Shown here piece after piece: positions 1-64,000 of a DNA stretch of 64,000 nucleotides. Position numbers and translations under genes: made by a program. The DNA is from Phenylobacterium sp. (GTDB lineage Bacteria > Pseudomonadota > Alphaproteobacteria > Caulobacterales > Caulobacteraceae), in contig NZ_SCTC01000009.1 of the NCBI RefSeq assembly GCF_004299445.1, positions 1 to 64,000 of the forward strand. The letters are read 5' to 3'. A model generated the notes under the pieces. That model ran no database searches. It saw nothing but the letters and a program-made list of their open reading frames with translations, and was not told where the DNA came from. Numbering within the stretch: the stretch's first letter is position 1; each line of letters opens with the position of its first letter.

Positions 1-414
1 TGGCTGCGCGGTCTGCTGGGCGACCTGCACCGTCCCGGGTTCGGCGCCGCTGAAGTCGACGACCATGGTCGGCGCCCGCCAATGGGCCGCCTCGGGGTTG
101 GGCGGAGCAACCGACTGCATCACCATCGGGGCCGGCGCGGCGGCCTGCATTGGCGGCGGCGGGACAGGCGTGGCCGGCTGCGGCGCGGCAGGGGCGGGGA
201 CCGGGGCGGTCGCGGCCGGAGCGGCAGCCGTCTGGGCCTTGGCCTCGCGGCCCGATGACAGGCCGTTGAACACCATGAAGCCCAGCACCAGGGCGCCGCC
301 GACACCGACCCACAGGGTCATTGGAGAGTCGGGGGCCTGCACGCGGGGGCGGGCGGCCTCGCCTTTGGCGAAGACCGGGCTTACGTCCTGCGGTTTGGGT
401 TGCTTGACCTTCAT
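1..414 (-). CDS. virB10: VirB10-like T4SS protein, N-terminal part (cut by window edge)
   Basis: Partial gene; the 3' end lies outside the window. The 138 visible residues give a short cytoplasmic tail, one membrane segment (about residues 32-50, from MTLWVGVG to FMVF), a long Ala/Pro-rich linker, then the start of a folded part (WRAPTMVVDFSG). This is the usual VirB10 plan: an inner-membrane anchor, a Pro-rich periplasmic stretch and a C-terminal beta-barrel that joins the outer-membrane core complex with VirB9. Its ATG overlaps the virB9 stop by 4 bp (ATGA), so it is translated with the virB operon. The assignment rests on architecture plus gene order; the diagnostic C-terminal domain is not visible. 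Confidence 0.85.
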   Translation of the reverse strand, partial: MKVKQPKPQDVSPVFAKGEAARPRVQAPDSPMTLWVGVGGALVLGFMVFNGLSSGREAKAQTAAAPAATAPVPAPAAPQPATPVPPPPMQAAAPAPMVMQSVAPPNPEAAHWRAPTMVVDFSGAEPGTVQVAQQTAQP

Positions 415-1169
415 CGACGCCACCAGGGGTCCTTCTTGCGCTGTCGGAGCGCGCTGGCCTCCTCGACACGGAAGCCGTCGTTATAGATTCGCGTGACCTC
501 GCTGCCACGCCGCAGCACGAAGCCGCGCACCACCCGGTCGACCACCACATAGCCGTCGCGCTGGCGCGTGTTGACCACCGCCTCGCCCCCATCGGGGTCG
601 ACGGCGAAGATCGCCGGCAGGTCCTCGTCCTTGCGGAAGCTGAAGTACGTGTCCTGTCCGTCGTCGAACACCTTGATGGGCAAAGTCTTGCCCGACCCCT
701 CGTACGAGTAGGCGACGTTGCGCTCGACCGGCGGCGGAGGCGGGGGAGGCGGCGCGATATAGGCCACCACCGGAGGGGCGTAGAGGAAGCGCACGCTGAA
801 AGGGGCGTTGCGGGCGGCCGCGCGCGGGCGCAGCGACAGCTCGAAATTGTAGCGCCGCAGGTTGGTGATCACCGTCATGTTGGTAGCCGGCCGCTGGGAC
901 ATCGGCTTCAGGAACAGGAGATTGGCGCGGCGGTTTGGCGTCACCTGCCAGCCCATGGAGTCGCCGATGGCGACGTTCTCGATCTTTTCGCCGGGGTCGA
1001 ACTCGACCGAGAGCTGATAGCCCAGGGCCACGCGCAGCTCGACCACGGCTTCGGGATCGTACTCGACGACATGGATGCGTGGGTCGCCGGGACCGGGGCG
1101 CGGGACGACGGCCAGGGCGGGGGTGGCCACGAGGGCGGCCATGAAGACGAGAGTGGGTACGCGGATCAT
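411..1169 (-). CDS. virB9: VirB9-like T4SS outer-membrane core protein
   Basis: 252 aa with a cleavable signal peptide (MIRVPTLVFMAALVATPALA), so it acts in the periplasm and outer membrane. An N-terminal beta domain (about 30-150, with GEKIENVAIGDSMGW and the NMTVITNLRRYNFEL motif) is followed by a run of nine prolines, then a C-terminal domain starting YSYEGSG and ending near FRVEEAS. This is the VirB9/CagX layout that forms the outer-membrane ring with VirB10 and the VirB7 lipoprotein. The ATG chosen overlaps the virB6 stop by 4 bp and begins a clean signal peptide; longer readings upstream are virB6 sequence in another frame. Confidence 0.93.
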   Translation of the reverse strand: MIRVPTLVFMAALVATPALAVVPRPGPGDPRIHVVEYDPEAVVELRVALGYQLSVEFDPGEKIENVAIGDSMGWQVTPNRRANLLFLKPMSQRPATNMTVITNLRRYNFELSLRPRAAARNAPFSVRFLYAPPVVAYIAPPPPPPPPVERNVAYSYEGSGKTLPIKVFDDGQDTYFSFRKDEDLPAIFAVDPDGGEAVVNTRQRDGYVVVDRVVRGFVLRRGSEVTRIYNDGFRVEEASALRQRKKDPWWRR

Positions 1170-2329
1170 CGGGCGGCTCCCGCGCGGCGCGCGGTGACTG
1201 TGTTGCGGCGATAGGCGTCGCCCAGCCGGCGGCCGTCGTCGACAGTGACCGAGACCTGACGGCTTGTGGCGGACATGACGGCGGTCGCGGCCTGGGCGGC
1301 GCGGCTGCGTTCTGTGGACTGAGCCTGGTCGCGCTGCAGATCCATGGCGAGGCGCTCGGCGCGCGAGGGCATGGCCGCCGCGCTGACCTGGGCGTTGGCG
1401 GTGGCCTGCGATCCTTCCGTGCGGCGCGTGTCGCGATCGCGGGTCAGCGAAGGAAGGCGGAAGCTCAGCGCCATGATCCAGGCGCCCATGACCAGCGCCG
1501 CCTGGCCTGCGGCGAAGACGAAGACCAGGGCCGCGGCGCTCATGGCCGTCTGGGGATCCAGCCGCACGGCCGCGCGCTGGGCGGTCAACGTGTCGATCCA
1601 CGGCTCGATCACCGATAGCATCAGCACGATCAGCAGCCAGGCGACGAGGGGAGTCAGCGCGGCGGCGGTCATGGCGCGCACCCAGCCCACGAACAGGCCG
1701 CGAGTGGCTGGAATCAGGGCCAGAACGATGAACACCGGGCCGATGGCGGTGAGCACGCCGATCGCCAGGGTGGCGGCCGAGATCACGCCAGCGCTGGACA
1801 GAAACAGCAGGCCGGCGGCGCCGGCGGAGGCCTCGGCGGCGGCGGCCTGCGGGCTGGAGTAGCCCTTGGCGTTCGGGCCGGCGAGCTTGCCATAGGCCGC
1901 GCCGGTTTCGCTGAATTCGTCATAGGCTGCCTGCAGCCCGTCGACCGGGCGCGAGGCCAGCGCCGCGCCGCCCTCGGTCAGGGGCGCGGAGACGATCGCG
2001 GCGATCTCGGTCGGCGCGCGGTCGGCGACGTCGAAGACGAGGGTCTGGAAGGCGGACCAGCTGGTCACCATCATCAGGATGACGCCGATCTTGATCGCGA
2101 TGCCCGGCGCATCCGACAGCCGCGCCGACCCTTGCGCAAACAGCATCCGGTAGCCGATCAGCGCGACATAGATCGTCAGCACCGCGGTCAGCACGCCCTG
2201 GAACACGGGCGAGCCCTGGGTCAGAGCCTGATAGCCGCTCTCGGCGTAGACGCGGGTCTGGCATTCCACGGTGGCCAGGACGCCCCGGATCACCCCGTCG
2301 TCGACCATGGCGGCGCAGGCCTGGCTCAT
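1166..2329 (-). CDS. virB6: VirB6-like polytopic T4SS channel protein
   Basis: 387 aa. At least five strongly hydrophobic segments are visible (about 35-55, 70-90, 150-205, 215-240, 260-285), followed by a hydrophilic Ala/Arg/Gln-rich tail of about 95 residues. This matches VirB6/TrbL inner-membrane proteins, which carry the substrate across the inner membrane. The chosen ATG (MSQACAAM) overlaps the virB4 stop by 4 bp and the stop overlaps virB9 by 4 bp. A virB8 gene normally sits between virB6 and virB9 and is absent here. Confidence 0.9.
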   Translation of the reverse strand: MSQACAAMVDDGVIRGVLATVECQTRVYAESGYQALTQGSPVFQGVLTAVLTIYVALIGYRMLFAQGSARLSDAPGIAIKIGVILMMVTSWSAFQTLVFDVADRAPTEIAAIVSAPLTEGGAALASRPVDGLQAAYDEFSETGAAYGKLAGPNAKGYSSPQAAAAEASAGAAGLLFLSSAGVISAATLAIGVLTAIGPVFIVLALIPATRGLFVGWVRAMTAAALTPLVAWLLIVLMLSVIEPWIDTLTAQRAAVRLDPQTAMSAAALVFVFAAGQAALVMGAWIMALSFRLPSLTRDRDTRRTEGSQATANAQVSAAAMPSRAERLAMDLQRDQAQSTERSRAAQAATAVMSATSRQVSVTVDDGRRLGDAYRRNTVTARRAGAAR

Positions 2330-4728
2330 GCCGCGCTCCGGCCCTTGGACGTGTCGCCGGCCATGAAGCTGGGGAGCCACGCGGCCGGTTCGTCGCCGAC
2401 CTGCGCGCGCAGCGCATCCAGGCGGCGCACGGCGCGCTCGGTGCCGGCCAGGACGGCCAGCTCGCCCGAGAGCCCGGTCAGGTCGAGGCGGGCGACGACG
2501 CTGTGGTCGCCGCGCTTGATCAGGAAGCAGCGCGAAGTGTCGGGCAGGTTTCGCACGAGCTCGAACTCGTGCTCTGTCAGTCCGAAACCATCAATGTAGT
2601 CCGCAGCTTTCGCCCGATTGTTCGGGAAGAAGATCTGCGTTGCCGCCTGCTCGATGATCGCCGAGGCGATCCGGCTGTCCAGCGCGTCCGAGGCGCTCTG
2701 GGTGCAGAAACCCACCACCCCATTGCGCTTGCGGATGGTCTTTTCCCAATCCTTGATGCGGCGGACGAACACCGGGTCGTCGAGGACCTTCCAGCCCTCA
2801 TCGACGACGATGATCGCCGGGTCGCCATCCAGGCGCTGCTCGAGCCTGTGGAACAGGTACATCATCGCCGGAATGCGGATGGTGGGACTGTCCAGCAGCC
2901 GGGTCATGTCGAAGCCCACGATGCGGGTCTCGATGTCCAGCAGGTCGGCTTCGTTGTCGAACAGCCAGGCGTGATCGCCGCCTTCGCACCATGCCGACAG
3001 GCGCGCCGCCAGGTCGCCGGCATGCGGGCGCCGCGCGCCGCGGAACAGTTCGCGCAGGTAGCGCAGGCGGCGGTGGCCGGCGGGCTGGGCGTAGTTGGCG
3101 TCGATCGCATCGGCGATCATCAGCCGGTCTTCGCTGTCCAGCGTCTCGCCCTCGGCGGTGAGCAGTTGCGCCACCCACTCGGCCAGGAAGGCGCGGTTGC
3201 CGGGGGTGTCGGGGAGGGCTAGCGGGTTGAAGCCCGTGGGCTCGCCAGGTGAGATCACATCGTAGCGGCCGCCGATGGCGCGGATGAAGGGTTCGGCGCC
3301 CCGGTCCTTGTCGAAGTAGGCGATCCGCGGCTTCAGGCGCTCGGCCTGGGCCAGCAGGAAGGTGAGCAGCACGGTCTTGCCCGATCCGGAGGGGCCAATG
3401 ACCGTGAAGTTGCCCAGGTCGCCGTTGTGGAAGTTGAAGTGGTAGGGCCCGAACGCAGTGGTCTCGAGCACGGCGATGGCCGGGCCCCAATGGTTGCCCT
3501 CGGCCTGGCCGGTCGGGTGATTGTGGAAGCTGGCGAGGCCCGCGAAGTTGCCGGCGGAGATCAGCGCTCTGCGGGCGATGTATTTGAAGTTGCCGGGGAA
3601 CTGGGCCCAGAACGACGGCTCGAGGTTGACGTCCTCGCGCACCGCCACCGCACCCGTCTCGGCCAGCGCCGACTGGATGTCGGCGACGTTGGAATCGAGG
3701 GCGTCCAGGCTGTCGGCCTTGGTCAGGATGGTGAGGTGGTGTTCGCCATAAGCCGCGCGGCCCGAGCCTACGTCATCGCGGGCCTGGGCCAGTTCGCCGC
3801 GCAGGCTGAAAGCGTCGTCCTCGGCGGCCTTGAGGCGGCGCAGCGCCAGGCCCATCCGCTCAAGCGCCGCCTGGCGATCGACGAACGCGAAGCTCTCGGT
3901 GAGCACCAGCTCCATCGGCAGGCGCAGCACGCCATCCAGCAGGCCCGGCGCGGTGCGGGCCGGATAGTCCTTCATCGACACCATGGCGCCGAAGGTGGGC
4001 TGGCCGTCCTGGCCAGGGCCGAACTCCATGGCGTCCAGGCCGAAGCTGAGGCGGCGCGTGCCGATCGCCTGGGCGAAGTCGCCGCTGGGGGCCAGGATTG
4101 GGCGAAGCTCTCCGTTGAGGATCAGGCTCAGGAACTCGGCGCACTCCGAGCGCTGGGCGCCGCCGCCGGCGGTATAAAGACCCAGGGTGCGCGCGCCGTA
4201 CGGAGATAGCGCCGCGGAGAAAGCCTCGCGGGTGGCGTGCAATTCGCGCAGGTCCCGGGGCAGGTCCGCGTCGCTGGCTCGCGGGCCCTTGAACAGGCGC
4301 TCGATGAAGCCGGCCGAGCCCTGTGTAGGCCGCAGCACCAGCGTCAGGAAGATATCGTTGACGTAGAGCCTGCGGCCCTCGAGCTGCGCACGCCAGCGGG
4401 CGTCGAGCGTGGCGCAGAAGGGCTCCTGTGGAGAGGCCGGGTAGGCGGGCGTCACCAGGCGGCGGACCACATGATGATAGACGCCCAGACGGGAGCTCGC
4501 CGCGCCGCGCAGGACGGTCTCGCGGATGGCCTTGCGATAGTTCAGCTCTTCGTCGGGCGCGGTTTCGAACGGGAAGCCGGCCAGATGCAGCGTCTGCACC
4601 AGCAGCCCATCCTTGGTGCGCAGCGTCACATCGTCCACATGGCCGAGATAGGGCAGGCGGTCGCCGACCTTGGCCTCGCGGGGCGCCAGCACCTTGGCTG
4701 CGCCGGTAGTGAGGAAGGTGTCGCTCAC
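2326..4728 (-). CDS. virB4: VirB4-like T4SS ATPase
   Basis: 800 aa, the usual VirB4 length. The N-terminal half is the CagE/VirB4 domain. The C-terminal half is a RecA-like ATPase with Walker A GPSGSGKT near residue 443 and Walker B IIVVDEGWK near 635. VirB4 powers pilus assembly and substrate transfer at the inner membrane. The ATG overlaps the virB3 stop and the TGA overlaps the virB6 start (4 bp each), which indicates translational coupling through the operon. No frameshift or missing motif was seen, so the system could be active. Confidence 0.96.
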   Translation of the reverse strand: MSDTFLTTGAAKVLAPREAKVGDRLPYLGHVDDVTLRTKDGLLVQTLHLAGFPFETAPDEELNYRKAIRETVLRGAASSRLGVYHHVVRRLVTPAYPASPQEPFCATLDARWRAQLEGRRLYVNDIFLTLVLRPTQGSAGFIERLFKGPRASDADLPRDLRELHATREAFSAALSPYGARTLGLYTAGGGAQRSECAEFLSLILNGELRPILAPSGDFAQAIGTRRLSFGLDAMEFGPGQDGQPTFGAMVSMKDYPARTAPGLLDGVLRLPMELVLTESFAFVDRQAALERMGLALRRLKAAEDDAFSLRGELAQARDDVGSGRAAYGEHHLTILTKADSLDALDSNVADIQSALAETGAVAVREDVNLEPSFWAQFPGNFKYIARRALISAGNFAGLASFHNHPTGQAEGNHWGPAIAVLETTAFGPYHFNFHNGDLGNFTVIGPSGSGKTVLLTFLLAQAERLKPRIAYFDKDRGAEPFIRAIGGRYDVISPGEPTGFNPLALPDTPGNRAFLAEWVAQLLTAEGETLDSEDRLMIADAIDANYAQPAGHRRLRYLRELFRGARRPHAGDLAARLSAWCEGGDHAWLFDNEADLLDIETRIVGFDMTRLLDSPTIRIPAMMYLFHRLEQRLDGDPAIIVVDEGWKVLDDPVFVRRIKDWEKTIRKRNGVVGFCTQSASDALDSRIASAIIEQAATQIFFPNNRAKAADYIDGFGLTEHEFELVRNLPDTSRCFLIKRGDHSVVARLDLTGLSGELAVLAGTERAVRRLDALRAQVGDEPAAWLPSFMAGDTSKGRSAA

Positions 4729-5009
4729 GGCTGGTACGAGTTCCCGCCCCAGAAGCTGAAGTTTTTCACCCGCGGACAGCTGGACAGCTTGGTCACCCAG
4801 AGGTCGAAGAAGCGCGGCTCACGCAAAGAGCCGACATAGCCGACGCCGTGCATCACCACAGCGATCCCCAGCGCCCAGAACGAGCGGGTGATCAGGAAGG
4901 CCTCTGCCGTCACCACCATATTGAGGACCATGTACGGATAGGTGACGCCGGCGATCATCTGGGGCCGCGTCAGCGCCGCGAAGACGGGATCCGAGGCCAG
5001 CCGGGTCAT
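4725..5009 (-). CDS. virB3: VirB3-like T4SS inner-membrane protein
   Basis: 94 aa. The opening (DPVFAALTRPQMIAGV) is the VirB3 signature seen before the paired membrane segments, here about residues 17-60. The tail carries FFDLWVTKL, which resembles the end of the VirB3 domain. VirB3 works with VirB4 in pilus subunit handling. It lies 4 bp downstream of virB2 and overlaps virB4 by 4 bp. Confidence 0.93.
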   Translation of the reverse strand: MTRLASDPVFAALTRPQMIAGVTYPYMVLNMVVTAEAFLITRSFWALGIAVVMHGVGYVGSLREPRFFDLWVTKLSSCPRVKNFSFWGGNSYQP

Positions 5010-5013
5010 GGCG

Positions 5014-5313
5014 CTAGCCCCCGGCCAGACTGCGCAGGCCCGCGACGATCGTCACCGCGCCGAAGATGATGAAGATGCCCACCAGGGTCACGATCCCGCG
5101 GCGCCAGTCGAAGCGGCCGACCAGCATCATGTAGCCGATGATGGCGACGGCGATGACGGCCGCGGTGGTGGCCAGGTTGCCCAGCAGGGTGCCCTGGACC
5201 CAGTTCAGCGCGCCCAACAGGGGCGAGGAGCCGGCCGGATCGTTCTGGCCCTGGGCATGGGCGGGCGCGGCGGCCAGAGCGGCCAGGACGGTGAGCGGTA
5301 CGAACTTCTTCAT
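5014..5313 (-). CDS. virB2: VirB2-like major T4SS pilin
   Basis: 99 aa. A signal peptide (MKKFVPLTVLAALAAAPAHA) is followed by a short Gln/Asn/Pro stretch and two hydrophobic helices separated by a basic loop (GRFDWRRG). This is the TrbC/VirB2 pilin fold, in which the helical hairpin packs into the pilus with the basic loop in the lumen. It lies 6 bp after virB1 and 4 bp before virB3. Confidence 0.93.
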   Translation of the reverse strand: MKKFVPLTVLAALAAAPAHAQGQNDPAGSSPLLGALNWVQGTLLGNLATTAAVIAVAIIGYMMLVGRFDWRRGIVTLVGIFIIFGAVTIVAGLRSLAGG

Positions 5314-5319
5314 CAGCCT

Positions 5320-5922
5320 CTACTCGGCGCGGGCGCCAACGGCCTGGGTGGCCGAAAGGCGAGCCAGGATGGCGCGCACATAGGATTGGGTTTCGGCGTA
5401 GGGCGGCACGCCGCGATGGCGGTCCACGGCGCCGGGCCCGGCGTTGTAGGCCGCGAGCGCCAGGCGCAGGTCGCCGCCATAGCGGCGCAGCTGCTGGGCC
5501 AGATAGGCCGCGCCGCCGTCGATATTGCCTCTGAGGTCGCCCGGATCCACGCCGAGGTCGCTAGCGGTCTTAGGTAACAGTTGCATGACACCGCGTGCGC
5601 CCTTTGACGAAACCGCAGCGTTATTGAAACGTGACTCCTGCCACGCCACCGCCTCGACCACTTCGGCCGGCACAGCGTGACGAACCGATGACTCGCGGAT
5701 CAGGCGCACCACCTCCTCGGGCGGCGCGGTCTGGGCCGTCGAGGGTTCGGGCGGCAGGATGGGGGCCGCGCCCTGGGCGGTATAGACCGCGGGGCCCGCG
5801 TACGTCGTGACAGCGCCGTCGTCGCCGATCTCGAGCACCTGAGCCAACGCTGGACCGCCTGCCGTCAGGGACAGCGCCAGCGCAGCGCCGGAAATCCACG
5901 CAAATGACGCCCCGCGAAACAT
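5320..5922 (-). CDS. virB1: VirB1-like lytic transglycosylase
   Basis: 200 aa with a signal peptide, then an SLT domain: the catalytic Glu lies in WQESRFN, followed by GARGVMQLLPKTA, NIDGGAAYLAQQL and LALAAYNAGPGAV. It cuts peptidoglycan locally so the secretion channel can be built. It is the first gene of the operon, so its upstream region (5923-6191) should carry the operon promoter. The ATG chosen begins the signal peptide and follows a GGGGGCGAAGTC ribosome-binding region; a 24-residue longer reading would bury the signal peptide. Confidence 0.92.
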   Translation of the reverse strand: MFRGASFAWISGAALALSLTAGGPALAQVLEIGDDGAVTTYAGPAVYTAQGAAPILPPEPSTAQTAPPEEVVRLIRESSVRHAVPAEVVEAVAWQESRFNNAAVSSKGARGVMQLLPKTASDLGVDPGDLRGNIDGGAAYLAQQLRRYGGDLRLALAAYNAGPGAVDRHRGVPPYAETQSYVRAILARLSATQAVGARAE

Positions 5923-6191
5923 GACTTCGCCCCCAATCGACGGCCTCAAGACTAGCCCATCCGGGCGTTGTGCGACCAGACCACTTCGTCGCACGACGGT
6001 TTAGGTGAGGTTCTGGAGCCGCAGTCGGGCGGTTGCGCGACGGCTCTGCAACGGGAACGTCACACATCTGTCGGGGAGGTGTCACGACCCGCTCCTAGAA
6101 CGAGCCCAGCAAGCGGGGGACAGGTCCGGGGGTGGGCTTCGGCCGTCAATCCTGCGTGCGCGCTTTAGCGTAGCCTCGTCGGGAGATACGG
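5923..6191. promoter_or_regulatory. Divergent intergenic region, virB operon / lipoprotein gene
   Basis: About 270 bp between the divergent virB operon and the lipoprotein-receptor pair, so it should contain both promoters. I could not name confident -35/-10 boxes. The only visible motif is a short imperfect GTCAC repeat around 6059-6085 (GTCACACATC and GTGTCACGAC). No gene is supported inside it. Confidence 0.35.
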
Positions 6192-7703
6192 ATGACCGGC
6201 TCGAATTTCAGGATGTTGCTCGTGGCCTCGCTGGCCGCGGTGTCGCTCGCCGGTTGCGGGGGCGGGGGCTCGGATATCGCTTCGCCCGGGGAAGGCCAGT
6301 TCGCCACCGGCGGGACGGGCGGCGCTGGCGGCGGCACGGGCGGCAACGGCCAGGCCTCGGCTGACTGCCCCACCGGCTTCATCAACCTGGGCACCGTGGC
6401 GAACGGCACGCTGCGGTCGTGCGGCATTCCGCGGGCGATCAACGCCAACCTGACCATCCCCTTCCGGCCGGGCACGGCCTACCGTATCGACGGCGTCGCC
6501 GCCGTGGGGCAGGACCGCGGTCCTGACAGCGCCAACCCGCGCGCGGGCACGGCCTCGGCGGTGCTGACGATCGAGCCGGGTGTGGTCATTTTCGGCGGTG
6601 TCGCCGAGTACCTGGTCGTGAACCGCGGTTCGCAGATCATCGCCGACGGCACCGCCTCGCGGCCGATCATCTTCACCAGTCTCAACGACCTCAACGGCGG
6701 CCCCGAGCTGTCGGGCCAGTGGGGCGGCATCGTCATCGCCGGTCGTGCGCCGATCAACCGCTGCCCGCCCACCACGACGGCCTTCCCGGCGAACCCGACC
6801 AACTGCGAGTTCCGCTTCGAGGCGATCCAGACGATCAACTGGGGCGGGAATGCGCCGACCGAGTCGAGCGGCGTTCTGCGCTACGTCCAGGTCAAGGAAG
6901 CCGGCTACGAAGTCGCGCCCAACGAAGAGCTGAACGGCATCACCTTCGGCGGCGTCGGCAGCGGCACCACTATCGACTTCGTCCAGGTTCATGGCTCGGC
7001 CGATGACGCGGTCGAGTTCTTCGGCGGCACCGTCAACGCCCGTCACCTGGTGCTGACGCAATACGACGATGACGGCATGGATACGGACGAAGGCTTCTCG
7101 GGTTCGATCCAGTTCGCCGTCATCTTCAGTGACAACCCGACCGAAGAGTCGCGCTGCTTCGAAGCCTCGTCCGCTGGCTCGACGTCGGGCGGCGTGCCGC
7201 TGCTGCGTTCGCGGCCGAAGGTCTCGAACTTCGTCTGCCGCCAGGGCCTGGCGACGACCAACTTCGACACCCGTCAGCACCAGGGCATGGTCCTCAACTC
7301 GGGCACCGGCTACGACCTGCTGAACGGCGTGATCTACTCGGCCAACACGCGCATCCCCTGCCTGGATATCGACGACGCGGCGACCATCGCGGCCCCGGCG
7401 CCGACCTTCCGCTCGGTGGCCTTCGCCTGCGGCGCGGGCCCGTTCCGGACGACGGACAACAACCAGGACGCGGCGGCGGAACAGCTGTTCACCGCCGGCG
7501 CCAACAATATCGCCACGGGCTACACGCCCACCTTCAGCCAGGTGTTCATCAACGGCGGGAACGAGAGCGGCCGCGTCGCCAGCAACCCGACCGCCGTGTC
7601 CAGCTTCTTCCTCGTCACCAGCTACATCGGCGCCGTCTCGGGCCCGAATGACACCTGGTTCGTGGGCTGGACCTGCGGTCTCGCCGGCGCGGCCTCCTGC
7701 TGA
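6192..7703 (+). CDS. Beta-helix-like surface lipoprotein paired with a TonB receptor
   Basis: 503 aa. The start is a type II signal peptide with lipobox LAGC followed by a Gly-rich spacer, so it is probably a lipidated outer-membrane protein. The body has short repeating beta-strand units with Asn, Gly and Asp turns (for example IEPGVVIFGG, QWGGIVIAGRAPI, YDDDGMDTDEGF), as in right-handed beta-helix proteins. A GGAG motif lies 8 bp before the ATG. The TonB receptor begins 76 bp downstream, so the two are probably co-transcribed. Such pairs suggest a surface substrate-binding lipoprotein feeding the receptor. The substrate cannot be read from sequence. Confidence 0.75.
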   Translation: MTGSNFRMLLVASLAAVSLAGCGGGGSDIASPGEGQFATGGTGGAGGGTGGNGQASADCPTGFINLGTVANGTLRSCGIPRAINANLTIPFRPGTAYRIDGVAAVGQDRGPDSANPRAGTASAVLTIEPGVVIFGGVAEYLVVNRGSQIIADGTASRPIIFTSLNDLNGGPELSGQWGGIVIAGRAPINRCPPTTTAFPANPTNCEFRFEAIQTINWGGNAPTESSGVLRYVQVKEAGYEVAPNEELNGITFGGVGSGTTIDFVQVHGSADDAVEFFGGTVNARHLVLTQYDDDGMDTDEGFSGSIQFAVIFSDNPTEESRCFEASSAGSTSGGVPLLRSRPKVSNFVCRQGLATTNFDTRQHQGMVLNSGTGYDLLNGVIYSANTRIPCLDIDDAATIAAPAPTFRSVAFACGAGPFRTTDNNQDAAAEQLFTAGANNIATGYTPTFSQVFINGGNESGRVASNPTAVSSFFLVTSYIGAVSGPNDTWFVGWTCGLAGAASC

Positions 7704-7779
7704 TTGCGGCTCCTACCGGGCGGCGGGGACAGCCCCGCCGCCCGCTCCCATTTCCTTCCGACGAAGGTCAGAAACACCG

Positions 7780-10428
7780 ATGAACGCCACCATCCGCAAT
7801 CTCAGCGCGCTGCTGCTCGCGGGGACCGCGCTCAGCATCGCCATGCCGGTCCACGCTCAGACAGCTCAACCCGCGCCTGCCGCCGATCCCGGCACCGAGG
7901 TCGAGGAGATCGTCGTCAACGGGAAGTTCATCCCGGACCAGATCCGCGACACGCCGGAAGTCGCCAACTTCCTGACGATTGAAGATATCCAGCGCGCCGG
8001 CGACGACACCGCCGCCCAGGCGCTGACCCGGGTGACCGGCCTCTCGCTCGTCTCCGGAAAGTTCGTCTATGTCCGCGGCCTGGGAGAACGCTACTCGCAG
8101 GCGCTGTTGAACGGCTCGCCACTGCCCAGCCCAGAGCCGCTGCAGCGCGTGATCCCGCTGGACCTGTTCCCGTCGTCGATCCTGGCGGGCACGTCGGTGC
8201 AGAAGACCTTCTCGGCCAACTATCCGGGCGAATTCGGCGGCGGCATCATCGACCTGCAGACGGTTGGCGTGCCGGACGAGGCCTATCTGAACGTGAGCGT
8301 CGGCCTGGGCTACGATAGCGAGACGACCGACAAGCGCGGCCTCACCTACTACGGCTCGAAGTACGACGAACTGGGCTTCGACGACGGCACGCGCAAGCTG
8401 CCCGTGGGCGTCCGCCAGTTCGCCGCGAACCGCCCTGTGGTGTTCACCGGCGCGACCGGCGGACTGACGCAGGCCGAGTACAAGGCGGTGGCGCGCAGCT
8501 TCTCCAACTCGTCGGTCAATGTGATCCAGAGCGACAAGCCCTGGGCGAACGGCAACGTCGACCTGTCGGCCGGCCAGTCGTTCGAGACCGACTTCGGCCG
8601 GGTCGGCGTGGTGGGTGTGCTGGGCTATCGCAACAGTTGGCTGAACCGCGAGGGCGTGCGCCAGACGACGCTGCCGGACGTGGGCGGCATCGCGCTGGCG
8701 ACGGATTCCACCTTCCAGGCGACACAGAACGACATTTCGTGGAGCGGCCTGGGCGGCGTGGCGCTGGAGTTCGGCGACAACGAGATCCGTTACATGGGCC
8801 TCTGGATCCGCTCGACCTCGAAACGGGCCCGCATCACCGAAAACTCGGCGATCTCGCAGGGCAATTCGAACGTCAACGCCTACGCCACCGAGTGGTACCG
8901 CCGCGAGCTCCAGCTGAGCCAGCTGTCGGGTAAGCACAAGCTGGGTGACATCGACATCGACTGGCGCGGCACCTATGGCCGCACCACCCGCGAGGCGCCC
9001 TATGAGCGCGCCTACCGCTACGGCCTGCGCGCCGATGGCAAGCGCACGGCGCTCCTCTCGGGCGCCAACCAGCTTGTCTCGTTCTCTGACCTGGACGAGA
9101 ACATTGGCTCGGCCAACATCGACTTCCGCTATGAGTTGCCCGTCGATCTCGTTCGCCAGGCCGAGCTGAAGGTCGGTTACGCTTGGCAGAAGAACGACCG
9201 CGCTTCGGTGCGCCGGGACTTCACCTATGACCAGGGCCGCAACTGGGACCCCCTGCGCTACGGGACCGAACGGATCGATTTCCTGGTCGCGGACCGCAAC
9301 ATCAACGACGACATCGTCGTGCTCCGCGAACTGTCGGGCTCGGCGCTGACCGGTGACTCGGCGCAGTACGAAGCCGGCCTGGAGGTTCACGCGGCCTATG
9401 TCCAGATCGACGCCGAGATCGTGGAGTTGCTGCGCGCCGGCGTGGGCCTCCGCTACGAGGACGCCAAGGAGACGATCCTGACGCGCGACATCTTCAACGT
9501 CGCCGCGGGGCCGACCTTCCAGCGGAAGATCTCGGAGAGTTACGTCTTGCCGACGGCGACCCTCACCTGGAACTTCGCCGAGGATCAGCAACTGCGCGCC
9601 GGCCTCTCGAAGACGATCGGGCGTCCGCAGTTCCGGGAACTGGCCCCGCAGCGCTATCGCGACACCGAGACCGACCGGATCCTCACCGGCAACCCGTTCC
9701 TCGAAGATACGAAGTTCACGAACGCGGACCTTCGCTACGAGTTCTATTTCGACCGCGGCCAGTACGTGACCGTGGGCGGCTTCTTCAAGGAGCTCAAGAA
9801 GCCGGTCGAGAGTCTGGCGGTGCTGGGCTCGGACGGCAATTTCCAGCAGACCTTCTACAACGCGCCCAAGGCCCAGATTTACGGGGCGGAGATCGAGCTC
9901 AAGAAGTACTTCGAGCACGAGTTCGGCAACCCGTTCCTGGACAGCAAGCGCTGGCTGGTGGCCGTCAACTACACCTACAATTCCTCGAAGCTGAAGGTCG
10001 GCTCGGGCGACACGATCGTCCTGAACACCACGGGCATCCGCACGACCCCGCCGGCCAGCGACTACCTCACCGACGGCGACCGACTGCAGGGCGCCTCGAA
10101 GCATCTGGCCAACCTGCAGCTGGGATTCGAAGACGACGAGGCGCAGTCTCAGGCGACCGTGCTGATCAGCTATGCCAGCCCCCGCGTGACGGCTCGGGCC
10201 AGCAGCATCGACCTGCCGGATCTGGTCCAGAAGCCGGGCGTCCGGCTGGACTTCGTCTATCGCAAAACCTTCACGGTCATGGAGCGCGAGTTCAGCGGCT
10301 CGTTCGAGGCCCGCAACCTCCTGGGAACGGACTCGCAGGAGTACCAGTCGGCCGGCGGCAATCGCTTCGACACCAACAGCTACGATCTGGGCCGGACCGT
10401 CTCGCTGGGCCTGACCGCCCGGTTCTAG
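7780..10428 (+). CDS. TonB-dependent outer-membrane receptor
   Basis: 882 aa. A signal peptide ends near MPVHAQ, followed by a TonB-box region (EEIVVNG), a plug domain (DTAAQALTRVTGLSLV, YVRGLGERYSQALLNG) and a long beta-barrel ending in Phe (SLGLTARF). This is the class of receptor that uses TonB energy to import large substrates. The chosen ATG starts the signal peptide; readings further upstream overlap the lipoprotein gene. The upstream lipoprotein is the likely partner. The substrate is unknown. Confidence 0.93.
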   Translation: MNATIRNLSALLLAGTALSIAMPVHAQTAQPAPAADPGTEVEEIVVNGKFIPDQIRDTPEVANFLTIEDIQRAGDDTAAQALTRVTGLSLVSGKFVYVRGLGERYSQALLNGSPLPSPEPLQRVIPLDLFPSSILAGTSVQKTFSANYPGEFGGGIIDLQTVGVPDEAYLNVSVGLGYDSETTDKRGLTYYGSKYDELGFDDGTRKLPVGVRQFAANRPVVFTGATGGLTQAEYKAVARSFSNSSVNVIQSDKPWANGNVDLSAGQSFETDFGRVGVVGVLGYRNSWLNREGVRQTTLPDVGGIALATDSTFQATQNDISWSGLGGVALEFGDNEIRYMGLWIRSTSKRARITENSAISQGNSNVNAYATEWYRRELQLSQLSGKHKLGDIDIDWRGTYGRTTREAPYERAYRYGLRADGKRTALLSGANQLVSFSDLDENIGSANIDFRYELPVDLVRQAELKVGYAWQKNDRASVRRDFTYDQGRNWDPLRYGTERIDFLVADRNINDDIVVLRELSGSALTGDSAQYEAGLEVHAAYVQIDAEIVELLRAGVGLRYEDAKETILTRDIFNVAAGPTFQRKISESYVLPTATLTWNFAEDQQLRAGLSKTIGRPQFRELAPQRYRDTETDRILTGNPFLEDTKFTNADLRYEFYFDRGQYVTVGGFFKELKKPVESLAVLGSDGNFQQTFYNAPKAQIYGAEIELKKYFEHEFGNPFLDSKRWLVAVNYTYNSSKLKVGSGDTIVLNTTGIRTTPPASDYLTDGDRLQGASKHLANLQLGFEDDEAQSQATVLISYASPRVTARASSIDLPDLVQKPGVRLDFVYRKTFTVMEREFSGSFEARNLLGTDSQEYQSAGGNRFDTNSYDLGRTVSLGLTARF

Positions 10429-10435
10429 TGATGCA

Positions 10436-10461
10436 GGTCCCCCGCCGCGAGGTGGGGGGCC
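10436..10461. terminator. Hairpin between convergent genes
   Basis: Arms 10436-10443 and 10454-10461 pair over 8 bp (one G-U) around a 10-nt loop. It lies just after the TonB receptor stop and before the convergent recombinase-like gene. There is no U-run, so termination is only a possibility. Confidence 0.35.
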
Positions 10462-10464
10462 GGC

Positions 10465-11022
10465 TCAGGCCTCTGCCTCGGCATCGTAGGACGGCCGGAG
10501 GGGTTGCGTGCGGATCAGCTCGGCGACCTCATTGGGCGCCAGCTGAAACAACAGGCCGATCGCGCGCATCGAATGACCGCGGCGGTGCATGTCCCGGGCG
10601 AACTTCAGCTGATGCTGGGTGAGGGGCGTATCCTTGACGCGGGCGCGGCGGCGGCTGGCTTCGCGCAGGGGCTTGCGGGTCTCATGGTCGGCCAGCATCA
10701 CCAGCGCCCGGGGAATCGGTCCGTCAGGGGCCAGGCTCTCCACCCGCGATCCGCCGGTCACCCGCAGCGTGACTCCGGCTTCGAAGAAGTGACGCAGCAA
10801 GCGAGCGAGCTCGCCCGTGGTCGCGTCGAAAGCGGAGAGGGCATGAACCAGGACCTCGTCGCCTGACCGCAGTCCATAGAGCAGCTGAAACAGAATGCGC
10901 TGGCTCGCCGACGTCGCCTGACGCTCCTCGAGGACGACATCACAGCCTACAGCTTCGATGAGTCGCCGCTGCAGGTTCGGCTCAGGAAGGTCCGGCGAAA
11001 CGCGAACGACGCCATACCGCAT
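10465..11022 (-). CDS. Serine-recombinase-like protein with degenerate active site
   Basis: 185 aa. The N-terminus has the resolvase fold pattern: MRYGVVRVS with the nucleophile-position Ser9, then RSGDEVLVHALSAFD and an EAGVTLRV strand. The C-terminus (about 128-170) is a helix-turn-helix of the Hin/resolvase kind (LTQHQLKFARDMHRRGHSM). Active resolvases carry the motif LDRLGR with two Arg residues that stabilise the cut phosphate; here it reads LSAFDAT, with both Arg missing. The protein therefore probably binds DNA without recombining it. The ATG chosen is preceded by GGGAGGAAAA, a strong ribosome-binding site. No inverted repeats or transposon ends were seen around it. Confidence 0.65.
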   Translation of the reverse strand: MRYGVVRVSPDLPEPNLQRRLIEAVGCDVVLEERQATSASQRILFQLLYGLRSGDEVLVHALSAFDATTGELARLLRHFFEAGVTLRVTGGSRVESLAPDGPIPRALVMLADHETRKPLREASRRRARVKDTPLTQHQLKFARDMHRRGHSMRAIGLLFQLAPNEVAELIRTQPLRPSYDAEAEA

Positions 11023-11116
11023 CCGTGACTTTTCCTCCCTGGCGGGCGAGCGCCGGTGAGGCAAACGCCCCGCGACGCTGACGAAGCGCCACTATGCCGG
11101 GCGAGTACGACGTGTA

Positions 11117-11129
11117 TGTGAATGTCACA
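11117..11129. promoter_or_regulatory. Palindrome TGTGA-ATG-TCACA
   Basis: A perfect 13-bp palindrome in the AT-richer intergenic region between the recombinase-like gene (95 bp away, minus strand) and the small exported protein gene at 11272. It may be an operator for either gene. The half-site resembles CRP/FNR sites but the 3-bp spacing is shorter than theirs. Confidence 0.3.
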
Positions 11130-11271
11130 CGCCAAGTTGCTGGTCTTGCAAAGGATTTAGAACTGCAGCGAGAATTTCGTAAGACTGTCACAATAGTTTC
11201 ACGTGCCAAGGATAGAAAACGAGGTTTTCCTCCCAACCAGAGACGGATTGAGCCGTTCTGAGGAGGAAATG

Positions 11272-11547
11272 ATGCGCCTGATCGCCTGCGCCATCGCCCT
11301 TTCGGCCATCGCCGCTGCGCCGGCTCTGGCCAAGGACGCGCCGGTTCCGAACGACACGACCAAAGCGGCCCGTACGGTCTATGTCTGTGACAACTCGGCG
11401 ATGACCCGACGCGCTTTCACGCGTGAGCACGGCGCGATGGAGTTCGTCACCGCGAAGGCCGTGACCGAGAGCAGCTCGGCCTGGGCGGCGCCCAAGTGCA
11501 TGAGGCCCGCCGAAGCGCGCAAACTCAAGGAACTGGCCGGGCGCTGA
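11272..11547 (+). CDS. Small exported protein, unknown function
   Basis: 91 aa. A signal peptide (MRLIACAIALSAIAAAPALA) is followed by about 70 mature residues with two Cys (YVCDN and APKCM) that could form a disulfide, so it is probably periplasmic. An ATGATG pair follows AGGAGGA at 11261; the second ATG has the better spacing and is used here. I do not recognise a family. It stands alone, 2 bp from the convergent hydrolase gene. Confidence 0.7.
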   Translation: MRLIACAIALSAIAAAPALAKDAPVPNDTTKAARTVYVCDNSAMTRRAFTREHGAMEFVTAKAVTESSSAWAAPKCMRPAEARKLKELAGR

Positions 11548-11549
11548 AC

Positions 11550-12608
11550 TTAGCGCGGTGACTCTGGGAACGCGGCGTCGCCCTCCGGCGGCGCCGTTTC
11601 GCTGACCGGCAGGGGCTCGGGCGGCTTTCCGGCGCGCAGCGCCGTGACCATCGCCAGCACCGTTTCGACGACCACCTCAGGTCGGTCGGCGGGCACCTGG
11701 TGCGAAGACAGGATCGTGCGCTGGAAGCCGCGGTCCGAGCTGAGCGCTAGGCGCAGGTGCTCAAGCTCCCACACGGATTGGCCGCGACCGTAGCCCACCG
11801 TTGGCGACGTCGCGGCTGTTTCTGAAGCGGTGATGACGTAGATCGGCACCTCGTGCAGCAAGGTTCCCAGCCGTTGCACCTGGGCCGAAGTGTCGCTGTA
11901 GATCTCGTCGAGCTCCGACAACTGGTTGCGCCAGGCTTCGGCCGGTCGCAGCCGGGTCATCTCCGCGGGCGTCCCGCGGCGGGGCAGACAGCCGGACCAG
12001 CGAGGATCGGTCGCCGGGGGCGTGGGATCAAGCTCGGCCGTGGCGAGGCAACGGCTCACCGTCCGGCGAAGGCTCTGCAGACCGTCGACGGCGGGCGATG
12101 GCGCGACCCGCTCGACGGTCGGGTCCAACAGCACAAGGCCCTCGACCTCTCCCGGCCGGCGGGCCGCGAAGAGGCGGCTGTAAAGTCCCCCGGCGGAGAA
12201 GCCCACAACGACGTACGGCCCCTCAAGTCCCCCCGCGTCCAGCGCCTGGTCCAGGTCGCGGGCCGTCGCCGCGCCATCGCGAGGCAAGGGGCCAGGGTCG
12301 CTGAAGCCATAACCGGCCCGGTCGTAGCTGCAGACCCGTGTGGTCTTGGCGATTTCCGGCTGCACGCGCAGCCAGCCGTTCACCCCGGCCCCATAGCCCG
12401 ACTCCAGAATCACCAGAGGCGCGCCGCGGCCCGTGCAGTGGAAGTTTAGCCTGCGACCGTCGGAAATCTGGACCAGCTGGTCCGGGCGATCCTTCGCGGT
12501 TGCGCCCTCGTCGCCGCCGCAGCCGACGAGAAGCGCTGCAACCGCCGGGAGGACGGCTGGCGCCAGGCGGGAGCGACGACGGGAGGATCTTTCAGGCGGC
12601 GGATTCAC
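11550..12608 (-). CDS. Alpha/beta-hydrolase lipoprotein
   Basis: 352 aa. A GTG start follows GAGGA. The N-terminus is a lipoprotein signal (AALLVGC at the lipobox). The hydrolase domain shows ILESGYGAG (oxyanion strand), CSYDRAGYGFS, the nucleophile elbow GFSAGG and a late His in SSHQV. It is probably an envelope-anchored esterase or peptidase of the proline-iminopeptidase-like class. The substrate cannot be told from sequence. Confidence 0.8.
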   Translation of the reverse strand: MNPPPERSSRRRSRLAPAVLPAVAALLVGCGGDEGATAKDRPDQLVQISDGRRLNFHCTGRGAPLVILESGYGAGVNGWLRVQPEIAKTTRVCSYDRAGYGFSDPGPLPRDGAATARDLDQALDAGGLEGPYVVVGFSAGGLYSRLFAARRPGEVEGLVLLDPTVERVAPSPAVDGLQSLRRTVSRCLATAELDPTPPATDPRWSGCLPRRGTPAEMTRLRPAEAWRNQLSELDEIYSDTSAQVQRLGTLLHEVPIYVITASETAATSPTVGYGRGQSVWELEHLRLALSSDRGFQRTILSSHQVPADRPEVVVETVLAMVTALRAGKPPEPLPVSETAPPEGDAAFPESPR

Positions 12609-12793
12609 AGTTCCTCGCGTCGAAGCGACGGTTCGTTAAGGGGAGACAGAGCATGGGTTGCTCGCTGTGTGGAAGGCGGCACGCATCTTGCTGGCGTGGT
12701 TCCGTCGCTTTGACAGGGTTGGACGCACGCCGGCAATTGCGCGTTGCGGCCCAACTGATACGTAAGTGCTTGTTGGATTGACGGAGGACGCGG

Positions 12794-13054
12794 GTGGAAA
12801 CCGTCTACGATTGGATCACGGTCGCGATCTTCGGCGGGCTTGTTGTGCTGTTTCTGCACCGCTCGGTGCAGCCCGGCGAGCCTCAGGATACGATCCTGCA
12901 CTATCTCCCGCCTTCGGTGGGCTGCGCGGTCGCCAACTATTTCGGCAATGAGGGGCAAGGCCTGGTCTCGTTCCTGATCGTGGCCGGCGTGCTGCTCTAC
13001 GTCGCCCTGGTGCTGAAGCCCTTCGGACTGAAGTTCCCGCCGAGCAAGCGCTAG
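12794..13054 (+). CDS. Small two-helix membrane protein, probable XrtV sorting accessory
   Basis: 86 aa with a GTG start preceded by GGAGG at 12782. Two hydrophobic segments (about 8-24 and 52-72) flank a conserved-looking middle [16 protein letters not shown]. From memory this resembles the small accessory protein of the exosortase V system found in Caulobacteraceae polysaccharide loci. It lies 14 bp upstream of an acyltransferase gene and inside an exopolysaccharide locus, which fits. No exosortase gene is visible in the window. The name rests on recall of the family pattern. Confidence 0.55.
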
Positions 13055-13068
13055 CGGCTATTCGGCCC

Positions 13069-14172
13069 ATGAGCGCTTCCAGCGATCGAGAGAACGGTTT
13101 CGGCGCCCTAAGGCTCCTGTTTGCCTCGCTGGTCATCGCGTCGCACACGCCTCAGATGTTCGACGGGGACTATTCCCGCGAGCCCCTGAAGGCGCTCTTC
13201 GGGACCATCAGCCTGGGCGAACTGGCCGTCGACGGCTTCTTCCTGATCAGTGGCTACCTGATCACCGCCAGCTTCATGTCGGATCCTAAGTCGTATCTGC
13301 CGAAGCGGGTGCTGCGCATCTATCCGGCGTTCGTATTCTGCTTCCTCGCCTGCGTTCTGGTCGTCGCGCCTCTGGGCGGGGTGGACCTGCGGGCCTTGTC
13401 CATGGGCGAGTGGGTCAAGCTGGGCGGGCAGATGCTGCTGCTGAAGACCCCCGATTCGTTGGGGGTCTTTCCCGGCCTCGCTATCCCGGCGCTGAACGGC
13501 TCTATGTGGACCATCAGCTACGAGTTTCGCTGCTATCTCCTGGCCGCGCTGCTGGGCGTTCTGGGGTTCTATCGGCGACGCGGGCTCTACCTGGCTCTGA
13601 CCATGATGCTCCTCGCCGCCAACTTCGCCTTCCTGACGCCCGCCGGCGGTGTGCTCGAGCAGTTGGCGAGGCCGTTCAACGCTCTCCTCGGACAGCCGCA
13701 GGAAGCGATCCGACTGACCTCCGTGTTCATGTGCGGCGCCTGTCTCAAGCTGTTCCCGATCGACTATCAGGGGCGCTTCGCAGCGCTGGCGGCGGTGGCG
13801 CTGATCCCGGCGCTGTTTGTGCCGGTGCTGGCGGGCGTCGCGCTTTCGACGCTGGGCGCCTACGTGCTCTTCTGGGTGGCGTTCAAGGTCACGTGGAAGC
13901 CGCTCCGGACCATCAACGCAAAAGACGATATCTCGTACGGCCTGTACCTGTACGCATGGCCGGTCGGAAACCTGCTGCTGTTCTATTGGCGCGACCTGAA
14001 TCTCGTGGCTCATGGACTGCTGACGCTGGCGGTCTCTGTTCTGCTGGGCTTCCTGAGCTGGCACCTGCTTGAGAAGCATTTCATGAAGTTGAAGCGCTAC
14101 TTCGAGCGGCGTGAGCGACCGGTCGCCGTCTCGGGGCCTGCGCAGGCAGAGAGCAGCACCCCCGCCGCTTAG
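13069..14172 (+). CDS. Acyltransferase family 3 membrane protein
   Basis: 367 aa, about ten hydrophobic helices. The N-terminus has the family features: [21 protein letters not shown] with the catalytic-type His, then [15 protein letters not shown] and [12 protein letters not shown]. Such enzymes add O-acyl groups, often acetyl, to cell-surface sugars at the inner membrane. Its position in the polysaccharide locus supports that use. Its stop overlaps by 3 bp the stop of the convergent PagL-like gene. Confidence 0.9.
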
Positions 14173-14759
14173 CGGTCGAGGCCGTAGCGGTAGAGCAGGC
14201 GGACACCCACGTCGCCCAGGCCGGGATTGTAGTGGCCGGCCAGGCGCCCATGGCTGACATGGATCCACGAGAGCTCCATGGAGAGGCGGGGCGTGGCCTT
14301 CCAGCCCAGCGACAGCTCGGGCTCGAATAGCACGCGAGAGCCCAGGTCCAGCTTTGTCTGACGGTCGCGGATGCGCTTCAGCCGCTCTTCCGGCGTCAGG
14401 CCCGGCGCGTTAGGCGAGGGCAGGTTCACCCGGCCATCGTGGACGGCGACGCCGATGCCGGGCTGCAGGTAGAGCCGCTCGTTGAGGTCGAAGCGCCACG
14501 AAAGGCCTGTCGCCACGTAGTTTGTGCCGCCCGAGGTGTTGACGCCCGCCAGCAGATGCACCCGCGCGCGTCCCAGGAAATCGAGCTCGTCCAGGGCGGT
14601 GGTGCGGGCGCCGACGACGATCTGGGCGCCGTCCTCGAACTTGCCGTACGAGATGCCATCGTCAACATCGTGGGCGTAGACGCCGGCGAAGACCTCGCCG
14701 GCCGCCGCGGGCCCGGCGATGGCGGCCGCAGCCAGGGTCGTGAGCAGGATCCTGGACAT
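14169..14759 (-). CDS. PagL-like lipid A deacylase / acyloxyacyl hydrolase
   Basis: 196 aa with a signal peptide ending near GPAAAGE. The remainder is an 8-strand-type barrel of alternating residues. The C-terminal part carries [18 protein letters not shown], where the HxS pair and NPG match the PagL active region. PagL removes the 3-O acyl chain of lipid A in the outer membrane. The ATG chosen begins the signal peptide. Confidence 0.8.
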
Positions 14760-14785
14760 GCCGGCCTCCGTGGAACGCGAGGAGG

Positions 14786-16261
14786 CTAGCGCACCGCCCC
14801 GCTGTCGCCCAAGAGGCAAGGCGCGGTACGCAGTATGATCGACACGTCCAGCCAGAATGACTGGCGCTCGACATACTCCAGGTCCAGCGCCACGCGGCGC
14901 CGGACGTCCTCCGGCGTGTCGACCGGACCGCGCGAGCCGTTCACGGCGGCCCAGCCCGTCAGGCCGGGCTTGATCCGGTGGCGGTGGGCATAGGTCTCGA
15001 CCAGCTTCGAAGCTTCGGCTCCGCCGCTCAGCATCCCGATGGCGTGCGGGCGGGGGCCGACGATCGACATCTCGCCGGTGATGATGTTCAGGATCTGGGG
15101 CAGTTCATCCAGGCTGGTCTTGCGGATGAACTTGCCCACGCGAGTGATCCGGTCGTCGTTGGCGGTGACCTGGCGCGCCGCCTTGTGGTCGGTCGCCTCG
15201 GTTCGCATCGAGCGGAACTTCCAGACCAGGAACTCCTCGTTCATGTAGCCGTGTCGGCGCTGACGGAAGAAGATCGGTCCCGGGCTGTCCAGGCGAATGG
15301 CGATGGCCACGGCGGCCATGAGGGGCGCCAGTATGATGAGGCCCGCGACGCTCAGGGTCAGGTCCAGGACGCGCTTGGCCAGCAGGTAGCCTGAGCGTTC
15401 GGAAGCGCCCGCGACGTGCATCAGGTCGAAGTCGGCGATGCGGCCAACCGCTTTCGCCTCACTCTCCTCGTCCTCGCCGTCGAGCAGCAGGGAAATCGGG
15501 TTGGGAATGGGGGCCAGGCGTTCGAGCAACTGCGCGATGCGGGCGCTCGCCTTGGGCGGCACCGTGATCACGATGCGGTCGACATAGGGCAGGATGCGGT
15601 GGTCGATCAGGTCGGCGGTCTTGCCCAGTACGGGCACCCCGCAGACCTCGGGGCCGACGCGCTCACGTCGGTCGTCGAAGACGCCCAGGATGTTGACATC
15701 CCGGGTCTTGAGCGCCCGGCGGATCAGACGCTGCGCCGCTGCGGTGCCTCCCACGATGATGAGGTTTGGCGTGAGCTGACCGATGGCGCGCAGGCGGCGC
15801 AGGACCAGCATCCAGATGCCGTGGGTCGCGAAGAGGGCCATCGAGGCGGCGGCGACCCAGGCCGCGCATCCGATCGCGGGGAACGTGGGATCGATGAGGC
15901 CGCAAACGGTGCCCGCGCCGCCCCCGGCCGCGGCGGCGGCGATCAGCAGCCGGCCCAGCCGGCGGCGTAGGCGCTCGCGCGTGTTCATCGAGTAGGCGCC
16001 GGTGGCGACCAGCAGGACAAGCGCCAGCGCGGGCGCGCCCAGCCACATGACCTCCGGCAGAGCCATGAACTGGCTGGCGATCAATGACGCGAGGACGAGG
16101 CCGGCGGCGTCACCGGCCTGGAACAACCGGGCGAGGCCGGCGCCGGACACGCGATTGCGCACGCTCTGCAGGCGTTTCGGTCGCAGGGGACCGCGGCGAT
16201 GCGCCGGGGTAGCCCCCGCAGAATCTGCGATGGCGCGGTGCGCGCCCGTGTCGTCCGGCAT
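14786..16261 (-). CDS. Polyprenyl glycosylphosphotransferase (exopolysaccharide initiation)
   Basis: 491 aa. N-terminal hydrophobic helices (about 40-150) are followed by a CoA/NAD-binding-like domain (LIIVGGTAAAQRLI to about 260). A C-terminal bacterial sugar transferase domain follows, with KRVLDLTLS, SPGPIFFRQRRHG, FRSM, TSLDELPQ, GEMSIVGPRPHA and KPGLTGWAAVNG. This full-length PssY/HfsE-like form attaches sugar-1-phosphate to undecaprenyl phosphate to start chain assembly. The ATG chosen follows GGTGGGGA; a GTG 12 bp upstream is an alternative start. It is one of three such enzymes in this locus. Confidence 0.93.
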   Translation of the reverse strand: MPDDTGAHRAIADSAGATPAHRRGPLRPKRLQSVRNRVSGAGLARLFQAGDAAGLVLASLIASQFMALPEVMWLGAPALALVLLVATGAYSMNTRERLRRRLGRLLIAAAAAGGGAGTVCGLIDPTFPAIGCAAWVAAASMALFATHGIWMLVLRRLRAIGQLTPNLIIVGGTAAAQRLIRRALKTRDVNILGVFDDRRERVGPEVCGVPVLGKTADLIDHRILPYVDRIVITVPPKASARIAQLLERLAPIPNPISLLLDGEDEESEAKAVGRIADFDLMHVAGASERSGYLLAKRVLDLTLSVAGLIILAPLMAAVAIAIRLDSPGPIFFRQRRHGYMNEEFLVWKFRSMRTEATDHKAARQVTANDDRITRVGKFIRKTSLDELPQILNIITGEMSIVGPRPHAIGMLSGGAEASKLVETYAHRHRIKPGLTGWAAVNGSRGPVDTPEDVRRRVALDLEYVERQSFWLDVSIILRTAPCLLGDSGAVR

Positions 16262-16308
16262 TCGGATCCCCACCTTTGCGGCGGACCCTAGCGGCAGCCC
16301 CTGAGGGA

Positions 16309-17475
16309 TCAGTTAATCGCGGGAGAAACAGGCGGCGTGACGCCCAGCTTCTTCAGGACGAACTGGTGCATCGGCAACGGGTTCTGAATGACCGGTCCCC
16401 CGAACGGCGCGCAGAGCGAGAACAGCAGCAGGGCGATAAGGGGGCCCTTCCCCAGCTGCAGAGGCTTCTGAGCGCCATAGGCCATGAGGAGCAGCAGCGA
16501 CATCGAGGCGCTCAGGCCGACCCAACGGTAAAAGTCTGTGGCGATTACATAGATCAGGAATGGCGCCACGGCGGAGGCGGCGAGGAGAAGGCGCTGGAAC
16601 CAGCGCGGCTCGTTGCGCACGAGCAGCGCGAACACGAACGCCGCGTAGCCGACTGGGACGATTAGGAAGCCCGCGTGGCGCAGCAGGTGCATGGCGAGGA
16701 AGCCCAGCGAGCGCTGGTTCTGTTCGATCGATGAGCCGACTTCGAAATAGCCGCTCCAGAGGTCCATCTGGCCGACCGCGTGCGGGATGAGCCGCGCCAT
16801 GGCGGCTTCGTACTGGGCCTGGGGCATGGACGTGACGCCGAACAGGATGACGATCAGCGCGCTCACCGACAGCGCCAGAACGGGCGGCGCCAGCATCCTC
16901 AGCGACCTCCCTGGCTGGGCCAGCAGCTGAAGATCGTTGCGTAGGAGGTAGGCGGTGAACTGGGCCGGCGCCGTGAAGAGAAAGAGCTCGTGCACAAACG
17001 GTCCGACGAACATCACCGCGCTGAACAGGAACACGTTGCGCACCAGGACGATGTTCAGGAACGCGAGGATGAGGATGAAGACGTCCAGTGATCCCGTCGT
17101 GTAGGCCACCTGCAGGATGAAGGCCGGCGACAGGAAGACGGCGGCTTTGAAGAGCCATCCCTGATCGTACTTCGATCGAAGAAAGTAGACGGTGGTCAGG
17201 CCGATCAGCGCGAGGAGCGCCAGATGCTGGACGGTGATGGCGAAATGGTAGGCGTTCTCGAACAGGCCTGGAAACGGCGTCGCCTGCAGTAGCGTGCCGA
17301 CGAGACCCCGCCGCACGAACCCGAAGTCGCCGTAGTTCACGTAGAACGGCCACACCCGCCCGAAGGATTTCACACCGAGGTCGGTGACGATCCAGCGGTC
17401 CAGGATCAGGAACGCGGCCAGGATGGACGCCAGCGCAGCGACCAGAGTGGGCTGGACGGTGCGGCTGAGCTTCAT
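16309..17475 (-). CDS. Polytopic membrane protein, candidate arabinosyl/glycosyl transferase
   Basis: 388 aa with about ten hydrophobic segments. The first periplasmic loop, after the first helix, has NYGDFGFVRRGLVGTLL, an acidic-plus-basic loop typical in position of GT-C glycosyltransferases that use lipid-linked sugars. Its ATG overlaps the DprE2-like gene stop by 4 bp, so it is the last member of the overlapped decaprenyl-arabinose-type block. I infer that it could transfer the lipid-linked sugar made by the upstream enzymes. No family name is certain. Confidence 0.6.
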   Translation of the reverse strand: MKLSRTVQPTLVAALASILAAFLILDRWIVTDLGVKSFGRVWPFYVNYGDFGFVRRGLVGTLLQATPFPGLFENAYHFAITVQHLALLALIGLTTVYFLRSKYDQGWLFKAAVFLSPAFILQVAYTTGSLDVFILILAFLNIVLVRNVFLFSAVMFVGPFVHELFLFTAPAQFTAYLLRNDLQLLAQPGRSLRMLAPPVLALSVSALIVILFGVTSMPQAQYEAAMARLIPHAVGQMDLWSGYFEVGSSIEQNQRSLGFLAMHLLRHAGFLIVPVGYAAFVFALLVRNEPRWFQRLLLAASAVAPFLIYVIATDFYRWVGLSASMSLLLLMAYGAQKPLQLGKGPLIALLLFSLCAPFGGPVIQNPLPMHQFVLKKLGVTPPVSPAIN

Positions 17476-18206
17476 AGGCGGGTGCGCTTGAACACAGCTT
17501 CGGGCAGGTGGGTGATGATCAGCATGACCAGCGCCCACACCGGCTTCACATAGATGACGTCGCGCTTGCGTCGCACGGCCTTTTCGATGGCGGCGGCGAC
17601 GGCCGCGGGCTGTGCCGTCAGGGCGGGCGACAGCTTCATGCCTTCGGTCATTCGCGTGGCGACGAAGCCCGGTTTCACCGTCAGAACCTGCACCGGCGTT
17701 CCCGACAGCCGGTTGCGAAGCCCCGACAGGAAGGCGGTGAAGCCTGCTTTGGCGGAGCCATAGACGTAGTTCGAGCCGCGGCCGCGATCGCCGGCCACCG
17801 AACTGATGCCCACCAAAGCGCCTGAGCCCCGGGCCACGAAGCGGTTGGCGAAGGCGGCCAGGATCAGCGCCGGGGCCTCGAAGTTGCTGCGCAGGACGAT
17901 GGCTGCCTGGACCTGGTCCACCTCTGACGTCGGCTGGTCGCCCATATAGCCGATGGCGCAGACGACGACGCCCGGGAGGTTGGGCAGGGCGTCGATCCAG
18001 GCGTCGGGGGCGTCCTTGAGCGCATCGTACTCATGCAGGGTGGCGGCCACGCCATGGCGCAGGGCGATATCGGCGCGGTCGGCTTCAAGGCCCTGGGCGC
18101 CGCGCGCGGCGAGCTGGATCGGGTGGCCGGCCGCTGCGAAGCGACGAGCGATGGCTAGGCCCATGTCCGAGCGACCGCCCAGGATCAGAACTGGGGGCTT
18201 GGTCAT
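17472..18206 (-). CDS. dprE2: SDR oxidoreductase, DprE2-like
   Basis: 244 aa. The NAD(P) motif reads LILGGRSDMGLAIA, the catalytic Tyr/Lys are in YVYGSAKAGF, and ISSVAGDRG supplies the Ser. DprE2 reduces decaprenyl-phospho-2-keto-arabinofuranose made by DprE1, giving decaprenyl-phospho-D-arabinose. It overlaps the DprE1-like gene by 4 bp upstream and the polytopic protein by 4 bp downstream. The SDR family is certain; the DprE2 role rests on the neighbour. Confidence 0.82.
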   Translation of the reverse strand: MTKPPVLILGGRSDMGLAIARRFAAAGHPIQLAARGAQGLEADRADIALRHGVAATLHEYDALKDAPDAWIDALPNLPGVVVCAIGYMGDQPTSEVDQVQAAIVLRSNFEAPALILAAFANRFVARGSGALVGISSVAGDRGRGSNYVYGSAKAGFTAFLSGLRNRLSGTPVQVLTVKPGFVATRMTEGMKLSPALTAQPAAVAAAIEKAVRRKRDVIYVKPVWALVMLIITHLPEAVFKRTRL

Positions 18207-19525
18207 AGGCTGAGCCTCTCTGACTGACCTGAAATGAACGCGCCCGAACGGCCGGCGTCGGCGCGCATGGCGAGGAAGCGGTCTACGCGAGGATCCGACC
18301 GGCGCAGCGTCTCGGCGGTCATCCGGCTGTCCTTCGCGAGGTAGAATCGACCCCCGTGCGCGATAGTGATGGCGTCGAGTTCAGTCAGCAATCGCAGGCT
18401 CTTGGGGTTCACGGGGAAGTCGATGGCGAGCGTGTAGCCCTCCATCGGGAAGGAGAACGCGCTCTCTTGGGGCCCAAGGCGCTTGAGGACCGTCAGGAAA
18501 GAGCCCTGGCGAGCGCCCGAGATCGCCCTCAGCATCGCCTCCAACCCCTCTCGGGCGGAAGCCAGGGGGAGGGCGCACTGGAACTGGGCGAAGCCCTTGC
18601 GGCCGTACATGCGGTTCCAGTGGAGGATGGCGTCGAGCGGGTAGAAGTAGGTGTCCCAATCCACATAGTCGACGCCGCTCGCCCAGGCGCCCTTGCGGTA
18701 ATAGAGCGCGTTGAAGGCCCGAACCGAGAGGCCGTTGATTGTGAACGAGGGAGCGTCCAACGGCATGGTGAGTTTGCGTTTTGGGGGCGTGCGTAGCGGG
18801 TCGGCGCGCTTTGCGTCCGGCAGTTCGGCCCGGGTGGCGTGCTCGCCCAGGGTGATCAGCGAGCGTCCCATGGACTTGCCGGTGCAGAGGCAGTCGATCC
18901 AGGCCACAGCGTAGGCCGCGTCGCTGCCGGCCTCCAAGGCCTCCATGGCGGTGGCGAGGTCGGGGGCGGCGATGGCTGTCTGGCGGATCCAGGCGCTCTC
19001 GACGGGGCGCAGGCGGATCGCCGTGCGGAGGATCACGCCGGTCAGACCCATGCCGCCCAGGGTAAAGTCGAACAGTTCGGGGTTCTCGGCGCGCGAGCAT
19101 CGGCGGACCTGGCCGTCCGCGCCCATAACGTCGATCCAGTCGACGAACGACCGAAAGGAGCCGTTGCGGCGGTGGTTCTTACCGTGGACGTCGGCGGCGA
19201 TGGCGCCCCCCAGGGTGACGTACTTGGTGCCGGGCGTGACCCACGGGAACCAGCCGCGGGGCAGGAAGGCGTCGATCACGTCGCCCAACAGGACGCCGGC
19301 TTCGGCGGTCAGCTGTCCGGCCTCGGGGTCGAAGGCCAGCATGCGGTTCAGGCGCCGCATGTCGACGGTATTGGCTGGGTTCTGGGCGCTGTCGCCATAG
19401 GCGCGGCCGTTGCCGCGCGCGATCAGCGGGCCGCCGGAGACCTGGGCCCGAAGTTCGTCCTCGCTCCGCGGTCCGGTCACCCGGCAGTCGCGGCGTGGAA
19501 AGCGTCCCCAGCCTTCGACGTTCAT
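18203..19525 (-). CDS. dprE1: FAD-dependent oxidase, DprE1-like
   Basis: 440 aa. The FAD-binding part has ARGNGRAYGDSAQN, TPGTKYVTLGGAIAADVHGK and GGMGLTGVI. The C-terminal substrate part has GRFYLAKDSRM, whose Lys (398) matches the essential Lys418 of mycobacterial DprE1. The enzyme oxidises polyprenyl-phospho-ribose at C2. Where the mycobacterial enzyme has Cys387 (context ICVDFP), this one has Ala367 (context LAIDFP). It overlaps gtrA and dprE2 by 4 bp each. Confidence 0.88.
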   Translation of the reverse strand: MNVEGWGRFPRRDCRVTGPRSEDELRAQVSGGPLIARGNGRAYGDSAQNPANTVDMRRLNRMLAFDPEAGQLTAEAGVLLGDVIDAFLPRGWFPWVTPGTKYVTLGGAIAADVHGKNHRRNGSFRSFVDWIDVMGADGQVRRCSRAENPELFDFTLGGMGLTGVILRTAIRLRPVESAWIRQTAIAAPDLATAMEALEAGSDAAYAVAWIDCLCTGKSMGRSLITLGEHATRAELPDAKRADPLRTPPKRKLTMPLDAPSFTINGLSVRAFNALYYRKGAWASGVDYVDWDTYFYPLDAILHWNRMYGRKGFAQFQCALPLASAREGLEAMLRAISGARQGSFLTVLKRLGPQESAFSFPMEGYTLAIDFPVNPKSLRLLTELDAITIAHGGRFYLAKDSRMTAETLRRSDPRVDRFLAMRADAGRSGAFISGQSERLSL

Positions 19526-19950
19526 GCGCCCCCCTTGGAGGCGGCCACGGCGGGCGCGAAGACGAACCTGCGGTCGAGCTGGTACTTCACGACGTACCCC
19601 ACCGCGAGGCCCAGGCAGGCGCCCAGTTCGCGCATGAGGTCGGTGCGCCAGATCAGCCAGAAGGCCGTCTCGGCGCCCCAGAAGATCGCCGTCGTGATGA
19701 CACCCATGGCCGTATAGAGGGCGAACTTCCTGCCGTGGGCCTGCACGCCGGTGGCGGTGTCGTAGAAGATCCAGCGCTTATCCAGCACGTACTTGATCGC
19801 CAGGCCGACGAGCGTCCCCACCGCGACGGCGGCGGTGAACCCGAGGGCAGACGCGTTGATCGCCAGCACCACCCGCTGGGCGGCGAGGTTGGCCACCGTG
19901 GCGACGACCGCAAAGGCGGAGTAGCGGACGACAAGGCTGCCCAGGGTCAC
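19522..19950 (-). CDS. GtrA-family small membrane protein
   Basis: 142 aa, four hydrophobic helices, with the GtrA signature pieces RYSAFAVVATVANLA near the start, IKYVLDKRWIF in the middle and YVVKYQLDRRFVF near the end. GtrA proteins help move lipid-linked sugars across the inner membrane; the mycobacterial Rv3789 relative sits beside dprE1/dprE2. A GTG start overlaps the HAD-UbiA stop (GTGA). The pairing of neighbours makes a role in flipping polyprenyl-phospho-arabinose likely. Confidence 0.88.
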   Translation of the reverse strand: MTLGSLVVRYSAFAVVATVANLAAQRVVLAINASALGFTAAVAVGTLVGLAIKYVLDKRWIFYDTATGVQAHGRKFALYTAMGVITTAIFWGAETAFWLIWRTDLMRELGACLGLAVGYVVKYQLDRRFVFAPAVAASKGGA

Positions 19951-21380
19951 GGGATCGTGCCCGCCACCACGATAGCCCCGATGACGACGCCGCAGATCTG
20001 GCTGACGCGATCCTTCACCGCGAAAACCACCGGGTCATCGTGCATGCGGCGACGATGGGTGACGAACACCATCCGGCTGATCCAGAAGAACAGCACCAGG
20101 CAGATCCCCAGCAGCATGTAGGGCCGGGGGTAGAGCGCCTTCACCTCGGGCGAGTTGGTGTAGAGCGCCATGACAAGCACCGAGACGTAACCCGAGGCGG
20201 TCGCCATGCTGGTGATCAGCTGCAGGTCTTCGCCGCGGTAGCCGCGCCCTTTGGTGACCGTGTTCGAGGCGACCTCGTCGGCGAGCTCGGCCTGACGCTT
20301 CACCGCCGCCAGCGAGAAGAAGAAGAACACCGAGAAGGCCAGGAGCCAGATCGAGAGCGGGATGCCGGTCGCCACGCCGCCCGCGAAGATGCGGATCGTG
20401 TAGAGGCCGGCCAGCACGCAGATGTCGATGATGATCCGGCGCTTGAGATAGAGCGAATAGGCCGTCGTGGTGACGTAGTAGCCCAGCATCACCAGCACGA
20501 AGTTCGGCCCCAACGGCAGCGCCAGCAGGAAGCCCGCGATCAACAGCGAGGGCGCGAGCCATGTGCCGTAGGCCAGGGGGATGGCGCCCGACGCGAAAGG
20601 ACGCTTGCGCTTGCGCGGGTGAGACCGGTCGGCCGAGAGGTCGAGGAGGTCGTTCAGGACGTAAACGCTGGAGGCCACGAGGCTGAAGACCACGAAGGCC
20701 ATCAGCGCCTGGAGCAGGGTCGCGAGTTGCAACGCGTGGGCCGTGAACACGGGCAGGAACACCAGCACGTTCTTGAGCCACTGGTGCGGGCGCAGCGCCT
20801 TCAGCACCGCCTTGGCCGAGACGCGTTCGGGCGAGAGATGCTCGACCTCGCAGCCCAGCTTGTCGACCCGCGCCCGAAGGGCCTTGGAGTTGGTGTGGGT
20901 GATGGCCTGGGCGCTCTTGGACCAGACCGCGAGGTCGGCGTTGGTGTCGCCCATGTAGGCGAAGCCACCCTGGCCGTAGCGCTCTTCCAGGAATGCGCCC
21001 TTGCGCGACGCCTTGAGGTTGGTCGAGCCGTCGGAGCCGTGCGCCTCGTCGAAGATGCCCAGGTGCGCACTGATCTTGTCCGCCAGGCTCTGGTCCGAAG
21101 CCGTGACGAGGGCGGTTCGGCCGCCGGCTTCGCGCCAGGCGCGGACGTAGGTCACGACATCTTCGTTGTAGGGCAGCACGGTGACGTCGACGTCCGACAT
21201 CTCGCAGAGACGCTGCTTCACTGCGGCGCGGCCCTTGGCCAGGCCTGCGGCGGCGACGAACGGCGTCGTCCAGTTGTGCGCGAGCGCCGACCAGAACGTC
21301 TCGAACAGCATGTCCGTGCGGATGAGCGTGCCGTCCAGGTCGACGGCCAGGACTCGTCCCTTGAGGTTTGCTGGCTTCAA
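19947..21380 (-). CDS. HAD phosphatase-UbiA prenyltransferase fusion (DPPR synthase-like)
   Basis: 477 aa with a TTG start behind GGAAGGA. Residues about 10-180 are a HAD hydrolase: DLDGT at 14-18, a Thr/Ser strand (ALVTAS) and GDTNAD near 144. Residues about 190-477 are a UbiA domain with about eight helices and the NDLLDLSADRSHP metal/diphosphate motif at 243. UbiA relatives such as Rv3806c join phosphoribosyl pyrophosphate to polyprenyl phosphate; a separate phosphatase then removes the 5-phosphate. The fusion would do both steps in one chain. It heads the overlapped arabinose-lipid block. Confidence 0.88.
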   Translation of the reverse strand: MKPANLKGRVLAVDLDGTLIRTDMLFETFWSALAHNWTTPFVAAAGLAKGRAAVKQRLCEMSDVDVTVLPYNEDVVTYVRAWREAGGRTALVTASDQSLADKISAHLGIFDEAHGSDGSTNLKASRKGAFLEERYGQGGFAYMGDTNADLAVWSKSAQAITHTNSKALRARVDKLGCEVEHLSPERVSAKAVLKALRPHQWLKNVLVFLPVFTAHALQLATLLQALMAFVVFSLVASSVYVLNDLLDLSADRSHPRKRKRPFASGAIPLAYGTWLAPSLLIAGFLLALPLGPNFVLVMLGYYVTTTAYSLYLKRRIIIDICVLAGLYTIRIFAGGVATGIPLSIWLLAFSVFFFFSLAAVKRQAELADEVASNTVTKGRGYRGEDLQLITSMATASGYVSVLVMALYTNSPEVKALYPRPYMLLGICLVLFFWISRMVFVTHRRRMHDDPVVFAVKDRVSQICGVVIGAIVVAGTIP

Positions 21381-21525
21381 GGCAGGTCCTTCCCCTTCGG
21401 TCCGTCCAAGGCGCGCATGATCGAGAGGTATCTGGTTCCGCAGGCGTTAAGGTTAGATGACGCGGACATGCCCCGTCGATCTCGCGACGGACATTACCGC
21501 TCGATTGCGCGGGTTTCTGTCGGCT

Positions 21526-22221
21526 CTAGTAGGCCCGTTCGTCGCCGAAGATCAGCGGGATCGTGCGCCAGATGATCTTGATGTCGAGTCCGAACGTCCA
21601 GGTGTCGATGTACTCGTTGTCGGCTCCGACACGATCGATGATCGCTTGTAGTTCCTTCACCTCGCCTCGGAAGCCGCAAACGGCGGCGTAGCCGGTGAGA
21701 CCGGGTTTGGCGCGGAAGCGGAGATTGTAGCCCGGCGCCTGCTCGCTCCAGGCCTCGTCGTGGGCGACGGCGTGGGGCCGCGGGCCGATCAGGGACATCT
21801 CGCCCCGCAGCACGTTGAGCAGCTGGGGCAGCTCGTCGATCGAGAACTTGCGCAGTATGGCGCCCAGCGGGGTGACGCGCTTGTCGCCCTGAGTGGCCTG
21901 CCGAACGGTGTCGCCGTCCTCGGTCACGGTCATCGTGCGGAACTTGAAGACGGTGAAGATCACGCCGTTGAGCCCGGTGCGGCGCTGGCGGAAGAGAGCG
22001 GGCCCTGGCGATTCCAGACGCACCAGAAGCGCGACCGTGAGCAGCAACGGAAGGAAGAACAGCAGCGCGCCCGCCGACAAGATGATGTCGAACGCACGCT
22101 TCCGCTTGCTGGTGGCCACGGCCATCACGGGCGCGTTGGCTGCGACAGGCGGCCGGTGACCGCCCGTAGGCGACCAGTTGGCGGCTTCGGCATGCGCTCG
22201 GAACTCCGCAGGTTTATTCAT
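21526..22221 (-). CDS. Short-form sugar transferase (polyprenyl phosphoglycosyltransferase)
   Basis: 231 aa. One N-terminal hydrophobic hairpin (ILSAGALLFFLPLLLTVALL) is followed by the catalytic domain: SPGPALFRQRRTG, FKFRTM, SIDELPQLLN, GEMSLIGPRPHA and KPGLTGYAAVCG. It lacks the large N-terminal region of the full-length paralogue at 14786. It starts a polysaccharide or glycolipid chain on polyprenyl phosphate. The start overlaps the end of the small gene upstream by 8 bp. Confidence 0.92.
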   Translation of the reverse strand: MNKPAEFRAHAEAANWSPTGGHRPPVAANAPVMAVATSKRKRAFDIILSAGALLFFLPLLLTVALLVRLESPGPALFRQRRTGLNGVIFTVFKFRTMTVTEDGDTVRQATQGDKRVTPLGAILRKFSIDELPQLLNVLRGEMSLIGPRPHAVAHDEAWSEQAPGYNLRFRAKPGLTGYAAVCGFRGEVKELQAIIDRVGADNEYIDTWTFGLDIKIIWRTIPLIFGDERAY

Positions 22222-22447
22222 AGCACCGCCGTCGATCGGGCTTGTCGAGGCCGCTCAGGAAGGCGGACAGCGCCTCGGCGCTCCAGAGGCGCACCATAAG
22301 ACGCGAGCCCTGGCCGTCGAATTCCGTGCTGAGGTTGGCGGGGCCGTCCGCCACGTCGGCGTGGCGGCTGACAAAGCCGTAGAACGCTGCACGGATCTTG
22401 TCCGCATCGTCCTCGGCTGCGAAGCGCGTCTCAAATCCGGACATCAT
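22214..22447 (-). CDS. Small protein between two sugar transferases, unknown
   Basis: 77 aa from an ATGATG start; an ATG at 22531 would give 105 aa. It is soluble and acidic (about half helix-formers), without signal peptide, membrane segment or recognisable motif. Its 3' end overlaps the next sugar transferase by 8 bp, which argues that it is translated and may act with that enzyme. I do not recognise a family. Confidence 0.5.
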   Translation of the reverse strand: MMSGFETRFAAEDDADKIRAAFYGFVSRHADVADGPANLSTEFDGQGSRLMVRLWSAEALSAFLSGLDKPDRRRCYE

Positions 22448-22600
22448 CCCCGACCGTCCCGTGGACCACGCCCCATCTGGAGCAAAACCCGCGCCAAGCT
22501 TCCCGTCCCGGCGCTGCGTGATCTGAACCATATTCGGTCGAGCCGGCCGTTCGGTTGCAGACAGGGTTGAGGAAATGTGACCGCCCTGGGGCGAAAGGGC

Positions 22601-23284
22601 CTAATAGGCCTGCGGATCGCGGAAGATAATGAGCGCCGTCCTGGCGAGGATCGCGATGTCGAGGCCCAGCGACCAGCTGTCGATATAGAGGTTGTCGGCG
22701 GAAATCCGGTCCCGCATGCCGCGGAGATCCTGAATCTCACCGCGCAGGCCGTTCACCTGAGCCAGACCGGTCAGGCCCGGCTTGACCCGGAAGCGGTCGG
22801 CGTAGGCGGGGATGCGCTCGCCGTAGAACTCATCGTGCGCCAGGGCGTGGGGGCGAGGCCCAACGATCGACATGTCACCCATCAGCACGTTCAGGAACTG
22901 TGGGAGTTCATCGAGGCTGAGCTTGCGGAGCAGGCCGCCGACCGCGGTGACGCGGGCGTCGTTCCGGGTGGCCTGGCGGACGTCACCGGCGTCCTCGGTC
23001 ACGGTCATCGTGCGGAACTTGTAGATCGTGAAGATGCGTCCGTGATGGCCCGTCCGGCGCTGCCTGAATATCACCGGGCCCTTGGACTCCATTCGGACCG
23101 CCAGCGCGACGCAGCAGAGCAGCGGTAGGAAGAGGAAGAGGGCCAGGGCGGCGCCTACGATGTCGATCGTGCGTTTGCTCCAGCTGCGCGCGGCGTCATA
23201 GCCGAACGGCGTCGATGCAGCCCGGCCGGCCGGCTCTTCAGCCTGCACCACCGAGCCTATCGTCCCTTCGGCGATATCCGTCAT
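22601..23284 (-). CDS. Short-form sugar transferase (second copy)
   Basis: 227 aa, close in layout to the 21526 gene: N-terminal hydrophobic hairpin (IVGAALALFLFLPLLC), then SKGPVIFRQRRTG, YKFRTM, SLDELPQFLN, GDMSIVGPRPHA and KPGLTGLAQVNG. The two share the run TMTVTED, so they are likely paralogues from a local duplication. It is the first gene of the minus-strand block leading to the DprE genes. Confidence 0.92.
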   Translation of the reverse strand: MTDIAEGTIGSVVQAEEPAGRAASTPFGYDAARSWSKRTIDIVGAALALFLFLPLLCCVALAVRMESKGPVIFRQRRTGHHGRIFTIYKFRTMTVTEDAGDVRQATRNDARVTAVGGLLRKLSLDELPQFLNVLMGDMSIVGPRPHALAHDEFYGERIPAYADRFRVKPGLTGLAQVNGLRGEIQDLRGMRDRISADNLYIDSWSLGLDIAILARTALIIFRDPQAY

Positions 23285-23427
23285 CGAAACAGCCCCAATC
23301 TACGCAACTGACTGGACGCCCCCGCCACCAGTCCACCACTCGTTAATCGTCTTCTCCAACGAACTGTTCACGCTCATTGGTACATTTTACGACACAGCCC
23401 AAGAATTGGGCGTGCCGGAGTAGGATC

Positions 23428-23586
23428 ATGCCGTCCGACGTGTCGATCGACCTCGTCGCACATAGCGCCGTCGAAGCCCGCGCGACCCGACGCCTGCCGG
23501 TGGGCATAGGCCTGACCATCGGCGCCTGCGCGTCTGTGGCCCTGTGGACCGTCATCGGCATCAGCCTGCGGGCGCTTCTGGCCTAA
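23428..23586 (+). CDS. Small single-helix membrane protein
   Basis: 52 aa, with GGAGTAGG just before the ATG. The N-terminal half is polar, followed by one hydrophobic helix (about 28-50) with an Arg near the end. The short reading is preferred because the upstream extension lacks a ribosome-binding site. No family recognised. Confidence 0.5.
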   Translation: MPSDVSIDLVAHSAVEARATRRLPVGIGLTIGACASVALWTVIGISLRALLA

Positions 23587-23800
23587 CGTCGACGCCGAGG
23601 TCGCGGCGCGGGGAAATTCCCTCGCCGCTCCTATAGTTAGCCATATTTTACCTGCCCCAGCCCCTTCGGGTCAATCAACCGCGTTCGGCGAGCGATGACG
23701 CGCCGGCATCATTTGCCGTGGTCCGGTCTCGGCGCTAGGTGGGGGCGTTCGCGCCGTCGGGGCGCGCGGAGGCTGTTCGATCCCAGCGCCCGTCTATCCG
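23587..23800. promoter_or_regulatory. Intergenic region before the ManC-AGE gene
   Basis: About 210 bp. It contains an AT-rich patch (23631-23653) that could be a promoter core. A GGAGG motif at 23768-23772 is the only clear ribosome-binding site, and it lies 7 bp before an in-frame ATC at 23780 rather than before the GTG at 23801. Confidence 0.35.
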
Positions 23801-25888
23801 GTGATCCTTTGCGGCGGCGCCGGCGAGCGCCTGTGGCCGGCGTCTCGCGCCGACCGTCCGAAGCCATTCCTGCGTCTGACCGGCGACCGGTCGCTTTTCC
23901 AGGCCGCAGCGCTGCGGGCGTCGCCGCTGGGCCCGCTTGTCGTGGTTGGCGGGGCGGCCCACGCGGATCTGATCGCGGATCAGCTCGCGGAGATCAGCGT
24001 CGCCGCGACCGTGCTCCTGGAGCCGGTGGGCCGGAACACCGCCGCAGCTGTCGCCGCGGCTGCTGGATGGGTCGCTGCGCGAGCCCCCGGGGCGGTGGCC
24101 GCGATCCTGGCGGCCGACCATCACATTCCCGATGCAGAAGCGTTTGGCTCGGCGGTGCGAGAGACGCTGGCGGCAGCCGAGGGCGGCGCGATCGTGACGA
24201 TCGGGCTGCGGCCCACGTCGGCCTCCGAGGCTCTGGGCTACATCCGGCCGGGCGAAGGGGCGGGCCCGGTGAAGCCCATCCGGGCGTTTGAGGAGAAGCC
24301 GACCGCCGAGGTCGCGCTGGGTCTGATCGCGGCCGGCGCGCTCTGGAACAGCGGGACGTTCGTTGCGCGCGTCGCGACGCTGTCGGGCGAACTGCAACGC
24401 TGGGCCCCGGACGTGACGAACGCCGTCGCCGCGGCGCTGGCGGAGGCGGTCCAACGCGACGACGCGATCTGGCTGGGGCCCGCGTTCGCCCTCGCGCCGA
24501 AGATCGCCTTTGACCGCGCCGTGATGGAGCGAACGGATCGCGGAGCCGTCCTGCCCGCTGATTTCGTCTGGTCGGACCTGGGCGCCTGGGATGCGGTGAT
24601 GGCGACGGGGGCGCCTGACGAGGCGGGCAATGTGTTGCAGGGGGCGGCCACGGCGCCGGGCTCGAGCCAGGTCCTGGTCCGCGCCGCGCCTGGCATGCGC
24701 GTGGCCGTGGTCGGCGCTACGCGGCTGACGGTGGTGGCGGAGCGGGACGCTGTTCTCGTGGCCGACCTGGACCATGCCCAGGCAGTCCGTGACCCGGGCG
24801 CAGCCGGCGGGCGCTTCACGACCCTCGACCAGGCGGCCGAAGAGCTGGACGCGTGGCTTCGTACGGCGGCGCTGCCGTTGTGGGGCACGGTAGGGACGGA
24901 CGACAGCACGGGCGGATTCCGCGAAGGCCTGACCTTGATGGGGCAGCCGTTCGACCCCCGCCGCCGCGCGCGGGTGCAGGCGCGGCAAGCCTTTGTCTTT
25001 GCGAGCGCCGCGGCTGACGGATTGCCGGGGCCGTGGGCCGCCATCGCCCGGCGCGGTTTCGACTGGTTCGCCGCTCATGCGGGGCGCCCCGACCACCTGT
25101 TTGCGACGACGCTGGACATCATGGGTGCGCGCACCGCCCCCGAACCGCATCTGTACGAGCACGCGTTTGTTCTGCTGGCCCTGGCGGCGCTGGCGCGCGG
25201 CCGGGACGCCGCGGCTGTTCTGGCGGCCCTCGACGCCTTCCGGCATCCCCAAGGCGGCTATCGGGAGGCCGGCGAGAACCCCTTTCAGGCTAATGCTCAC
25301 ATGCATCTGCTGGAAGCGGCCATCGCCTGGGAGCGCGCCGACGGCGGCGCGGTCTGGAGCGCGCTGGCGGACGAACTGACCGAGCTGGCGCTCACCCGAT
25401 TCATCGATCCGGCCTCGGGCGCTCTGAACGAGTTCTTCGATGCCGACTGGCGACCGCTGACGGGTGACGGGGGACTGATTGAGCCTGGGCATCAGTTCGA
25501 GTGGGCCTGGCTGTTGGCCCAGCGACCCACCGCGCGCCGGATGGGTGCGGCGCGACGGCTGTTTGAGGTGGGGCGTCGCGGCGTCGACCGTGGATTGGGC
25601 GTCGTGGTCAACGCCCTGCATCCCGACCTGGCCATTCGGGATCCGGCGGCGCGACTGTGGCCGCAGACCGAACACCTGAAGGCGGCTCTGGTCCTTGGCG
25701 ACGAGGCCGCGGCGCTGGAGGCCGCCAACGCGGTGGCGATGTTCCTGGATACCCCGGTGCGCGGCGTGTGGCGCGAGCGCATGGCGGCGCATGGCGGGTT
25801 CATCGACCAGCCCGCCCCGGCCACGTCGCTGTATCACCTCTATCTGGCGATCCGCGAACTGACGCGGTTCGCGGGCGAACCGTGCTAG
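23801..25888 (+). CDS. Mannose-1-phosphate guanylyltransferase / AGE-family epimerase fusion
   Basis: 695 aa from the GTG. Residues 1 to about 350 are a ManC-type nucleotidyltransferase: ILCGGAGERLWPAS signature loop, RPKPFL, LEPVGRNTAAAVA, AADHHI, FEEKP and SDLGAWDA. Residues about 355-695 are an N-acylglucosamine 2-epimerase/mannose isomerase-like alpha-alpha barrel (EHAFVLLALAAL, GYREAG, PGHQFEWAWLL, WPQTEHLKAA). The fusion could convert fructose-6-P-type sugars and make GDP-mannose for the polysaccharide. The start is doubtful; an upstream ATC with a good ribosome-binding site would add PAPVYP in front. Confidence 0.9.
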   Translation: MILCGGAGERLWPASRADRPKPFLRLTGDRSLFQAAALRASPLGPLVVVGGAAHADLIADQLAEISVAATVLLEPVGRNTAAAVAAAAGWVAARAPGAVAAILAADHHIPDAEAFGSAVRETLAAAEGGAIVTIGLRPTSASEALGYIRPGEGAGPVKPIRAFEEKPTAEVALGLIAAGALWNSGTFVARVATLSGELQRWAPDVTNAVAAALAEAVQRDDAIWLGPAFALAPKIAFDRAVMERTDRGAVLPADFVWSDLGAWDAVMATGAPDEAGNVLQGAATAPGSSQVLVRAAPGMRVAVVGATRLTVVAERDAVLVADLDHAQAVRDPGAAGGRFTTLDQAAEELDAWLRTAALPLWGTVGTDDSTGGFREGLTLMGQPFDPRRRARVQARQAFVFASAAADGLPGPWAAIARRGFDWFAAHAGRPDHLFATTLDIMGARTAPEPHLYEHAFVLLALAALARGRDAAAVLAALDAFRHPQGGYREAGENPFQANAHMHLLEAAIAWERADGGAVWSALADELTELALTRFIDPASGALNEFFDADWRPLTGDGGLIEPGHQFEWAWLLAQRPTARRMGAARRLFEVGRRGVDRGLGVVVNALHPDLAIRDPAARLWPQTEHLKAALVLGDEAAALEAANAVAMFLDTPVRGVWRERMAAHGGFIDQPAPATSLYHLYLAIRELTRFAGEPC

Positions 25889-25899
25889 AGGCCCGGCGA

Positions 25900-27189
25900 A
25901 TGGTGCAGAACCCTTTCACACAGACGCCCGCGAAGATCGCGGTGATCGGCCTTGGCTATGTCGGCCTGCCTCTCGCCGTGGCGTTCGCCGCCCAGCACGA
26001 TGTGGTCGGCTTCGATCTCAGCGCCGCGCGGGTGGCGGAGCTGTCGCGTGGCGAAGACCGGACGCTGGAAGTCTCGGCCGAGGCGCTGCGGGCGGCGGGT
26101 CGGCTGTCGTTCAGCGACGATCCGGCGGCGCTCAACGGCTGCAACGTCTTCGTCGTCACTGTCCCCACGCCGATCGACGATCACAAGCGGCCCGACCTGT
26201 CGGCGCTGATGGCCGCCAGCCGATCGGTGGGGGCCGCGATCGGGCGTGGCGGCGTAGTGATCTACGAGTCCACCGTCTATCCGGGCGCCACCGAGGATGA
26301 CTGCGTGCCGGTGGTGGCGCAGGTCTCGGGCCTGACGTTCAATCGCGACTTCTTTGCCGGCTACAGCCCCGAGCGGGCGAACCCGGGCGATGCGAACCAC
26401 CGGCTGGCCGACATCGTCAAGGTGACGGCGGGCTCGACGCCTGAGGCGGCCGACTTTGTCGATGCCCTCTACGCCTCGGTCGTGCGCGCCGGGACGCACC
26501 GGGCGAGCTCGATCAAGGTGGCTGAGGCCGCCAAGGTGATTGAGAACACCCAGCGCGACCTGAATATCGCCCTGATCAATGAGTTCGCGCTGATATTCCG
26601 CCGGTTGGGCGTCGACACCGAAGAGGTGCTGGCCGCGGCGGCGACAAAGTGGAACTTCCTCAACTTCCGGCCGGGTCTGGTCGGCGGTCACTGCATCGGC
26701 GTCGACCCCTACTACCTGACCCACAAGGCCGAGTCCGTGGGGTATCGGCCCGAGGTGATCCTCGCGGGTCGGCGGATCAATGACGGCATGGGCGGCTACG
26801 TCGCGCGCGAGCTGGTCAAGGAAATGATCCGTCGCGGCGTGTTGGTGAAGGGCGCCCGCGTGCTGGTGATGGGCCTCGCGTTCAAGGAGAACACGCCTGA
26901 CCTGCGCAACACCCGCGTGATCGACATCCTGCGCGAGCTCGAGGACTACGGCGCGGCCGTGGACGTCTGGGATCCCTGGATCCCCGCCTCCGAGGCCGAG
27001 CACGAGTACGGCCTGTCCCTGATCACCGCCCCGGCCGCAGGCGCCTATGACGGTGTCGTGCTGGCGGTCGCGCACCGAGAGTTCCAGGCGCTGGGGCCAG
27101 AAGCGATCCGAGGGTTCGGCAAGCCCGGTGCGGTCGTGTTCGACGTGAAGTCGGCCCTGCCGAAGGGCGCGTCTGACCTGCGGCTCTAG
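25900..27189 (+). CDS. Nucleotide sugar dehydrogenase (UDP-GalNAc/UDP-Glc dehydrogenase family)
   Basis: 429 aa. The NAD motif is IAVIGLGYVGLPLA; the catalytic region has ESTVYPGATEDDC, SPERANPGD, KVIENTQRDLNIA and the catalytic Cys in GGHCIGVDPYYLT. The sequence is closest in feel to the TviB/WbpO group, which makes UDP-N-acetylgalactosaminuronate. It produces a uronic acid donor for surface polysaccharide. It starts 11 bp after the ManC-AGE gene, so the two form an operon. Confidence 0.9.
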   Translation: MVQNPFTQTPAKIAVIGLGYVGLPLAVAFAAQHDVVGFDLSAARVAELSRGEDRTLEVSAEALRAAGRLSFSDDPAALNGCNVFVVTVPTPIDDHKRPDLSALMAASRSVGAAIGRGGVVIYESTVYPGATEDDCVPVVAQVSGLTFNRDFFAGYSPERANPGDANHRLADIVKVTAGSTPEAADFVDALYASVVRAGTHRASSIKVAEAAKVIENTQRDLNIALINEFALIFRRLGVDTEEVLAAAATKWNFLNFRPGLVGGHCIGVDPYYLTHKAESVGYRPEVILAGRRINDGMGGYVARELVKEMIRRGVLVKGARVLVMGLAFKENTPDLRNTRVIDILRELEDYGAAVDVWDPWIPASEAEHEYGLSLITAPAAGAYDGVVLAVAHREFQALGPEAIRGFGKPGAVVFDVKSALPKGASDLRL

Positions 27190-27194
27190 GTGGA

Positions 27195-27223
27195 TTGCCT
27201 GGATTTGCGGCGTATCGCCTAAT
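27195..27223 (+). promoter_or_regulatory. Promoter-like pair for the candidate small RNA
   Basis: TTGCCT at 27195-27200 and CCTAAT at 27218-27223 are separated by 17 bp. They lie just after the dehydrogenase stop and about 8 bp before the candidate small RNA. The match to the Caulobacter housekeeping consensus is partial. Confidence 0.35.
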
Positions 27224-27230
27224 TTGAGGG

Positions 27231-27363
27231 CGCCCGACGTCCGCGCCGAGGTTTCGCAAAACCGTCACTGGAGCCGCCGGGCGGGGCGGGCCATACAGGT
27301 CTTGCCCTTCGGGGCGTTTCCTCCCTTTGACTTGGCCGCGCCCGAAGGCGCGGCTTTCTTTTT
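27231..27363 (+). ncRNA. Candidate trans-acting small RNA
   Basis: About 130 nt in a gap between two genes. In order it shows a hairpin GGTTT-CGCA-AAACC (27250-27263), a GCCC-UUCG-GGGC hairpin (27304-27315), an unpaired pyrimidine stretch containing CCUCCC (27320-27325), which is complementary to ribosome-binding sites, and a perfect 8-bp terminator stem with U-run. This order of hairpin, anti-Shine-Dalgarno loop and terminator is typical of alphaproteobacterial regulatory RNAs. It could instead be the dehydrogenase gene's 3' UTR. Confidence 0.42.
27335..27363 (+). terminator. Intrinsic terminator
   Basis: Stem 27335-27342 / 27347-27354 (8 bp, perfect, GC-rich) with loop CGAA, followed by TTTCTTTTT. 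It ends transcription of the dehydrogenase gene and of the candidate small RNA. Confidence 0.85.
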
Positions 27364-27381
27364 GGGCTCCGCGCAAGCGAA

Positions 27382-27410
27382 AAGGCCGCGGGGGCGAACC
27401 CCGCGGCCTT
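27382..27410 (-). terminator. Intrinsic terminator of the TonB receptor gene
   Basis: A perfect 12-bp stem (27382-27393 / 27399-27410) with a 5-nt loop, 20 bp after the receptor stop on the minus strand. The minus transcript continues into a short U-run. Confidence 0.75.
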
Positions 27411-27430
27411 CGCCGTTTCGATGCGGCTGA

Positions 27431-29944
27431 TCAGAACGTGTAGGCGATCTTGCCGTAGTAGTAGCCCCCGTTGATCCCGAAGGACGAGAACGTCGGGTAC
27501 TGGGTGACAAATCCGTTGGCGTTCCCCCTCAGGAAGGTGTCGCGATACAGCGGGTTCAGCTTGTCGGGATACTTGTTGAACAGGTTGTTGGCGCCGATCG
27601 TGATCTTCACCGGCTCGAGAACGCGGTAGCTGATCTCCAGGTCGGTGATGAACGTGGCGTCGATCTTGTTCTTGAAGCACGTCGGCAGGGTCGTGCCGGT
27701 GGTCAGCGGGCAGCCGGTGCGGCTGTCGTACCGCGAGGCGGGTCCGTACAGGGTCTCCTTCAGGTTCACCGAGAGCTTGTCCCAGGTCCAAAGGGCGCCC
27801 AGCACGAAGCGGTAGTCGGGCGACGTCGTCTCGAGGTTGCCGATCGCGGTCAGGTCGAACAGCGAGGCGCCGGCCAGTTGGGCGGGCGGCTTCGCGATCT
27901 TGGTGACCTTGGTGTCTGTCAGGTTGCCGGTCAGCGACCATTGGATCGAGCCCATGTCGGCCAGGTCGGTCATCGTCGTCACCACCAGCTCGGCGCCGCG
28001 GGTGCGGGTGTTGAGGCCGTTGGTGAAGATGTTGATGCCGGTCTGGGTCACCGTGGGGTCCAGCACGTTGCCGTTGGCGATGATCGCCGCCCGCACCGCC
28101 GGGATGTTGATGTCGCCGCCCGAGCCGAACAGCGAGCCCGAGCCCACGATCCGGTCCTTGATGTTGATCTGGTAGATGTCGAGCGTGGCGGTGATGCCGT
28201 AGCCGGGATGCGCGACGAAGCCGACGCTGAAGTTGCGCGACTTTTCGGGATCCAGCCCGTTGACCCCCACCAGCGCCGCGGCGGCCGAATTGGGCGGCAG
28301 CTGCACGAACGCCGAAGTCGGCGAGACGTTGGTGGCCGAGTAGTAGCTTTCAGCCAGCGTCGGCGCCCGGAAGCCGGTGCTGGCCGTGCCCCGGATCGCG
28401 ATCATCTCATTGAAGTCGTAGCGGCCGGTCCCCTTGACGATGAAGGTGTCCCCGAAGTCGCTGAAGTGCTCGTAGCGGGCCGCCAGGTCCAGTTTCAACG
28501 GTTCGGACGGCGACAGCGCCACGTTGCCGTAGACGGCGTAGCTGCGGCGGTCGTGCTTGCCGGCGTCGGTGAACTGGAAGCCCGGATACGACTGCGAGCC
28601 TTCCTTGTAGCGCGAGGCCGGGTCGCCGGGCTTGATCTCATACTCTTCCCGCCGGTACTCGGCCCCGAACGCGACGTTCATGGGGGCGGCCATGCCCACG
28701 TCGTACTCTTTCGAGACGTCGATCTGGCTGGTCCACTGACTGAAGATGAAGGCTCCGTTGTAGAAGTCGGTCGGCGAGAAGCCCGGAGTCGTGGCCGTGG
28801 ACGTGTCGATGTAGAGCGACCGGTTGAACGAGTCCTTCACGTAGACCGAGACGTTGTCCTTGCCGTAGGTCGTGGCGATGTCGACGTTCCAGCCATCCTC
28901 GGTCTTGGTCTTGAGGCCGAAAGTGGCGGCGTAGTCCGTCTCGTTGATCACTTCGCGCGGGCTGAAGCCGAACGGACGCGGGATCGAGCCGTCGCGTCCG
29001 ATGATCAGGCTGGGCACACGGTAGTTCTGGTAGCCCGAGGCGTATTTGTCGCCATAGGTGCCGAAGCTGTAGACCTCGACCTCGCCGAGGGTGATGCCAA
29101 AGTTGTAGCTGCCGATGTTCAGCCGGTATTCGGCGTCGCCGGCGATCCGGTTCATGTACGGGAAGTCGGGGTGGTTCACGAGTTGGGGATAGCGTGACAG
29201 CCGCGACGTCGAGGTGATGTTGAACGGCGTGTTCGTCACCCGCGGATCGACGTCGCCCCGGAAGCTGTAGTCGTGGTAGCGCGTCTGGTAGCTCAGGTTC
29301 AGGTAAGAGTTCTCGAACGGCGCGAAGCCCACGTTGAGGGTCAGGTCGGCCGTCTCGCCGCCGCCCGACATGTACTTGCCTGCACTGGCCGTTGCGCCGC
29401 CACCCTCGGGATCGTCCTTCAGGATGATGTTGATGACGCCGGCGATGGCGTCAGAGCCGTACTGCGCCGCCGCGCCTTCCTGCAGCACTTCGATATGGCT
29501 GACCGCGCCCAGGCTGATGAAGTTCAGGTCCGCGGCCGCGCCGCCCTGGAACGGGCCGCCCAGGACCGCGAGGTTGGCCGTGCCGTGACGTCGCTTGCCG
29601 TTGATCAGCACCAGGGCGTGGTTGGGCGACAGGCCCCGCAGCTTGGCCGAAAGGGTGAGGTTCGCCGTGTCTCCGCCGAACGCCTGGGCGTTGAACGAGG
29701 GCACGTTCTGGGCGATGGCCTGGATCAGGTCGGTCTGGCCGACACGGGACAGGGCCGTTGAATCCAGAACCGTGATGGGCGCCGGGCTGTCCACCGCGCG
29801 CAGCCCAGTCGTGCGGGTGCCGGTGACGATGATGCCCTCCAGCTCGCCCGAGTCCGCTGCCGCATCGCCGTCCGCCGCCTGCGCGCCGCCCGCCATGGCG
29901 ATGCTCAGGATGAGCGCGCTCGCGCCCAGAAACTTCTTGTTCAA
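27431..29944 (-). CDS. TonB-dependent outer-membrane receptor
   Basis: 837 aa. The signal peptide ends near GGAQAA. Then come a TonB-box region (EGIIVTGTR), the plug (DLIQAIAQNVPSFNA, AKLRGLSPNHALVLINGKRRH, VLQEGAAAQYGSDAIAGVINI) and a barrel ending in IAYTF. The plug motifs match the large Caulobacter/Sphingomonas receptor family. The gene is divergent from the exported amine oxidase-RidA-prolidase genes across a 396-bp regulatory region, which suggests uptake of peptides or amines. The substrate is inferred from neighbours only. Confidence 0.93.
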   Translation of the reverse strand: MNKKFLGASALILSIAMAGGAQAADGDAAADSGELEGIIVTGTRTTGLRAVDSPAPITVLDSTALSRVGQTDLIQAIAQNVPSFNAQAFGGDTANLTLSAKLRGLSPNHALVLINGKRRHGTANLAVLGGPFQGGAAADLNFISLGAVSHIEVLQEGAAAQYGSDAIAGVINIILKDDPEGGGATASAGKYMSGGGETADLTLNVGFAPFENSYLNLSYQTRYHDYSFRGDVDPRVTNTPFNITSTSRLSRYPQLVNHPDFPYMNRIAGDAEYRLNIGSYNFGITLGEVEVYSFGTYGDKYASGYQNYRVPSLIIGRDGSIPRPFGFSPREVINETDYAATFGLKTKTEDGWNVDIATTYGKDNVSVYVKDSFNRSLYIDTSTATTPGFSPTDFYNGAFIFSQWTSQIDVSKEYDVGMAAPMNVAFGAEYRREEYEIKPGDPASRYKEGSQSYPGFQFTDAGKHDRRSYAVYGNVALSPSEPLKLDLAARYEHFSDFGDTFIVKGTGRYDFNEMIAIRGTASTGFRAPTLAESYYSATNVSPTSAFVQLPPNSAAAALVGVNGLDPEKSRNFSVGFVAHPGYGITATLDIYQINIKDRIVGSGSLFGSGGDINIPAVRAAIIANGNVLDPTVTQTGINIFTNGLNTRTRGAELVVTTMTDLADMGSIQWSLTGNLTDTKVTKIAKPPAQLAGASLFDLTAIGNLETTSPDYRFVLGALWTWDKLSVNLKETLYGPASRYDSRTGCPLTTGTTLPTCFKNKIDATFITDLEISYRVLEPVKITIGANNLFNKYPDKLNPLYRDTFLRGNANGFVTQYPTFSSFGINGGYYYGKIAYTF

Positions 29945-30340
29945 GATGGACCCCTCGTTTTCCGATGTTGGGCCCTTCGCGACGTCTCCCCCCGAGAACT
30001 CAGTCAGGAGCGCGCCGCCTCATGTGAGGTGTCAACACATCCAAGTGATCGGGCGGTCTCGTGCTTTCCAATTGATCATATCTGGGGCCAACGAGATCGA
30101 AATCGAGGCATGGATACTGTGTTGCGTGGAGTTGAGAAATTCTCGCGTCCTGCGAATTCTCAGGATTGTCAATTCGACACTGATGTCAATTGTTGAATTG
30201 TTGCGCAGCGGGCGCCGCTTCCGGCCGCAGGGTCCGCGACTTGGCGACGATCGTGGCGGGCCCGCTTGTCACGCCGCCCAACCCTCATCCGACTGAATGC
30301 GTCCGCCGCATGGCGGGGGCGTCAGTGTTCGGAGCGGGTC
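29945..30340. promoter_or_regulatory. AT-richer divergent regulatory region
   Basis: About 400 bp between the TonB receptor and the amine oxidase gene, visibly richer in A/T than its surroundings. It holds a palindrome GAGAA-A-TTCTC at 30134-30144, a GAATTC at 30154-30159 and two direct TGTCAATT repeats at 30167-30174 and 30184-30191 (17 bp apart, about 1.6 helical turns). No gene is supported. It probably carries both promoters and a regulator site. Confidence 0.45.
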
Positions 30341-31945
30341 ATGGGTCTTAGTCGTCGCGGGTTCCTCCAGCGCATCGGGATGACCGGAGGCTATGCCGCA
30401 ACTTATTCCGCAATGGTCAGCCTGGGCCTGATGGCGGTTCCGGCCAGGGCGGGGCCGCTGGCGATGCCGGCCAACCTGGGCGCCGGCAAGAGCGTGGTGG
30501 TCCTGGGCGCCGGCATCGCCGGACTGACGGCGGCCTACGAACTGGAGCGCTCGGGTTTCAACGTCACCGTGCTGGAGGCGCGGGCTCGGGTAGGCGGCCG
30601 CAACTGGACGCTCCGTTCGGGCGATAAGGTCGAGATGGTGGGCGAGGCCACGCAGACGGTGGCTTTCTCGGATCGTCTCTACATGAACGCCGGCCCGGCC
30701 CGCATTCCGAGCCATCACACCGGCCTGCTGGGCTATTGCGATCGACTGGGCGTCCCGCTGGAAGTGGAGATCAACTCCAGCCGCAGCGCCTATTTCTGGT
30801 CGGCGGGCTCAAACGGCGGACGGCCGATCCAGATGCGCCAGGGGGTGAACGACACCCGCGGCTATATCTCCGAGCTGTTGGCCAAGGCGCTGAACAAAGG
30901 GGCGCTGGACCACGACCTGACAGCGGAGGACCGTGAGCGACTGCTGCCGTTCCTGCGCGCCTACGGCGACCTGGACGAGAACATGGCGTTCAGGGGCACC
31001 GAACGCTCCGGCTTCGCGCAGCTGCCGGGGGCGGCCGACCAGTTCGGGAAGGGCCGCGATCCCCTGCCGCTGAAGGAGCTGCTGGCCAACGACCAACTGC
31101 GCGCCACGCTGTTCGAGGACCAGCTCTACATGCAGGCGACCATGTTCCAGCCGACGGGCGGCATGGACCGGATCGCGGCCGGCTTCCAGCGCGCGATCAA
31201 GAGCCCGCTGATCCTCAACGCCGAGGTCCTGCAGATCCGCCAGGGGGCGGCGGGAGTCGAGGTGGCCTGGCGCGACCGGGCTACGGGGGCCAGCCAGGCG
31301 ACCCGCGCCGACTTCGCCATCGTCACGATCCCGCTGAACATCCTCGCCAAGGTCGACACCAACTTCGACAAGCCGGTGAAGAGGGCGATCGCGTCCGTGC
31401 CTTACGACTACTCCAACAAGATCGGCTTCGACGCGCCGCGCTTCTGGGAGAAGCAGCAGATCTACGGCGGCATCTCGTTCGTAGGCGGGGATACGAGCCT
31501 GGTCTGGTACCCGTCGAACGACCTGCACACGGCGCGCGGCATGCTGCTGGCCTGTTACGGCTCGGGACCGAACGCCAAGGGCTTTGCGGCGCGGCCGTTG
31601 GAGGAACAGGTCGCGATCGCCCGCAGCGTGGTGGGGCGCCTGCATCCCGGGCATGAGGGCGAACTGACCAGTCCCGCCGTCGTGAACTGGAGCAAGATCC
31701 CGTTCAACCTGGGGCCCTGGCCCGCGTGGGAAGGGCAGGGCGGCCAGGAGGGCCATCTGGACCAGCCTGCCTACAGATTGCTCAACGAGCCGCACGGACG
31801 GGTCTATTTCTCAGGCGCCCACCTGTCGCAGATGCCCGGCTGGCAGGAAGGCGCCGTGCTCTCGGCGCATCGTACCCTAGGCCAGATCGCGTCGCGCGTG
31901 TCACAGTCGGTGGCGGAACGCCGCGGTGCGCGGCCGGCGGCCTGA
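30341..31945 (+). CDS. Exported flavin amine/L-amino-acid oxidase
   Basis: 534 aa. The start is a twin-arginine signal (SRRGFLQRIG followed by a hydrophobic stretch ending PARAG), so it is exported folded with FAD. The FAD motif is VVLGAGIAGLTAAYELE with EARARVGGR. The late YFSGAHLSQMPGWQEGAV matches the C-terminal FAD contact of monoamine and L-amino-acid oxidases. It should produce an imine plus hydrogen peroxide in the periplasm. GGAG lies 7 bp before the ATG. The RidA gene follows 26 bp downstream. Confidence 0.87.
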   Translation: MGLSRRGFLQRIGMTGGYAATYSAMVSLGLMAVPARAGPLAMPANLGAGKSVVVLGAGIAGLTAAYELERSGFNVTVLEARARVGGRNWTLRSGDKVEMVGEATQTVAFSDRLYMNAGPARIPSHHTGLLGYCDRLGVPLEVEINSSRSAYFWSAGSNGGRPIQMRQGVNDTRGYISELLAKALNKGALDHDLTAEDRERLLPFLRAYGDLDENMAFRGTERSGFAQLPGAADQFGKGRDPLPLKELLANDQLRATLFEDQLYMQATMFQPTGGMDRIAAGFQRAIKSPLILNAEVLQIRQGAAGVEVAWRDRATGASQATRADFAIVTIPLNILAKVDTNFDKPVKRAIASVPYDYSNKIGFDAPRFWEKQQIYGGISFVGGDTSLVWYPSNDLHTARGMLLACYGSGPNAKGFAARPLEEQVAIARSVVGRLHPGHEGELTSPAVVNWSKIPFNLGPWPAWEGQGGQEGHLDQPAYRLLNEPHGRVYFSGAHLSQMPGWQEGAVLSAHRTLGQIASRVSQSVAERRGARPAA

Positions 31946-31971
31946 GACGATTTCATCGAGGGGATAATCGA

Positions 31972-32448
31972 ATGCGTAACCTGCTGCTCCCGGCCGCCCT
32001 GGTCGCCTTTGCGTTCGCCGCCGGCTCGGCCAGCGCCGAGAACACCCACATCAATCCCAGCAACGGCTTCATCTCCTCGGCCGTGAAGGTGCCGGCCGGG
32101 TCGGAGATGCTCTACGTCAGCGGCATCACCCCCGAGGCGGTGCCGGGCGCGCCCGCGGATCGCTCGTTCGGCGACACCAAGACCCAGACCGACAGCGTGC
32201 TGAAGCGGATCGGCGCGATCCTCACGGCCCAGGGCTATGGCTGGGAAGACGTGGTCATGATGCGTGTGCTGCTGGTGGGCGACCCCACCAAGGGTGGCGG
32301 CATGGACTTCGCCGGGATGATGGAGGGCTACAACGCCGTCTATGGCAGCCTGAAGAAGAAGCCCGCGCGGATCACCTCGCAGGTGGCCGGCCTCGTCCGC
32401 CCCGGCATGATGGTCGAGATCGAGGTCCAGGCGGCCAAGAAGCCCTAA
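31972..32448 (+). CDS. Exported RidA/YjgF-family protein
   Basis: 158 aa. Unlike ordinary RidA it carries a signal peptide (AALVAFAFAAGSASAE). The mature part has the Rid fold pattern: LYVSGITPE, DTKTQTDSVLKRIGAIL, EDVVMMRVLL, then ARITSQVAGL with the Arg that in RidA holds the imine, and PGMMVEIEVQA. RidA hydrolyses reactive imines to ketones and ammonia. Directly after an exported amine oxidase, it is likely to clear that enzyme's product in the periplasm. Confidence 0.85.
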   Translation: MRNLLLPAALVAFAFAAGSASAENTHINPSNGFISSAVKVPAGSEMLYVSGITPEAVPGAPADRSFGDTKTQTDSVLKRIGAILTAQGYGWEDVVMMRVLLVGDPTKGGGMDFAGMMEGYNAVYGSLKKKPARITSQVAGLVRPGMMVEIEVQAAKKP

Positions 32449-32502
32449 CTGGCCACAACCGTTGGCTTGAGCCTCGCCCGGAGTCGCGCGAGCTTGCGAT
32501 GC

Positions 32503-33738
32503 ATGGATCGTCGCAAGTTGCTGGCGCTGGGCGCCGCGGGTTTCGTGGGCGCGGCCGCCGCGCCGGGGTTCGGCTGGACGCAGGAGCTCTCGCCCCTGCC
32601 GAATCCCCCTGCGCCCATCGGACGCGAGGAGCGGGCGGCGCGGATCGCCAAGGCCCAGAAGCTGATGCGCGAGCTCGGCTTCGGCGCCCTGCTGGTCGAG
32701 CCGGGCTCGAGCCTGATCTACTTCACCGGCGTGCGCTGGAGCCGCAGCGAGCGGCTGACCTGCGCCCTGATCCCGGCCGACGGAGAGGTGTGCATCGTCA
32801 CCCCCTTCTTCGAAGAGCCGTCGGTGCGTGAGAGCCTGGGCATCGCGGCCCAGGTCCGCACCTGGCAGGAGCACGAAGACCCGACGGCGCTGGTCGCGGG
32901 CTGGCTGAAGGAGAGGAAGCTGGGCTCGGCGGTCGTGGGGATCGAGGAGACCAACCGCTATTTCATCGTCGATGGCCTGAAAAAGAACCTGCCGAGCGCC
33001 GTCCTGAAGAACGGGGCCCCGGTGGTCCGCGGCTGCCGGATGATCAAGACCGCGCCCGAGATCGCGCTGATGCAGCGGGCCAGCGACATCACGATGGCCG
33101 CCTATCGCCACACGATCCCGAAGATCGAGGCCGGCATGACCCCGCGCGACATCGGGGCGATCATGAACCGCGCCACGGCGGCGCTCGGCGGCGAGCCCGA
33201 GTTCGCGCTGGTCCTCCTGGGCGAAGCGTCGGCCTATCCGCACGGCTCGGGCAAGCCGCAGGTGGTGAAGCCGGGCGAGGTGGTGCTGATGGATTGCGGC
33301 TGCACATTCCGCGGCTATCAGTCGGACATCTCACGCACCTTCGTGTTCGGCGAGGCGACGGTCAGACAGCGGAAGGTGTGGAACGAGGTAAAGCGGGGGC
33401 AGGAGATCGCCTTCGAGGCGGCGAGGCTGGGCGTGTCCGCCGGGAGCGTCGACGACGCGGCGCGGAACTACTACGTCGGCCTTGGCTACGGGCCCGACTA
33501 CAAGCTGCCGGGCCTGTCGCATCGCACAGGCCATGGCATCGGCATGGATGGCCACGAGCCGGTGAACCTGGTCCGCGGCGAGACCACCAAGCTGGCCCCC
33601 GGCATGTGTTTCTCGGACGAGCCCGGCATCTACATTCCCGGAGAGTTCGGCGTGCGCCTGGAGGACTGCTTCCACATGACGGAGCAGGGGCCGAAGTGGT
33701 TCTCGCAGCCGTCGGCGTCGCTCGAGAAGCCGGTCTAG
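32503..33738 (+). CDS. Exported Xaa-Pro peptidase (M24B family)
   Basis: 411 aa. The N-terminus DRRKLLALGAAGFVGAAAAPG looks like a twin-arginine or Sec export signal. The N-terminal domain is creatinase-like; the C-terminal metallopeptidase has all five metal ligands, in MDCG, QSDISRT, RTGHGIG, SDEPGIY and VRLEDC. It releases amino acids from Xaa-Pro dipeptides or N-terminal Xaa-Pro bonds. It lies 54 bp after the RidA gene and probably belongs to the same operon. Confidence 0.88.
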   Translation: MDRRKLLALGAAGFVGAAAAPGFGWTQELSPLPNPPAPIGREERAARIAKAQKLMRELGFGALLVEPGSSLIYFTGVRWSRSERLTCALIPADGEVCIVTPFFEEPSVRESLGIAAQVRTWQEHEDPTALVAGWLKERKLGSAVVGIEETNRYFIVDGLKKNLPSAVLKNGAPVVRGCRMIKTAPEIALMQRASDITMAAYRHTIPKIEAGMTPRDIGAIMNRATAALGGEPEFALVLLGEASAYPHGSGKPQVVKPGEVVLMDCGCTFRGYQSDISRTFVFGEATVRQRKVWNEVKRGQEIAFEAARLGVSAGSVDDAARNYYVGLGYGPDYKLPGLSHRTGHGIGMDGHEPVNLVRGETTKLAPGMCFSDEPGIYIPGEFGVRLEDCFHMTEQGPKWFSQPSASLEKPV

Positions 33739-34018
33739 GCGCGCAGCACCAGGAAAAGGTAGCCGTACGTTTCCGGACAGTGCGGCGGACGTCCATCCCC
33801 TCACGGATCTCGGCAAGGACGGCGTGGGCGATCGGATCGCCGGCCATGCGGGTGCCGGCGACCTCCAGGCGCTCAGCCAGCGGGCCGTAGTAGTGTGTCC
33901 ACCAGGCTGCGTCAGTCAGCACGAAGTCGCCAACAAGGTCGTAACCGTGCACCGAGGCCCGGTCGCCGGGGCCCTCGCGCGGCATTTCGTTGTGGACCGC
34001 AAAGAACGCCGCACTTGC
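33735..34018 (-). pseudogene. Remnant of a SAM-dependent methyltransferase C-terminus
   Basis: Translation on the minus strand gives VHGYDLVGDFVLTDAAWWTHYYGPLAERLE, then AGDPIAHAVLAEIREGMDVRR, the typical tail of class I SAM methyltransferases (described here in parts). A +1 shift in the codons just after DVRRT restores the expected ending CPETYGYLFLVLRA and a stop at 33735. Only about 90 C-terminal residues remain; the SAM-binding part is missing, since the epimerase gene ends 22 bp upstream. It is a truncated and frameshifted relic. Confidence 0.65.
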
Positions 34019-34040
34019 GCCGGATCCGAGAAGTCCATGC

Positions 34041-35048
34041 TCAGACCCTGTAGTACTCCCGGTACCACTCGACGAAGTGCGCGACGCCGGTCTCGATCGA
34101 CGTGGAGGGGGCGTAGTCGAGGACAGCGCGGGTCTCGGCGGTGTCGGCCTCGGTGGCGGTGACGTCGCCTGGCTGCATCGGCAGGAAGTTGATCTGCGCC
34201 TTCTTCTGAAGCTTTTGCTCCAGCACCTCGATGTAGCGCATCAGTTCCTCGCGGCGTCCGGCGCCGAGGTTGAGCACGCGCCACGGAGCTGCGCTGGTGG
34301 CCGGGTCCGGGTTCTTCGCGTCCCAGCCGGAATTGGTCTCAGGCGGGCGGTCCAGGGCTGCGACCAGGCCGTCGACGATGTCGTCCACGTAGGTGAAGTC
34401 GCGCTGCATCCTGCCCTGGCCGTACACGTCGATCGGCTGGCCCTTGAGGATGGCGTCGGTGAACTTGAACAGGGCCATGTCGGGCCGGCCCCAAGGTCCG
34501 TAGACGGTAAAGAAGCGGAAGCCCGTGGCCGGGATGCCGAAAAGATGGGCGTAGGCGTGGGCCATGCTCTCGTTGGCCGCCTTGGTGGCGGCGTAGAGCG
34601 TGATCGGGTGGGTGGCCGCGTCGTGGACGCTGAACGGCATGTTGGCGTGGTTGCCGTAGATCGAGCTGGTGGAGGCATAGAGCAGGTGCCGGGGGGGATA
34701 GGCGCGGCAGCCTTCCAGGACGTTGAGGAAGCCCACGACGTTGGAGTCGACGTAGGTGTCGGGATTTTCGAGGCTGTAACGCACCCCCGCCTGGGCGGCG
34801 AGGTTGACCACGTGACTGGGCTTCGTCTCGGCGAAGACGGCGGGCATGCGCTCGCGGTCGGCCAGGTCGAGCTGCAGGTGGCGGTAGCCGGGGTAGCCCT
34901 GCAGGATCGTGAGCCGCGCGGCCTTCAGCCTGGGGTCGTAGTAGGAATTGAGGCTGTCGACGCCCACGACCTCATCGCCACGCTCCAGGAGCCTGCGGCT
35001 GAGGTGGAAGCCGATGAAGCCGGCCGAGCCGGTGACCAGAATCGCCAA
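34041..35048 (-). CDS. NAD-dependent epimerase, UDP-glucuronate 4-epimerase-like
   Basis: 335 aa from a TTG start with GAGG upstream. The NAD motif is VTGSAGFIGFHL; the catalytic Tyr/Lys are in LYAATKAANE with STSSIYG before it; GRMQRDFTYVDDIV and the length fit the UDP-glucuronate 4-epimerase (LspL/CapI) group. It makes UDP-galacturonate for lipopolysaccharide or capsule. The GT2 gene follows the same direction 69 bp upstream, so they may share a transcript. Confidence 0.85.
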   Translation of the reverse strand: MAILVTGSAGFIGFHLSRRLLERGDEVVGVDSLNSYYDPRLKAARLTILQGYPGYRHLQLDLADRERMPAVFAETKPSHVVNLAAQAGVRYSLENPDTYVDSNVVGFLNVLEGCRAYPPRHLLYASTSSIYGNHANMPFSVHDAATHPITLYAATKAANESMAHAYAHLFGIPATGFRFFTVYGPWGRPDMALFKFTDAILKGQPIDVYGQGRMQRDFTYVDDIVDGLVAALDRPPETNSGWDAKNPDPATSAAPWRVLNLGAGRREELMRYIEVLEQKLQKKAQINFLPMQPGDVTATEADTAETRAVLDYAPSTSIETGVAHFVEWYREYYRV

Positions 35049-35117
35049 GACGTCGCCTCAGAGCTGCGGGTGCGCAGAGGTGGGCCTAGCGGCGTCCGGG
35101 TTGCAAGGGCCTTAAGG

Positions 35118-35972
35118 TCAGCGCGTTCCGTAGCGCAGGTCGCGCAGCCGCGACACGCGGGTGGCGGCTTCGGCGGCGACCGCGGCCTTGCGGGCCTCGA
35201 TCACGTCGCGCGCCCGCACCTGGGCCAGCAATGGGAAGGTCGCCGACAGGGTCGCGACCAGCAGGCCCATGCGACCTTCGCGCCAGCCGCCCCGCAGGAC
35301 GAAGCCCATCAGGAACACGCCCGCGCCCGCGGCCAGGCTCTGAATGGCCCAGGGCTGGCGTTTGCGGTCGGCGATATCCTCGGCGGCGATGGCGGCGAGG
35401 CGATTCAGGCGCTCGACCAGCCCGCCGGTGTCACGGCCCAGGATGCGGCGGACCGCGCCCTTCAGCGCGCCGCCCGAGCGGCCCGCCAGGATAGAGGGGG
35501 CGTTGAGGCGGCGAGCCTGCCAGCTCTTCAGGCCGCGCTTGTAGAGGCGGATCTCGCGGCGCGCGCTGAGCTGACCGGCCCAACCGTCACGGACCAGGGT
35601 TTCGCCCACGTAGTTGTCGATGGGCAGGTCGTAGTGGTCGCCGTCCTGGCGCATCTGCAGGACTGCGCGAATCTCCCAGGCCAGGTGAGCGTCGACCAGT
35701 TCGTCGGGCTCGATCTCCAGGATCCAGTCGCCGGTGCAGGCCGCGGCGCCCGCCGCCTTCCGCTGGCTTTCCAGGGGGAAGATGCCGTCGATCACGACGC
35801 AGCCGTTGCGGCGTGCAATCTCCTGCGAGCGATCGGTGCAGCGGTCGGCGACCACCACGACCTCATCGCAAAACGACAGCTTGCGAAGGCAGTCGGACAA
35901 CTGCGTGTCCTGGTTCTGCACGCAAACCAATGCCGATAGTTTGACCACTGCGGACCCCGTCCCCGAACCCAT
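35118..35972 (-). CDS. GT2 glycosyltransferase (LPS core type)
   Basis: 284 aa. The N-terminal GT-A domain opens LSALVCVQNQDTQLSDCL, then FCDEVVVVADRCTDRS and the acidic motif EIEPDELVD (the DxD-equivalent position). This layout matches the WaaE/KdtX-like inner-core transferases. The C-terminal third has two hydrophobic helices (about 200-250), suggesting membrane association. The ATG chosen is the nearest start before the conserved opening strand. Confidence 0.8.
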   Translation of the reverse strand: MGSGTGSAVVKLSALVCVQNQDTQLSDCLRKLSFCDEVVVVADRCTDRSQEIARRNGCVVIDGIFPLESQRKAAGAAACTGDWILEIEPDELVDAHLAWEIRAVLQMRQDGDHYDLPIDNYVGETLVRDGWAGQLSARREIRLYKRGLKSWQARRLNAPSILAGRSGGALKGAVRRILGRDTGGLVERLNRLAAIAAEDIADRKRQPWAIQSLAAGAGVFLMGFVLRGGWREGRMGLLVATLSATFPLLAQVRARDVIEARKAAVAAEAATRVSRLRDLRYGTR

Positions 35973-36030
35973 CACTGGATAAGACGCCGCCCGCGCGTTC
36001 CGCCCCCCAAGCGCGGCTTTAGGATTTTGT

Positions 36031-38415
36031 TCAGAAAGTGGCGCCGAGTCGCACGCCGAACGTGCGTGGCCGCTGCGGCGTGGCCTGCCGGACGCCGTTG
36101 TTGCCGCTGAAGCTGAACGGGTTACCGTAGGCAAAGGTGTCGGCGTCGTAGTCGAAGGGGTTCGAGACGAAGGCCGTGATCCGCCAATGGTCGGTGGAGA
36201 TCTCGGCCGCCAGCTTGGAGCGCAGGTAGTTGTCGGTGCGGGCGGCCGAGGCGGCGTCGAAACTGATGCGCGAGCGGCCCACGTAGCTGGCCTCGCCGAC
36301 GAGCCGCAGCGAGAACCGATCGTTCAGCGCCCGTTCGTAAACGGCCAAGATGCCGCCCGAGGTGTCGGGCACGCCCGGCAGATCGTCCGAGACCCGGTTC
36401 GCGAAGTCAGGATTTGGGTTGCGAACGGACGAATTCGACACGAGGCCGTTGACCGCCACGGTCAAACCCCACGACCACTCGTAGCTGAGTTCCCCCTCCA
36501 GCCCCAGGATGCGGGCGTCGCCGACGTTTGCCGTGAAGGGCAGGCCAGAGGCCCGGTACTGGTCGGTCTGCACATTGGACCAGTCGCTGTAATAGGCGGC
36601 CGCGCGGACGGCTAGGCGGCCCTCCATTCGTCGCAATTTCACACCGGTCTCGAAGTTCCGCAGGCGATCGGGCGCGAACACGGCGCGTTCGGCCCGGATC
36701 GGGAAGAACCCCGACGAGTTGAAGCCGCCGGGTCGGTATCCCTCGCTGATGAGGCCGTAGACCAGGTCCCCATTGTCGAATTCACGCTGAACCGACAGTT
36801 TCGGCGAGAAGCCGTCGAAGCTGTCCTTGCGATCAAAGGCGCGAGGTCCGAGCAGGGCGACCACCACGGCGGTCGTGTGCACGTTCGTCGCGAACAGCCG
36901 TCCGCCGGCCGTCGCACTCCAGCCGCCCCCCAGATCGTAGGTGGCCTCGCCGTAGAGCGCATACTCGCTCAGGCGATCCTTGCGGTCCTCGGTATAGGCG
37001 GCGGCGACGCCCACGCCCGATCCGACAGAGGTCAGAGCGTCCAGCCGCGAGGGCGCCCGCTCGACGGTGCGCGCGGCATTGACACCGGCCAGCCAGCTGA
37101 ACCGTCCATCGCCCGAAGAGCGAACCACGAGATCCTGGGCCAGGATGTTGGCCCGCGTCGTCTCCACATAGGCGCCGAGAGCGCCCAGCGAAGCCGGTGT
37201 CAGTGCGCGCAGGCCCGCGGTCGCGTCGAACTGGCTCGAGAAGACGTGGTGCACATAGTTGCTCGACGAGGTGACGCTGCCCCAGGCGAATTCGCCGTGA
37301 GCCGTAACGCCGGCGTAGGAGAAGTCGTTGTTGTGAGTTTCGCGGATCTCGCTGCGGCGCGCGGTTGGGGCGCCCGGCGTGCTCATGGCCGAGGTGACGT
37401 ACTGGGTGTCGTCCGAGCGCAGGTGCTGGGTCGCGGCATGGGCGTCCAGTCGCCAGCTGTCGTTGAACCGGACGCGCAGGGCGATACGCCCGCCGTCGCG
37501 GCGCGTCTGATCCACGTTGGGCACCCGCAGGTTCACATCGTCGAGGTAGCCGCCCTGGACCTCCTCGTAGGCCACCAGACGCAACCCGACATGATCCTTG
37601 ATCAGGGGGATGCTCAGGTAACCGTCCAGCTCGTGGCTCTCCTCGCCGCCTTCGGTGTGGGCGATGGTGGCGGAGCCGCCGAACTCGAAGTCTTTCAGGT
37701 CGGGCTTGGTGGTGACGATGCGATACACGCCCGCGACCGCGCCCGAGCCGTAGAGTGCGCCCTGGGGCCCCCGGACCACCTCGATGCGGTCGATATCGAC
37801 GAGGCGAAGATCGGGGTCGGGCGCGTTGTAGTTGACCGGGGCGTCGTCGAGGTAGGTGCCGACGGTCGAGCGGGTGCGGCCGGTGAAGGCGCCGTCCGAC
37901 AGGCCCCGGATCAGGAGTTTGTCGCGGCCGGGCCCCAGATTGGTGGTCAGCACGCCGGCCAGCTGGCCGACGGTCTGGCCGACGTCGTTGGCGCGGGTGG
38001 CGCTGATCTGATCGCGCGAAATCGCGCTGACGCCCGCGGGCAGCCGTTCCAGGGCCACGGGACGCTTCGTGGCGGTGACGACCACCTCGGCCACGATGGA
38101 GGGCGGGCGGCTGGGATCTCGCTGGGGCAGGGCCTGGGGCGGCGGCGCGGCCGGCGAAATGCGCACCGTGCGGGCGTCGACAATCCGGTAGCGGCACGGC
38201 GCGCCCTCCAGCAGTTGCTCCAGCGCCTGCTCCAGGGTGTAGCGGCCGGTGAGGGCGGCCCGGCCTCCCGTCCCGCAGCTTGCGGTGCCCAGGACCGAGA
38301 CGTTGGCCTGCAGCCCGAGGTCGATCAGGGCGTCGGCGTAGGACCGTGGCGGTATGGTGAAGCGATAGCGCGCGTCGGCGGCCTCAACGCGCCCCGCTCC
38401 GCAAGCGAGGGCCAC
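36031..38415 (-). CDS. FecA-like TonB-dependent receptor with STN domain
   Basis: 794 aa from the GTG. After the export signal comes a secretin/TonB short N-terminal domain (YRFTIPPRSYADALIDLG to about 85), the signalling module of FecA-type receptors. Then a plug (EVVVTATKR, TVGQLAGVLTTNLGPGRD, VVRGPQGALYGSGAVAGVYRIVT) and a barrel ending in LGATF. The FecR and ECF sigma genes lie directly upstream. The visible signal peptide lacks a basic start; in-frame sequence upstream (PRRSLPLSALLGG) would complete it but has only an ATA (38457) as start. Confidence 0.92.
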   Translation of the reverse strand: MALACGAGRVEAADARYRFTIPPRSYADALIDLGLQANVSVLGTASCGTGGRAALTGRYTLEQALEQLLEGAPCRYRIVDARTVRISPAAPPPQALPQRDPSRPPSIVAEVVVTATKRPVALERLPAGVSAISRDQISATRANDVGQTVGQLAGVLTTNLGPGRDKLLIRGLSDGAFTGRTRSTVGTYLDDAPVNYNAPDPDLRLVDIDRIEVVRGPQGALYGSGAVAGVYRIVTTKPDLKDFEFGGSATIAHTEGGEESHELDGYLSIPLIKDHVGLRLVAYEEVQGGYLDDVNLRVPNVDQTRRDGGRIALRVRFNDSWRLDAHAATQHLRSDDTQYVTSAMSTPGAPTARRSEIRETHNNDFSYAGVTAHGEFAWGSVTSSSNYVHHVFSSQFDATAGLRALTPASLGALGAYVETTRANILAQDLVVRSSGDGRFSWLAGVNAARTVERAPSRLDALTSVGSGVGVAAAYTEDRKDRLSEYALYGEATYDLGGGWSATAGGRLFATNVHTTAVVVALLGPRAFDRKDSFDGFSPKLSVQREFDNGDLVYGLISEGYRPGGFNSSGFFPIRAERAVFAPDRLRNFETGVKLRRMEGRLAVRAAAYYSDWSNVQTDQYRASGLPFTANVGDARILGLEGELSYEWSWGLTVAVNGLVSNSSVRNPNPDFANRVSDDLPGVPDTSGGILAVYERALNDRFSLRLVGEASYVGRSRISFDAASAARTDNYLRSKLAAEISTDHWRITAFVSNPFDYDADTFAYGNPFSFSGNNGVRQATPQRPRTFGVRLGATF

Positions 38416-38472
38416 GCCGCCCAGTAACGCCGATAGAGGCAGACTTCGCCTCGGTATTGTTCCACGCCCTTG

Positions 38473-39456
38473 TCAGCGGTCGGACGCAACATCGCGCCGC
38501 AGAACCACGCCCGCGTCGGAACGTACCGCTCTTATGGGAACCAGCAAGGCCAGGCGTTGGATTACGGACGCCTGATCGTCGATGATCAGCACGCCGGAGA
38601 TGGGTGTGCGGGCCAGAGCGGCGTCTTCGATGCGGATCGGCGTCGCAAACTGCTGGTTGAGATCGGCGACGACCTCGCTCAGCGGCTGTTCGCGATAGAC
38701 CATGCGGCCCTGACGCCAGCCCAGGACCTCTTCGGCCGTCGCCGGGGCGATCTGGGCGATCGTTGCGCCTTCCTGATGGTCCAGGCGCTGACCCGGGTGC
38801 AGGCGGTAGGCGCGGCCTGCAGCGCCCGCGGCAGGTCGCACCTCGACGGCGCCGCGTGCGACGGTGACCGACAGCTTGCCTTCGAGGCGGCGGACGTCGA
38901 ACTGGGTGCCAACAACCCGAACCGTGCGGTCTCCGACCGCGATCGTGAACGGCCGGTCGGGCGCATGGGCCACGTCGAACACAGCCTGGCCCTGGTCGAG
39001 GCTTACCCTGCGCATGTCGCGGTCGAGGGTGACGGAGAGTCGGGTGCCGCCATTCAGGTCGATGGTCGAGCCGTCCGCCAGCTGCACGGTGCGCCGCTCA
39101 CCCTTGGCGGTGACGTAAGTCTGAGTGTCGGCCGTCACGAGCTGCGGAGCGATGACGACGGCGAGCGCAGCGGCGGCGGCCATCGCGCCGACACCCATCA
39201 CGGCGCGACGACCGTAGGCCGGCGGCGGCGAGCGTCGTGCGCCAAGCTCTAGTGTGACCGCATCTCCGGCGGCGGCGTACGCCTGGGAGACCGACATGGC
39301 CGCGTCGAAGGCGAGCGCATTCTCCGGCCCGGCTGAGAGCCAGCCATCGAAGGCCACGGCCTCGGCGTCGGTCAGATCGCCGGCTTCGAGACGCACGACC
39401 CATGCGGCGGCGTCTTCACGCCGCGCATCGTCGCCATTTCGCCAAGCCTGGACCAT
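38473..39456 (-). CDS. FecR-family anti-sigma regulator
   Basis: 327 aa. The cytoplasmic N-terminus has ARREDAAAWVVRLEAGDLT, the FecR_N pattern that holds the sigma factor. One membrane helix follows (about 85-105). The periplasmic FecR domain has YVTAKGERRTVQLADGSTIDLNGGT, a match to the family core. It relays receptor occupancy to the ECF sigma factor. The ATG chosen has GGAAGG upstream. Confidence 0.9.
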   Translation of the reverse strand: MVQAWRNGDDARREDAAAWVVRLEAGDLTDAEAVAFDGWLSAGPENALAFDAAMSVSQAYAAAGDAVTLELGARRSPPPAYGRRAVMGVGAMAAAAALAVVIAPQLVTADTQTYVTAKGERRTVQLADGSTIDLNGGTRLSVTLDRDMRRVSLDQGQAVFDVAHAPDRPFTIAVGDRTVRVVGTQFDVRRLEGKLSVTVARGAVEVRPAAGAAGRAYRLHPGQRLDHQEGATIAQIAPATAEEVLGWRQGRMVYREQPLSEVVADLNQQFATPIRIEDAALARTPISGVLIIDDQASVIQRLALLVPIRAVRSDAGVVLRRDVASDR

Positions 39457-39553
39457 CAGCCCTTCCGCCAACCCCGCGACGCGGGCCCCGTTGCCTCGTA
39501 AGACGTCACCGACGGCGCTCGCCCCCACCTTGCTCGATACAATTTCTGGTAGA

Positions 39554-40099
39554 TCAACGGCCCAGCCTCGCGGTCAGGGCCTTCAAGGCCGCGGATATGT
39601 GCTTCTCCACCGACTTTACCGAGATCCCCATGACGCGGGCGGTGTCCGCGTGACTGCGGCCCTCCAGCTTGTGCAATCGGAAGGCGCGCTGCATCTGCGG
39701 CGGCAGCTCGGCGACCGCTTCAACCAGCTGGCGCAGGCGTTGGCGAGAGGCGGCCACGTCGTCGGCGGGCGCCTGGTCGGCCACGTCGTCGCCGCCGATC
39801 GTGTCGTGGGCTATCACGCGCCAGGCGGTCTCGCGGGCCACCGAGCGGGCGTCGCCACGGGCGCGATCCAGCATGACGTTCGTGGCGATCCGGTAGATCA
39901 GGGCGACCGGGTTCTCGGCGGTCACCGAAGGGTCGCGGGTGGCGAGCTTGACGTAGAGCTCCTGGGCCAGGTCCTCGGCCACGGTGATGGACCCAGTGCG
40001 CACGGCGAAGAAGCGGACCAGATTCGTCCGGCGCTCGAGGTAGATCTCCAGCAGCGGATCGGTGGGGCGCTTGGCGCTGAAGTCAGCCACGATGCTCAT
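39554..40099 (-). CDS. ECF sigma factor (FecI-like)
   Basis: 181 aa. Region 2 reads LARFF-type start with AEDLAQELYVKLA and IYRIATNVMLDRAR; region 4 has LPPQMQRAFRLHKLEGRSHADTA followed by VMGISVKSVEKHISAA, the promoter -35 recognition helix. It should direct RNA polymerase to the receptor operon promoter when released by FecR. The ATG chosen starts the sigma fold; the long upstream extension is low-complexity and not needed. Confidence 0.92.
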   Translation of the reverse strand: MSIVADFSAKRPTDPLLEIYLERRTNLVRFFAVRTGSITVAEDLAQELYVKLATRDPSVTAENPVALIYRIATNVMLDRARGDARSVARETAWRVIAHDTIGGDDVADQAPADDVAASRQRLRQLVEAVAELPPQMQRAFRLHKLEGRSHADTARVMGISVKSVEKHISAALKALTARLGR

Positions 40100-40592
40100 G
40101 ACCACAGCCGCCCGGAGGGGCTGAGCGACGGCATGGGGCGCGGTTGATCCATAGGTCCGTGGCGCGGCGGCTGAAGGTCCAGCCCCAGACATGCCCCATT
40201 CCGCGCCCGCCGCCAACGGCGCGCCGCGTCGCGGGGTGGGGGGTGAGCGGGATCGGCGGCGTCTTGATGACGACGACACGAGGATTGCGGCGCGCGGCGC
40301 CGGCCCTGGGGCGTGTCGTTCAGGCGTGCGGGTCGCGGGGGAGCGGCCCGCACGTCCCCTTCTTCGGGCCCTGATTCGCGGAAGACGAACCGACAGCGCC
40401 TCCGGCGGTGGGGCGCCGCTGGGTCACGCCGCTATTTCCACAGGCGAATTCGGCCGATCACGTCGAGTCGACCGGCGGAGAGTTGGCCTGCGGTATGCAG
40501 ACCAACAATCAGTCAGTATGACGTTTGCTCTCGGCAAGAGAGCGGGCGGGCCAGCCTGTTGTGCCAAAATGGGGTTCGAGGAGTCGTCTTTC
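40100..40592. other. Intergenic region, no gene seen
   Basis: About 490 bp upstream of both the ECF sigma gene (minus) and pckG (plus). Its first 300 bp are GC-rich with a proline/arginine-coding bias in every frame and no credible start with a ribosome-binding site. It probably carries the two promoters; no convincing box could be named. Confidence 0.4.
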
Positions 40593-42455
40593 ATGAGCCT
40601 TAAGACCGTGCCGGGACTCGAACCCGCGCCGACCAAACACGCCAAGCTCGTACAGTGGGTGCGTGAGATCGCGGAGATGACGCAACCCGACCGGGTGGTC
40701 TGGTGCGATGGGTCCGAAGAAGAGTGGACCCGCCTGACGGGCGAACTGGTGGCCGGCGGCACCCTGAAACCCCTGAACCCGGCGAAGCGTCCGAACTCCT
40801 TCTATGCGGCGTCCGATCCGCGTGACGTGGCGCGCGTCGAAAGCCGCACGTTCATCTGCTCGGAAAAGGCCGAAGACGCCGGCCCAACCAACAACTGGCT
40901 CGACCCGAACGAGATGCGCGCCGACCTGAAGGACCTCTTCAAGGGCGTGATGCGCGGCCGCACCATGTATGTGGTGCCGTTCTGCATGGGCCCCCTGGGC
41001 TCGAAGATCAGCCAGATCGGCGTCGAGATCACCGACAGCGCCTACGTGGCCGTGTCGATGAAGATCATGACCCGCATGGGCAAGGGCGCCCTGGACATGC
41101 TGGGCGAGGACGGCTTTTTCGTGCCGGCGGTCCATACGGTGGGCATGCCGCTGGTGGACGGCGTCAAGGACGTCGCCTGGCCGTGCAACGAGATCAAGTA
41201 CATCGTCCACTTCCCCGAGAGCCGCGAGATCTGGTCGTACGGCTCGGGCTACGGCGGCAACGCTCTGCTGGGCAAGAAGTGCTTTGCGCTGCGCATCGCC
41301 TCGGTCATGGCCCGCGACGAGGGCTGGTTCGCCGAGCACATGCTGATCCTGAAGCTGACGTCTCCGGAAGGCGCGGCCAAGTACATCGCCGCCGCGTTCC
41401 CCAGCGCCTGTGGCAAGACCAACATGGCGATGCTGCAGCCCACGCTGCCCGGCTGGAAGGCCGAGACGATCGGCGATGATATCTGCTGGATGCGTTTCGG
41501 CGACGACGGCCGCCTTTACGCGATCAACCCGGAAGCGGGCTTCTTCGGCGTCGCCCCGGGCACCGGCGAGGTGACCAACAAGAACGCGGTCGACGCGCTC
41601 TGGGGCAATTCGATCTTCACCAACGTGGCCCTGACCGATGATGGCGACGTCTGGTGGGAAGGCCTGACCGAAGAACCGCCGGCGCACCTGATCGACTGGA
41701 AGGGCCGCGACTGGACCCCCGACAGCGCCGAGCCGGCCGCGCATCCGAACGCGCGCTTCACGGTCCCGGCCTCGCAATGCCCGGTGGCCGCGCCGGAGTG
41801 GGAGGATCCGGCGGGCGTGCCGATCTCGGCCATTCTGTTCGGTGGTCGCCGCGCCTCGGCGGTGCCGCTGGTGACCGAAGCCAATGACTGGCAGCACGGT
41901 GTGTTCATGGCCTCGAACGTCGCCTCGGAAGGCACCGCCGCGGCCGAGAACGCCATTGGCGAGCTGCGCCGTGACCCGTTCGCGATGTTGCCCTTCTGCG
42001 GCTACAACATGGGCGACTACTTCGGCCACTGGCTGAAGATGGGCGAGACCCACGACGCCTCGAAGCTGCCGCAGATCTACTTCGTGAACTGGTTCCGCAA
42101 GGACGAGCGCGGCAAGTTCGTGTGGCCGGGCTACGGCGAGAACAGCCGCGTGCTGAAGTGGATCGCTGAGCGCCTGGACGGCAAGGCCGATGCCGTCGAC
42201 ACGCCCATCGGCCGGGTGCCGACCAAGGCCAGCCTGGACCTGTCGGGCCTGAGCCTCACGGACACCCAGCTGAATCTGCTGCTCAGCGTCGATCCGGCGA
42301 TCTGGGCCAAGGAAGCGGCCCTGATCCCCGAGTTCTACGAACGCTTTGGCGAAGCCACCCCCAAGGCGCTCTGGGACGAGTATGAGGCCCTGGTCGCCCG
42401 CCTGCAGACAGCGGCCAATGACGCCGAGGGCGAGCGGATCGTGGCGGCCGAGTAA
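40593..42455 (+). CDS. pckG: Phosphoenolpyruvate carboxykinase, GTP type
   Basis: 620 aa, normal length for the GTP enzyme. The P-loop is [11 protein letters not shown] with the reactive Cys, preceded by [14 protein letters not shown]; further conserved pieces are FGVAPGT, the PEP loop [12 protein letters not shown] and [10 protein letters not shown]. It converts oxaloacetate to phosphoenolpyruvate for gluconeogenesis in the cytosol. The ATG has GAGGAG 8 bp upstream; longer readings lack any conserved sequence. Confidence 0.97.
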
Positions 42456-42482
42456 GCCACCCCTTCCGGTCCCGAAATCGAG

Positions 42483-42508
42483 AAGGCCGCGGGTTCGCCC
42501 GCGGCCTT
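42483..42508. terminator. Bidirectional intrinsic terminator
   Basis: A perfect 11-bp stem (42483-42493 / 42498-42508) with a UUCG tetraloop, between the convergent pckG and capD-like genes. The plus transcript ends with a T-rich stretch (TTTGTCGTTT); the minus side follows with a short T-run. Confidence 0.8.
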
Positions 42509-42525
42509 TGTCGTTTCGGCGGGGC

Positions 42526-44463
42526 CTAGCTGCCGGTTCCTGCGATCACGCGGAGGCTGGGCTGGCCGGCCGGCTTCTCGCCGCGGACCTGGGCGACAAG
42601 CTCGAACAGGGCGCGGCGGACGTCCTCGGACGGGCCGTCGCGGGCGATGCGGGCGAGGTCTTCCAGGTGGCCGGGCGTAACCCGCACGGCCGAGTTGGAA
42701 ATCACTTCCAGGACCTTGGGCGCCGCCGGCAGCGAGGTTTCGGTCTCGTCCAGCAGGGCCTCAGTCAACTTTTCGCCGGGGCGAAGACCGGTGATCTCGA
42801 TCTCGATGTCGCGGCGACCGCTAAGCGCGATCATCTGGCGGGCGAGCTCCAGGATGCTGACCGGTTCGCCCATCTCCAGCAGGAACAGCCGCGAGTCGTG
42901 GCGATCGTCCTCATGGCAGGCCGCCGTGGCGTGGAGCACCAACTGGGCCGCCTCGGGGATGGTCATGAAGAAGCGGGTCATCTCGGGGTGGGTGACCGTG
43001 ACGGGCCCGCCACGCTCGATCTGCGACTTGAAGATCGGCACCACCGAGCCCGACGACCCCAGCACGTTTCCGAACCGCACGGCCGAGAAGCGGGTGTCGC
43101 TATTGCTGGTGGCCTGCTGAGCGTGGATCACCGCCTCGGCGAGGCGCTTGGTGGCGCCCATGACGTTTGTGGGATCGACGGCCTTATCCGTGGAGATCAG
43201 CACCATCTGCCCCGCGCCGGCGGCCTTGGCGGCCTCGGTGACGTTCCAGGTGCCGACGACGTTGGTCAGCAGGCCCTCGCGGGGATGGCGCTCGACCATA
43301 GAGACGTGCTTCAGGGCCGCGGCGTGGAAAACCAGGTCGGGGCGCTCTTCCTGGAAGATGGCGACCGTCCGGGCGGCGTGACGCACGTCACACAGCACGG
43401 CCTTGACCGGCATGTGCGGGAAGGTCTCCCGCATCTCGCGTTCGATCTCGAACAGCGCCGTCTCGGAGAAGTCGAGGACGGTGAGGTGCGCGCACCCGAA
43501 GTTGGCGACCTGGCGGCACAGTTCCGAGCCGATCGATCCGCCGGCGCCTGTGATCAGAACGCGCTTGCCGGCCAGCAGGTGGCTCACGGCCATGCGGTCG
43601 AGTTCGATGGGTTCGCGCGCCAGTAACTCCTCGATGTTGATGTCGCGCATCGGCAGGAGGGTCAGGCCGTCGTGCTGCGAAAGCTCGACGATCGAGGGCA
43701 GGCGCAGCAGGCGGATGCCGTCGTTCTTGAGGCGGCCCAGCTGGTCGGCGGTGAGGCCCTTCAGCTTGCCGGGCTCCTCCAGGAACAGGATGGCGCGCGG
43801 ATAGCGGTTCCAGCGACGCAGGTCGGCCAGGGCCTCGTCCAGGCGGTCGATGGCCTCGAGGATGCAGACGCCGCGCACCTGAGCGCCGACATCGCGACGG
43901 TCGGTGCCGATGATGCCGACGGCGTTGTACATCCGGTCGGGATTGCGGGCGGCGTCGCGGAGATAGGTATCGGCCAGAGACGGCGGGCCGATCAGCAGGA
44001 GGTGAGGGGCCTGGGTCAGGCGGTCCGCAATGGGCTTGAGCGGCGAGAAGCTCTCGAGCGCGTGCTCGTGCAGGGCGCGACGCAGGATCCGAACGCCCAT
44101 CGAGATGACCATCTGGAACAGCGGCGCCATCACCAGGGTGGAGCGCGGCAGGCCCTCGGCGCGGTCCAGGACGAAGACGAACAACAGGAACACGCCCACG
44201 GTGAGCAGGGCGATCCGCGCCAGGACCAGAGCGTCAGGGATCGAGACATAACGCCAGGGCGAGAGCTCGCTGCGGAAGGCGATGCAGAAGGCCGCGGCGA
44301 TAGCGGCGTACAGGGCGGCGAACTGGAAGAAGCTGAGCGCGCCCGCCTCGCCGAACCCGAGTTCAGGCTGAGTGGGGGCGACGAAGAAGGCGATGGCGAA
44401 CGCCAATGCGGCCAGGAGGGCGTCGAAGACGACGGTCTGGGCCCGGACAGCCATCCGCTCCAT
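42526..44463 (-). CDS. CapD/FlaA1-like membrane nucleotide-sugar dehydratase
   Basis: 645 aa. Four N-terminal membrane helices are followed by a CoA-binding-like region, then an SDR-type catalytic domain: NAD loop ITGAGGSIGSEL, SAGL-equivalent HAAALKHVSMVE, STDKAVDPTNVMGATKR and RFGNVLGSSGSVVP. Met replaces the usual catalytic Tyr before GATKR, as in the large UDP-GlcNAc 4,6-dehydratases. It supplies a deoxy amino-sugar for surface polysaccharide. The ATG used has GGAG 9 bp before it; another ATG 36 bp upstream is possible. Confidence 0.92.
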   Translation of the reverse strand: MERMAVRAQTVVFDALLAALAFAIAFFVAPTQPELGFGEAGALSFFQFAALYAAIAAAFCIAFRSELSPWRYVSIPDALVLARIALLTVGVFLLFVFVLDRAEGLPRSTLVMAPLFQMVISMGVRILRRALHEHALESFSPLKPIADRLTQAPHLLLIGPPSLADTYLRDAARNPDRMYNAVGIIGTDRRDVGAQVRGVCILEAIDRLDEALADLRRWNRYPRAILFLEEPGKLKGLTADQLGRLKNDGIRLLRLPSIVELSQHDGLTLLPMRDINIEELLAREPIELDRMAVSHLLAGKRVLITGAGGSIGSELCRQVANFGCAHLTVLDFSETALFEIEREMRETFPHMPVKAVLCDVRHAARTVAIFQEERPDLVFHAAALKHVSMVERHPREGLLTNVVGTWNVTEAAKAAGAGQMVLISTDKAVDPTNVMGATKRLAEAVIHAQQATSNSDTRFSAVRFGNVLGSSGSVVPIFKSQIERGGPVTVTHPEMTRFFMTIPEAAQLVLHATAACHEDDRHDSRLFLLEMGEPVSILELARQMIALSGRRDIEIEITGLRPGEKLTEALLDETETSLPAAPKVLEVISNSAVRVTPGHLEDLARIARDGPSEDVRRALFELVAQVRGEKPAGQPSLRVIAGTGS

Positions 44464-44635
44464 GCGCCGCACTCCACTCACGTATCGATTCCTAACCATA
44501 GGCGCCGACCGCGACGCCGCTAGCGAAACTTGGGGCCGGCGGGCATTTTCCGCGGACCAAGCGCCCGAAATAGAACGGAAATGGGCGCTGAACGAGCGCC
44601 GGAAAGTAGGAACTGACGCCCGGCGGCGCAAACGG

Positions 44636-44661
44636 AAAAGCCGCCGCGGTGACGCGGCGGC
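44636..44661 (-). terminator. Intrinsic terminator of the porin gene
   Basis: Stem CCGCCGCG / CGCGGCGG (44641-44648 / 44653-44660) with loop GTGA; the minus transcript continues as CTTTTCC. It lies 35 bp past the porin stop. Confidence 0.75.
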
Positions 44662-44695
44662 CTTCCTAGCCCCCGAAGGGCTAACGGTCGGTGTG

Positions 44696-45391
44696 TTACC
44701 AGACGAACTTGATGCCGCCGACGACACGGCCTTCCGAGATGGCGCCGAACTTGTCCTTGGCGGTGTCCCAGTAGCGCAGGTCGAGGCTGATGTTGTCGGT
44801 GAGGGCGTAGCCGAGGCCGGCGTTCCACGTAGTGTAGCCGGGGCCCACCTCGATGTCCTGGCGGCCGAGGGCGCCCGAGACGCTGACCTTGGTATCCGGG
44901 ATCGTGACCGCGGCGTTGATCTCGTAGTACCAGGCATCGCCGGTGTCGCCGAAGAACTCGGGCGAGTAGAACACCGCGGCGCCCAGGGTGGCCGGACCGG
45001 CCGGCACCGAAGCGGCGAGCTTGGCTTCCACGTAGTCTTGGTTCGAACCCTTCGGGCTGTCGACGTAGCCGTAGTAGATCACGCCCAGGTCGAAGGTGAC
45101 CGGCCCGGCGGTCGGCTTGATGCCGGCGTACAGGTCGTACTCGGCGTCGGTGCCATTGCTGAAATCGACGTTAGAGACCCAGACACCGGCGTAGCCGATG
45201 CCCATGGTGGCGTCGATGCCGCCGAAGACCGACGGGTCTTCATCCGTCTGGCTGATGCCGCGGAAGACGTAGTCCGTGTTCGCGCCGATGTTGAACGAGA
45301 AGGACGGACCGGAGTCGTCCTGAGCATAGGCGGCGCCGGCGAAGCAGAGCGAAGCGGCCGTGGCCGCCAGCGCGAGTTTAAGCGTTCTCAT
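44696..45391 (-). CDS. TorF-family putative porin
   Basis: 231 aa. A signal peptide (LAATAASLCFAGAAYAQ) is followed by alternating beta-strand sequence: FSFNIGANTDYVFRGISQT at the start and AKDKFG and GGIKFVW at the end, the pattern of the small proteobacterial porin family often named TorF. It is probably an outer-membrane beta-barrel channel. Single gene with its own terminator. Confidence 0.85.
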   Translation of the reverse strand: MRTLKLALAATAASLCFAGAAYAQDDSGPSFSFNIGANTDYVFRGISQTDEDPSVFGGIDATMGIGYAGVWVSNVDFSNGTDAEYDLYAGIKPTAGPVTFDLGVIYYGYVDSPKGSNQDYVEAKLAASVPAGPATLGAAVFYSPEFFGDTGDAWYYEINAAVTIPDTKVSVSGALGRQDIEVGPGYTTWNAGLGYALTDNISLDLRYWDTAKDKFGAISEGRVVGGIKFVW

Positions 45392-45574
45392 TTTTGGTAT
45401 CCCCTCTCAGTGTCCGACCGGTCGAGCCGGTGGGCGTCGCCATCGTCGTCTCCGGGGGCCGCAGATCAACGCGACGGGCCGATGACAGCCGAGCCATGGG
45501 AGGGGTGACCAAGAATTGGGCGCGCCACGGACATGGCGCCCCATAATTGGGCAGATCAGCGTTCCGCCGATACC

Positions 45575-46375
45575 CTAGCGTGCAACAAGCGGCGCGAATC
45601 CCAGGTGAGAGCCGGCGTCGACGAGCAGCGTCTCGCCGGTCACGTGGCGCGAATGGGGCGAGGCGAGGAAGACCGCCGACACGGCGATGTCTTCGGCCGT
45701 CGAGGCCGCCTTAAGCGGAGTCCCGGCCGCGGCATTCTCACGGACCTTCGCGGCGGCGGCTTCGCCCATACCCTTGCCGAACCACGGTGTGTCGATGAAC
45801 CCGGGGCAGACCGAGTTGACTCGGATCTTCGGGGCGAGCGCGCGGGCCAGCGAGAGGGTCATAGTGTTGAGCGCGCCCTTGGAGGCCGCATAGGGCACCG
45901 ACGAGCCGATGCCGGTGACGCCGGCGATCGAGGCGGTCATCACGACAGCGCCGGGACGGGGGCCGGCCTCCAGCAGGGCCCGGCAGGCGCGAACCATCTG
46001 ATACGGGCCGATCACGTTGACGGCGTAGAGCTTGTGGAAATCGTCGGCGGAGACGCCCTCAAGGTTCGCGTGGTTGTTGAAGGTCGTCGTGCCGGCATTG
46101 TTGAACAGCGCGTCGATGCGACCGTAAGGCTCGGCGGCGGCGGCGATCCTGCGGCAGTCATCGTCGTTGGCGACGTCGCCCTGGACGAGGACCGTCTCGG
46201 CGCCGTGGGCCTGGCACAGGCGAGCCGTCTCCTCGGCGTCGTCCTTGTTGCGCGCATAGTTGATGACCACGACCCTGGCGCCGCGGGAGGCCACCTCAAC
46301 CGCGACGGCCCGGCCGAGGCCGGTCGACGAACCCGTCACCACCACCACGAAGTCCTGATAGTCGCCTTGAGCCAT
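45575..46375 (-). CDS. SDR oxidoreductase, 3-oxoacyl-ACP reductase-like
   Basis: 266 aa. The NAD(P) loop is [21 protein letters not shown] marks the Rossmann core, the catalytic triad is in [19 protein letters not shown], and [10 protein letters not shown] follows. The overall form is the classical FabG-like SDR. The substrate is uncertain. It is divergent from queF. Confidence 0.88.
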
Positions 46376-46434
46376 CGCGCGTCCTCCCGTTCGCTTCGTT
46401 GTTTGCAGGCGTACTAGCCGCTAAACGCCAGGAC

Positions 46435-46890
46435 ATGGAAGAGACGCATCTCACGCAGCTGGGCCGCGACGTGCGGGGCTTTGACAGTCCCGAGACCGCG
46501 GTTCTGGAACGCGTGCCCAATCCGCACCCCGGCACGACCTATCTGGTGCGCTTCACCGCGCCAGAATTCACGTCGCTCTGTCCGGTGACCGGTCAGCCTG
46601 ACTTCGCCCACATGGTGATCGACTATGCGCCGGCCGATTGGCTGGTCGAGTCGAAGTCGCTGAAGCTGTACCTGGGCGCTTTCCGCAATCACGGCGCCTT
46701 CCATGAGGACTGCACGGTGGCGATCGGCCGGCGGCTGGTGGCGGAACTGTCGCCGGCATGGCTGCGGATCGGCGGCTACTGGTACCCGCGCGGCGGCATC
46801 CCGATCGACGTGTTCTGGCAGACCGGGCCGGCGCCCGCTGGCCTCTGGTTGCCGGACCAGGGCGTCGCGCCGTACCGCGGTCGCGGCTGA
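46435..46890 (+). CDS. queF: NADPH-dependent 7-cyano-7-deazaguanine (preQ0) reductase
   Basis: 151 aa, the short one-domain form. The active Cys sits in [14 protein letters not shown], and the QueF motif ESKSLKLY is present, followed by [10 protein letters not shown]. It reduces preQ0 to preQ1 for the tRNA base queuosine. The ATG used starts at METH-type residues close to the normal N-terminus. Confidence 0.95.
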
Positions 46891-47228
46891 ACATGCCGGC
46901 CGAGGCTGCAAGCGGGATACACTTGTGTGACGGCCGAAATACTGCGCCATGGCAAGCAAACGGTGAAGCTTTAGGACGTGTCGTCCAGCAAACCGGCATA
47001 GGGCATCCTGTCCAACTCGCAGGCGCCTTACTCTCGCGAGAGGCGAAATCGGCGGCGACTGCTGCAACCGCGCCCCTGCGGGCTTCCCAAAAGCTGGGGA
47101 GAGGCCTATACCTGACTTGCCCAATCTCTCCTCGGGCGTGTCACCTCAGGCCGGACGGCGCGACGCGTCGCCCGGCCGCCGTGTTTCTGAGGATGACGTG
47201 TTTCTGAGGATGACGTTGGAGGCGGAGC
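46891..47228. other. Intergenic region, no gene seen
   Basis: About 340 bp between convergent queF and nitroreductase genes. No start-codon plus ribosome-binding site combination is convincing in any frame. The only structure is a 17-bp tandem repeat at 47181-47214. Confidence 0.5.
47181..47214. repeat. Two tandem 17-bp copies
   Basis: GTGTTTCTGAGGATGAC occurs at 47181-47197 and again, without gap, at 47198-47214. Perfect direct duplication in a non-coding stretch. Confidence 0.9.
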
Positions 47229-47843
47229 TCAGGCCGTCCAGCGGGTGACGAGCGGGGTGAGTCCCGGGCGTTCACGCTCCAACGGGGGTTCGCGGGGAGT
47301 CCCCAGCAGCATGACGCCGGCCACGCGTTCGCCTTCCTTCACGCCCAGGATCTCGCAGGCCTCGGCGTCGTAGCTGTACCAGTCGGTGATCCAGTTGGCG
47401 CCGAAGCCCATGGCGAGCGCGGCGTACAGCAGGTTGGTGCAGACGGCGCCGGCCGACAAAATCTGCTCCCACTCCGGGATCGACGCACCAGGGCGGGGCG
47501 ACGAAATCACCACCACGGCCATGGGCGGGGTGCGCAGCTTAATCAGCTTGGCGGCCAGTTGCGGGTCGCCCTTGCGACCGGCGAGCTGCTCCAGGCTCTG
47601 GACCAGGTCGGCCTTGCCGTCGCCGTCCAGGATCACGAAGCGCCAGGGGGCCAGCTTGCCATGGTCGGGCACGCGCGCGGCCAGGCGCAGAAGGTCGGCG
47701 AGCTGGGTCTCGCTGGGGGCTGGCGCGGCCAGTGTGACGGCCGACGTCGAGCGCCGCAGCGCCAGGAATTCGAGCACCTGGGGCGCCGCGGCGAACGGGA
47801 GAGCGTCGCCGAACGACGGCGGGGACGGGAGACTGTAGGGCAA
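47229..47843 (-). CDS. Nitroreductase family protein (YdjA-like)
   Basis: 204 aa from a TTG. FMN contacts are RRSTSAV at the start, VPDHGKLAPWRFVIL and the late GVMLLGTP. The pattern is the short YdjA-like flavin nitroreductase group. The physiological substrate is unknown. No clear ribosome-binding site precedes the TTG, so the exact start is uncertain. Confidence 0.85.
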   Translation of the reverse strand: MPYSLPSPPSFGDALPFAAAPQVLEFLALRRSTSAVTLAAPAPSETQLADLLRLAARVPDHGKLAPWRFVILDGDGKADLVQSLEQLAGRKGDPQLAAKLIKLRTPPMAVVVISSPRPGASIPEWEQILSAGAVCTNLLYAALAMGFGANWITDWYSYDAEACEILGVKEGERVAGVMLLGTPREPPLERERPGLTPLVTRWTA

Positions 47844-47926
47844 TGGGGGTCCCGGCGTTTAAGGATACCGATACGAGCCCTTCTTTATGGGGGCGGACAC
47901 GCGAACCGCAAGGCGAGGGAGCCAAG

Positions 47927-48541
47927 ATGGGTGGCAAGCCGGCCTGGCTCCGGTCGCACGGGAGGCCCTGGATTCGGGGCGCCGCGACGCCGGTGTTCGA
48001 CAACCCCTGGATCTCGGTCACCCAGTATGCGGCGACGGCGCCCACCGGCAATCCGGCCACGTATGGCCTCGTGAGCTTCAAGAACTACGCCGTGGCGATT
48101 CTGCCGCTGTTCGACGACGGCACGACACTCCTGGTGGGCCAGCACCGCTTTCCGCTGGGCGACTACAGTTGGGAGATACCCGAGGGCGGCGGCGCCCTGG
48201 ACGCCGACCCGCTCGAGAGCGCTCGGCGAGAACTGGCCGAGGAGACCGGGCTACAGGCGGCAGAGTGGCGCGAGATCCTGCAGGTGGAGCTTTCGAACTC
48301 GGTGAGCGACGAGCGCGCCTTCGGCTACCTGGCGACCGGGCTGTCGATCGCGGACGAGGTCCACCATGCCGACGACACCGAGTCGCTGGAGAAGGTCCGC
48401 GTTCCGTTCGGCGAGGCCCTGGACGCCGCCCTTTCCGGCGACCTGAAGGACGTACTGACAGTGGCGATGCTGCTGAAGGTCTCCCATATGGCGAGGGAAG
48501 GGCATTTGGCGCCTGCGCTTGCGCGCGCCATATTGGGCTGA
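47927..48541 (+). CDS. NUDIX hydrolase (ADP-ribose pyrophosphatase-like)
   Basis: 204 aa. The full Nudix box is present: GGGALDADPLESARRELAEE followed by TGL. Upstream are FKNYAVAILPLFDDG and HRFPLGDYSWEIPEGG, typical of the ADP-ribose pyrophosphatase group. It cleaves nucleoside diphosphate compounds. The ATG follows GAGGGAG; longer readings lack support. cysE follows 31 bp downstream in the same direction. Confidence 0.9.
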   Translation: MGGKPAWLRSHGRPWIRGAATPVFDNPWISVTQYAATAPTGNPATYGLVSFKNYAVAILPLFDDGTTLLVGQHRFPLGDYSWEIPEGGGALDADPLESARRELAEETGLQAAEWREILQVELSNSVSDERAFGYLATGLSIADEVHHADDTESLEKVRVPFGEALDAALSGDLKDVLTVAMLLKVSHMAREGHLAPALARAILG

Positions 48542-48572
48542 GGGAGATGACCCTATGGGTCGGGAGGAACTG

Positions 48573-49403
48573 ATGAGCCAGCGCCTGGAGGTGGTGAACC
48601 CCAAAGCGCCGCCGCCCGTTTGGGCCGCGCTTCGTAACGAGGCGTACGCCGCCGCCAAGAACGAGGCGGCCCTGGCCAGCCTGCTGGCCGCCGTGATCCT
48701 CAATCACGACACCCTGGGAGATGCGCTGAGCTATCAGCTGGCGCGCAAGCTGGGCGATCAGGAGCTGCGGGCCATGAGCCTGCGCGACACCATCGAGGAA
48801 GCCTATGACGGCGACCCGTCGCTGGTGGAGATCGCCGAGGCGGACCTCAAGGCGGTGTTCGAGCGCGACCCGGCCTGCAAGGGCTATGTCCAGCCTTTCC
48901 TCTTCTTCAAGGGCTTCCTGGCGCTGCAGACCCATCGGGTCGCACACTGGCTCTATGGCGAGGGCCGCCAGACGCTGGCGTTCTATCTGCAGAGCCGCAG
49001 CAGCGAGCTGTTCCAGGTCGATATCAATCCGGCCACGCGCATCGGCCGCGGCGTGTTCGTCGACCACGGCACCGGCATCGTGATCGGCGAAACCGCGGTG
49101 ATCGGCGACGATGTCTCGATGCTGCAGGGCGTCACCCTGGGCGGCACAGGCGCGGAGCAGGGCGATCGCCACCCGAAAGTGGGCAAGGGCGTGCTGCTGG
49201 GCGCCGGCGCGAAGGTGCTGGGCAACATCAAGATCGGCGACTACGCGAAGGTCGCGTCGGGCTCAGTGGTGCTGAAGGACGTGCCGGCGGGCTGCACGGC
49301 GGCAGGCGTGCCCGCGCGCCTCGTGAACTGCCCGACCTGCGAGGAGCCGGCGCGCAGCATGGACCACACCCTGGCCGAGGCTGTGTACGACTACGTCATC
49401 TGA
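48573..49403 (+). CDS. cysE: Serine O-acetyltransferase
   Basis: 276 aa. A helical N-terminal domain (VWAALRNEA to ALSYQLARKLGDQEL) is followed by a left-handed beta-helix of hexapeptide repeats: FVDHGTGIVIGETAVIGDDV, QGVTLGGTG, HPKVGKGVLLGAGAKVLG. The His in DHGTG is the catalytic base. It makes O-acetylserine for cysteine synthesis. GGGAGGA precedes the ATG used; an ATG 18 bp upstream also has a ribosome-binding site. Confidence 0.95.
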   Translation: MSQRLEVVNPKAPPPVWAALRNEAYAAAKNEAALASLLAAVILNHDTLGDALSYQLARKLGDQELRAMSLRDTIEEAYDGDPSLVEIAEADLKAVFERDPACKGYVQPFLFFKGFLALQTHRVAHWLYGEGRQTLAFYLQSRSSELFQVDINPATRIGRGVFVDHGTGIVIGETAVIGDDVSMLQGVTLGGTGAEQGDRHPKVGKGVLLGAGAKVLGNIKIGDYAKVASGSVVLKDVPAGCTAAGVPARLVNCPTCEEPARSMDHTLAEAVYDYVI

Positions 49404-49465
49404 GGTTTCGCCGCCGCGCGGGTTTCTGTAGGTTCGCGCCGAAACTGACCTCGAGGAGCGTTCGC

Positions 49466-49672
49466 GTGGACGAAAGAGCTATCCGCAAGATCGAAGGCCA
49501 TCTGCGCGGGACCTTCGCCAACGCGCGGATCACGCTGATGCCCCGTCCGAAGCAGAAGGACAGCGCCGAGGTCTACGTCGGCGAGGAGTTCATCGGCGTG
49601 GTGTTCGAGGACGAGGACGGCGACGGTTCGTACGTCTTCAACATGTCGATCCTGGCCGAAGACCTGCCGTAG
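49466..49672 (+). CDS. DUF3126 family small protein
   Basis: 68 aa from a GTG with GAGGAG upstream. The pattern (IRKIEGHLRGTFAN, EVYVGEEFIGVVFEDEDGDG) matches the small alphaproteobacterial DUF3126 proteins commonly found beside cysE. Function unknown. Its tight spacing (62 bp) after cysE suggests co-transcription. Confidence 0.8.
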   Translation: MDERAIRKIEGHLRGTFANARITLMPRPKQKDSAEVYVGEEFIGVVFEDEDGDGSYVFNMSILAEDLP

Positions 49673-49709
49673 CCGCCCAGAGCGCAAAGCGCTCACGACT
49701 TGAAGCGGC

Positions 49710-49756
49710 GAGCCTCTCGGCCCCATCAGGTTGAGCCAACCTGATCGGAGAGGCTC
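49710..49756. repeat. 47-nt inverted repeat between convergent genes
   Basis: Two nested perfect stems: 49710-49718 with 49748-49756, and 49725-49733 with 49737-49745, around a 3-nt loop. No U-run follows on either strand. It may be a terminator-like structure or a REP-type palindrome. Confidence 0.7.
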
Positions 49757-50304
49757 TAGCGGATCTGAACGACCTCCAGCGTGCCTGCGGGCGCCGGCCG
49801 GATCGGCGGCGCCGGCTGGGTCGTGTCCAGCCACTGGGCCCAGTGCTCACGCGGCAGGATCACGATCTGGCGGTCGTGGTAGGGCGCGATGTCGGGTCCG
49901 GGCGGGCAGGTGAGCAGGGTGAAGCGGTCGTCGCGGATCAGTCCGGCCACGCCCAGGAACGGCTGGCCGGCCGGGGTGAACCGCCATTTCGACTTGGGCG
50001 CCTTGGGGCCCGTGAACTCGAAGAAGGCGTCGATCGGGACCAGGCAACGCCCCTTTGCAAAGCTGCGGTCGTCCGAGCGGAAATTGATGATGGGCCCGCG
50101 GGGGCCTGGAAAACCCCATCGCATCTGCTGCAGGTGGGCCCCGCCGTCACGCCCGGTGACGATGAAGCTGGGGTCGGTAGGGCGGATCGAGGGGCGCGGC
50201 TCCATGTTGGGCGCGCCGCCGTCCCAGGCCAGCGACAGGTCCAGCTGGGCGAACTCCTTGAGCAGCTCGTCGAGCGACCGCTCCTGGGCGTATTCGTTGC
50301 ACAT
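49756..50304 (-). CDS. SRAP (SOS response-associated peptidase) / HMCES-like protein
   Basis: 182 aa. The new N-terminal Cys2 (MCNEYA) links to abasic sites in single-stranded DNA. Other conserved residues are NFRSDD (the Asn), FFEF (the Glu) and HDRQIVILP (the His). The protein shields abasic sites through a DNA-protein crosslink during replication. The start codon lies 6 nt after a TATTGT -10-like element, so the transcript may be leaderless. The promoter carries TGTAGATT, also present at the neighbouring repressor's promoter. Confidence 0.92.
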   Translation of the reverse strand: MCNEYAQERSLDELLKEFAQLDLSLAWDGGAPNMEPRPSIRPTDPSFIVTGRDGGAHLQQMRWGFPGPRGPIINFRSDDRSFAKGRCLVPIDAFFEFTGPKAPKSKWRFTPAGQPFLGVAGLIRDDRFTLLTCPPGPDIAPYHDRQIVILPREHWAQWLDTTQPAPPIRPAPAGTLEVVQIR

Positions 50305-50310
50305 GGGTTG

Positions 50311-50324
50311 ACAATAAATCTACA
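50311..50324 (-). promoter_or_regulatory. SRAP gene promoter with repressor-like site
   Basis: On the minus strand TGTAGATT (50324-50317) abuts TATTGT (50316-50311), a -10-like box 6 nt before the ATG. The TGTAGATT sequence recurs at 51009-51016 in front of the S24 repressor. Confidence 0.5.
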
Positions 50325-50360
50325 GAAGACCCGGCGCCAAGCGCCGTAGGAAATATGCGG

Positions 50361-51005
50361 TCAGGCCGCGCCGCGGATGATCCGGCGCGCCTGGAAGGGT
50401 GGGATGATGGCGGTGATGTGGGCCGCCCAGCGCAGCCTGGCGTCGCGCCGCATGGGGCCTGCGACGCTCTCGAGATCGTAGACGCCGGCGCGGGAGCCGC
50501 GGAGCAGGCGCTTGACCAGCACCTCGTCGGTATCGGTCTCGACGATCACCACCTGGCCCAGCATGTCGGGGGTCGGCGCGGTGCGCTGGTCCTCGAAGTA
50601 AATCAGAGCGCCGTCGTCGGCCAGGCCGCGCATCGAATGGCCCACCACCTTGAGGGCGCGGGCGCGGTCGGTGCCGCCCGGGGGCACGGGTGTGAGCTCG
50701 GCGGGATCCTGGCCCAGGGCGTAGAGGACCGTGCCGTCAGGATTGGCGCCCACCTGGCCGATCACAGGCACGAACCCCACGGGCGTCGTGGGCGCCATCG
50801 CACCGGCGGCGTCGTAGAGCCATTCGGCGCTGACCCCGAAGGCGGCCGCGTATTCCTTGGCGCGGCGATAGGAGAAGGGCGCGTTGCCGTTCTCGTTCGA
50901 GGCGAAGGTGTTGCGGCTCCAGCCGTGCGCATCCGCCGCCGCGGCGGCGGTTTCGAAGCCCCTGTCGATGCGGGCCTGCCTGAGCCGTTCGGCGCGACCG
51001 TCCAT
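50361..51005 (-). CDS. CI/LexA-like HTH repressor with S24 peptidase domain
   Basis: 214 aa. The N-terminal helix-turn-helix (RLRQARIDRGFETAAAAADAHGWSR to about 55) binds DNA. The C-terminal S24 domain has VVGHSMRGLADDG with the Ser nucleophile and EVLVKRLLRG with the Lys base, so self-cleavage in response to RecA is plausible. Its ATG sits 6 nt after a TAATCT -10-like box, implying a leaderless message. It is divergent from a three-gene operon and lies 57 bp upstream of the SRAP gene on the same strand. Confidence 0.88.
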   Translation of the reverse strand: MDGRAERLRQARIDRGFETAAAAADAHGWSRNTFASNENGNAPFSYRRAKEYAAAFGVSAEWLYDAAGAMAPTTPVGFVPVIGQVGANPDGTVLYALGQDPAELTPVPPGGTDRARALKVVGHSMRGLADDGALIYFEDQRTAPTPDMLGQVVIVETDTDEVLVKRLLRGSRAGVYDLESVAGPMRRDARLRWAAHITAIIPPFQARRIIRGAA

Positions 51006-51008
51006 GAC

Positions 51009-51059
51009 TGTAGATTACATGCTGACCCACTTGACTCAAGAAGGTGTAGAAAATATACA
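51009..51059. promoter_or_regulatory. Divergent promoter and operator region (repressor switch)
   Basis: Plus strand: TTGACT (51031-51036), 17 bp, TATACA (51054-51059), then 6 bp to the ATG at 51066. Minus strand: TTGAGT (51040-51035), 16 bp, TAATCT, then the repressor ATG. The two -35 boxes overlap. Operator-like palindromes TGTA-GAT-TACA (51009-51019) and TGTA-N7-TACA (51045-51059) cover each -10 box. Confidence 0.7.
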
Positions 51060-51065
51060 GCACGT

Positions 51066-51287
51066 ATGGCGAACATCGAAGTTCTCAACTATTCCGTGCT
51101 CCGTTGCGGCGGGGCTTCCCAGGGGCGAGCCTGCGCAGAACTGGGCGTCAGTTCCGGACGTGGGTTGGTGCTGGAGGCGTCGTTTCTCCGGCGCGACCCC
51201 GACGCCGTGCGGCCACGGTTCGCGCGGCACGCGCGGCACGTGAAGGCGGCGCTGGCGGCGGGCGGCTTCCCGGTGCTGAAGCGATGA
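51066..51287 (+). CDS. Small protein, first gene of the repressor-controlled operon
   Basis: 73 aa. Middle part GASQGRACAELGVSSGRGL could fold as a helix-turn-helix; the C-terminus is Arg-rich (RPRFARHARHVKAAL). No known family recalled. No ribosome-binding site precedes the ATG; the start sits where transcription should begin. It overlaps the next gene by 4 bp (ATGA). Confidence 0.65.
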   Translation: MANIEVLNYSVLRCGGASQGRACAELGVSSGRGLVLEASFLRRDPDAVRPRFARHARHVKAALAAGGFPVLKR

Positions 51288-51481
51288 GCGGGGCCCAGGA
51301 CGCCGCGGCGGTGGTGGCGGGCGAGCTCAGCCGGCGCAAGCCCGGGGAGCGGGGGCGGTTCCTGCGCGAGCTGCTGGCCCACTCGGCCGCCGGCCTGGTG
51401 GTCATCGAAGGCGAGGCCGAGGCCTCGGAAGCGGTCTACCGGCTGGCCGACGCGGTGGTGGCGCGAGGGCTGGCGCGATGA
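51284..51481 (+). CDS. Small protein, second gene of the operon
   Basis: 65 aa, soluble, basic N-terminal half (SRRKPGERGRFLRELLAH), then an acidic helix. No family recognised. ATGA overlaps on both sides join it to the flanking genes. Confidence 0.6.
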   Translation: MSGAQDAAAVVAGELSRRKPGERGRFLRELLAHSAAGLVVIEGEAEASEAVYRLADAVVARGLAR

Positions 51482-52071
51482 GGGATCGCAAGGCGAAGGA
51501 CCCGACGCTCAAGGCGCAGCGGGCGGCGCGCAACCGGCTGGTCCGGCTGGAACAGCAGGCCAGGGCGCGGGCCGAGTCGGCGGCGGTGGCCGATGGCGTC
51601 GCCGAGACGGTGGCGCTGTCGCGAGCCCGGGGTGCGGCCGTGGTCGGGCCCGAGCCGGGCCGCCGTGCCCCGCGCGACACGCCTTACAGGCGGCTGAACG
51701 GACTGGACTGGCTGGCGGCCAAGGGGCGCATCAGCGAGGAGGCCAAGGCGGCGGGCGAGCGCTATGGCTGGGTCTACCGACGTGTGAAGCTGGAGAAGTC
51801 CATCCCCTCGACCCTGGATGTGCGGGTGCGCGGGCCCTTCGTGCCGCCGGCGCTGGAGGATGTGCTGGCGCACGGCGAGGCGACCGACGCGGCGCGCAGG
51901 CGGCTGGCGGAGTTCCGTCGGAGGCTCTCGGGGCACCCCGACCTGGTGGCGGCCTGCGACGCGATCTGCGGCGAGGAGCAGACACCGCGAGAGGCGGCAG
52001 GAGGCGAGCGTGACGCCGGGCGACTGGAAGCGGTTCTGAAGGTGGCCCTGGAGTTGCTGGCGATGAGCTGA
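51478..52071 (+). CDS. Phage/GTA-type hypothetical protein, DUF6456-like C-terminus
   Basis: 197 aa. A basic coiled N-terminal third (KAQRAARNRLVRLEQQARARAE) is followed by a conserved-looking part with LNGLDWLAAKGRI, AGERYGWVYRR, a Pro-containing linker and a tail LVAACDAICGEEQTP then AGRLEAVLKVALELLA. I associate that arrangement with the DUF6456-type domain found in gene-transfer-agent activators and phage proteins; this is recall without a search. It is the last gene of the repressor-controlled operon. Confidence 0.55.
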   Translation: MRDRKAKDPTLKAQRAARNRLVRLEQQARARAESAAVADGVAETVALSRARGAAVVGPEPGRRAPRDTPYRRLNGLDWLAAKGRISEEAKAAGERYGWVYRRVKLEKSIPSTLDVRVRGPFVPPALEDVLAHGEATDAARRRLAEFRRRLSGHPDLVAACDAICGEEQTPREAAGGERDAGRLEAVLKVALELLAMS

Positions 52072-52148
52072 GGCGTTCGGCCGACCGGCGGCGCCGGTTG
52101 CTGACAGCGTGGACGCCGCTAGAGTCGCCCCCGAGAGGGGTAAGTCGA

Positions 52149-53132
52149 ATGACCATCAGGATGGGACTGGCGCTGATCGGCGCGATCGCCTTGCTGGCGG
52201 TCGCGCCGGCAAGGGCCCAAACGCCGTCGGCCTACCGGGTGGTGCACGGCTGGCCGGTGCTGCCGGAAGGCCGGATCCTGGGTTCCGCGGCGGGCGTCGG
52301 GGTCAATTCGAAGGGCGAAGTTCTGGTCTTCCACCGGGCCGGCCGCACCTGGTCCGAGCCGCTGCCGCTGGATGCGATCAAGGCGCCGACGGTGGCGGTG
52401 TTCGACGCGGCGACGGGCCGCTTCCTGAGAGAGTGGGGCGCCGGCGCGTTTGCGATGCCTCATGGGCTGAGCGTGGACGCACAGGACAACGTGTGGCTGA
52501 CCGACGTGGCGCTGCAGCAGCTCTTCAAGTTCAGTCCCGACGGAACGCTGCTGATGACGCTGGGCGAGCGTGGGGTCGCGGGGGCCGATGCGGGCCACTT
52601 CAACCGACCGACCGACGTCGCGGTGTTGCCCGACGGATCATTCCTGGTGAGCGACGGCTATCGCAACACCCGGGTCGCGAAGTTCGCCGCCGACGGCCGA
52701 TTCCTGTCCCAATGGGGGCGGCCGGGCAGGGGCGAGGGCCAGTTCAACACGCCGCACGCGATTGCGGTGGACGCGAAGGGCCAGGTGTATGTGGCCGATC
52801 GGCAGAACGATCGGGTCCAGGTGTTCGACGGGGAGGGCCGTTTCCTGCGGCAGCTCAAGGGGCCCGAGGCCGGGCGACCCTATTCGGTGGCGGTCCTGGC
52901 CGACGGCGGCGTCGCGATCGCCGACGGCGGGGAGCAGCCGGCAAGCGGGCCGGATCGCTCGGGCGTGGCGATCCTGGACGCCGAGGGACGCGTGCGGCAG
53001 CGCCTGGGCCGGTTCGGCAATCAAGACGGTCAGTTCCGGATGGCGCACGACCTGGCGGTGGACGCTAACGGTGCGCTCTACGTCGTGGATATCACCGGGC
53101 AGCGCGTCCAGAAGTTCGAGCCGGCGCGGTAG
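52149..53132 (+). CDS. Exported NHL-repeat beta-propeller protein
   Basis: 327 aa. A signal peptide ends at PARAQ. About six NHL-type repeats follow (FAMPHGLSVDAQDNVWLTD, FNRPTDVAVLPDGSFLVSD, FNTPHAIAVDAKGQVYVAD, FRMAHDLAVDANGALYVVD). The form is that of the peptidyl-alpha-hydroxyglycine lyase-like and sensor propellers, acting in the periplasm. GAGAGGGG lies 8 bp before the ATG. Substrate unknown. Confidence 0.85.
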   Translation: MTIRMGLALIGAIALLAVAPARAQTPSAYRVVHGWPVLPEGRILGSAAGVGVNSKGEVLVFHRAGRTWSEPLPLDAIKAPTVAVFDAATGRFLREWGAGAFAMPHGLSVDAQDNVWLTDVALQQLFKFSPDGTLLMTLGERGVAGADAGHFNRPTDVAVLPDGSFLVSDGYRNTRVAKFAADGRFLSQWGRPGRGEGQFNTPHAIAVDAKGQVYVADRQNDRVQVFDGEGRFLRQLKGPEAGRPYSVAVLADGGVAIADGGEQPASGPDRSGVAILDAEGRVRQRLGRFGNQDGQFRMAHDLAVDANGALYVVDITGQRVQKFEPAR

Positions 53133-53141
53133 GGCGATGTT

Positions 53142-53156
53142 GTTCTTATTTTGTTC
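53142..53156. promoter_or_regulatory. Orphan SOS (LexA) box GTTC-N7-GTTC
   Basis: The sequence GTTC-TTATTTT-GTTC matches the alphaproteobacterial LexA box exactly. TTGACA (53157-53162) follows at once, and a 14-bp palindrome ATTCGCGCGCGAAT lies at 53162-53175. It sits between two convergent 3' ends, with no gene in a position to use it. Confidence 0.6.
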
Positions 53157-53234
53157 TTGACATTCGCGCGCGAATTTGAGAGAGTTCTGTCAGAGTTGAT
53201 CAGTGCGTCCGGAGAGCCTCGGCTCGTCAGGACG

Positions 53235-54332
53235 TCAGGGGCCGGCGACGCCGTAGCGGTCGAAGAGGGCTTGCAGGTCGTTGCGGCTCCGGGGTGTTTG
53301 CAGCGCGAGCATCAGGAGGATGCGGGCCTTTGCGGGCGTGAGCTCGCGGCCTGCGATCGTGCCCAGGGCGTCGTCGCTCAGGTCGCCCGTCGCGGCCGGG
53401 TTGTACCAGATGTCGCCGACCCCCTGCCGGGCGGTGCGGACGACGGGGATGCCGGCGGCGGTGAGCTCCTTGACCGCCTGGCGCGCCCCGGCCGAGAGGG
53501 ATCCGGCGCCGACACCTGCGATTACCAGGGCCCGGGCGCCGGACGCGGCGGCGCGGATGTCTTCCGCCCGAACGCCGGCATAGCCGTAGGCGATCGCGAC
53601 GCGGGGCAGGGTGTCGCCCTTGACCGGGAGCGCCGCGTCATGGGGCTCGGCTTGGGCGAAGAAGCGCGGGCGTTCGGTGAGCACGTCGCCGATCGGGCCG
53701 CGGCTAGGGGCCGCGAAGGCGTTCACGCGCCGCACGTCGAACTTGGTGACCGAGCGCGGGTCGAAGATCGTGTCGTTCATGACCACCATCGCGCCGCGGT
53801 TGCGCGCGTCGTCGGCGGTGGCGACGCGCACGGCGTCGAGCAGGTTCTGGGGGCCGTCGGCCGACACGGCGGTTCCCGGGCGCATCGATCCGACCACGAC
53901 GACGGGCTTGGTCGAGGGCGTCGCGAGACTGAGGAAGTAGGCGGTCTCCTCCAGGGTGTCGGTGCCATGGGTGATGATGACGCCCGAGACCTGCGGATCG
54001 GCGAGCGCGACCTGGATGCGGTCCAGGAGCTTCCGCCATATGGCCTCGTCGACGTCGTAGCTGCCGACGTTGGCGATCTGCTCGGCGGTGACGTTGGCCA
54101 CGTCGCCCAGGCCCGGAACCGCGCGCAGGATGTCGCCGATGGGCACAACACCGGCCCGATAGCTGGCGCCCGGCCCTTGGCCCGCGCCGGCGATCGTGCC
54201 GCCCGTGGCAAGCAGGCGGACGGTCTTGGTTGGCGGGACGGTCGGCGCCGGAACAGGCGGCGTCTGGGCCTGGGCCCCGGCGGCGGCCGCGAGCAGACAG
54301 ACCACAGCCAGTGCGGCGACAGGTTTCGGCAT
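53235..54332 (-). CDS. Type II L-asparaginase
   Basis: 365 aa. Signal peptide (LAVVCLLAAAAGAQAQ), then the two active motifs ATGGTIAG and ITHGTDTLEETAYFL, with the Thr nucleophiles. The mature enzyme is periplasmic and converts asparagine to aspartate and ammonia. Single gene, convergent with the propeller gene. Confidence 0.94.
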   Translation of the reverse strand: MPKPVAALAVVCLLAAAAGAQAQTPPVPAPTVPPTKTVRLLATGGTIAGAGQGPGASYRAGVVPIGDILRAVPGLGDVANVTAEQIANVGSYDVDEAIWRKLLDRIQVALADPQVSGVIITHGTDTLEETAYFLSLATPSTKPVVVVGSMRPGTAVSADGPQNLLDAVRVATADDARNRGAMVVMNDTIFDPRSVTKFDVRRVNAFAAPSRGPIGDVLTERPRFFAQAEPHDAALPVKGDTLPRVAIAYGYAGVRAEDIRAAASGARALVIAGVGAGSLSAGARQAVKELTAAGIPVVRTARQGVGDIWYNPAATGDLSDDALGTIAGRELTPAKARILLMLALQTPRSRNDLQALFDRYGVAGP

Positions 54333-54403
54333 TGGCGCCCCCTTGAACCCCTCAGGCGGCTGTAGGGGATCGCGCCCGGAATGTCTCGCGCGGCGCTGGC
54401 CCG

Positions 54404-55048
54404 TCAGCCGCCTGCCAGTCCGGCGACCCAGGCTTTGGTGGCCTCGCAGGCATCCATGGCGCGCCGGTAGCCATCGCGATCTGTGGTGCGGGCGACGTAG
54501 GCCTGTTCGAGGCCGGTCAGGACGGCGTTGCCGGTGCGCTGGGCCAGTTGCAGGGCGTAGGTGACGGAGATATCGGCCGCGGAGAACGCCTCGCCCGCCA
54601 TGTAGGGCGCGTGGGCGAGCTGGCGGGCCACGAGGCGGCGGCGGCTCTCGAAGGTGGACTGCGCCTTGCGGGCCGTCCAGTTGTCGCGCTCAGCCTCGGG
54701 CGCGAGCATGTTGGTGACGATCACGAAGAAGGTGGAGGCGGCGAGGCCCGCTTCGCCCAGGTGCAGGAACTGCTGGTAGGCGGGGAAGGCGGGGTCGTGC
54801 GGGGCGGGCGCCAGCGGCGTGGGGCCGTAGCGGGCCATCAGGTATTCCATGATGGCGATGGACTCGACCATGGTCGTCTCGCCGTCACGGAGCGCGGGAA
54901 TGAAGCCGGACGGGTTGATGGCCAGGAACTCGGAATCGTTCTCGACGCCGGCCAGCATGTCGACCGGGCGGAGGCGATAGGGCAGGCCCATCTCCTCCAG
55001 CAGCCAGACGACCCGAAACCCGCGGCCTTCGCCGAAGACGGTGATCAT
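54404..55048 (-). CDS. Glutathione S-transferase family protein
   Basis: 214 aa. The thioredoxin-like N-terminus has RVVWLLEEMGLPYRL, NPSGFIPALRDGETTMVES and the glutathione-contact Glu-Ser; the helical C-terminus has YMAGEAFSAADISV. A cytosolic thiol transferase of unknown substrate. Confidence 0.9.
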   Translation of the reverse strand: MITVFGEGRGFRVVWLLEEMGLPYRLRPVDMLAGVENDSEFLAINPSGFIPALRDGETTMVESIAIMEYLMARYGPTPLAPAPHDPAFPAYQQFLHLGEAGLAASTFFVIVTNMLAPEAERDNWTARKAQSTFESRRRLVARQLAHAPYMAGEAFSAADISVTYALQLAQRTGNAVLTGLEQAYVARTTDRDGYRRAMDACEATKAWVAGLAGG

Positions 55049-55184
55049 GGGGGCGGCTCCTACGCGACTGAGGCGCAGGAGCCTGCCTTACTGGTACGAA
55101 AATGCAACCGGTCGGGGGTTGCGCGTGCGGCAACACGCGATGCTGCCAGACGTGGCGGCCGGGTCTTGGCCAGAGGCCAATGGA

Positions 55185-55748
55185 TCAGGCGGCGCCTTGG
55201 AGCGGGGCGCTTCGACGGCGCAGCATCACGCCGGCGACGCCGAGGCCCAGGATCATCACGGCCCACCTCGCCGGCTCGGGTACGGCCAGGGTGTCGGTGA
55301 CGGTCAACCGGGCCTTCCCGGAGAAGAAGCCGCTGCTGCTGCCGAAAACCGTCCCGGCGAAGACACCCGGGGTTCGGATGTAGTCGGTGGAGAACGTGTT
55401 GGGCATGAAGACGAACGTGCTGCTGGAGTATACGGCGCTTCCGTCCGCGATGGATCCGCCGGCGTTGGAGAACCCGAACCCGCCAATTTTGTTGGTTCCC
55501 GCGTTCTGGACGCTGTAGCCAAGCGACGTCGGCAGGGGATCTCCCGCCAGCGGGCTCATGCCGGTGACCGTGATGTAGTCCGGCGTCTCCAGCACCAGGC
55601 TGAAATCGGCGAAAGAACGCGAAGGACCATCGAAGCTGAAAAGATCAAAGAAGTCGAACGCATAGCGGACAGTCGCGTTCGCCGAACCTGCCAGCGTCAC
55701 CGACAGAAGGAGGCCTGCCGCCAGGCGGCCCAGGTATCGAAGCGTCAT
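55185..55748 (-). CDS. PEPxxWA-CTERM exported protein
   Basis: 187 aa. A signal peptide is followed by a beta-rich mature part. The C-terminus has the sorting signal VPEPARWAVMILGLGVAG and a basic tail LRRRSAP: the PEP motif, hydrophobic helix and basic end that exosortase recognises. It is probably moved to the cell surface and cut by an exosortase. The ATG used begins the signal peptide. Confidence 0.9.
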   Translation of the reverse strand: MTLRYLGRLAAGLLLSVTLAGSANATVRYAFDFFDLFSFDGPSRSFADFSLVLETPDYITVTGMSPLAGDPLPTSLGYSVQNAGTNKIGGFGFSNAGGSIADGSAVYSSSTFVFMPNTFSTDYIRTPGVFAGTVFGSSSGFFSGKARLTVTDTLAVPEPARWAVMILGLGVAGVMLRRRSAPLQGAA

Positions 55749-55820
55749 GTTGTTGCACCCCAGTTCACCGGCGCTTTGCGCGCCTTGCGGACCCATCGCC
55801 CGGGGCCTTCACGCGCTCAA

Positions 55821-55837
55821 CTGTAGAAAAATGACAC
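55821..55837 (+). promoter_or_regulatory. Possible fourth repressor-type site
   Basis: TGTA-GAAAAAT-GACA at 55822-55836 differs by one base from the TGTA-N7-TACA operator at 51045-51059, and shares its TGTAGAAAA run. It lies 1 bp before the ATG of the winged-helix gene. Confidence 0.35.
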
Positions 55838-56722
55838 ATGCGGGACGCCGCCTCCCTTGACACGCGTCCCGGCGCACGACGGGTTCGGCGGCGTATGGAC
55901 ATCACAGTGCAGGAGGTCGCGGCCCTTCGCGCGCGACCGCGTTTTCGTACCGCCGTCGAGACCTATGCGGCCGCCAATCTCGACGGCTACCGCGCCCGTC
56001 CCTTGATCGAGCGCTGGATGGTCAGCGACATGGGACGCTCTTCGATCTCGGGCGCAATATCGGTCCTTGAGGGGCAAGGCCGTCTGACCCCTGCCGCCCT
56101 GATGGCCTCTCGGCCGGTCACCGGCGGCGAGGTCAGTCGCGGCCGTGTGCGCGCCTACCTGCAGCGGGCCATCGCCAACGACCTGATCCTCGCGCCCCCC
56201 GGGCCCCTTGCTCCGGATACGGTGCTGACCACGTCGCCGCGATTTCGGGCGACCATGAAGCTCATTCTGAGGGTGACCCTCGAGGCCGCGGCAAGCTTTT
56301 GGCCCGCTGTCGCCCCGGCGCTCGACCGCATGGAGGACGAGGCGTTCTACCAACGCGTGTCGCGAGGTCTCGGGAAAATCGTGGTCGAGCGCGCCGACCT
56401 GTTCCCCATCGAACGGCCGCTGTGGCTGTTCCATGGCCGCGACGGCGGCGGGCGAATGCTGGAAGACCTGATCAGCCGCCAGCGCCCCGACCGCCAACGG
56501 CTCCTGGATGACTGCGAGGTCACCCACTCGGCGCTGGCGCGGGCGAGCCATTGTTCGCGCGCCCACGTCATTCAGCTGCTCATCGACGGGGAGGCCCAGG
56601 GCCTGCTTCGCCGCGAAGGCCGCAAGCTCATCGTCGCGCCCGAGCTCTCGGAGGACGCCGAGCGCTTTTACGCGGCCATCTTCGCCGCAGCGGCGGCGGC
56701 TGCCGTCGCTGCGTTGGCCTGA
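55838..56722 (+). CDS. HTH/winged-helix regulator, unassigned family
   Basis: 294 aa from the first ATG; a second ATG (55895) gives 275 aa. The N-terminal part (LIERWMVSDMGRSSISGAI) and a C-terminal part (DDCEVTHSALARASHCSRAHVIQLLIDG) both look like helix-turn-helix segments; the end is an Ala-rich run. No clear ligand domain. No ribosome-binding site precedes either ATG. I could not place it in a family, and the C-terminal motif is the stronger of the two. Confidence 0.6.
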   Translation: MRDAASLDTRPGARRVRRRMDITVQEVAALRARPRFRTAVETYAAANLDGYRARPLIERWMVSDMGRSSISGAISVLEGQGRLTPAALMASRPVTGGEVSRGRVRAYLQRAIANDLILAPPGPLAPDTVLTTSPRFRATMKLILRVTLEAAASFWPAVAPALDRMEDEAFYQRVSRGLGKIVVERADLFPIERPLWLFHGRDGGGRMLEDLISRQRPDRQRLLDDCEVTHSALARASHCSRAHVIQLLIDGEAQGLLRREGRKLIVAPELSEDAERFYAAIFAAAAAAAVAALA

Positions 56723-56909
56723 GCGCGCAGGGGGCTCCCGCCGCACGTCTGGGGTTTGGCCGGGCGGACGCCCGCACCGCCGACGAGGGCCCCTGATCGA
56801 TCGAACTGGCAACCGGCCGGGCCCAATGCGCCCGGCGAGGCCGTGTCGTGAAGAGTGGCCATCGAACGTCAGCTCGGGCGCTGATACAGCCGGAAGCGGA
56901 GGTCCGACG

Positions 56910-57332
56910 ATGCAGCGCACCGCGACATGTCTGTGCGGCCAAGCCAGCGTCACGGTCACCGGCGAGCCGGTGCTGGTGACGGCGTGCAACTGCACCTGCT
57001 GCCAACGACGGTCCGGAAGCGTGTTTTCGGTCGCGTCGCGCTGGAATGTGGAGCAGATCGCCTCCCGTCGCGGCGAGCTCTCCAGTTTCGAGAGGGTGGG
57101 GTCTTCCGGAGGCCAGGTCAGAACGTCCTTCTGTCCGAACTGCGGCTCGACCATCGTCACCCACCTTGACGCGATGCCAGATGTCATCGGGATCCCGGTC
57201 GGAGCCTTTGCCGATCCCAGATTTCCGCCGCCGCAGGTCGTCGTCTGGTGTGACGAGCAGGCGGAATGGATGGAGTTTCCCGAGGGGATGGTGCGTCTGT
57301 CGGACCAAAGCCAGCCGGTCAGGCCGGGCTGA
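56910..57332 (+). CDS. GFA/CENP-V-family zinc-binding protein
   Basis: 140 aa. Zinc ligands are CLCGQ, CNCTCCQRRSG and FCPNCGS, the pattern of glutathione-dependent formaldehyde-activating enzyme relatives. Function in this family is mostly unknown. GGAGG precedes the ATG by 7 bp. Confidence 0.85.
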   Translation: MQRTATCLCGQASVTVTGEPVLVTACNCTCCQRRSGSVFSVASRWNVEQIASRRGELSSFERVGSSGGQVRTSFCPNCGSTIVTHLDAMPDVIGIPVGAFADPRFPPPQVVVWCDEQAEWMEFPEGMVRLSDQSQPVRPG

Positions 57333-57526
57333 GGGTCGGCGGAACGTCGGTAGAGGGGCATCGCCTGGGTCGGCTGTCGGTCCCCCTGCCGCCGCTTCGC
57401 GGGGAGTTGAGGGACGACCAGGGCTCAACCGTGCCAGCCGGAAGCGACCTCGGCAAGCCAACTTAACTTGCGTTGAAGGGGCCTTCATCCGGCGCGATCT
57501 GGCCGCTCGCGACGGGAGGGATTTCG

Positions 57527-58714
57527 ATGAGCGTGGGTGCGGCCAATCCGGAGCTGGCGGCTTCAAACATCATGAGGACGACGCCTGAGAACCAGGCAGC
57601 GACGTTTCGCAACCAGGACCAGATCTGGCCGCACCGGGTGATCCGGCGGGGCGGCGCGGCGCGGCCGCTGCCGCCGCACGCGCGGCCGCTCGCGGAGCCG
57701 GCCTATGCGGTCGGGCAGGCGATGGTGGGCCTCGACGACTTCATGGCGCGGCGGCGCACGGCCGGGTTTCTGATCATGAAGAACGGCGAGATCGCGCTGG
57801 AGCGCTACGGCATGGGCAGCGGCCCGGAGAGCCGATGGGCGAGCTTTTCGACGGCGAAGTCGATGACGGCGACGCTGGTCGGCGCGGCGCTGCACGACGG
57901 CGCGATCGGCAGCCTGGACGACACATGCGACCGCTATCTGCCGCAGTTGCGAGGGTCGGCCTACGAGGGCGTGACGCTGCGCAACATCCTGCGGATGGCC
58001 TCGGGCGTGGCCTGGGACGAGGGGCCCGGTTCCGATGGACCCGACCTGGGGCGCCTGGGCCGGGCGATGGCCGACCGGCGGCCAGAGGCCATTCTGGATC
58101 TGCTGCGCACCTTGCCGCGGGCTGCGCCGCAGGGCGCGGTGTTCAACTACGCGACCGGGGACAGCGTGCTGCTCGGGGCCATGGTCCGGGCCGCCATAGG
58201 CCGCCCGCTGGCCGACTATTTCGCGGAGACCGTCTGGGGGCCGGCGGGCATGGAGGCGGACGGGCTTTGGCAGTTGGAGTCCGACGAGGGCCTGGAGCTG
58301 GGCGGCTTTGGGGTCAGCGCCCGACTGCGTGACATCGGCCGCTTCGGCCTGCTGGTGCTGGAGGACGGCAAGGCGTGGGGCGGCCGTCAGGTCCTGCCGA
58401 CCGGCTGGCGCGACCTTGCCGGCCAGCCCGATTGTGGGGCGACGGCGTTCGGTCGGCTGATGGCCGGCAGTCCGGCGGGTTACGGCTACCACTGGTGGGC
58501 GCTGCCGGGGGCGCCGTTCGCGGACGGCCTCCACGCCGGCGCGTTCCTGGCCCTGGGGGCGTTCGGACAGCGGATCTACATCAACCCGACCGAGCGGGTG
58601 GTGGTCGTGATCCAAAGCGCGTGGCGGCAGCCGAGCGACGCGGAGGCCGAGGCCGAGACCGTGGCGTTGCTGCGGACCCTGGTGCGCGCGTTGCGGACGG
58701 AGGCGGCGTCGTAA
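57527..58714 (+). CDS. Serine beta-lactamase-like hydrolase
   Basis: 395 aa. The catalytic SxxK motif is in FSTAKSMT; the second motif NYATGDS follows at the right distance, and GYGYHWWAL with HAGAFLALGAFGQ fits the third part of the family. It is a cytosolic or periplasmic esterase/amidase; no signal peptide is seen. GGGAGGG precedes the ATG used. Confidence 0.88.
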   Translation: MSVGAANPELAASNIMRTTPENQAATFRNQDQIWPHRVIRRGGAARPLPPHARPLAEPAYAVGQAMVGLDDFMARRRTAGFLIMKNGEIALERYGMGSGPESRWASFSTAKSMTATLVGAALHDGAIGSLDDTCDRYLPQLRGSAYEGVTLRNILRMASGVAWDEGPGSDGPDLGRLGRAMADRRPEAILDLLRTLPRAAPQGAVFNYATGDSVLLGAMVRAAIGRPLADYFAETVWGPAGMEADGLWQLESDEGLELGGFGVSARLRDIGRFGLLVLEDGKAWGGRQVLPTGWRDLAGQPDCGATAFGRLMAGSPAGYGYHWWALPGAPFADGLHAGAFLALGAFGQRIYINPTERVVVVIQSAWRQPSDAEAEAETVALLRTLVRALRTEAAS

Positions 58715-58826
58715 GGCGGGCAGGGAGAGCTTGCGGCCTCAGGCCCGAGCCGACACCCCTGTTCGGCTTTGGCCGGACGGGCGCTAAGGTCGACGAACTG
58801 ACACCCCGCGCCACGGAACCTGGCTC

Positions 58827-59984
58827 ATGACCGAACCGTCTGAACTGCTCGCCCGCGCCCGGGCCTTCGCCGGTGAGGTCGCGCCGCGCAGCGCCGAGAT
58901 CGAGGCGGCCGGACGAATTCCGGCGGATGTCTCGAAGGCGATGGGGGAGGCGGGGTTCTACCGGCTGTACGTGCGGGCGCCGTTCGGGGGGTACGAGGTT
59001 TCGCCGCGGCTGGGCGCCGAGGTCGTGGAGGCGATCGCCACAGGGGACTCGGCCTGCGCCTGGGTGACGTTCATCGCCATCACCACGAGCCTGGCGTTCG
59101 GGCGGCTGTCGGACGAGGCGGTGGCGGCCATCATGAGCCGCCCCGATGCGCTGGCCACGGGCGTCTTCGCCGCGAACGGCCGCGCCGAGCGGGCGCCGGG
59201 CGGCTTCCGGGTGACGGGCCGGTGGGACTGGGGCTCGGGCTCGCCCAACGCCGACTGGATCGGCGGCGGCTGTGCGATCTACGAGGACGGTCAGCCCGTG
59301 ACCAACTCGGCCGGGACGCCGCGCAACCACATGCTGTTCTTCCGCCGCGACCAGGTGACCTCGCTGGATACCTGGGACGCCTTCGGCCTGAAGGGGACGG
59401 GGAGCACGGCGTTCGAAGTGCGCGACGTCTTCGTCGAGGAGCGGTTCGCGGCGGGCGTGCAGGTGAAGGCGCCGCCGGACATTCCGCTCTATCGCTTCCC
59501 GCCCTTCTCGCCGCTGGCGCAGGGGATCGGCGCGGTGGCGCTGGGCATCGGACGCGCGGCGATCGACGAGGCAGTCCGGGTGGTGAAGGAGAAGCGCCGC
59601 GGCGGCTCGTCGGCCCCATTGGCTGAGCGGCCGCACACGCAGCTGGAGGTGGCGCGGGCCGAGGCCAGGCTGAGGTCGGCGCGGGCGTTCTTCTACGAGA
59701 CCATCGACGCCGGCTGGACGGCGGCGCAGGAGCCGGGACCGGTGGACGTGTCGCACAGCCGCGACATGCGCCTGGCGGTGGCGCATGCGGTGACCGAGGC
59801 GCGGGCGGTGGTGGACGCCATGTACACGCTGGCGGGCGGGACCTCGGTCTATGCGGCCTCGTCGCTGCAGCGCCGGCTGCGGGACATTCACGTCGCCACC
59901 CAGCACTTCATGGTTTCGCCGAACGTGATGGAGACGGCCGGCCGGCTTTACCTGGACCTGCCGACAAATACCGCCGGGTTCTGA
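58827..59984 (+). CDS. Acyl-CoA dehydrogenase-fold flavoprotein
   Basis: 385 aa. It has the ACAD fold: helical start, GGYEVSPRLGAEVVEAIATGDSACAW, strand FRVTGRWDWGSGS, and a helical C-terminal domain with HSRDMRLAVAHAVTEA. The closest remembered group is the flavin-dependent monooxygenase branch (HsaA-like). Oxidation of a CoA ester or of an aromatic substrate cannot be told apart here. Confidence 0.8.
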   Translation: MTEPSELLARARAFAGEVAPRSAEIEAAGRIPADVSKAMGEAGFYRLYVRAPFGGYEVSPRLGAEVVEAIATGDSACAWVTFIAITTSLAFGRLSDEAVAAIMSRPDALATGVFAANGRAERAPGGFRVTGRWDWGSGSPNADWIGGGCAIYEDGQPVTNSAGTPRNHMLFFRRDQVTSLDTWDAFGLKGTGSTAFEVRDVFVEERFAAGVQVKAPPDIPLYRFPPFSPLAQGIGAVALGIGRAAIDEAVRVVKEKRRGGSSAPLAERPHTQLEVARAEARLRSARAFFYETIDAGWTAAQEPGPVDVSHSRDMRLAVAHAVTEARAVVDAMYTLAGGTSVYAASSLQRRLRDIHVATQHFMVSPNVMETAGRLYLDLPTNTAGF

Positions 59985-60006
59985 CCTGGGCGGGCGGCCC
60001 GCCTCG

Positions 60007-60441
60007 TCAGCACCGCGCCACCTTGGAATCTGGAGCGTGCCCGGCTCGTGAGTCGTCGCGATCAGCGTCATTTCGGACCAGGGCGACGAGGGCGGTCTCG
60101 AGTTGGTGGGCCGTGAAAGGTTTGGCGAGGGAGGGGACGTCGCCGAACCCGGGCGGGATGGCCGTTCGGCCGGCGCCCGTGGCGAAGACGAACGGCACCT
60201 CGCGAGCCATGAGCATATGGGCGACGCGGAAGGCCTTCTCGTCGCCCAGGTTGACGTCGACAACGGCCAAGTCGAGCTCATGGAACTCGGCCGCCGCCAG
60301 TGCGCGTGCAAGGCCCGGCGCGACATCGACGATCACGCAACCCAGGTCGGCCAGCATTTCGGTCATCGCCAAGGCGAACAGCCCGTCGTCTTCGACGATC
60401 AAGGCCCGATAGCCCCGCAAGGGACGCGCGGGAATAGACAT
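60007..60441 (-). CDS. Single-domain response regulator
   Basis: 144 aa, receiver domain only. The acidic pair is VEDDG, the phospho-accepting Asp is in VVDVNLG, the Thr in FATGAG and the Lys in AKPFT. No output domain is attached, as in CheY-like or DivK-like relays. No histidine kinase is nearby. Confidence 0.88.
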   Translation of the reverse strand: MSIPARPLRGYRALIVEDDGLFALAMTEMLADLGCVIVDVAPGLARALAAAEFHELDLAVVDVNLGDEKAFRVAHMLMAREVPFVFATGAGRTAIPPGFGDVPSLAKPFTAHQLETALVALVRNDADRDDSRAGHAPDSKVARC

Positions 60442-60553
60442 CACGAACGCTCGTTTCAGGCGCCGCGCGGATGGCGGCGGTCGCTGCGCGCAGCTCCGGC
60501 TACGCCACGCGGGGGAGGGAATGCGTCATGGCGCGGGCCGGTTCCGAGGGCAG

Positions 60554-60835
60554 TCAGGCCGATGTCCCGCCGTAGCGTCTGGCGCGGCGGCGGCGCTCGC
60601 GGGCGCCGGCGCTGAGACGCCAGCCCAGGATGATGCGGCCGCGCCAGGGCACGACGACCTGGGCGCCCGTGTGCCGTTCCTGGCCGGGCAGGCAGGCGCC
60701 GACGCGGATCGGGGCGTCGAGGTCTTCGAGGATTTCAGGCTGGAAGGTCTCGCTGACAGACAGGGCCATGGCCTGGATGCGCGCGACATCGCGGTCGCTG
60801 AGGTAGCGGCGCAGGCGGGGCGGGCGAGGTGTCAT
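60554..60835 (-). CDS. Small basic protein next to terminase, unknown
   Basis: 93 aa, with a central beta-type stretch (APIRVGACLPGQERHTGAQVVV) and a very basic tail (ARERRRRARRYG). It is divergent from the terminase small subunit gene; 46 bp separate the starts. No ribosome-binding site is visible. No family recognised. Confidence 0.45.
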   Translation of the reverse strand: MTPRPPRLRRYLSDRDVARIQAMALSVSETFQPEILEDLDAPIRVGACLPGQERHTGAQVVVPWRGRIILGWRLSAGARERRRRARRYGGTSA

Positions 60836-60881
60836 GACGGAACAAAAGACGAACATAGAAGGTGATGCAAGGAGAACCGTA

Positions 60882-61358
60882 GTGGCAAAGGTTGGACGAG
60901 GGCTGCCGGCCCCGAAATCGAAGCGGCGGGTGAAGTACGGGCCGAACGTGGTGCGGCTCGTGTGCGAGGATCTGGCGAGCGGCATGACCTACAACGAGGT
61001 CACGCAGGGCCGGGGGCGGCCCAGTCATTCCAGCCTCTATGAGTGGCGGCGCCGGTATCCCGAGTTCGCCGAGGCGACCGATGCAGCCCGGGCCTTTGGC
61101 GCGGAAGTGTGCGGTGACCGGGCCCTGGAGGTCGCCGAGCAGGCGACCGAGGAGACCGTCCGCAAGGCGAAGCTGGAGGTGGACACATTGGTGCATCGCG
61201 CGGCTGTGCTGGCCCCCGAGCGGTGGGGTGGTCGGGGCGCCGGCCTCCGCAGGGCCGAGCCGATCGAGGTCGTGTTCAGCGTCAGGCGGTTCGAGAAGGT
61301 GGTCGGTCCAGACGGCCGGGTCTGTGTCCGCGAAATCAAGCCGGAAGGCGAGGTCTGA
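60882..61358 (+). CDS. Phage terminase small subunit-like protein
   Basis: 158 aa from a GTG with AAGGAGA at a 6-bp spacing; this beats the upstream ATG, which would overlap the divergent gene. The HTH part (LVCEDLASGMTYNEVTQGRGRPSHSSLYEWRRRYPEF) is the DNA-binding element typical of terminase small subunits. It overlaps the large subunit by 1 bp (TGATG). Confidence 0.75.
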   Translation: MAKVGRGLPAPKSKRRVKYGPNVVRLVCEDLASGMTYNEVTQGRGRPSHSSLYEWRRRYPEFAEATDAARAFGAEVCGDRALEVAEQATEETVRKAKLEVDTLVHRAAVLAPERWGGRGAGLRRAEPIEVVFSVRRFEKVVGPDGRVCVREIKPEGEV

Positions 61359-62710
61359 TGGCGAAGGTCGAGGTGACCCTGCCGATCGACTGGGAGCCGC
61401 GGCCGCACCAGGCAGACCTGTGGGACGCCTTGGTGGGAGGCGTAAAGCGCGCCGACGTCGTGGCCCATCGGCGCTGGGGCAAGGATGAGGTGGCGCTGCA
61501 CTGGGCCGCCTGGGCGGCGCAGGATCGGGTGGGCGGCTACTGGCACCTGTTGCCCGAGGCCAACCAGGGCCGGAGGGCGATCTGGGACGCGGTCAATCCG
61601 CACACGGGGCGACGCCGGATCGAGGAAGCGTTCCCGTCGATCATGCAGCCGCGGTTCAAGGACAGCGACATGATGGTGGAGCTGGGCAACGGCTCGACAT
61701 GGCAGGTGGCCGGTTCGGACAACTACGACAGACTGGTGGGCGCTTCGGTGGCGGGCGTGGTGCTGTCCGAATGGGCGCTGGCCAAGCCGGACGCCTGGTC
61801 ACATTTGCGACCGATGCTGCTGGAGAACGACGGGTGGGCGCTGTTCCTGTGGACGCCGCGGGGGCGGAACCACGCAACGCGGGCCTTCGAGGCGCGACGG
61901 CAGCGCGCAAACTGGTTCTGCCAGAAGTCTCCGGCCACCGAGACAGGCGTGTTCACCCCGGGCCAGCTGGCTATCGAGAAGGCCGAGCTGGTGGCCGAGC
62001 TGGGGTCGGAGGAAGAGGGGCACGCGCGGTTCGCGTCGGAGTATCTGGTGGATTTCGACGCCGCGGCGCCCGGCGCCTACTACGCCAGCGCGCTGGGGGA
62101 GGCCGAACGCGCCGGGCGAATCGGGCGCGTGCCAGTGGACCCGTCGCTTCGCGTCGACACCGCGTGGGACCTGGGGATCGACGACTACACGGCCATCTGG
62201 TTCTTCCAGCAGGCGGGGCGCGAGGTTCGCGTGGTCGACTACTTCGAAACCAACGGCCAGGGGCTGGACCAGATCGTGCGCCAGGCCATCGCGGCCCGGC
62301 CCTATACGTGGGGCAGCCATCATCTGCCGCATGATGTGATGGTGCGCGAGCTGGCGACGGGACGGTCGCGGTACGAGACGCTGGGGTCGCTGGGGTTGTC
62401 GCGGATCGTGGTCGGGGCGGCGGCCGACCCCGAGGAGCGGGTGAACGCGGCGCGGCTGATGATCCCCATGTGCTGGTTCGACGCCGAGCGATGCGCGCAG
62501 GGGTTGGAGCGTCTGCGCGCCTATCGCAAGCGTTGGAGCCGGGCGACCATGACCTATGGCGGGCCGCTGCACGACCACGCCAGCCATGGCGCGGACGCGT
62601 TCGGCGAGTTCGCGCTCAATCGCCTGGGCGCGGGCCGCGGCGCAGGCGGCGAGGGCGAGCCGCGGGCGACGCGGCGGGCCCATGGCGGCGGGTTGTCCTG
62701 GATGGGCTAG
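61358..62710 (+). CDS. Phage terminase large subunit
   Basis: 450 aa. The ATPase loop is AHRRWGKDEVAL, a form of Walker A seen in phage terminases; VVLSEWAL serves as Walker B. The nuclease part begins DTAWDLGIDDYTAIWF and ends DHASHGADAFGEFAL, with acidic residues in the RNase H-like positions. It packages DNA into capsids. No portal, capsid or tail gene follows in the next 1.3 kb. Confidence 0.9.
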   Translation: MAKVEVTLPIDWEPRPHQADLWDALVGGVKRADVVAHRRWGKDEVALHWAAWAAQDRVGGYWHLLPEANQGRRAIWDAVNPHTGRRRIEEAFPSIMQPRFKDSDMMVELGNGSTWQVAGSDNYDRLVGASVAGVVLSEWALAKPDAWSHLRPMLLENDGWALFLWTPRGRNHATRAFEARRQRANWFCQKSPATETGVFTPGQLAIEKAELVAELGSEEEGHARFASEYLVDFDAAAPGAYYASALGEAERAGRIGRVPVDPSLRVDTAWDLGIDDYTAIWFFQQAGREVRVVDYFETNGQGLDQIVRQAIAARPYTWGSHHLPHDVMVRELATGRSRYETLGSLGLSRIVVGAAADPEERVNAARLMIPMCWFDAERCAQGLERLRAYRKRWSRATMTYGGPLHDHASHGADAFGEFALNRLGAGRGAGGEGEPRATRRAHGGGLSWMG

Positions 62711-62816
62711 CGGCCTGCGGCGGGAGGGCGCGCGACGTTAACGACCTGGGTTGAAGGCGCGTTAGGCATGGCGGGCGCACAAGGGGGTGTCGGGGGCGCT
62801 CGCAGGGTTAAGGCGA

Positions 62817-62939
62817 ATGCCGAATTTCATTCACGAACTGCTGCTGCTGGTCGAGGCGCGGCCGTTGACGAGCGTGGGCGTCGCGATCGGCGCCGTCCTC
62901 TACATGCGCTTGATGCTGTCAGGGCCGCGATCGTACTGA
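62817..62939 (+). CDS. Possible 40-residue membrane peptide
   Basis: ATG with AAGG upstream gives 40 aa, one hydrophobic helix (SVGVAIGAVLYMRLML). It lies 106 bp after the terminase gene. The surrounding region (62711-63027) holds nothing else supported. Confidence 0.35.
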   Translation: MPNFIHELLLLVEARPLTSVGVAIGAVLYMRLMLSGPRSY

Positions 62940-63027
62940 CCACGCCGGCTTTCATCGCGATCTTCCGATGCAACCTACGGCCCCGCTCCGTGTTGGGGGA
63001 GGGCTCTCGAAGCAGGAGGAGATCCCC

Positions 63028-63285
63028 ATGAGTGGTGTTGGAATAATCGGCGCGATCATCATCGGCATTCTGGCCGGGTTCATCGCGGAAAAGGTGATGC
63101 GGCGGAACCACGGGCTGCTCACGAACCTGCTGGTCGGCGTGGTCGGCGCGTTCCTGGGCAGCTTCCTCGCCACGACCCTGGGCATCGGCACGGGCTCCGG
63201 TCTCATCCCGAGCCTGCTCGTCGCTACGGTGGGTGCGATCCTGCTGCTGTTCATCGTCGGGTTCTTCCGTCGCCGGTCGGCCTGA
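63028..63285 (+). CDS. GlsB/YeaQ/YmgE-family stress membrane protein
   Basis: 85 aa, three hydrophobic helices with the family pattern IIGAIIIGILAGFIAEKVM, GLLTNLLVGVVGAFLGSFL and a basic end FFRRRSA. GGAGGAG precedes the ATG. Such proteins are stress-induced inner-membrane proteins. Confidence 0.88.
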   Translation: MSGVGIIGAIIIGILAGFIAEKVMRRNHGLLTNLLVGVVGAFLGSFLATTLGIGTGSGLIPSLLVATVGAILLLFIVGFFRRRSA

Positions 63286-63332
63286 TCCGCGCGGGTTGCC
63301 AGACGCCATAGCAAGGCGGTTGACTCTGAAAA

Positions 63333-63367
63333 TTACAGCTGTAGCAATATGAATGCTACAGCTGTAA
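63333..63367 (+). promoter_or_regulatory. BlaI/MecI-type operator, perfect inverted repeat
   Basis: Arms of 14 bp (63333-63346 and 63354-63367) are exact inverted copies with a 7-bp spacer; each contains TACAGCTGTA, the TACA-N2-TGTA core of BlaI sites. TTGACT lies upstream at 63320-63325. Confidence 0.75.
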
Positions 63368-63383
63368 AAAAGGAGATCGACCG

Positions 63384-63911
63384 ATGCAGCGTCTGAACCT
63401 GAAGACCCTGGTCCTGGGCTGCGCCGTCGCGCTGGCGACGGGCGCCGCCCAGGCGCAGGAAGCGGCGAAATGCGCCGGCTGCGCGGAGGACGGGCTGACC
63501 CTCGTACCCCCCGCGGAGCGATTGACGTTGGGCGGCGTGTTCGCTGACGCCTCGCTGGAGGTGCAGGTGATCCTCGCTCTGCTGATCGCGGCGGCCCTGT
63601 CGTCGCTGGTGATCTGGGGCCTCAGCTTGCCGAAGGTGGGCAAGGGCGACGCCCGGGCGTTGGCCGGCGCGCTGGGCCGGCTGAGAATCGTCCGGTCGGG
63701 CGGAGCGCCGCTGGGGGCGCTGGGGGCGAGCTACGTGCTGTTCGCCGGCTTCGTCGGTCTCGCCAACGTGCGCCCGACGCCAAGCATCGGCGTATTGGCG
63801 CCGGGCTGGGCCGAGGCGGCGCTGGCGCTCATGCTTGGCCTGCTGGCCACCACGGTGGGGGTGCTGTGCGAGCGCCACCTCGAAGCGCGGATCCGCGGAG
63901 CGGCGGCTTAA
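63384..63911 (+). CDS. Membrane protein controlled by a BlaI-type repressor
   Basis: 175 aa. A signal-like N-terminus (GCAVALATGAAQAQ) is followed by a short Cys pair (CAGC) and three hydrophobic helices (about 57-75, 107-130, 135-155), an ExbB/MotA-like look without a clear motif. AAGGAGA precedes the ATG. The perfect operator at 63333 lies directly in its promoter, and the repressor gene starts 7 bp after its stop. Confidence 0.7.
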   Translation: MQRLNLKTLVLGCAVALATGAAQAQEAAKCAGCAEDGLTLVPPAERLTLGGVFADASLEVQVILALLIAAALSSLVIWGLSLPKVGKGDARALAGALGRLRIVRSGGAPLGALGASYVLFAGFVGLANVRPTPSIGVLAPGWAEAALALMLGLLATTVGVLCERHLEARIRGAAA

Positions 63912-63918
63912 AGACGCC

Positions 63919-64000
63919 ATGGCCATGCGCATCACCGAAGCGGAAATGCGGGTGATGGAGACGGTCTGGGCGGCGGGGTCCGATGGACTTTCCGCCGCCG
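63919..64000 (+). CDS. BlaI/MecI/CopY-family repressor, N-terminus only (window edge)
   Basis: 27 visible residues: MAMRITEAEMRVMETVWAAG followed by SDGLSAA. The ITEAE-xxVMExVW pattern is the first helix of the BlaI winged-helix domain. It lies 7 bp after the membrane protein gene, so the two share a transcript and it can repress its own operon at 63333. Confidence 0.85.
   Translation, partial: MAMRITEAEMRVMETVWAAGSDGLSAA

Follow-up and report, generated by a model that had tools for sequence, protein, structure and literature searches.

What does a CI-like repressor control when its gene diverges from a small operon? This question is raised by a locus in a 64-kb stretch of Phenylobacterium DNA (hereafter the window), where a gene for a 214-aa protein with an XRE-type helix-turn-helix and a Peptidase_S24 domain (the repressor; minus strand, 50361–51005) is transcribed divergently from a three-gene operon on the plus strand (51066–52071), with 60 bp between the repressor start and the first operon start. 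A preliminary description had correctly reported this arrangement, and had read it as a stand-alone, lambda-like damage switch. By comparing the locus with its relatives we asked how much of that reading holds and what the switch belongs to.

Layout and promoters of the divergent module

The operon consists of gA (plus strand, 51066–51287; 73 aa, small, predicted to be all-helical and possibly a helix-turn-helix protein, but with no assigned function), gB (plus strand, 51284–51481; 65 aa, without function assignment) and gC (plus strand, 51478–52071; 197 aa, DUF6456/GafZ-like), as called with a simple GC-based script. The putative gA promoter consists of TTGACT, a 17-nt spacer, TATACA and a further 6 nt before the ATG, and the putative repressor promoter of TTGAGT, a 16-nt spacer, TAATCT and likewise 6 nt before the ATG; the two predicted −35 elements overlap in TTGACTCAAG (51031–51040). 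Both the 6-nt distances and the overlap are exactly as first described. The TTG...CAA arrangement between the two operators discussed below is also present in the closer relatives of the window. The module itself is well conserved, with gC adjoining the repressor gene and diverging from it in all 19 genus loci compared (L005–L023), gA being detected in 18 of these and gB in 17.

The 6-nt distances had led to the proposal that both divergent transcripts are leaderless. Among 48 relatives, the gA ATG lies 5–9 nt past the second operator (O2) in 46, and the distance between the repressor ATG and the first operator (O1) is 2–4 nt in 11 (the type found in the window) and 22–33 nt in 37. Since the first distance is nearly constant and the second is variable, we infer that a leaderless gA transcript is a trait of the family and a leaderless repressor transcript a local trait only. 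Leaderless mRNAs are reported as common in Caulobacter (375; PMC4117421).

Predicted operators over both promoters

Across the 48 loci containing both the repressor and gA (43 genome contigs and 5 IMG/VR contigs), the operator emerges as a 17-bp palindrome, CTGTA-N7-TACAG, with two copies between the repressor gene and gA that are 34–38 bp apart in 46 of the 48. In the window, predicted operator O1 (51008–51024) covers the −10 element of the repressor promoter and O2 (51044–51060) that of the gA promoter. Palindromes over both −10 elements had been claimed earlier, and their positions and conservation bear this out; their form does not agree with the 11-bp TGTA-N3-TACA originally given. A matrix constructed from 96 sites of the 48 other loci, with the window excluded, scores O2 at 24.1 bits and O1 at 19.0 bits. 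Because these rank first and second in the 64 kb, and exceed the top score of 14.1 bits seen in 60 first-order Markov windows, they represent more than chance. We relied on this matrix since loose genome-wide counts were uninformative: STGTAN7TACAS with one mismatch gave 109 matches, fewer than the 278 of a reversed control.

Comparison of relatives thus supports the module, its predicted operators and their spacing, and the repressor would be expected to bind these sites and to control its own gene as well as gA-gB-gC. In five 40-kb stretches that contain the module together with the phage-derived cluster described below (G093, G084, G026, G074 and G006), sites of at least 14 bits occur at the module only. 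With no strong operator in the structural region, the structural genes would need to be switched on indirectly.

The gene behind the repressor

On the other side of the repressor gene, after a gap of 56 nt, lies a gene for a SRAP protein (minus strand, 49756–50304; 182 aa, starting MCNEY with Cys2 kept; PF02586, 9.3e-21). A further SRAP protein is encoded on contig C76 of the same genome. The sequence TGTAGATT is present just twice in the window, counting both strands, at 51009 and at 50317, and the latter copy ends 12 nt before the SRAP ATG. The shared operator proposed on this basis is partly upheld: the recurrence is real and SRAP probably does belong to the regulon, but the site containing it (O4, 50309–50325, before the SRAP ATG) scores a weak 1.8 bits. 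A better predicted operator, O3 (50344–50360), lies farther upstream of SRAP, beside the repressor stop codon; with 11.4 bits it ranks fourth in the window.

SRAP is found near the repressor in 14 loci, in 13 of which the gap is 32–91 nt. All 13 contain a site with a local p of at most 0.005, a value that overstates significance as the relatives are not independent, and in 10 of them the second-best site is located 34–37 nt from the best, resembling the O1/O2 pair; at the fourteenth (L140, gap 1201 nt) no good site was found. The control loci without an adjacent SRAP gene behave alike: 29 of 32 contain a site of at least 13 bits no more than 80 nt from the repressor stop codon, often with a different small gene starting 7–8 nt further on. 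Overall, a site of at least 6 bits lies within about 110 nt of the repressor stop codon in 40 of 45 loci, and in 31 of 45 there is a start codon within 12 nt. Most relatives therefore have a third predicted operator behind the repressor gene, whether SRAP is adjacent or not, which indicates that SRAP occupies a conserved regulated slot under the element's own predicted operator, and seems to be co-controlled by the switch. Conservation in this way supports the predicted operators over both −10 regions, a CI-like repressor, a leaderless gA and the inclusion of SRAP in the regulon.

A P22-like cluster downstream of gC

What had been missed is the element to which the switch belongs. The divergent module appears to form the upstream end of a P22-like cluster, and the window also contains the terminase genes of this cluster: an Sf6-like small terminase (plus strand, 60834–61358; PF20901, 1.7e-18; phrog_1482, 3.7e-16), with an exact LexA box at 60840–60854, and a large terminase (plus strand, 61358–62710; phrog_2 terminase large subunit, 1.5e-17), which had no Pfam match at 0.01. 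A homology search for the large terminase gave a match at 61367–62635 in the window and matches in 18 of 24 same-genus genomes, of which two are partial. Among 48 genome-contig loci, 25 show this gene past gC in the same orientation, and in the other 23 it is absent or beyond the examined stretch; inspection by eye places gC upstream of terminase genes in all six IMG/VR loci with gC relatives. Against this association, the repressor and the terminase are about 1.3 Mb apart in genome G103. The cluster of relatives goes on to include a P22-type portal, scaffold, coat and further structural genes, with matches in one relative as strong as 1.5e-195 (P22 portal) and 4e-36 (P22 coat).

In the genome of the window this cluster looks broken. 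The P22-type genes seen here are the terminase genes and a portal fragment. The 8.8 kb of ordinary-looking genes between gC and the terminase genes also speak against the association. The appearance of decay comes from the fusion of the portal start to an endolysin, where an assembly fault is possible, from an IS1595 transposase nearby and from the lack of a coat gene in this genome.

Phage structural genes combined with a CI-like repressor could simply denote an ordinary active temperate P22-like prophage, with the locus as its immunity region. The presence of gC in six IMG/VR loci would fit, as would the patchy distribution of the coat gene, for which no match was found in 56 of 101 Phenylobacterium genomes; the remaining 45, however, carry one coat match each (one partial, one 34% identical). 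Chromosomal location also argues against an active prophage. Among the 38 of 45 coat loci included in the location test, 26 were testable, having at least 9.5 kb downstream, and 12 were too short; the host genes murA/hisD lie downstream in 21 of the 26 and are absent in 5. Five further coat loci (G093, G006, G026, G103 and G132) also have hisD downstream, and two (G210 and G211) stand outside the count. An active prophage would have to explain this shared place as a favoured integration site.

The gene trees point in two directions. In 17 genomes the tail gene tree follows the host, with r 0.60 against hisD and 0.84 against murA, compared to 0.72 between the two host genes. The coat tree of the same number of genomes correlates weakly with hisD (r 0.22, p 0.05), and 4 of its 10 well-supported splits conflict; in 23 genomes its correlation with the host is r 0.39, with 3 of 20 splits shared. 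The conflict of the coat trees, which an active prophage would predict, indicates that exchange occurs. As the tail genes follow the host trees and the coat genes do not, the fairest reading is that the element has been mostly kept vertically, with coat-gene exchange. Besides the tail tree, an active prophage is poorly compatible with the cellular-looking genes interspersed among the phage genes of the element, with the lack of integrase and replication genes among 10 ORFs scanned of one element and with the failure of gC to match any of 50,697 phage records (tblastn). We consider such a prophage unlikely, and favour a prophage-derived element at a common locus, to which comparison among relatives ties the module.

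Doubtful repressor self-cleavage and a likely link to LexA

The repressor matches Peptidase_S24 in Pfam just above threshold (23.6 bits, cut-off 23.3), its HTH models staying below cut-off, and the phrog_4 transcriptional repressor family more clearly (8.9e-22). It gave a sub-threshold RstR match only in NCBIfam and no match to PDB sequences at 0.01, and none of five proteins matched defence-system models. Of 24 same-genus genomes, 22 have a repressor match (in one case with 36% identity), and median dN/dS ranges from 0.21 for the repressor to 0.53 for gC. The genome contains one further S24 match, on contig C63, which we take to be LexA.

The preliminary description saw here a switch that stands alone, in which DNA damage triggers repressor self-cleavage and so releases the three-gene operon and SRAP, apart from LexA. 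The architecture and the SRAP operator on which it drew are real, and the catalytic Ser and Lys residues are kept in 49 of 49 aligned repressor orthologs; the repressor of the window was also aligned with E. coli LexA. At the scissile position 43 of the 49 orthologs read GAN, 5 GAD and 1 GGN (VGAN in the repressor of the window), with Ala-Gly or Cys-Gly at or near this position in none of the 49. Self-cleavage is thus doubtful, the catalytic dyad being kept without the expected cleavage site.

The alphaproteobacterial LexA box is GTTC-N7-GTTC. Of 51 relatives, 20 carry an exact box between −70 and +25 at the gA promoter, as compared with 104 of 12008 background segments; many of these 20 are closely related. 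The gA promoter of the window has no exact box, which would suit a switch apart from LexA; it has a LexA-like box with one mismatch (GCACGTATGGCGAAC, 51060–51074) over the gA start, and L115 and L116 have an exact GAAC-N7-GAAC at this place. Elsewhere in the window an exact box followed by TTGACA (plus strand, 53142–53156) is one instance of an SOS-type promoter cassette that recurs at dispersed places. Many LexA boxes of the element are found in this cassette, which comprises the box, TTGA(C) and a conserved stretch, exists in 42 distinct copies and has no predicted RNA structure. After setting element ends by hand from gene calls in eight genomes, we counted 29 exact boxes within 198 kb of element DNA versus 1 in 152 kb outside, and a control with N8 spacing gave 15 versus 16.

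The element is therefore likely tied to the SOS response via LexA, although the link is weaker for the copy in the window than for the element. LexA has reportedly been linked with gene transfer agents in published work. Separation from LexA, as first claimed, is contradicted for the family, and the tie of the module to a phage cluster also speaks against a switch that stands alone; we regard that reading as improbable. The preliminary description is hence confirmed as an observation and partly supported as an interpretation.

Resemblance of gC to GafZ

Profile comparison with hhalign matched gC to GafZ across 117 columns of the DUF6456 domain (84.6%, E 6.9e-6). As GafZ we took the gene that lies behind a DnaA-like GafY where a genome has the RcGTA marker; the control comparison of gA with GafZ gave 0.2%. 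Consistent with this, the top viral Foldseek match of a gC model is a DUF6456 phage protein (E 2.1e-4, probability 1.00, TM 0.45). No Pfam match was obtained for gC at E up to 1, nor for any of 16 gC members, and PDB folds gave nothing convincing for gC or gA (best E for gA 1.9). Both gA and gC are weakly constrained (dN/dS 0.43–0.56). At the level of profiles and models, then, gC resembles GafZ.

It is most improbable that the repressor is orthologous to RogA and governs a gene transfer agent of the RcGTA type, as RogA does in Caulobacter. The design is shared, with an S24-domain repressor controlling an operon that includes a GafZ-like gene, and the repressor lengths are similar (214 versus 213 aa). 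Barring a missed divergent RcGTA cluster, however, this reading is ruled out by genome content (GTA_TIM in 67 and GafZ in 51 of 149 family genomes, each in 0 of 24 same-genus genomes), by sequence (no significant blastp match, best E 0.12, to L251, which lacks the Ser/Lys pair and which, given its 213 aa and position at 85.7 kb, we take to be RogA, CCNA_00080) and by the operator (CTGTA-N7-TACAG versus the published GGAA-N4-TTCC).

A proposed RogA/GafZ-like switch

Taken together, these results make it probable, in our judgement, that the locus is a RogA/GafZ-like switch and the regulatory end of a P22-like, SOS-linked, prophage-derived element that has largely been kept vertically. The repressor, CI/LexA-shaped, would sit on CTGTA-N7-TACAG operators covering the −10 elements of its own and the gA-gB-gC promoters. 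It would also occupy an operator of the gene downstream of its own, which is SRAP here and a different small gene in most relatives. Its release, by a signal that may come through the SOS response, would allow gA-gB-gC to be made. The GafZ-like gC could then act on RNA polymerase, with which GafZ and GafA are reported to act (PMC11150451, PMC9638019), and so switch on the downstream structural genes. LexA boxes within the element and on the gA promoters of many relatives would couple it to the SOS response. Since the cluster looks broken in the genome of the window, the output there is probably reduced to SRAP and the cargo genes.

A more specific version is possible, though we put it forward tentatively: Phenylobacterium may carry an independently derived, P22-based gene transfer agent with a two-step switch of the RogA/GafZ kind, SOS wiring through LexA cassettes and, as a helper induced alongside, SRAP or a different small protein.

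Comparison with known systems

In the literature searched, with most subscription journals outside it, we found no description of the Phenylobacterium P22-like element; the word Phenylobacterium is absent from PMC10386132, which deals with podovirus-related prophages. With the structural module of bacteriophages P22 and Sf6 the element shares portal, scaffold, coat and small terminase families. Unlike that module, it resides at a common chromosomal place, with cellular-looking cargo and LexA-box promoter cassettes, and its 10 scanned ORFs (one element) include no integrase.

In the immunity regions of lambda CI and P22 C2, a repressor gene and an early operon diverge, with paired operators over two promoters. 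The Phenylobacterium switch has the same divergent arrangement and paired predicted operators, implying autoregulation. It differs in its putative leaderless starts, in the third operator behind the repressor, in a repressor without Ala-Gly and in having no strong operators within the structural region.

The SRAP/YedK neighbourhoods described in PMC3765255 are similar in that SRAP is located near SOS genes, and the authors of that work note SRAP in temperate phages. Compared with these neighbourhoods, the Phenylobacterium SRAP gene lies in a slot that mostly holds another gene in relatives and is under the element's predicted operator, which would make an abasic-site repair protein a member of a phage-derived regulon.

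A close parallel is Caulobacter crescentus, where RogA is described as silencing the gafYZ operon, whose DUF6456 protein GafZ switches on the phage-derived CcGTA cluster (PMC9632790, PMC11150451). Both systems set an S24 repressor over a small operon, which encodes the DUF6456 protein GafZ in Caulobacter and the GafZ-like gC here, together with a phage-derived structural cluster. Unlike RogA, the Phenylobacterium repressor is non-orthologous, keeps Ser and Lys, has another predicted operator, and is divergent from and linked to its operon; no DnaA-like GafY is recognised in that operon, and the structural cluster is P22-like rather than RcGTA-like, with LexA boxes present. The parallel is thus, by analogy, one of design and not of repressor descent. 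This suggests that the arrangement of a repressor over a GafZ-like gene serves phage-derived clusters of more than one kind. Phenylobacterium, where the RcGTA-type marker was not found, offers a second candidate, P22-like and SOS-linked.

Operator-like sequences elsewhere in the genome

A matrix scan identified a perfect operator (CTGTA-N7-TACAG; 27.4 bits) on C76, another contig of the genome from which the window is taken, at positions 65557-65573 (loci L067 and L294). The end of this operator is 2 nt from the ATG of a gene for a small protein of 51 aa, which seems to have a single membrane segment; behind this gene lies a serine recombinase ORF (Resolvase, 9.1e-19). Another small protein, which by eye resembles the 51-aa one, diverges from the repressor homolog at locus L086 of genome G098.

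Within the window itself, the third-best operator-like site (55821-55837, 11.8 bits) is flanked by two divergent ORFs; the protein encoded at 55838-56722 had no Pfam match at a threshold of 0.001. The fifth-best site (63345-63361, 10.9 bits) lies upstream of the cluster ORF at 63384.

Copies of the LexA-box promoter cassette, a dispersed SOS-type promoter, were found at 53142-53215 of the window and at 64821-64896 of contig C47 of the same genome, with a partial copy at 68985. Downstream of the window copy there is no obvious gene on the cassette's own strand.

Related loci in other genomes

At locus L199 (genome G130) gafZ, the Caulobacter-type GTA activator gene, is interrupted, yet the RcGTA marker (GTA_TIM) is present in the same genome. 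In a single genome, a RelE-type toxin and an HTH partner are encoded within the element (L182, 9374-10029).

A homolog search of G098 found no large terminase. At L086 in this genome a resolvase ORF lies behind the repressor homolog and, by eye, murA starts near the latter; the locus looks like a remnant of the P22-like element at the same chromosomal position.
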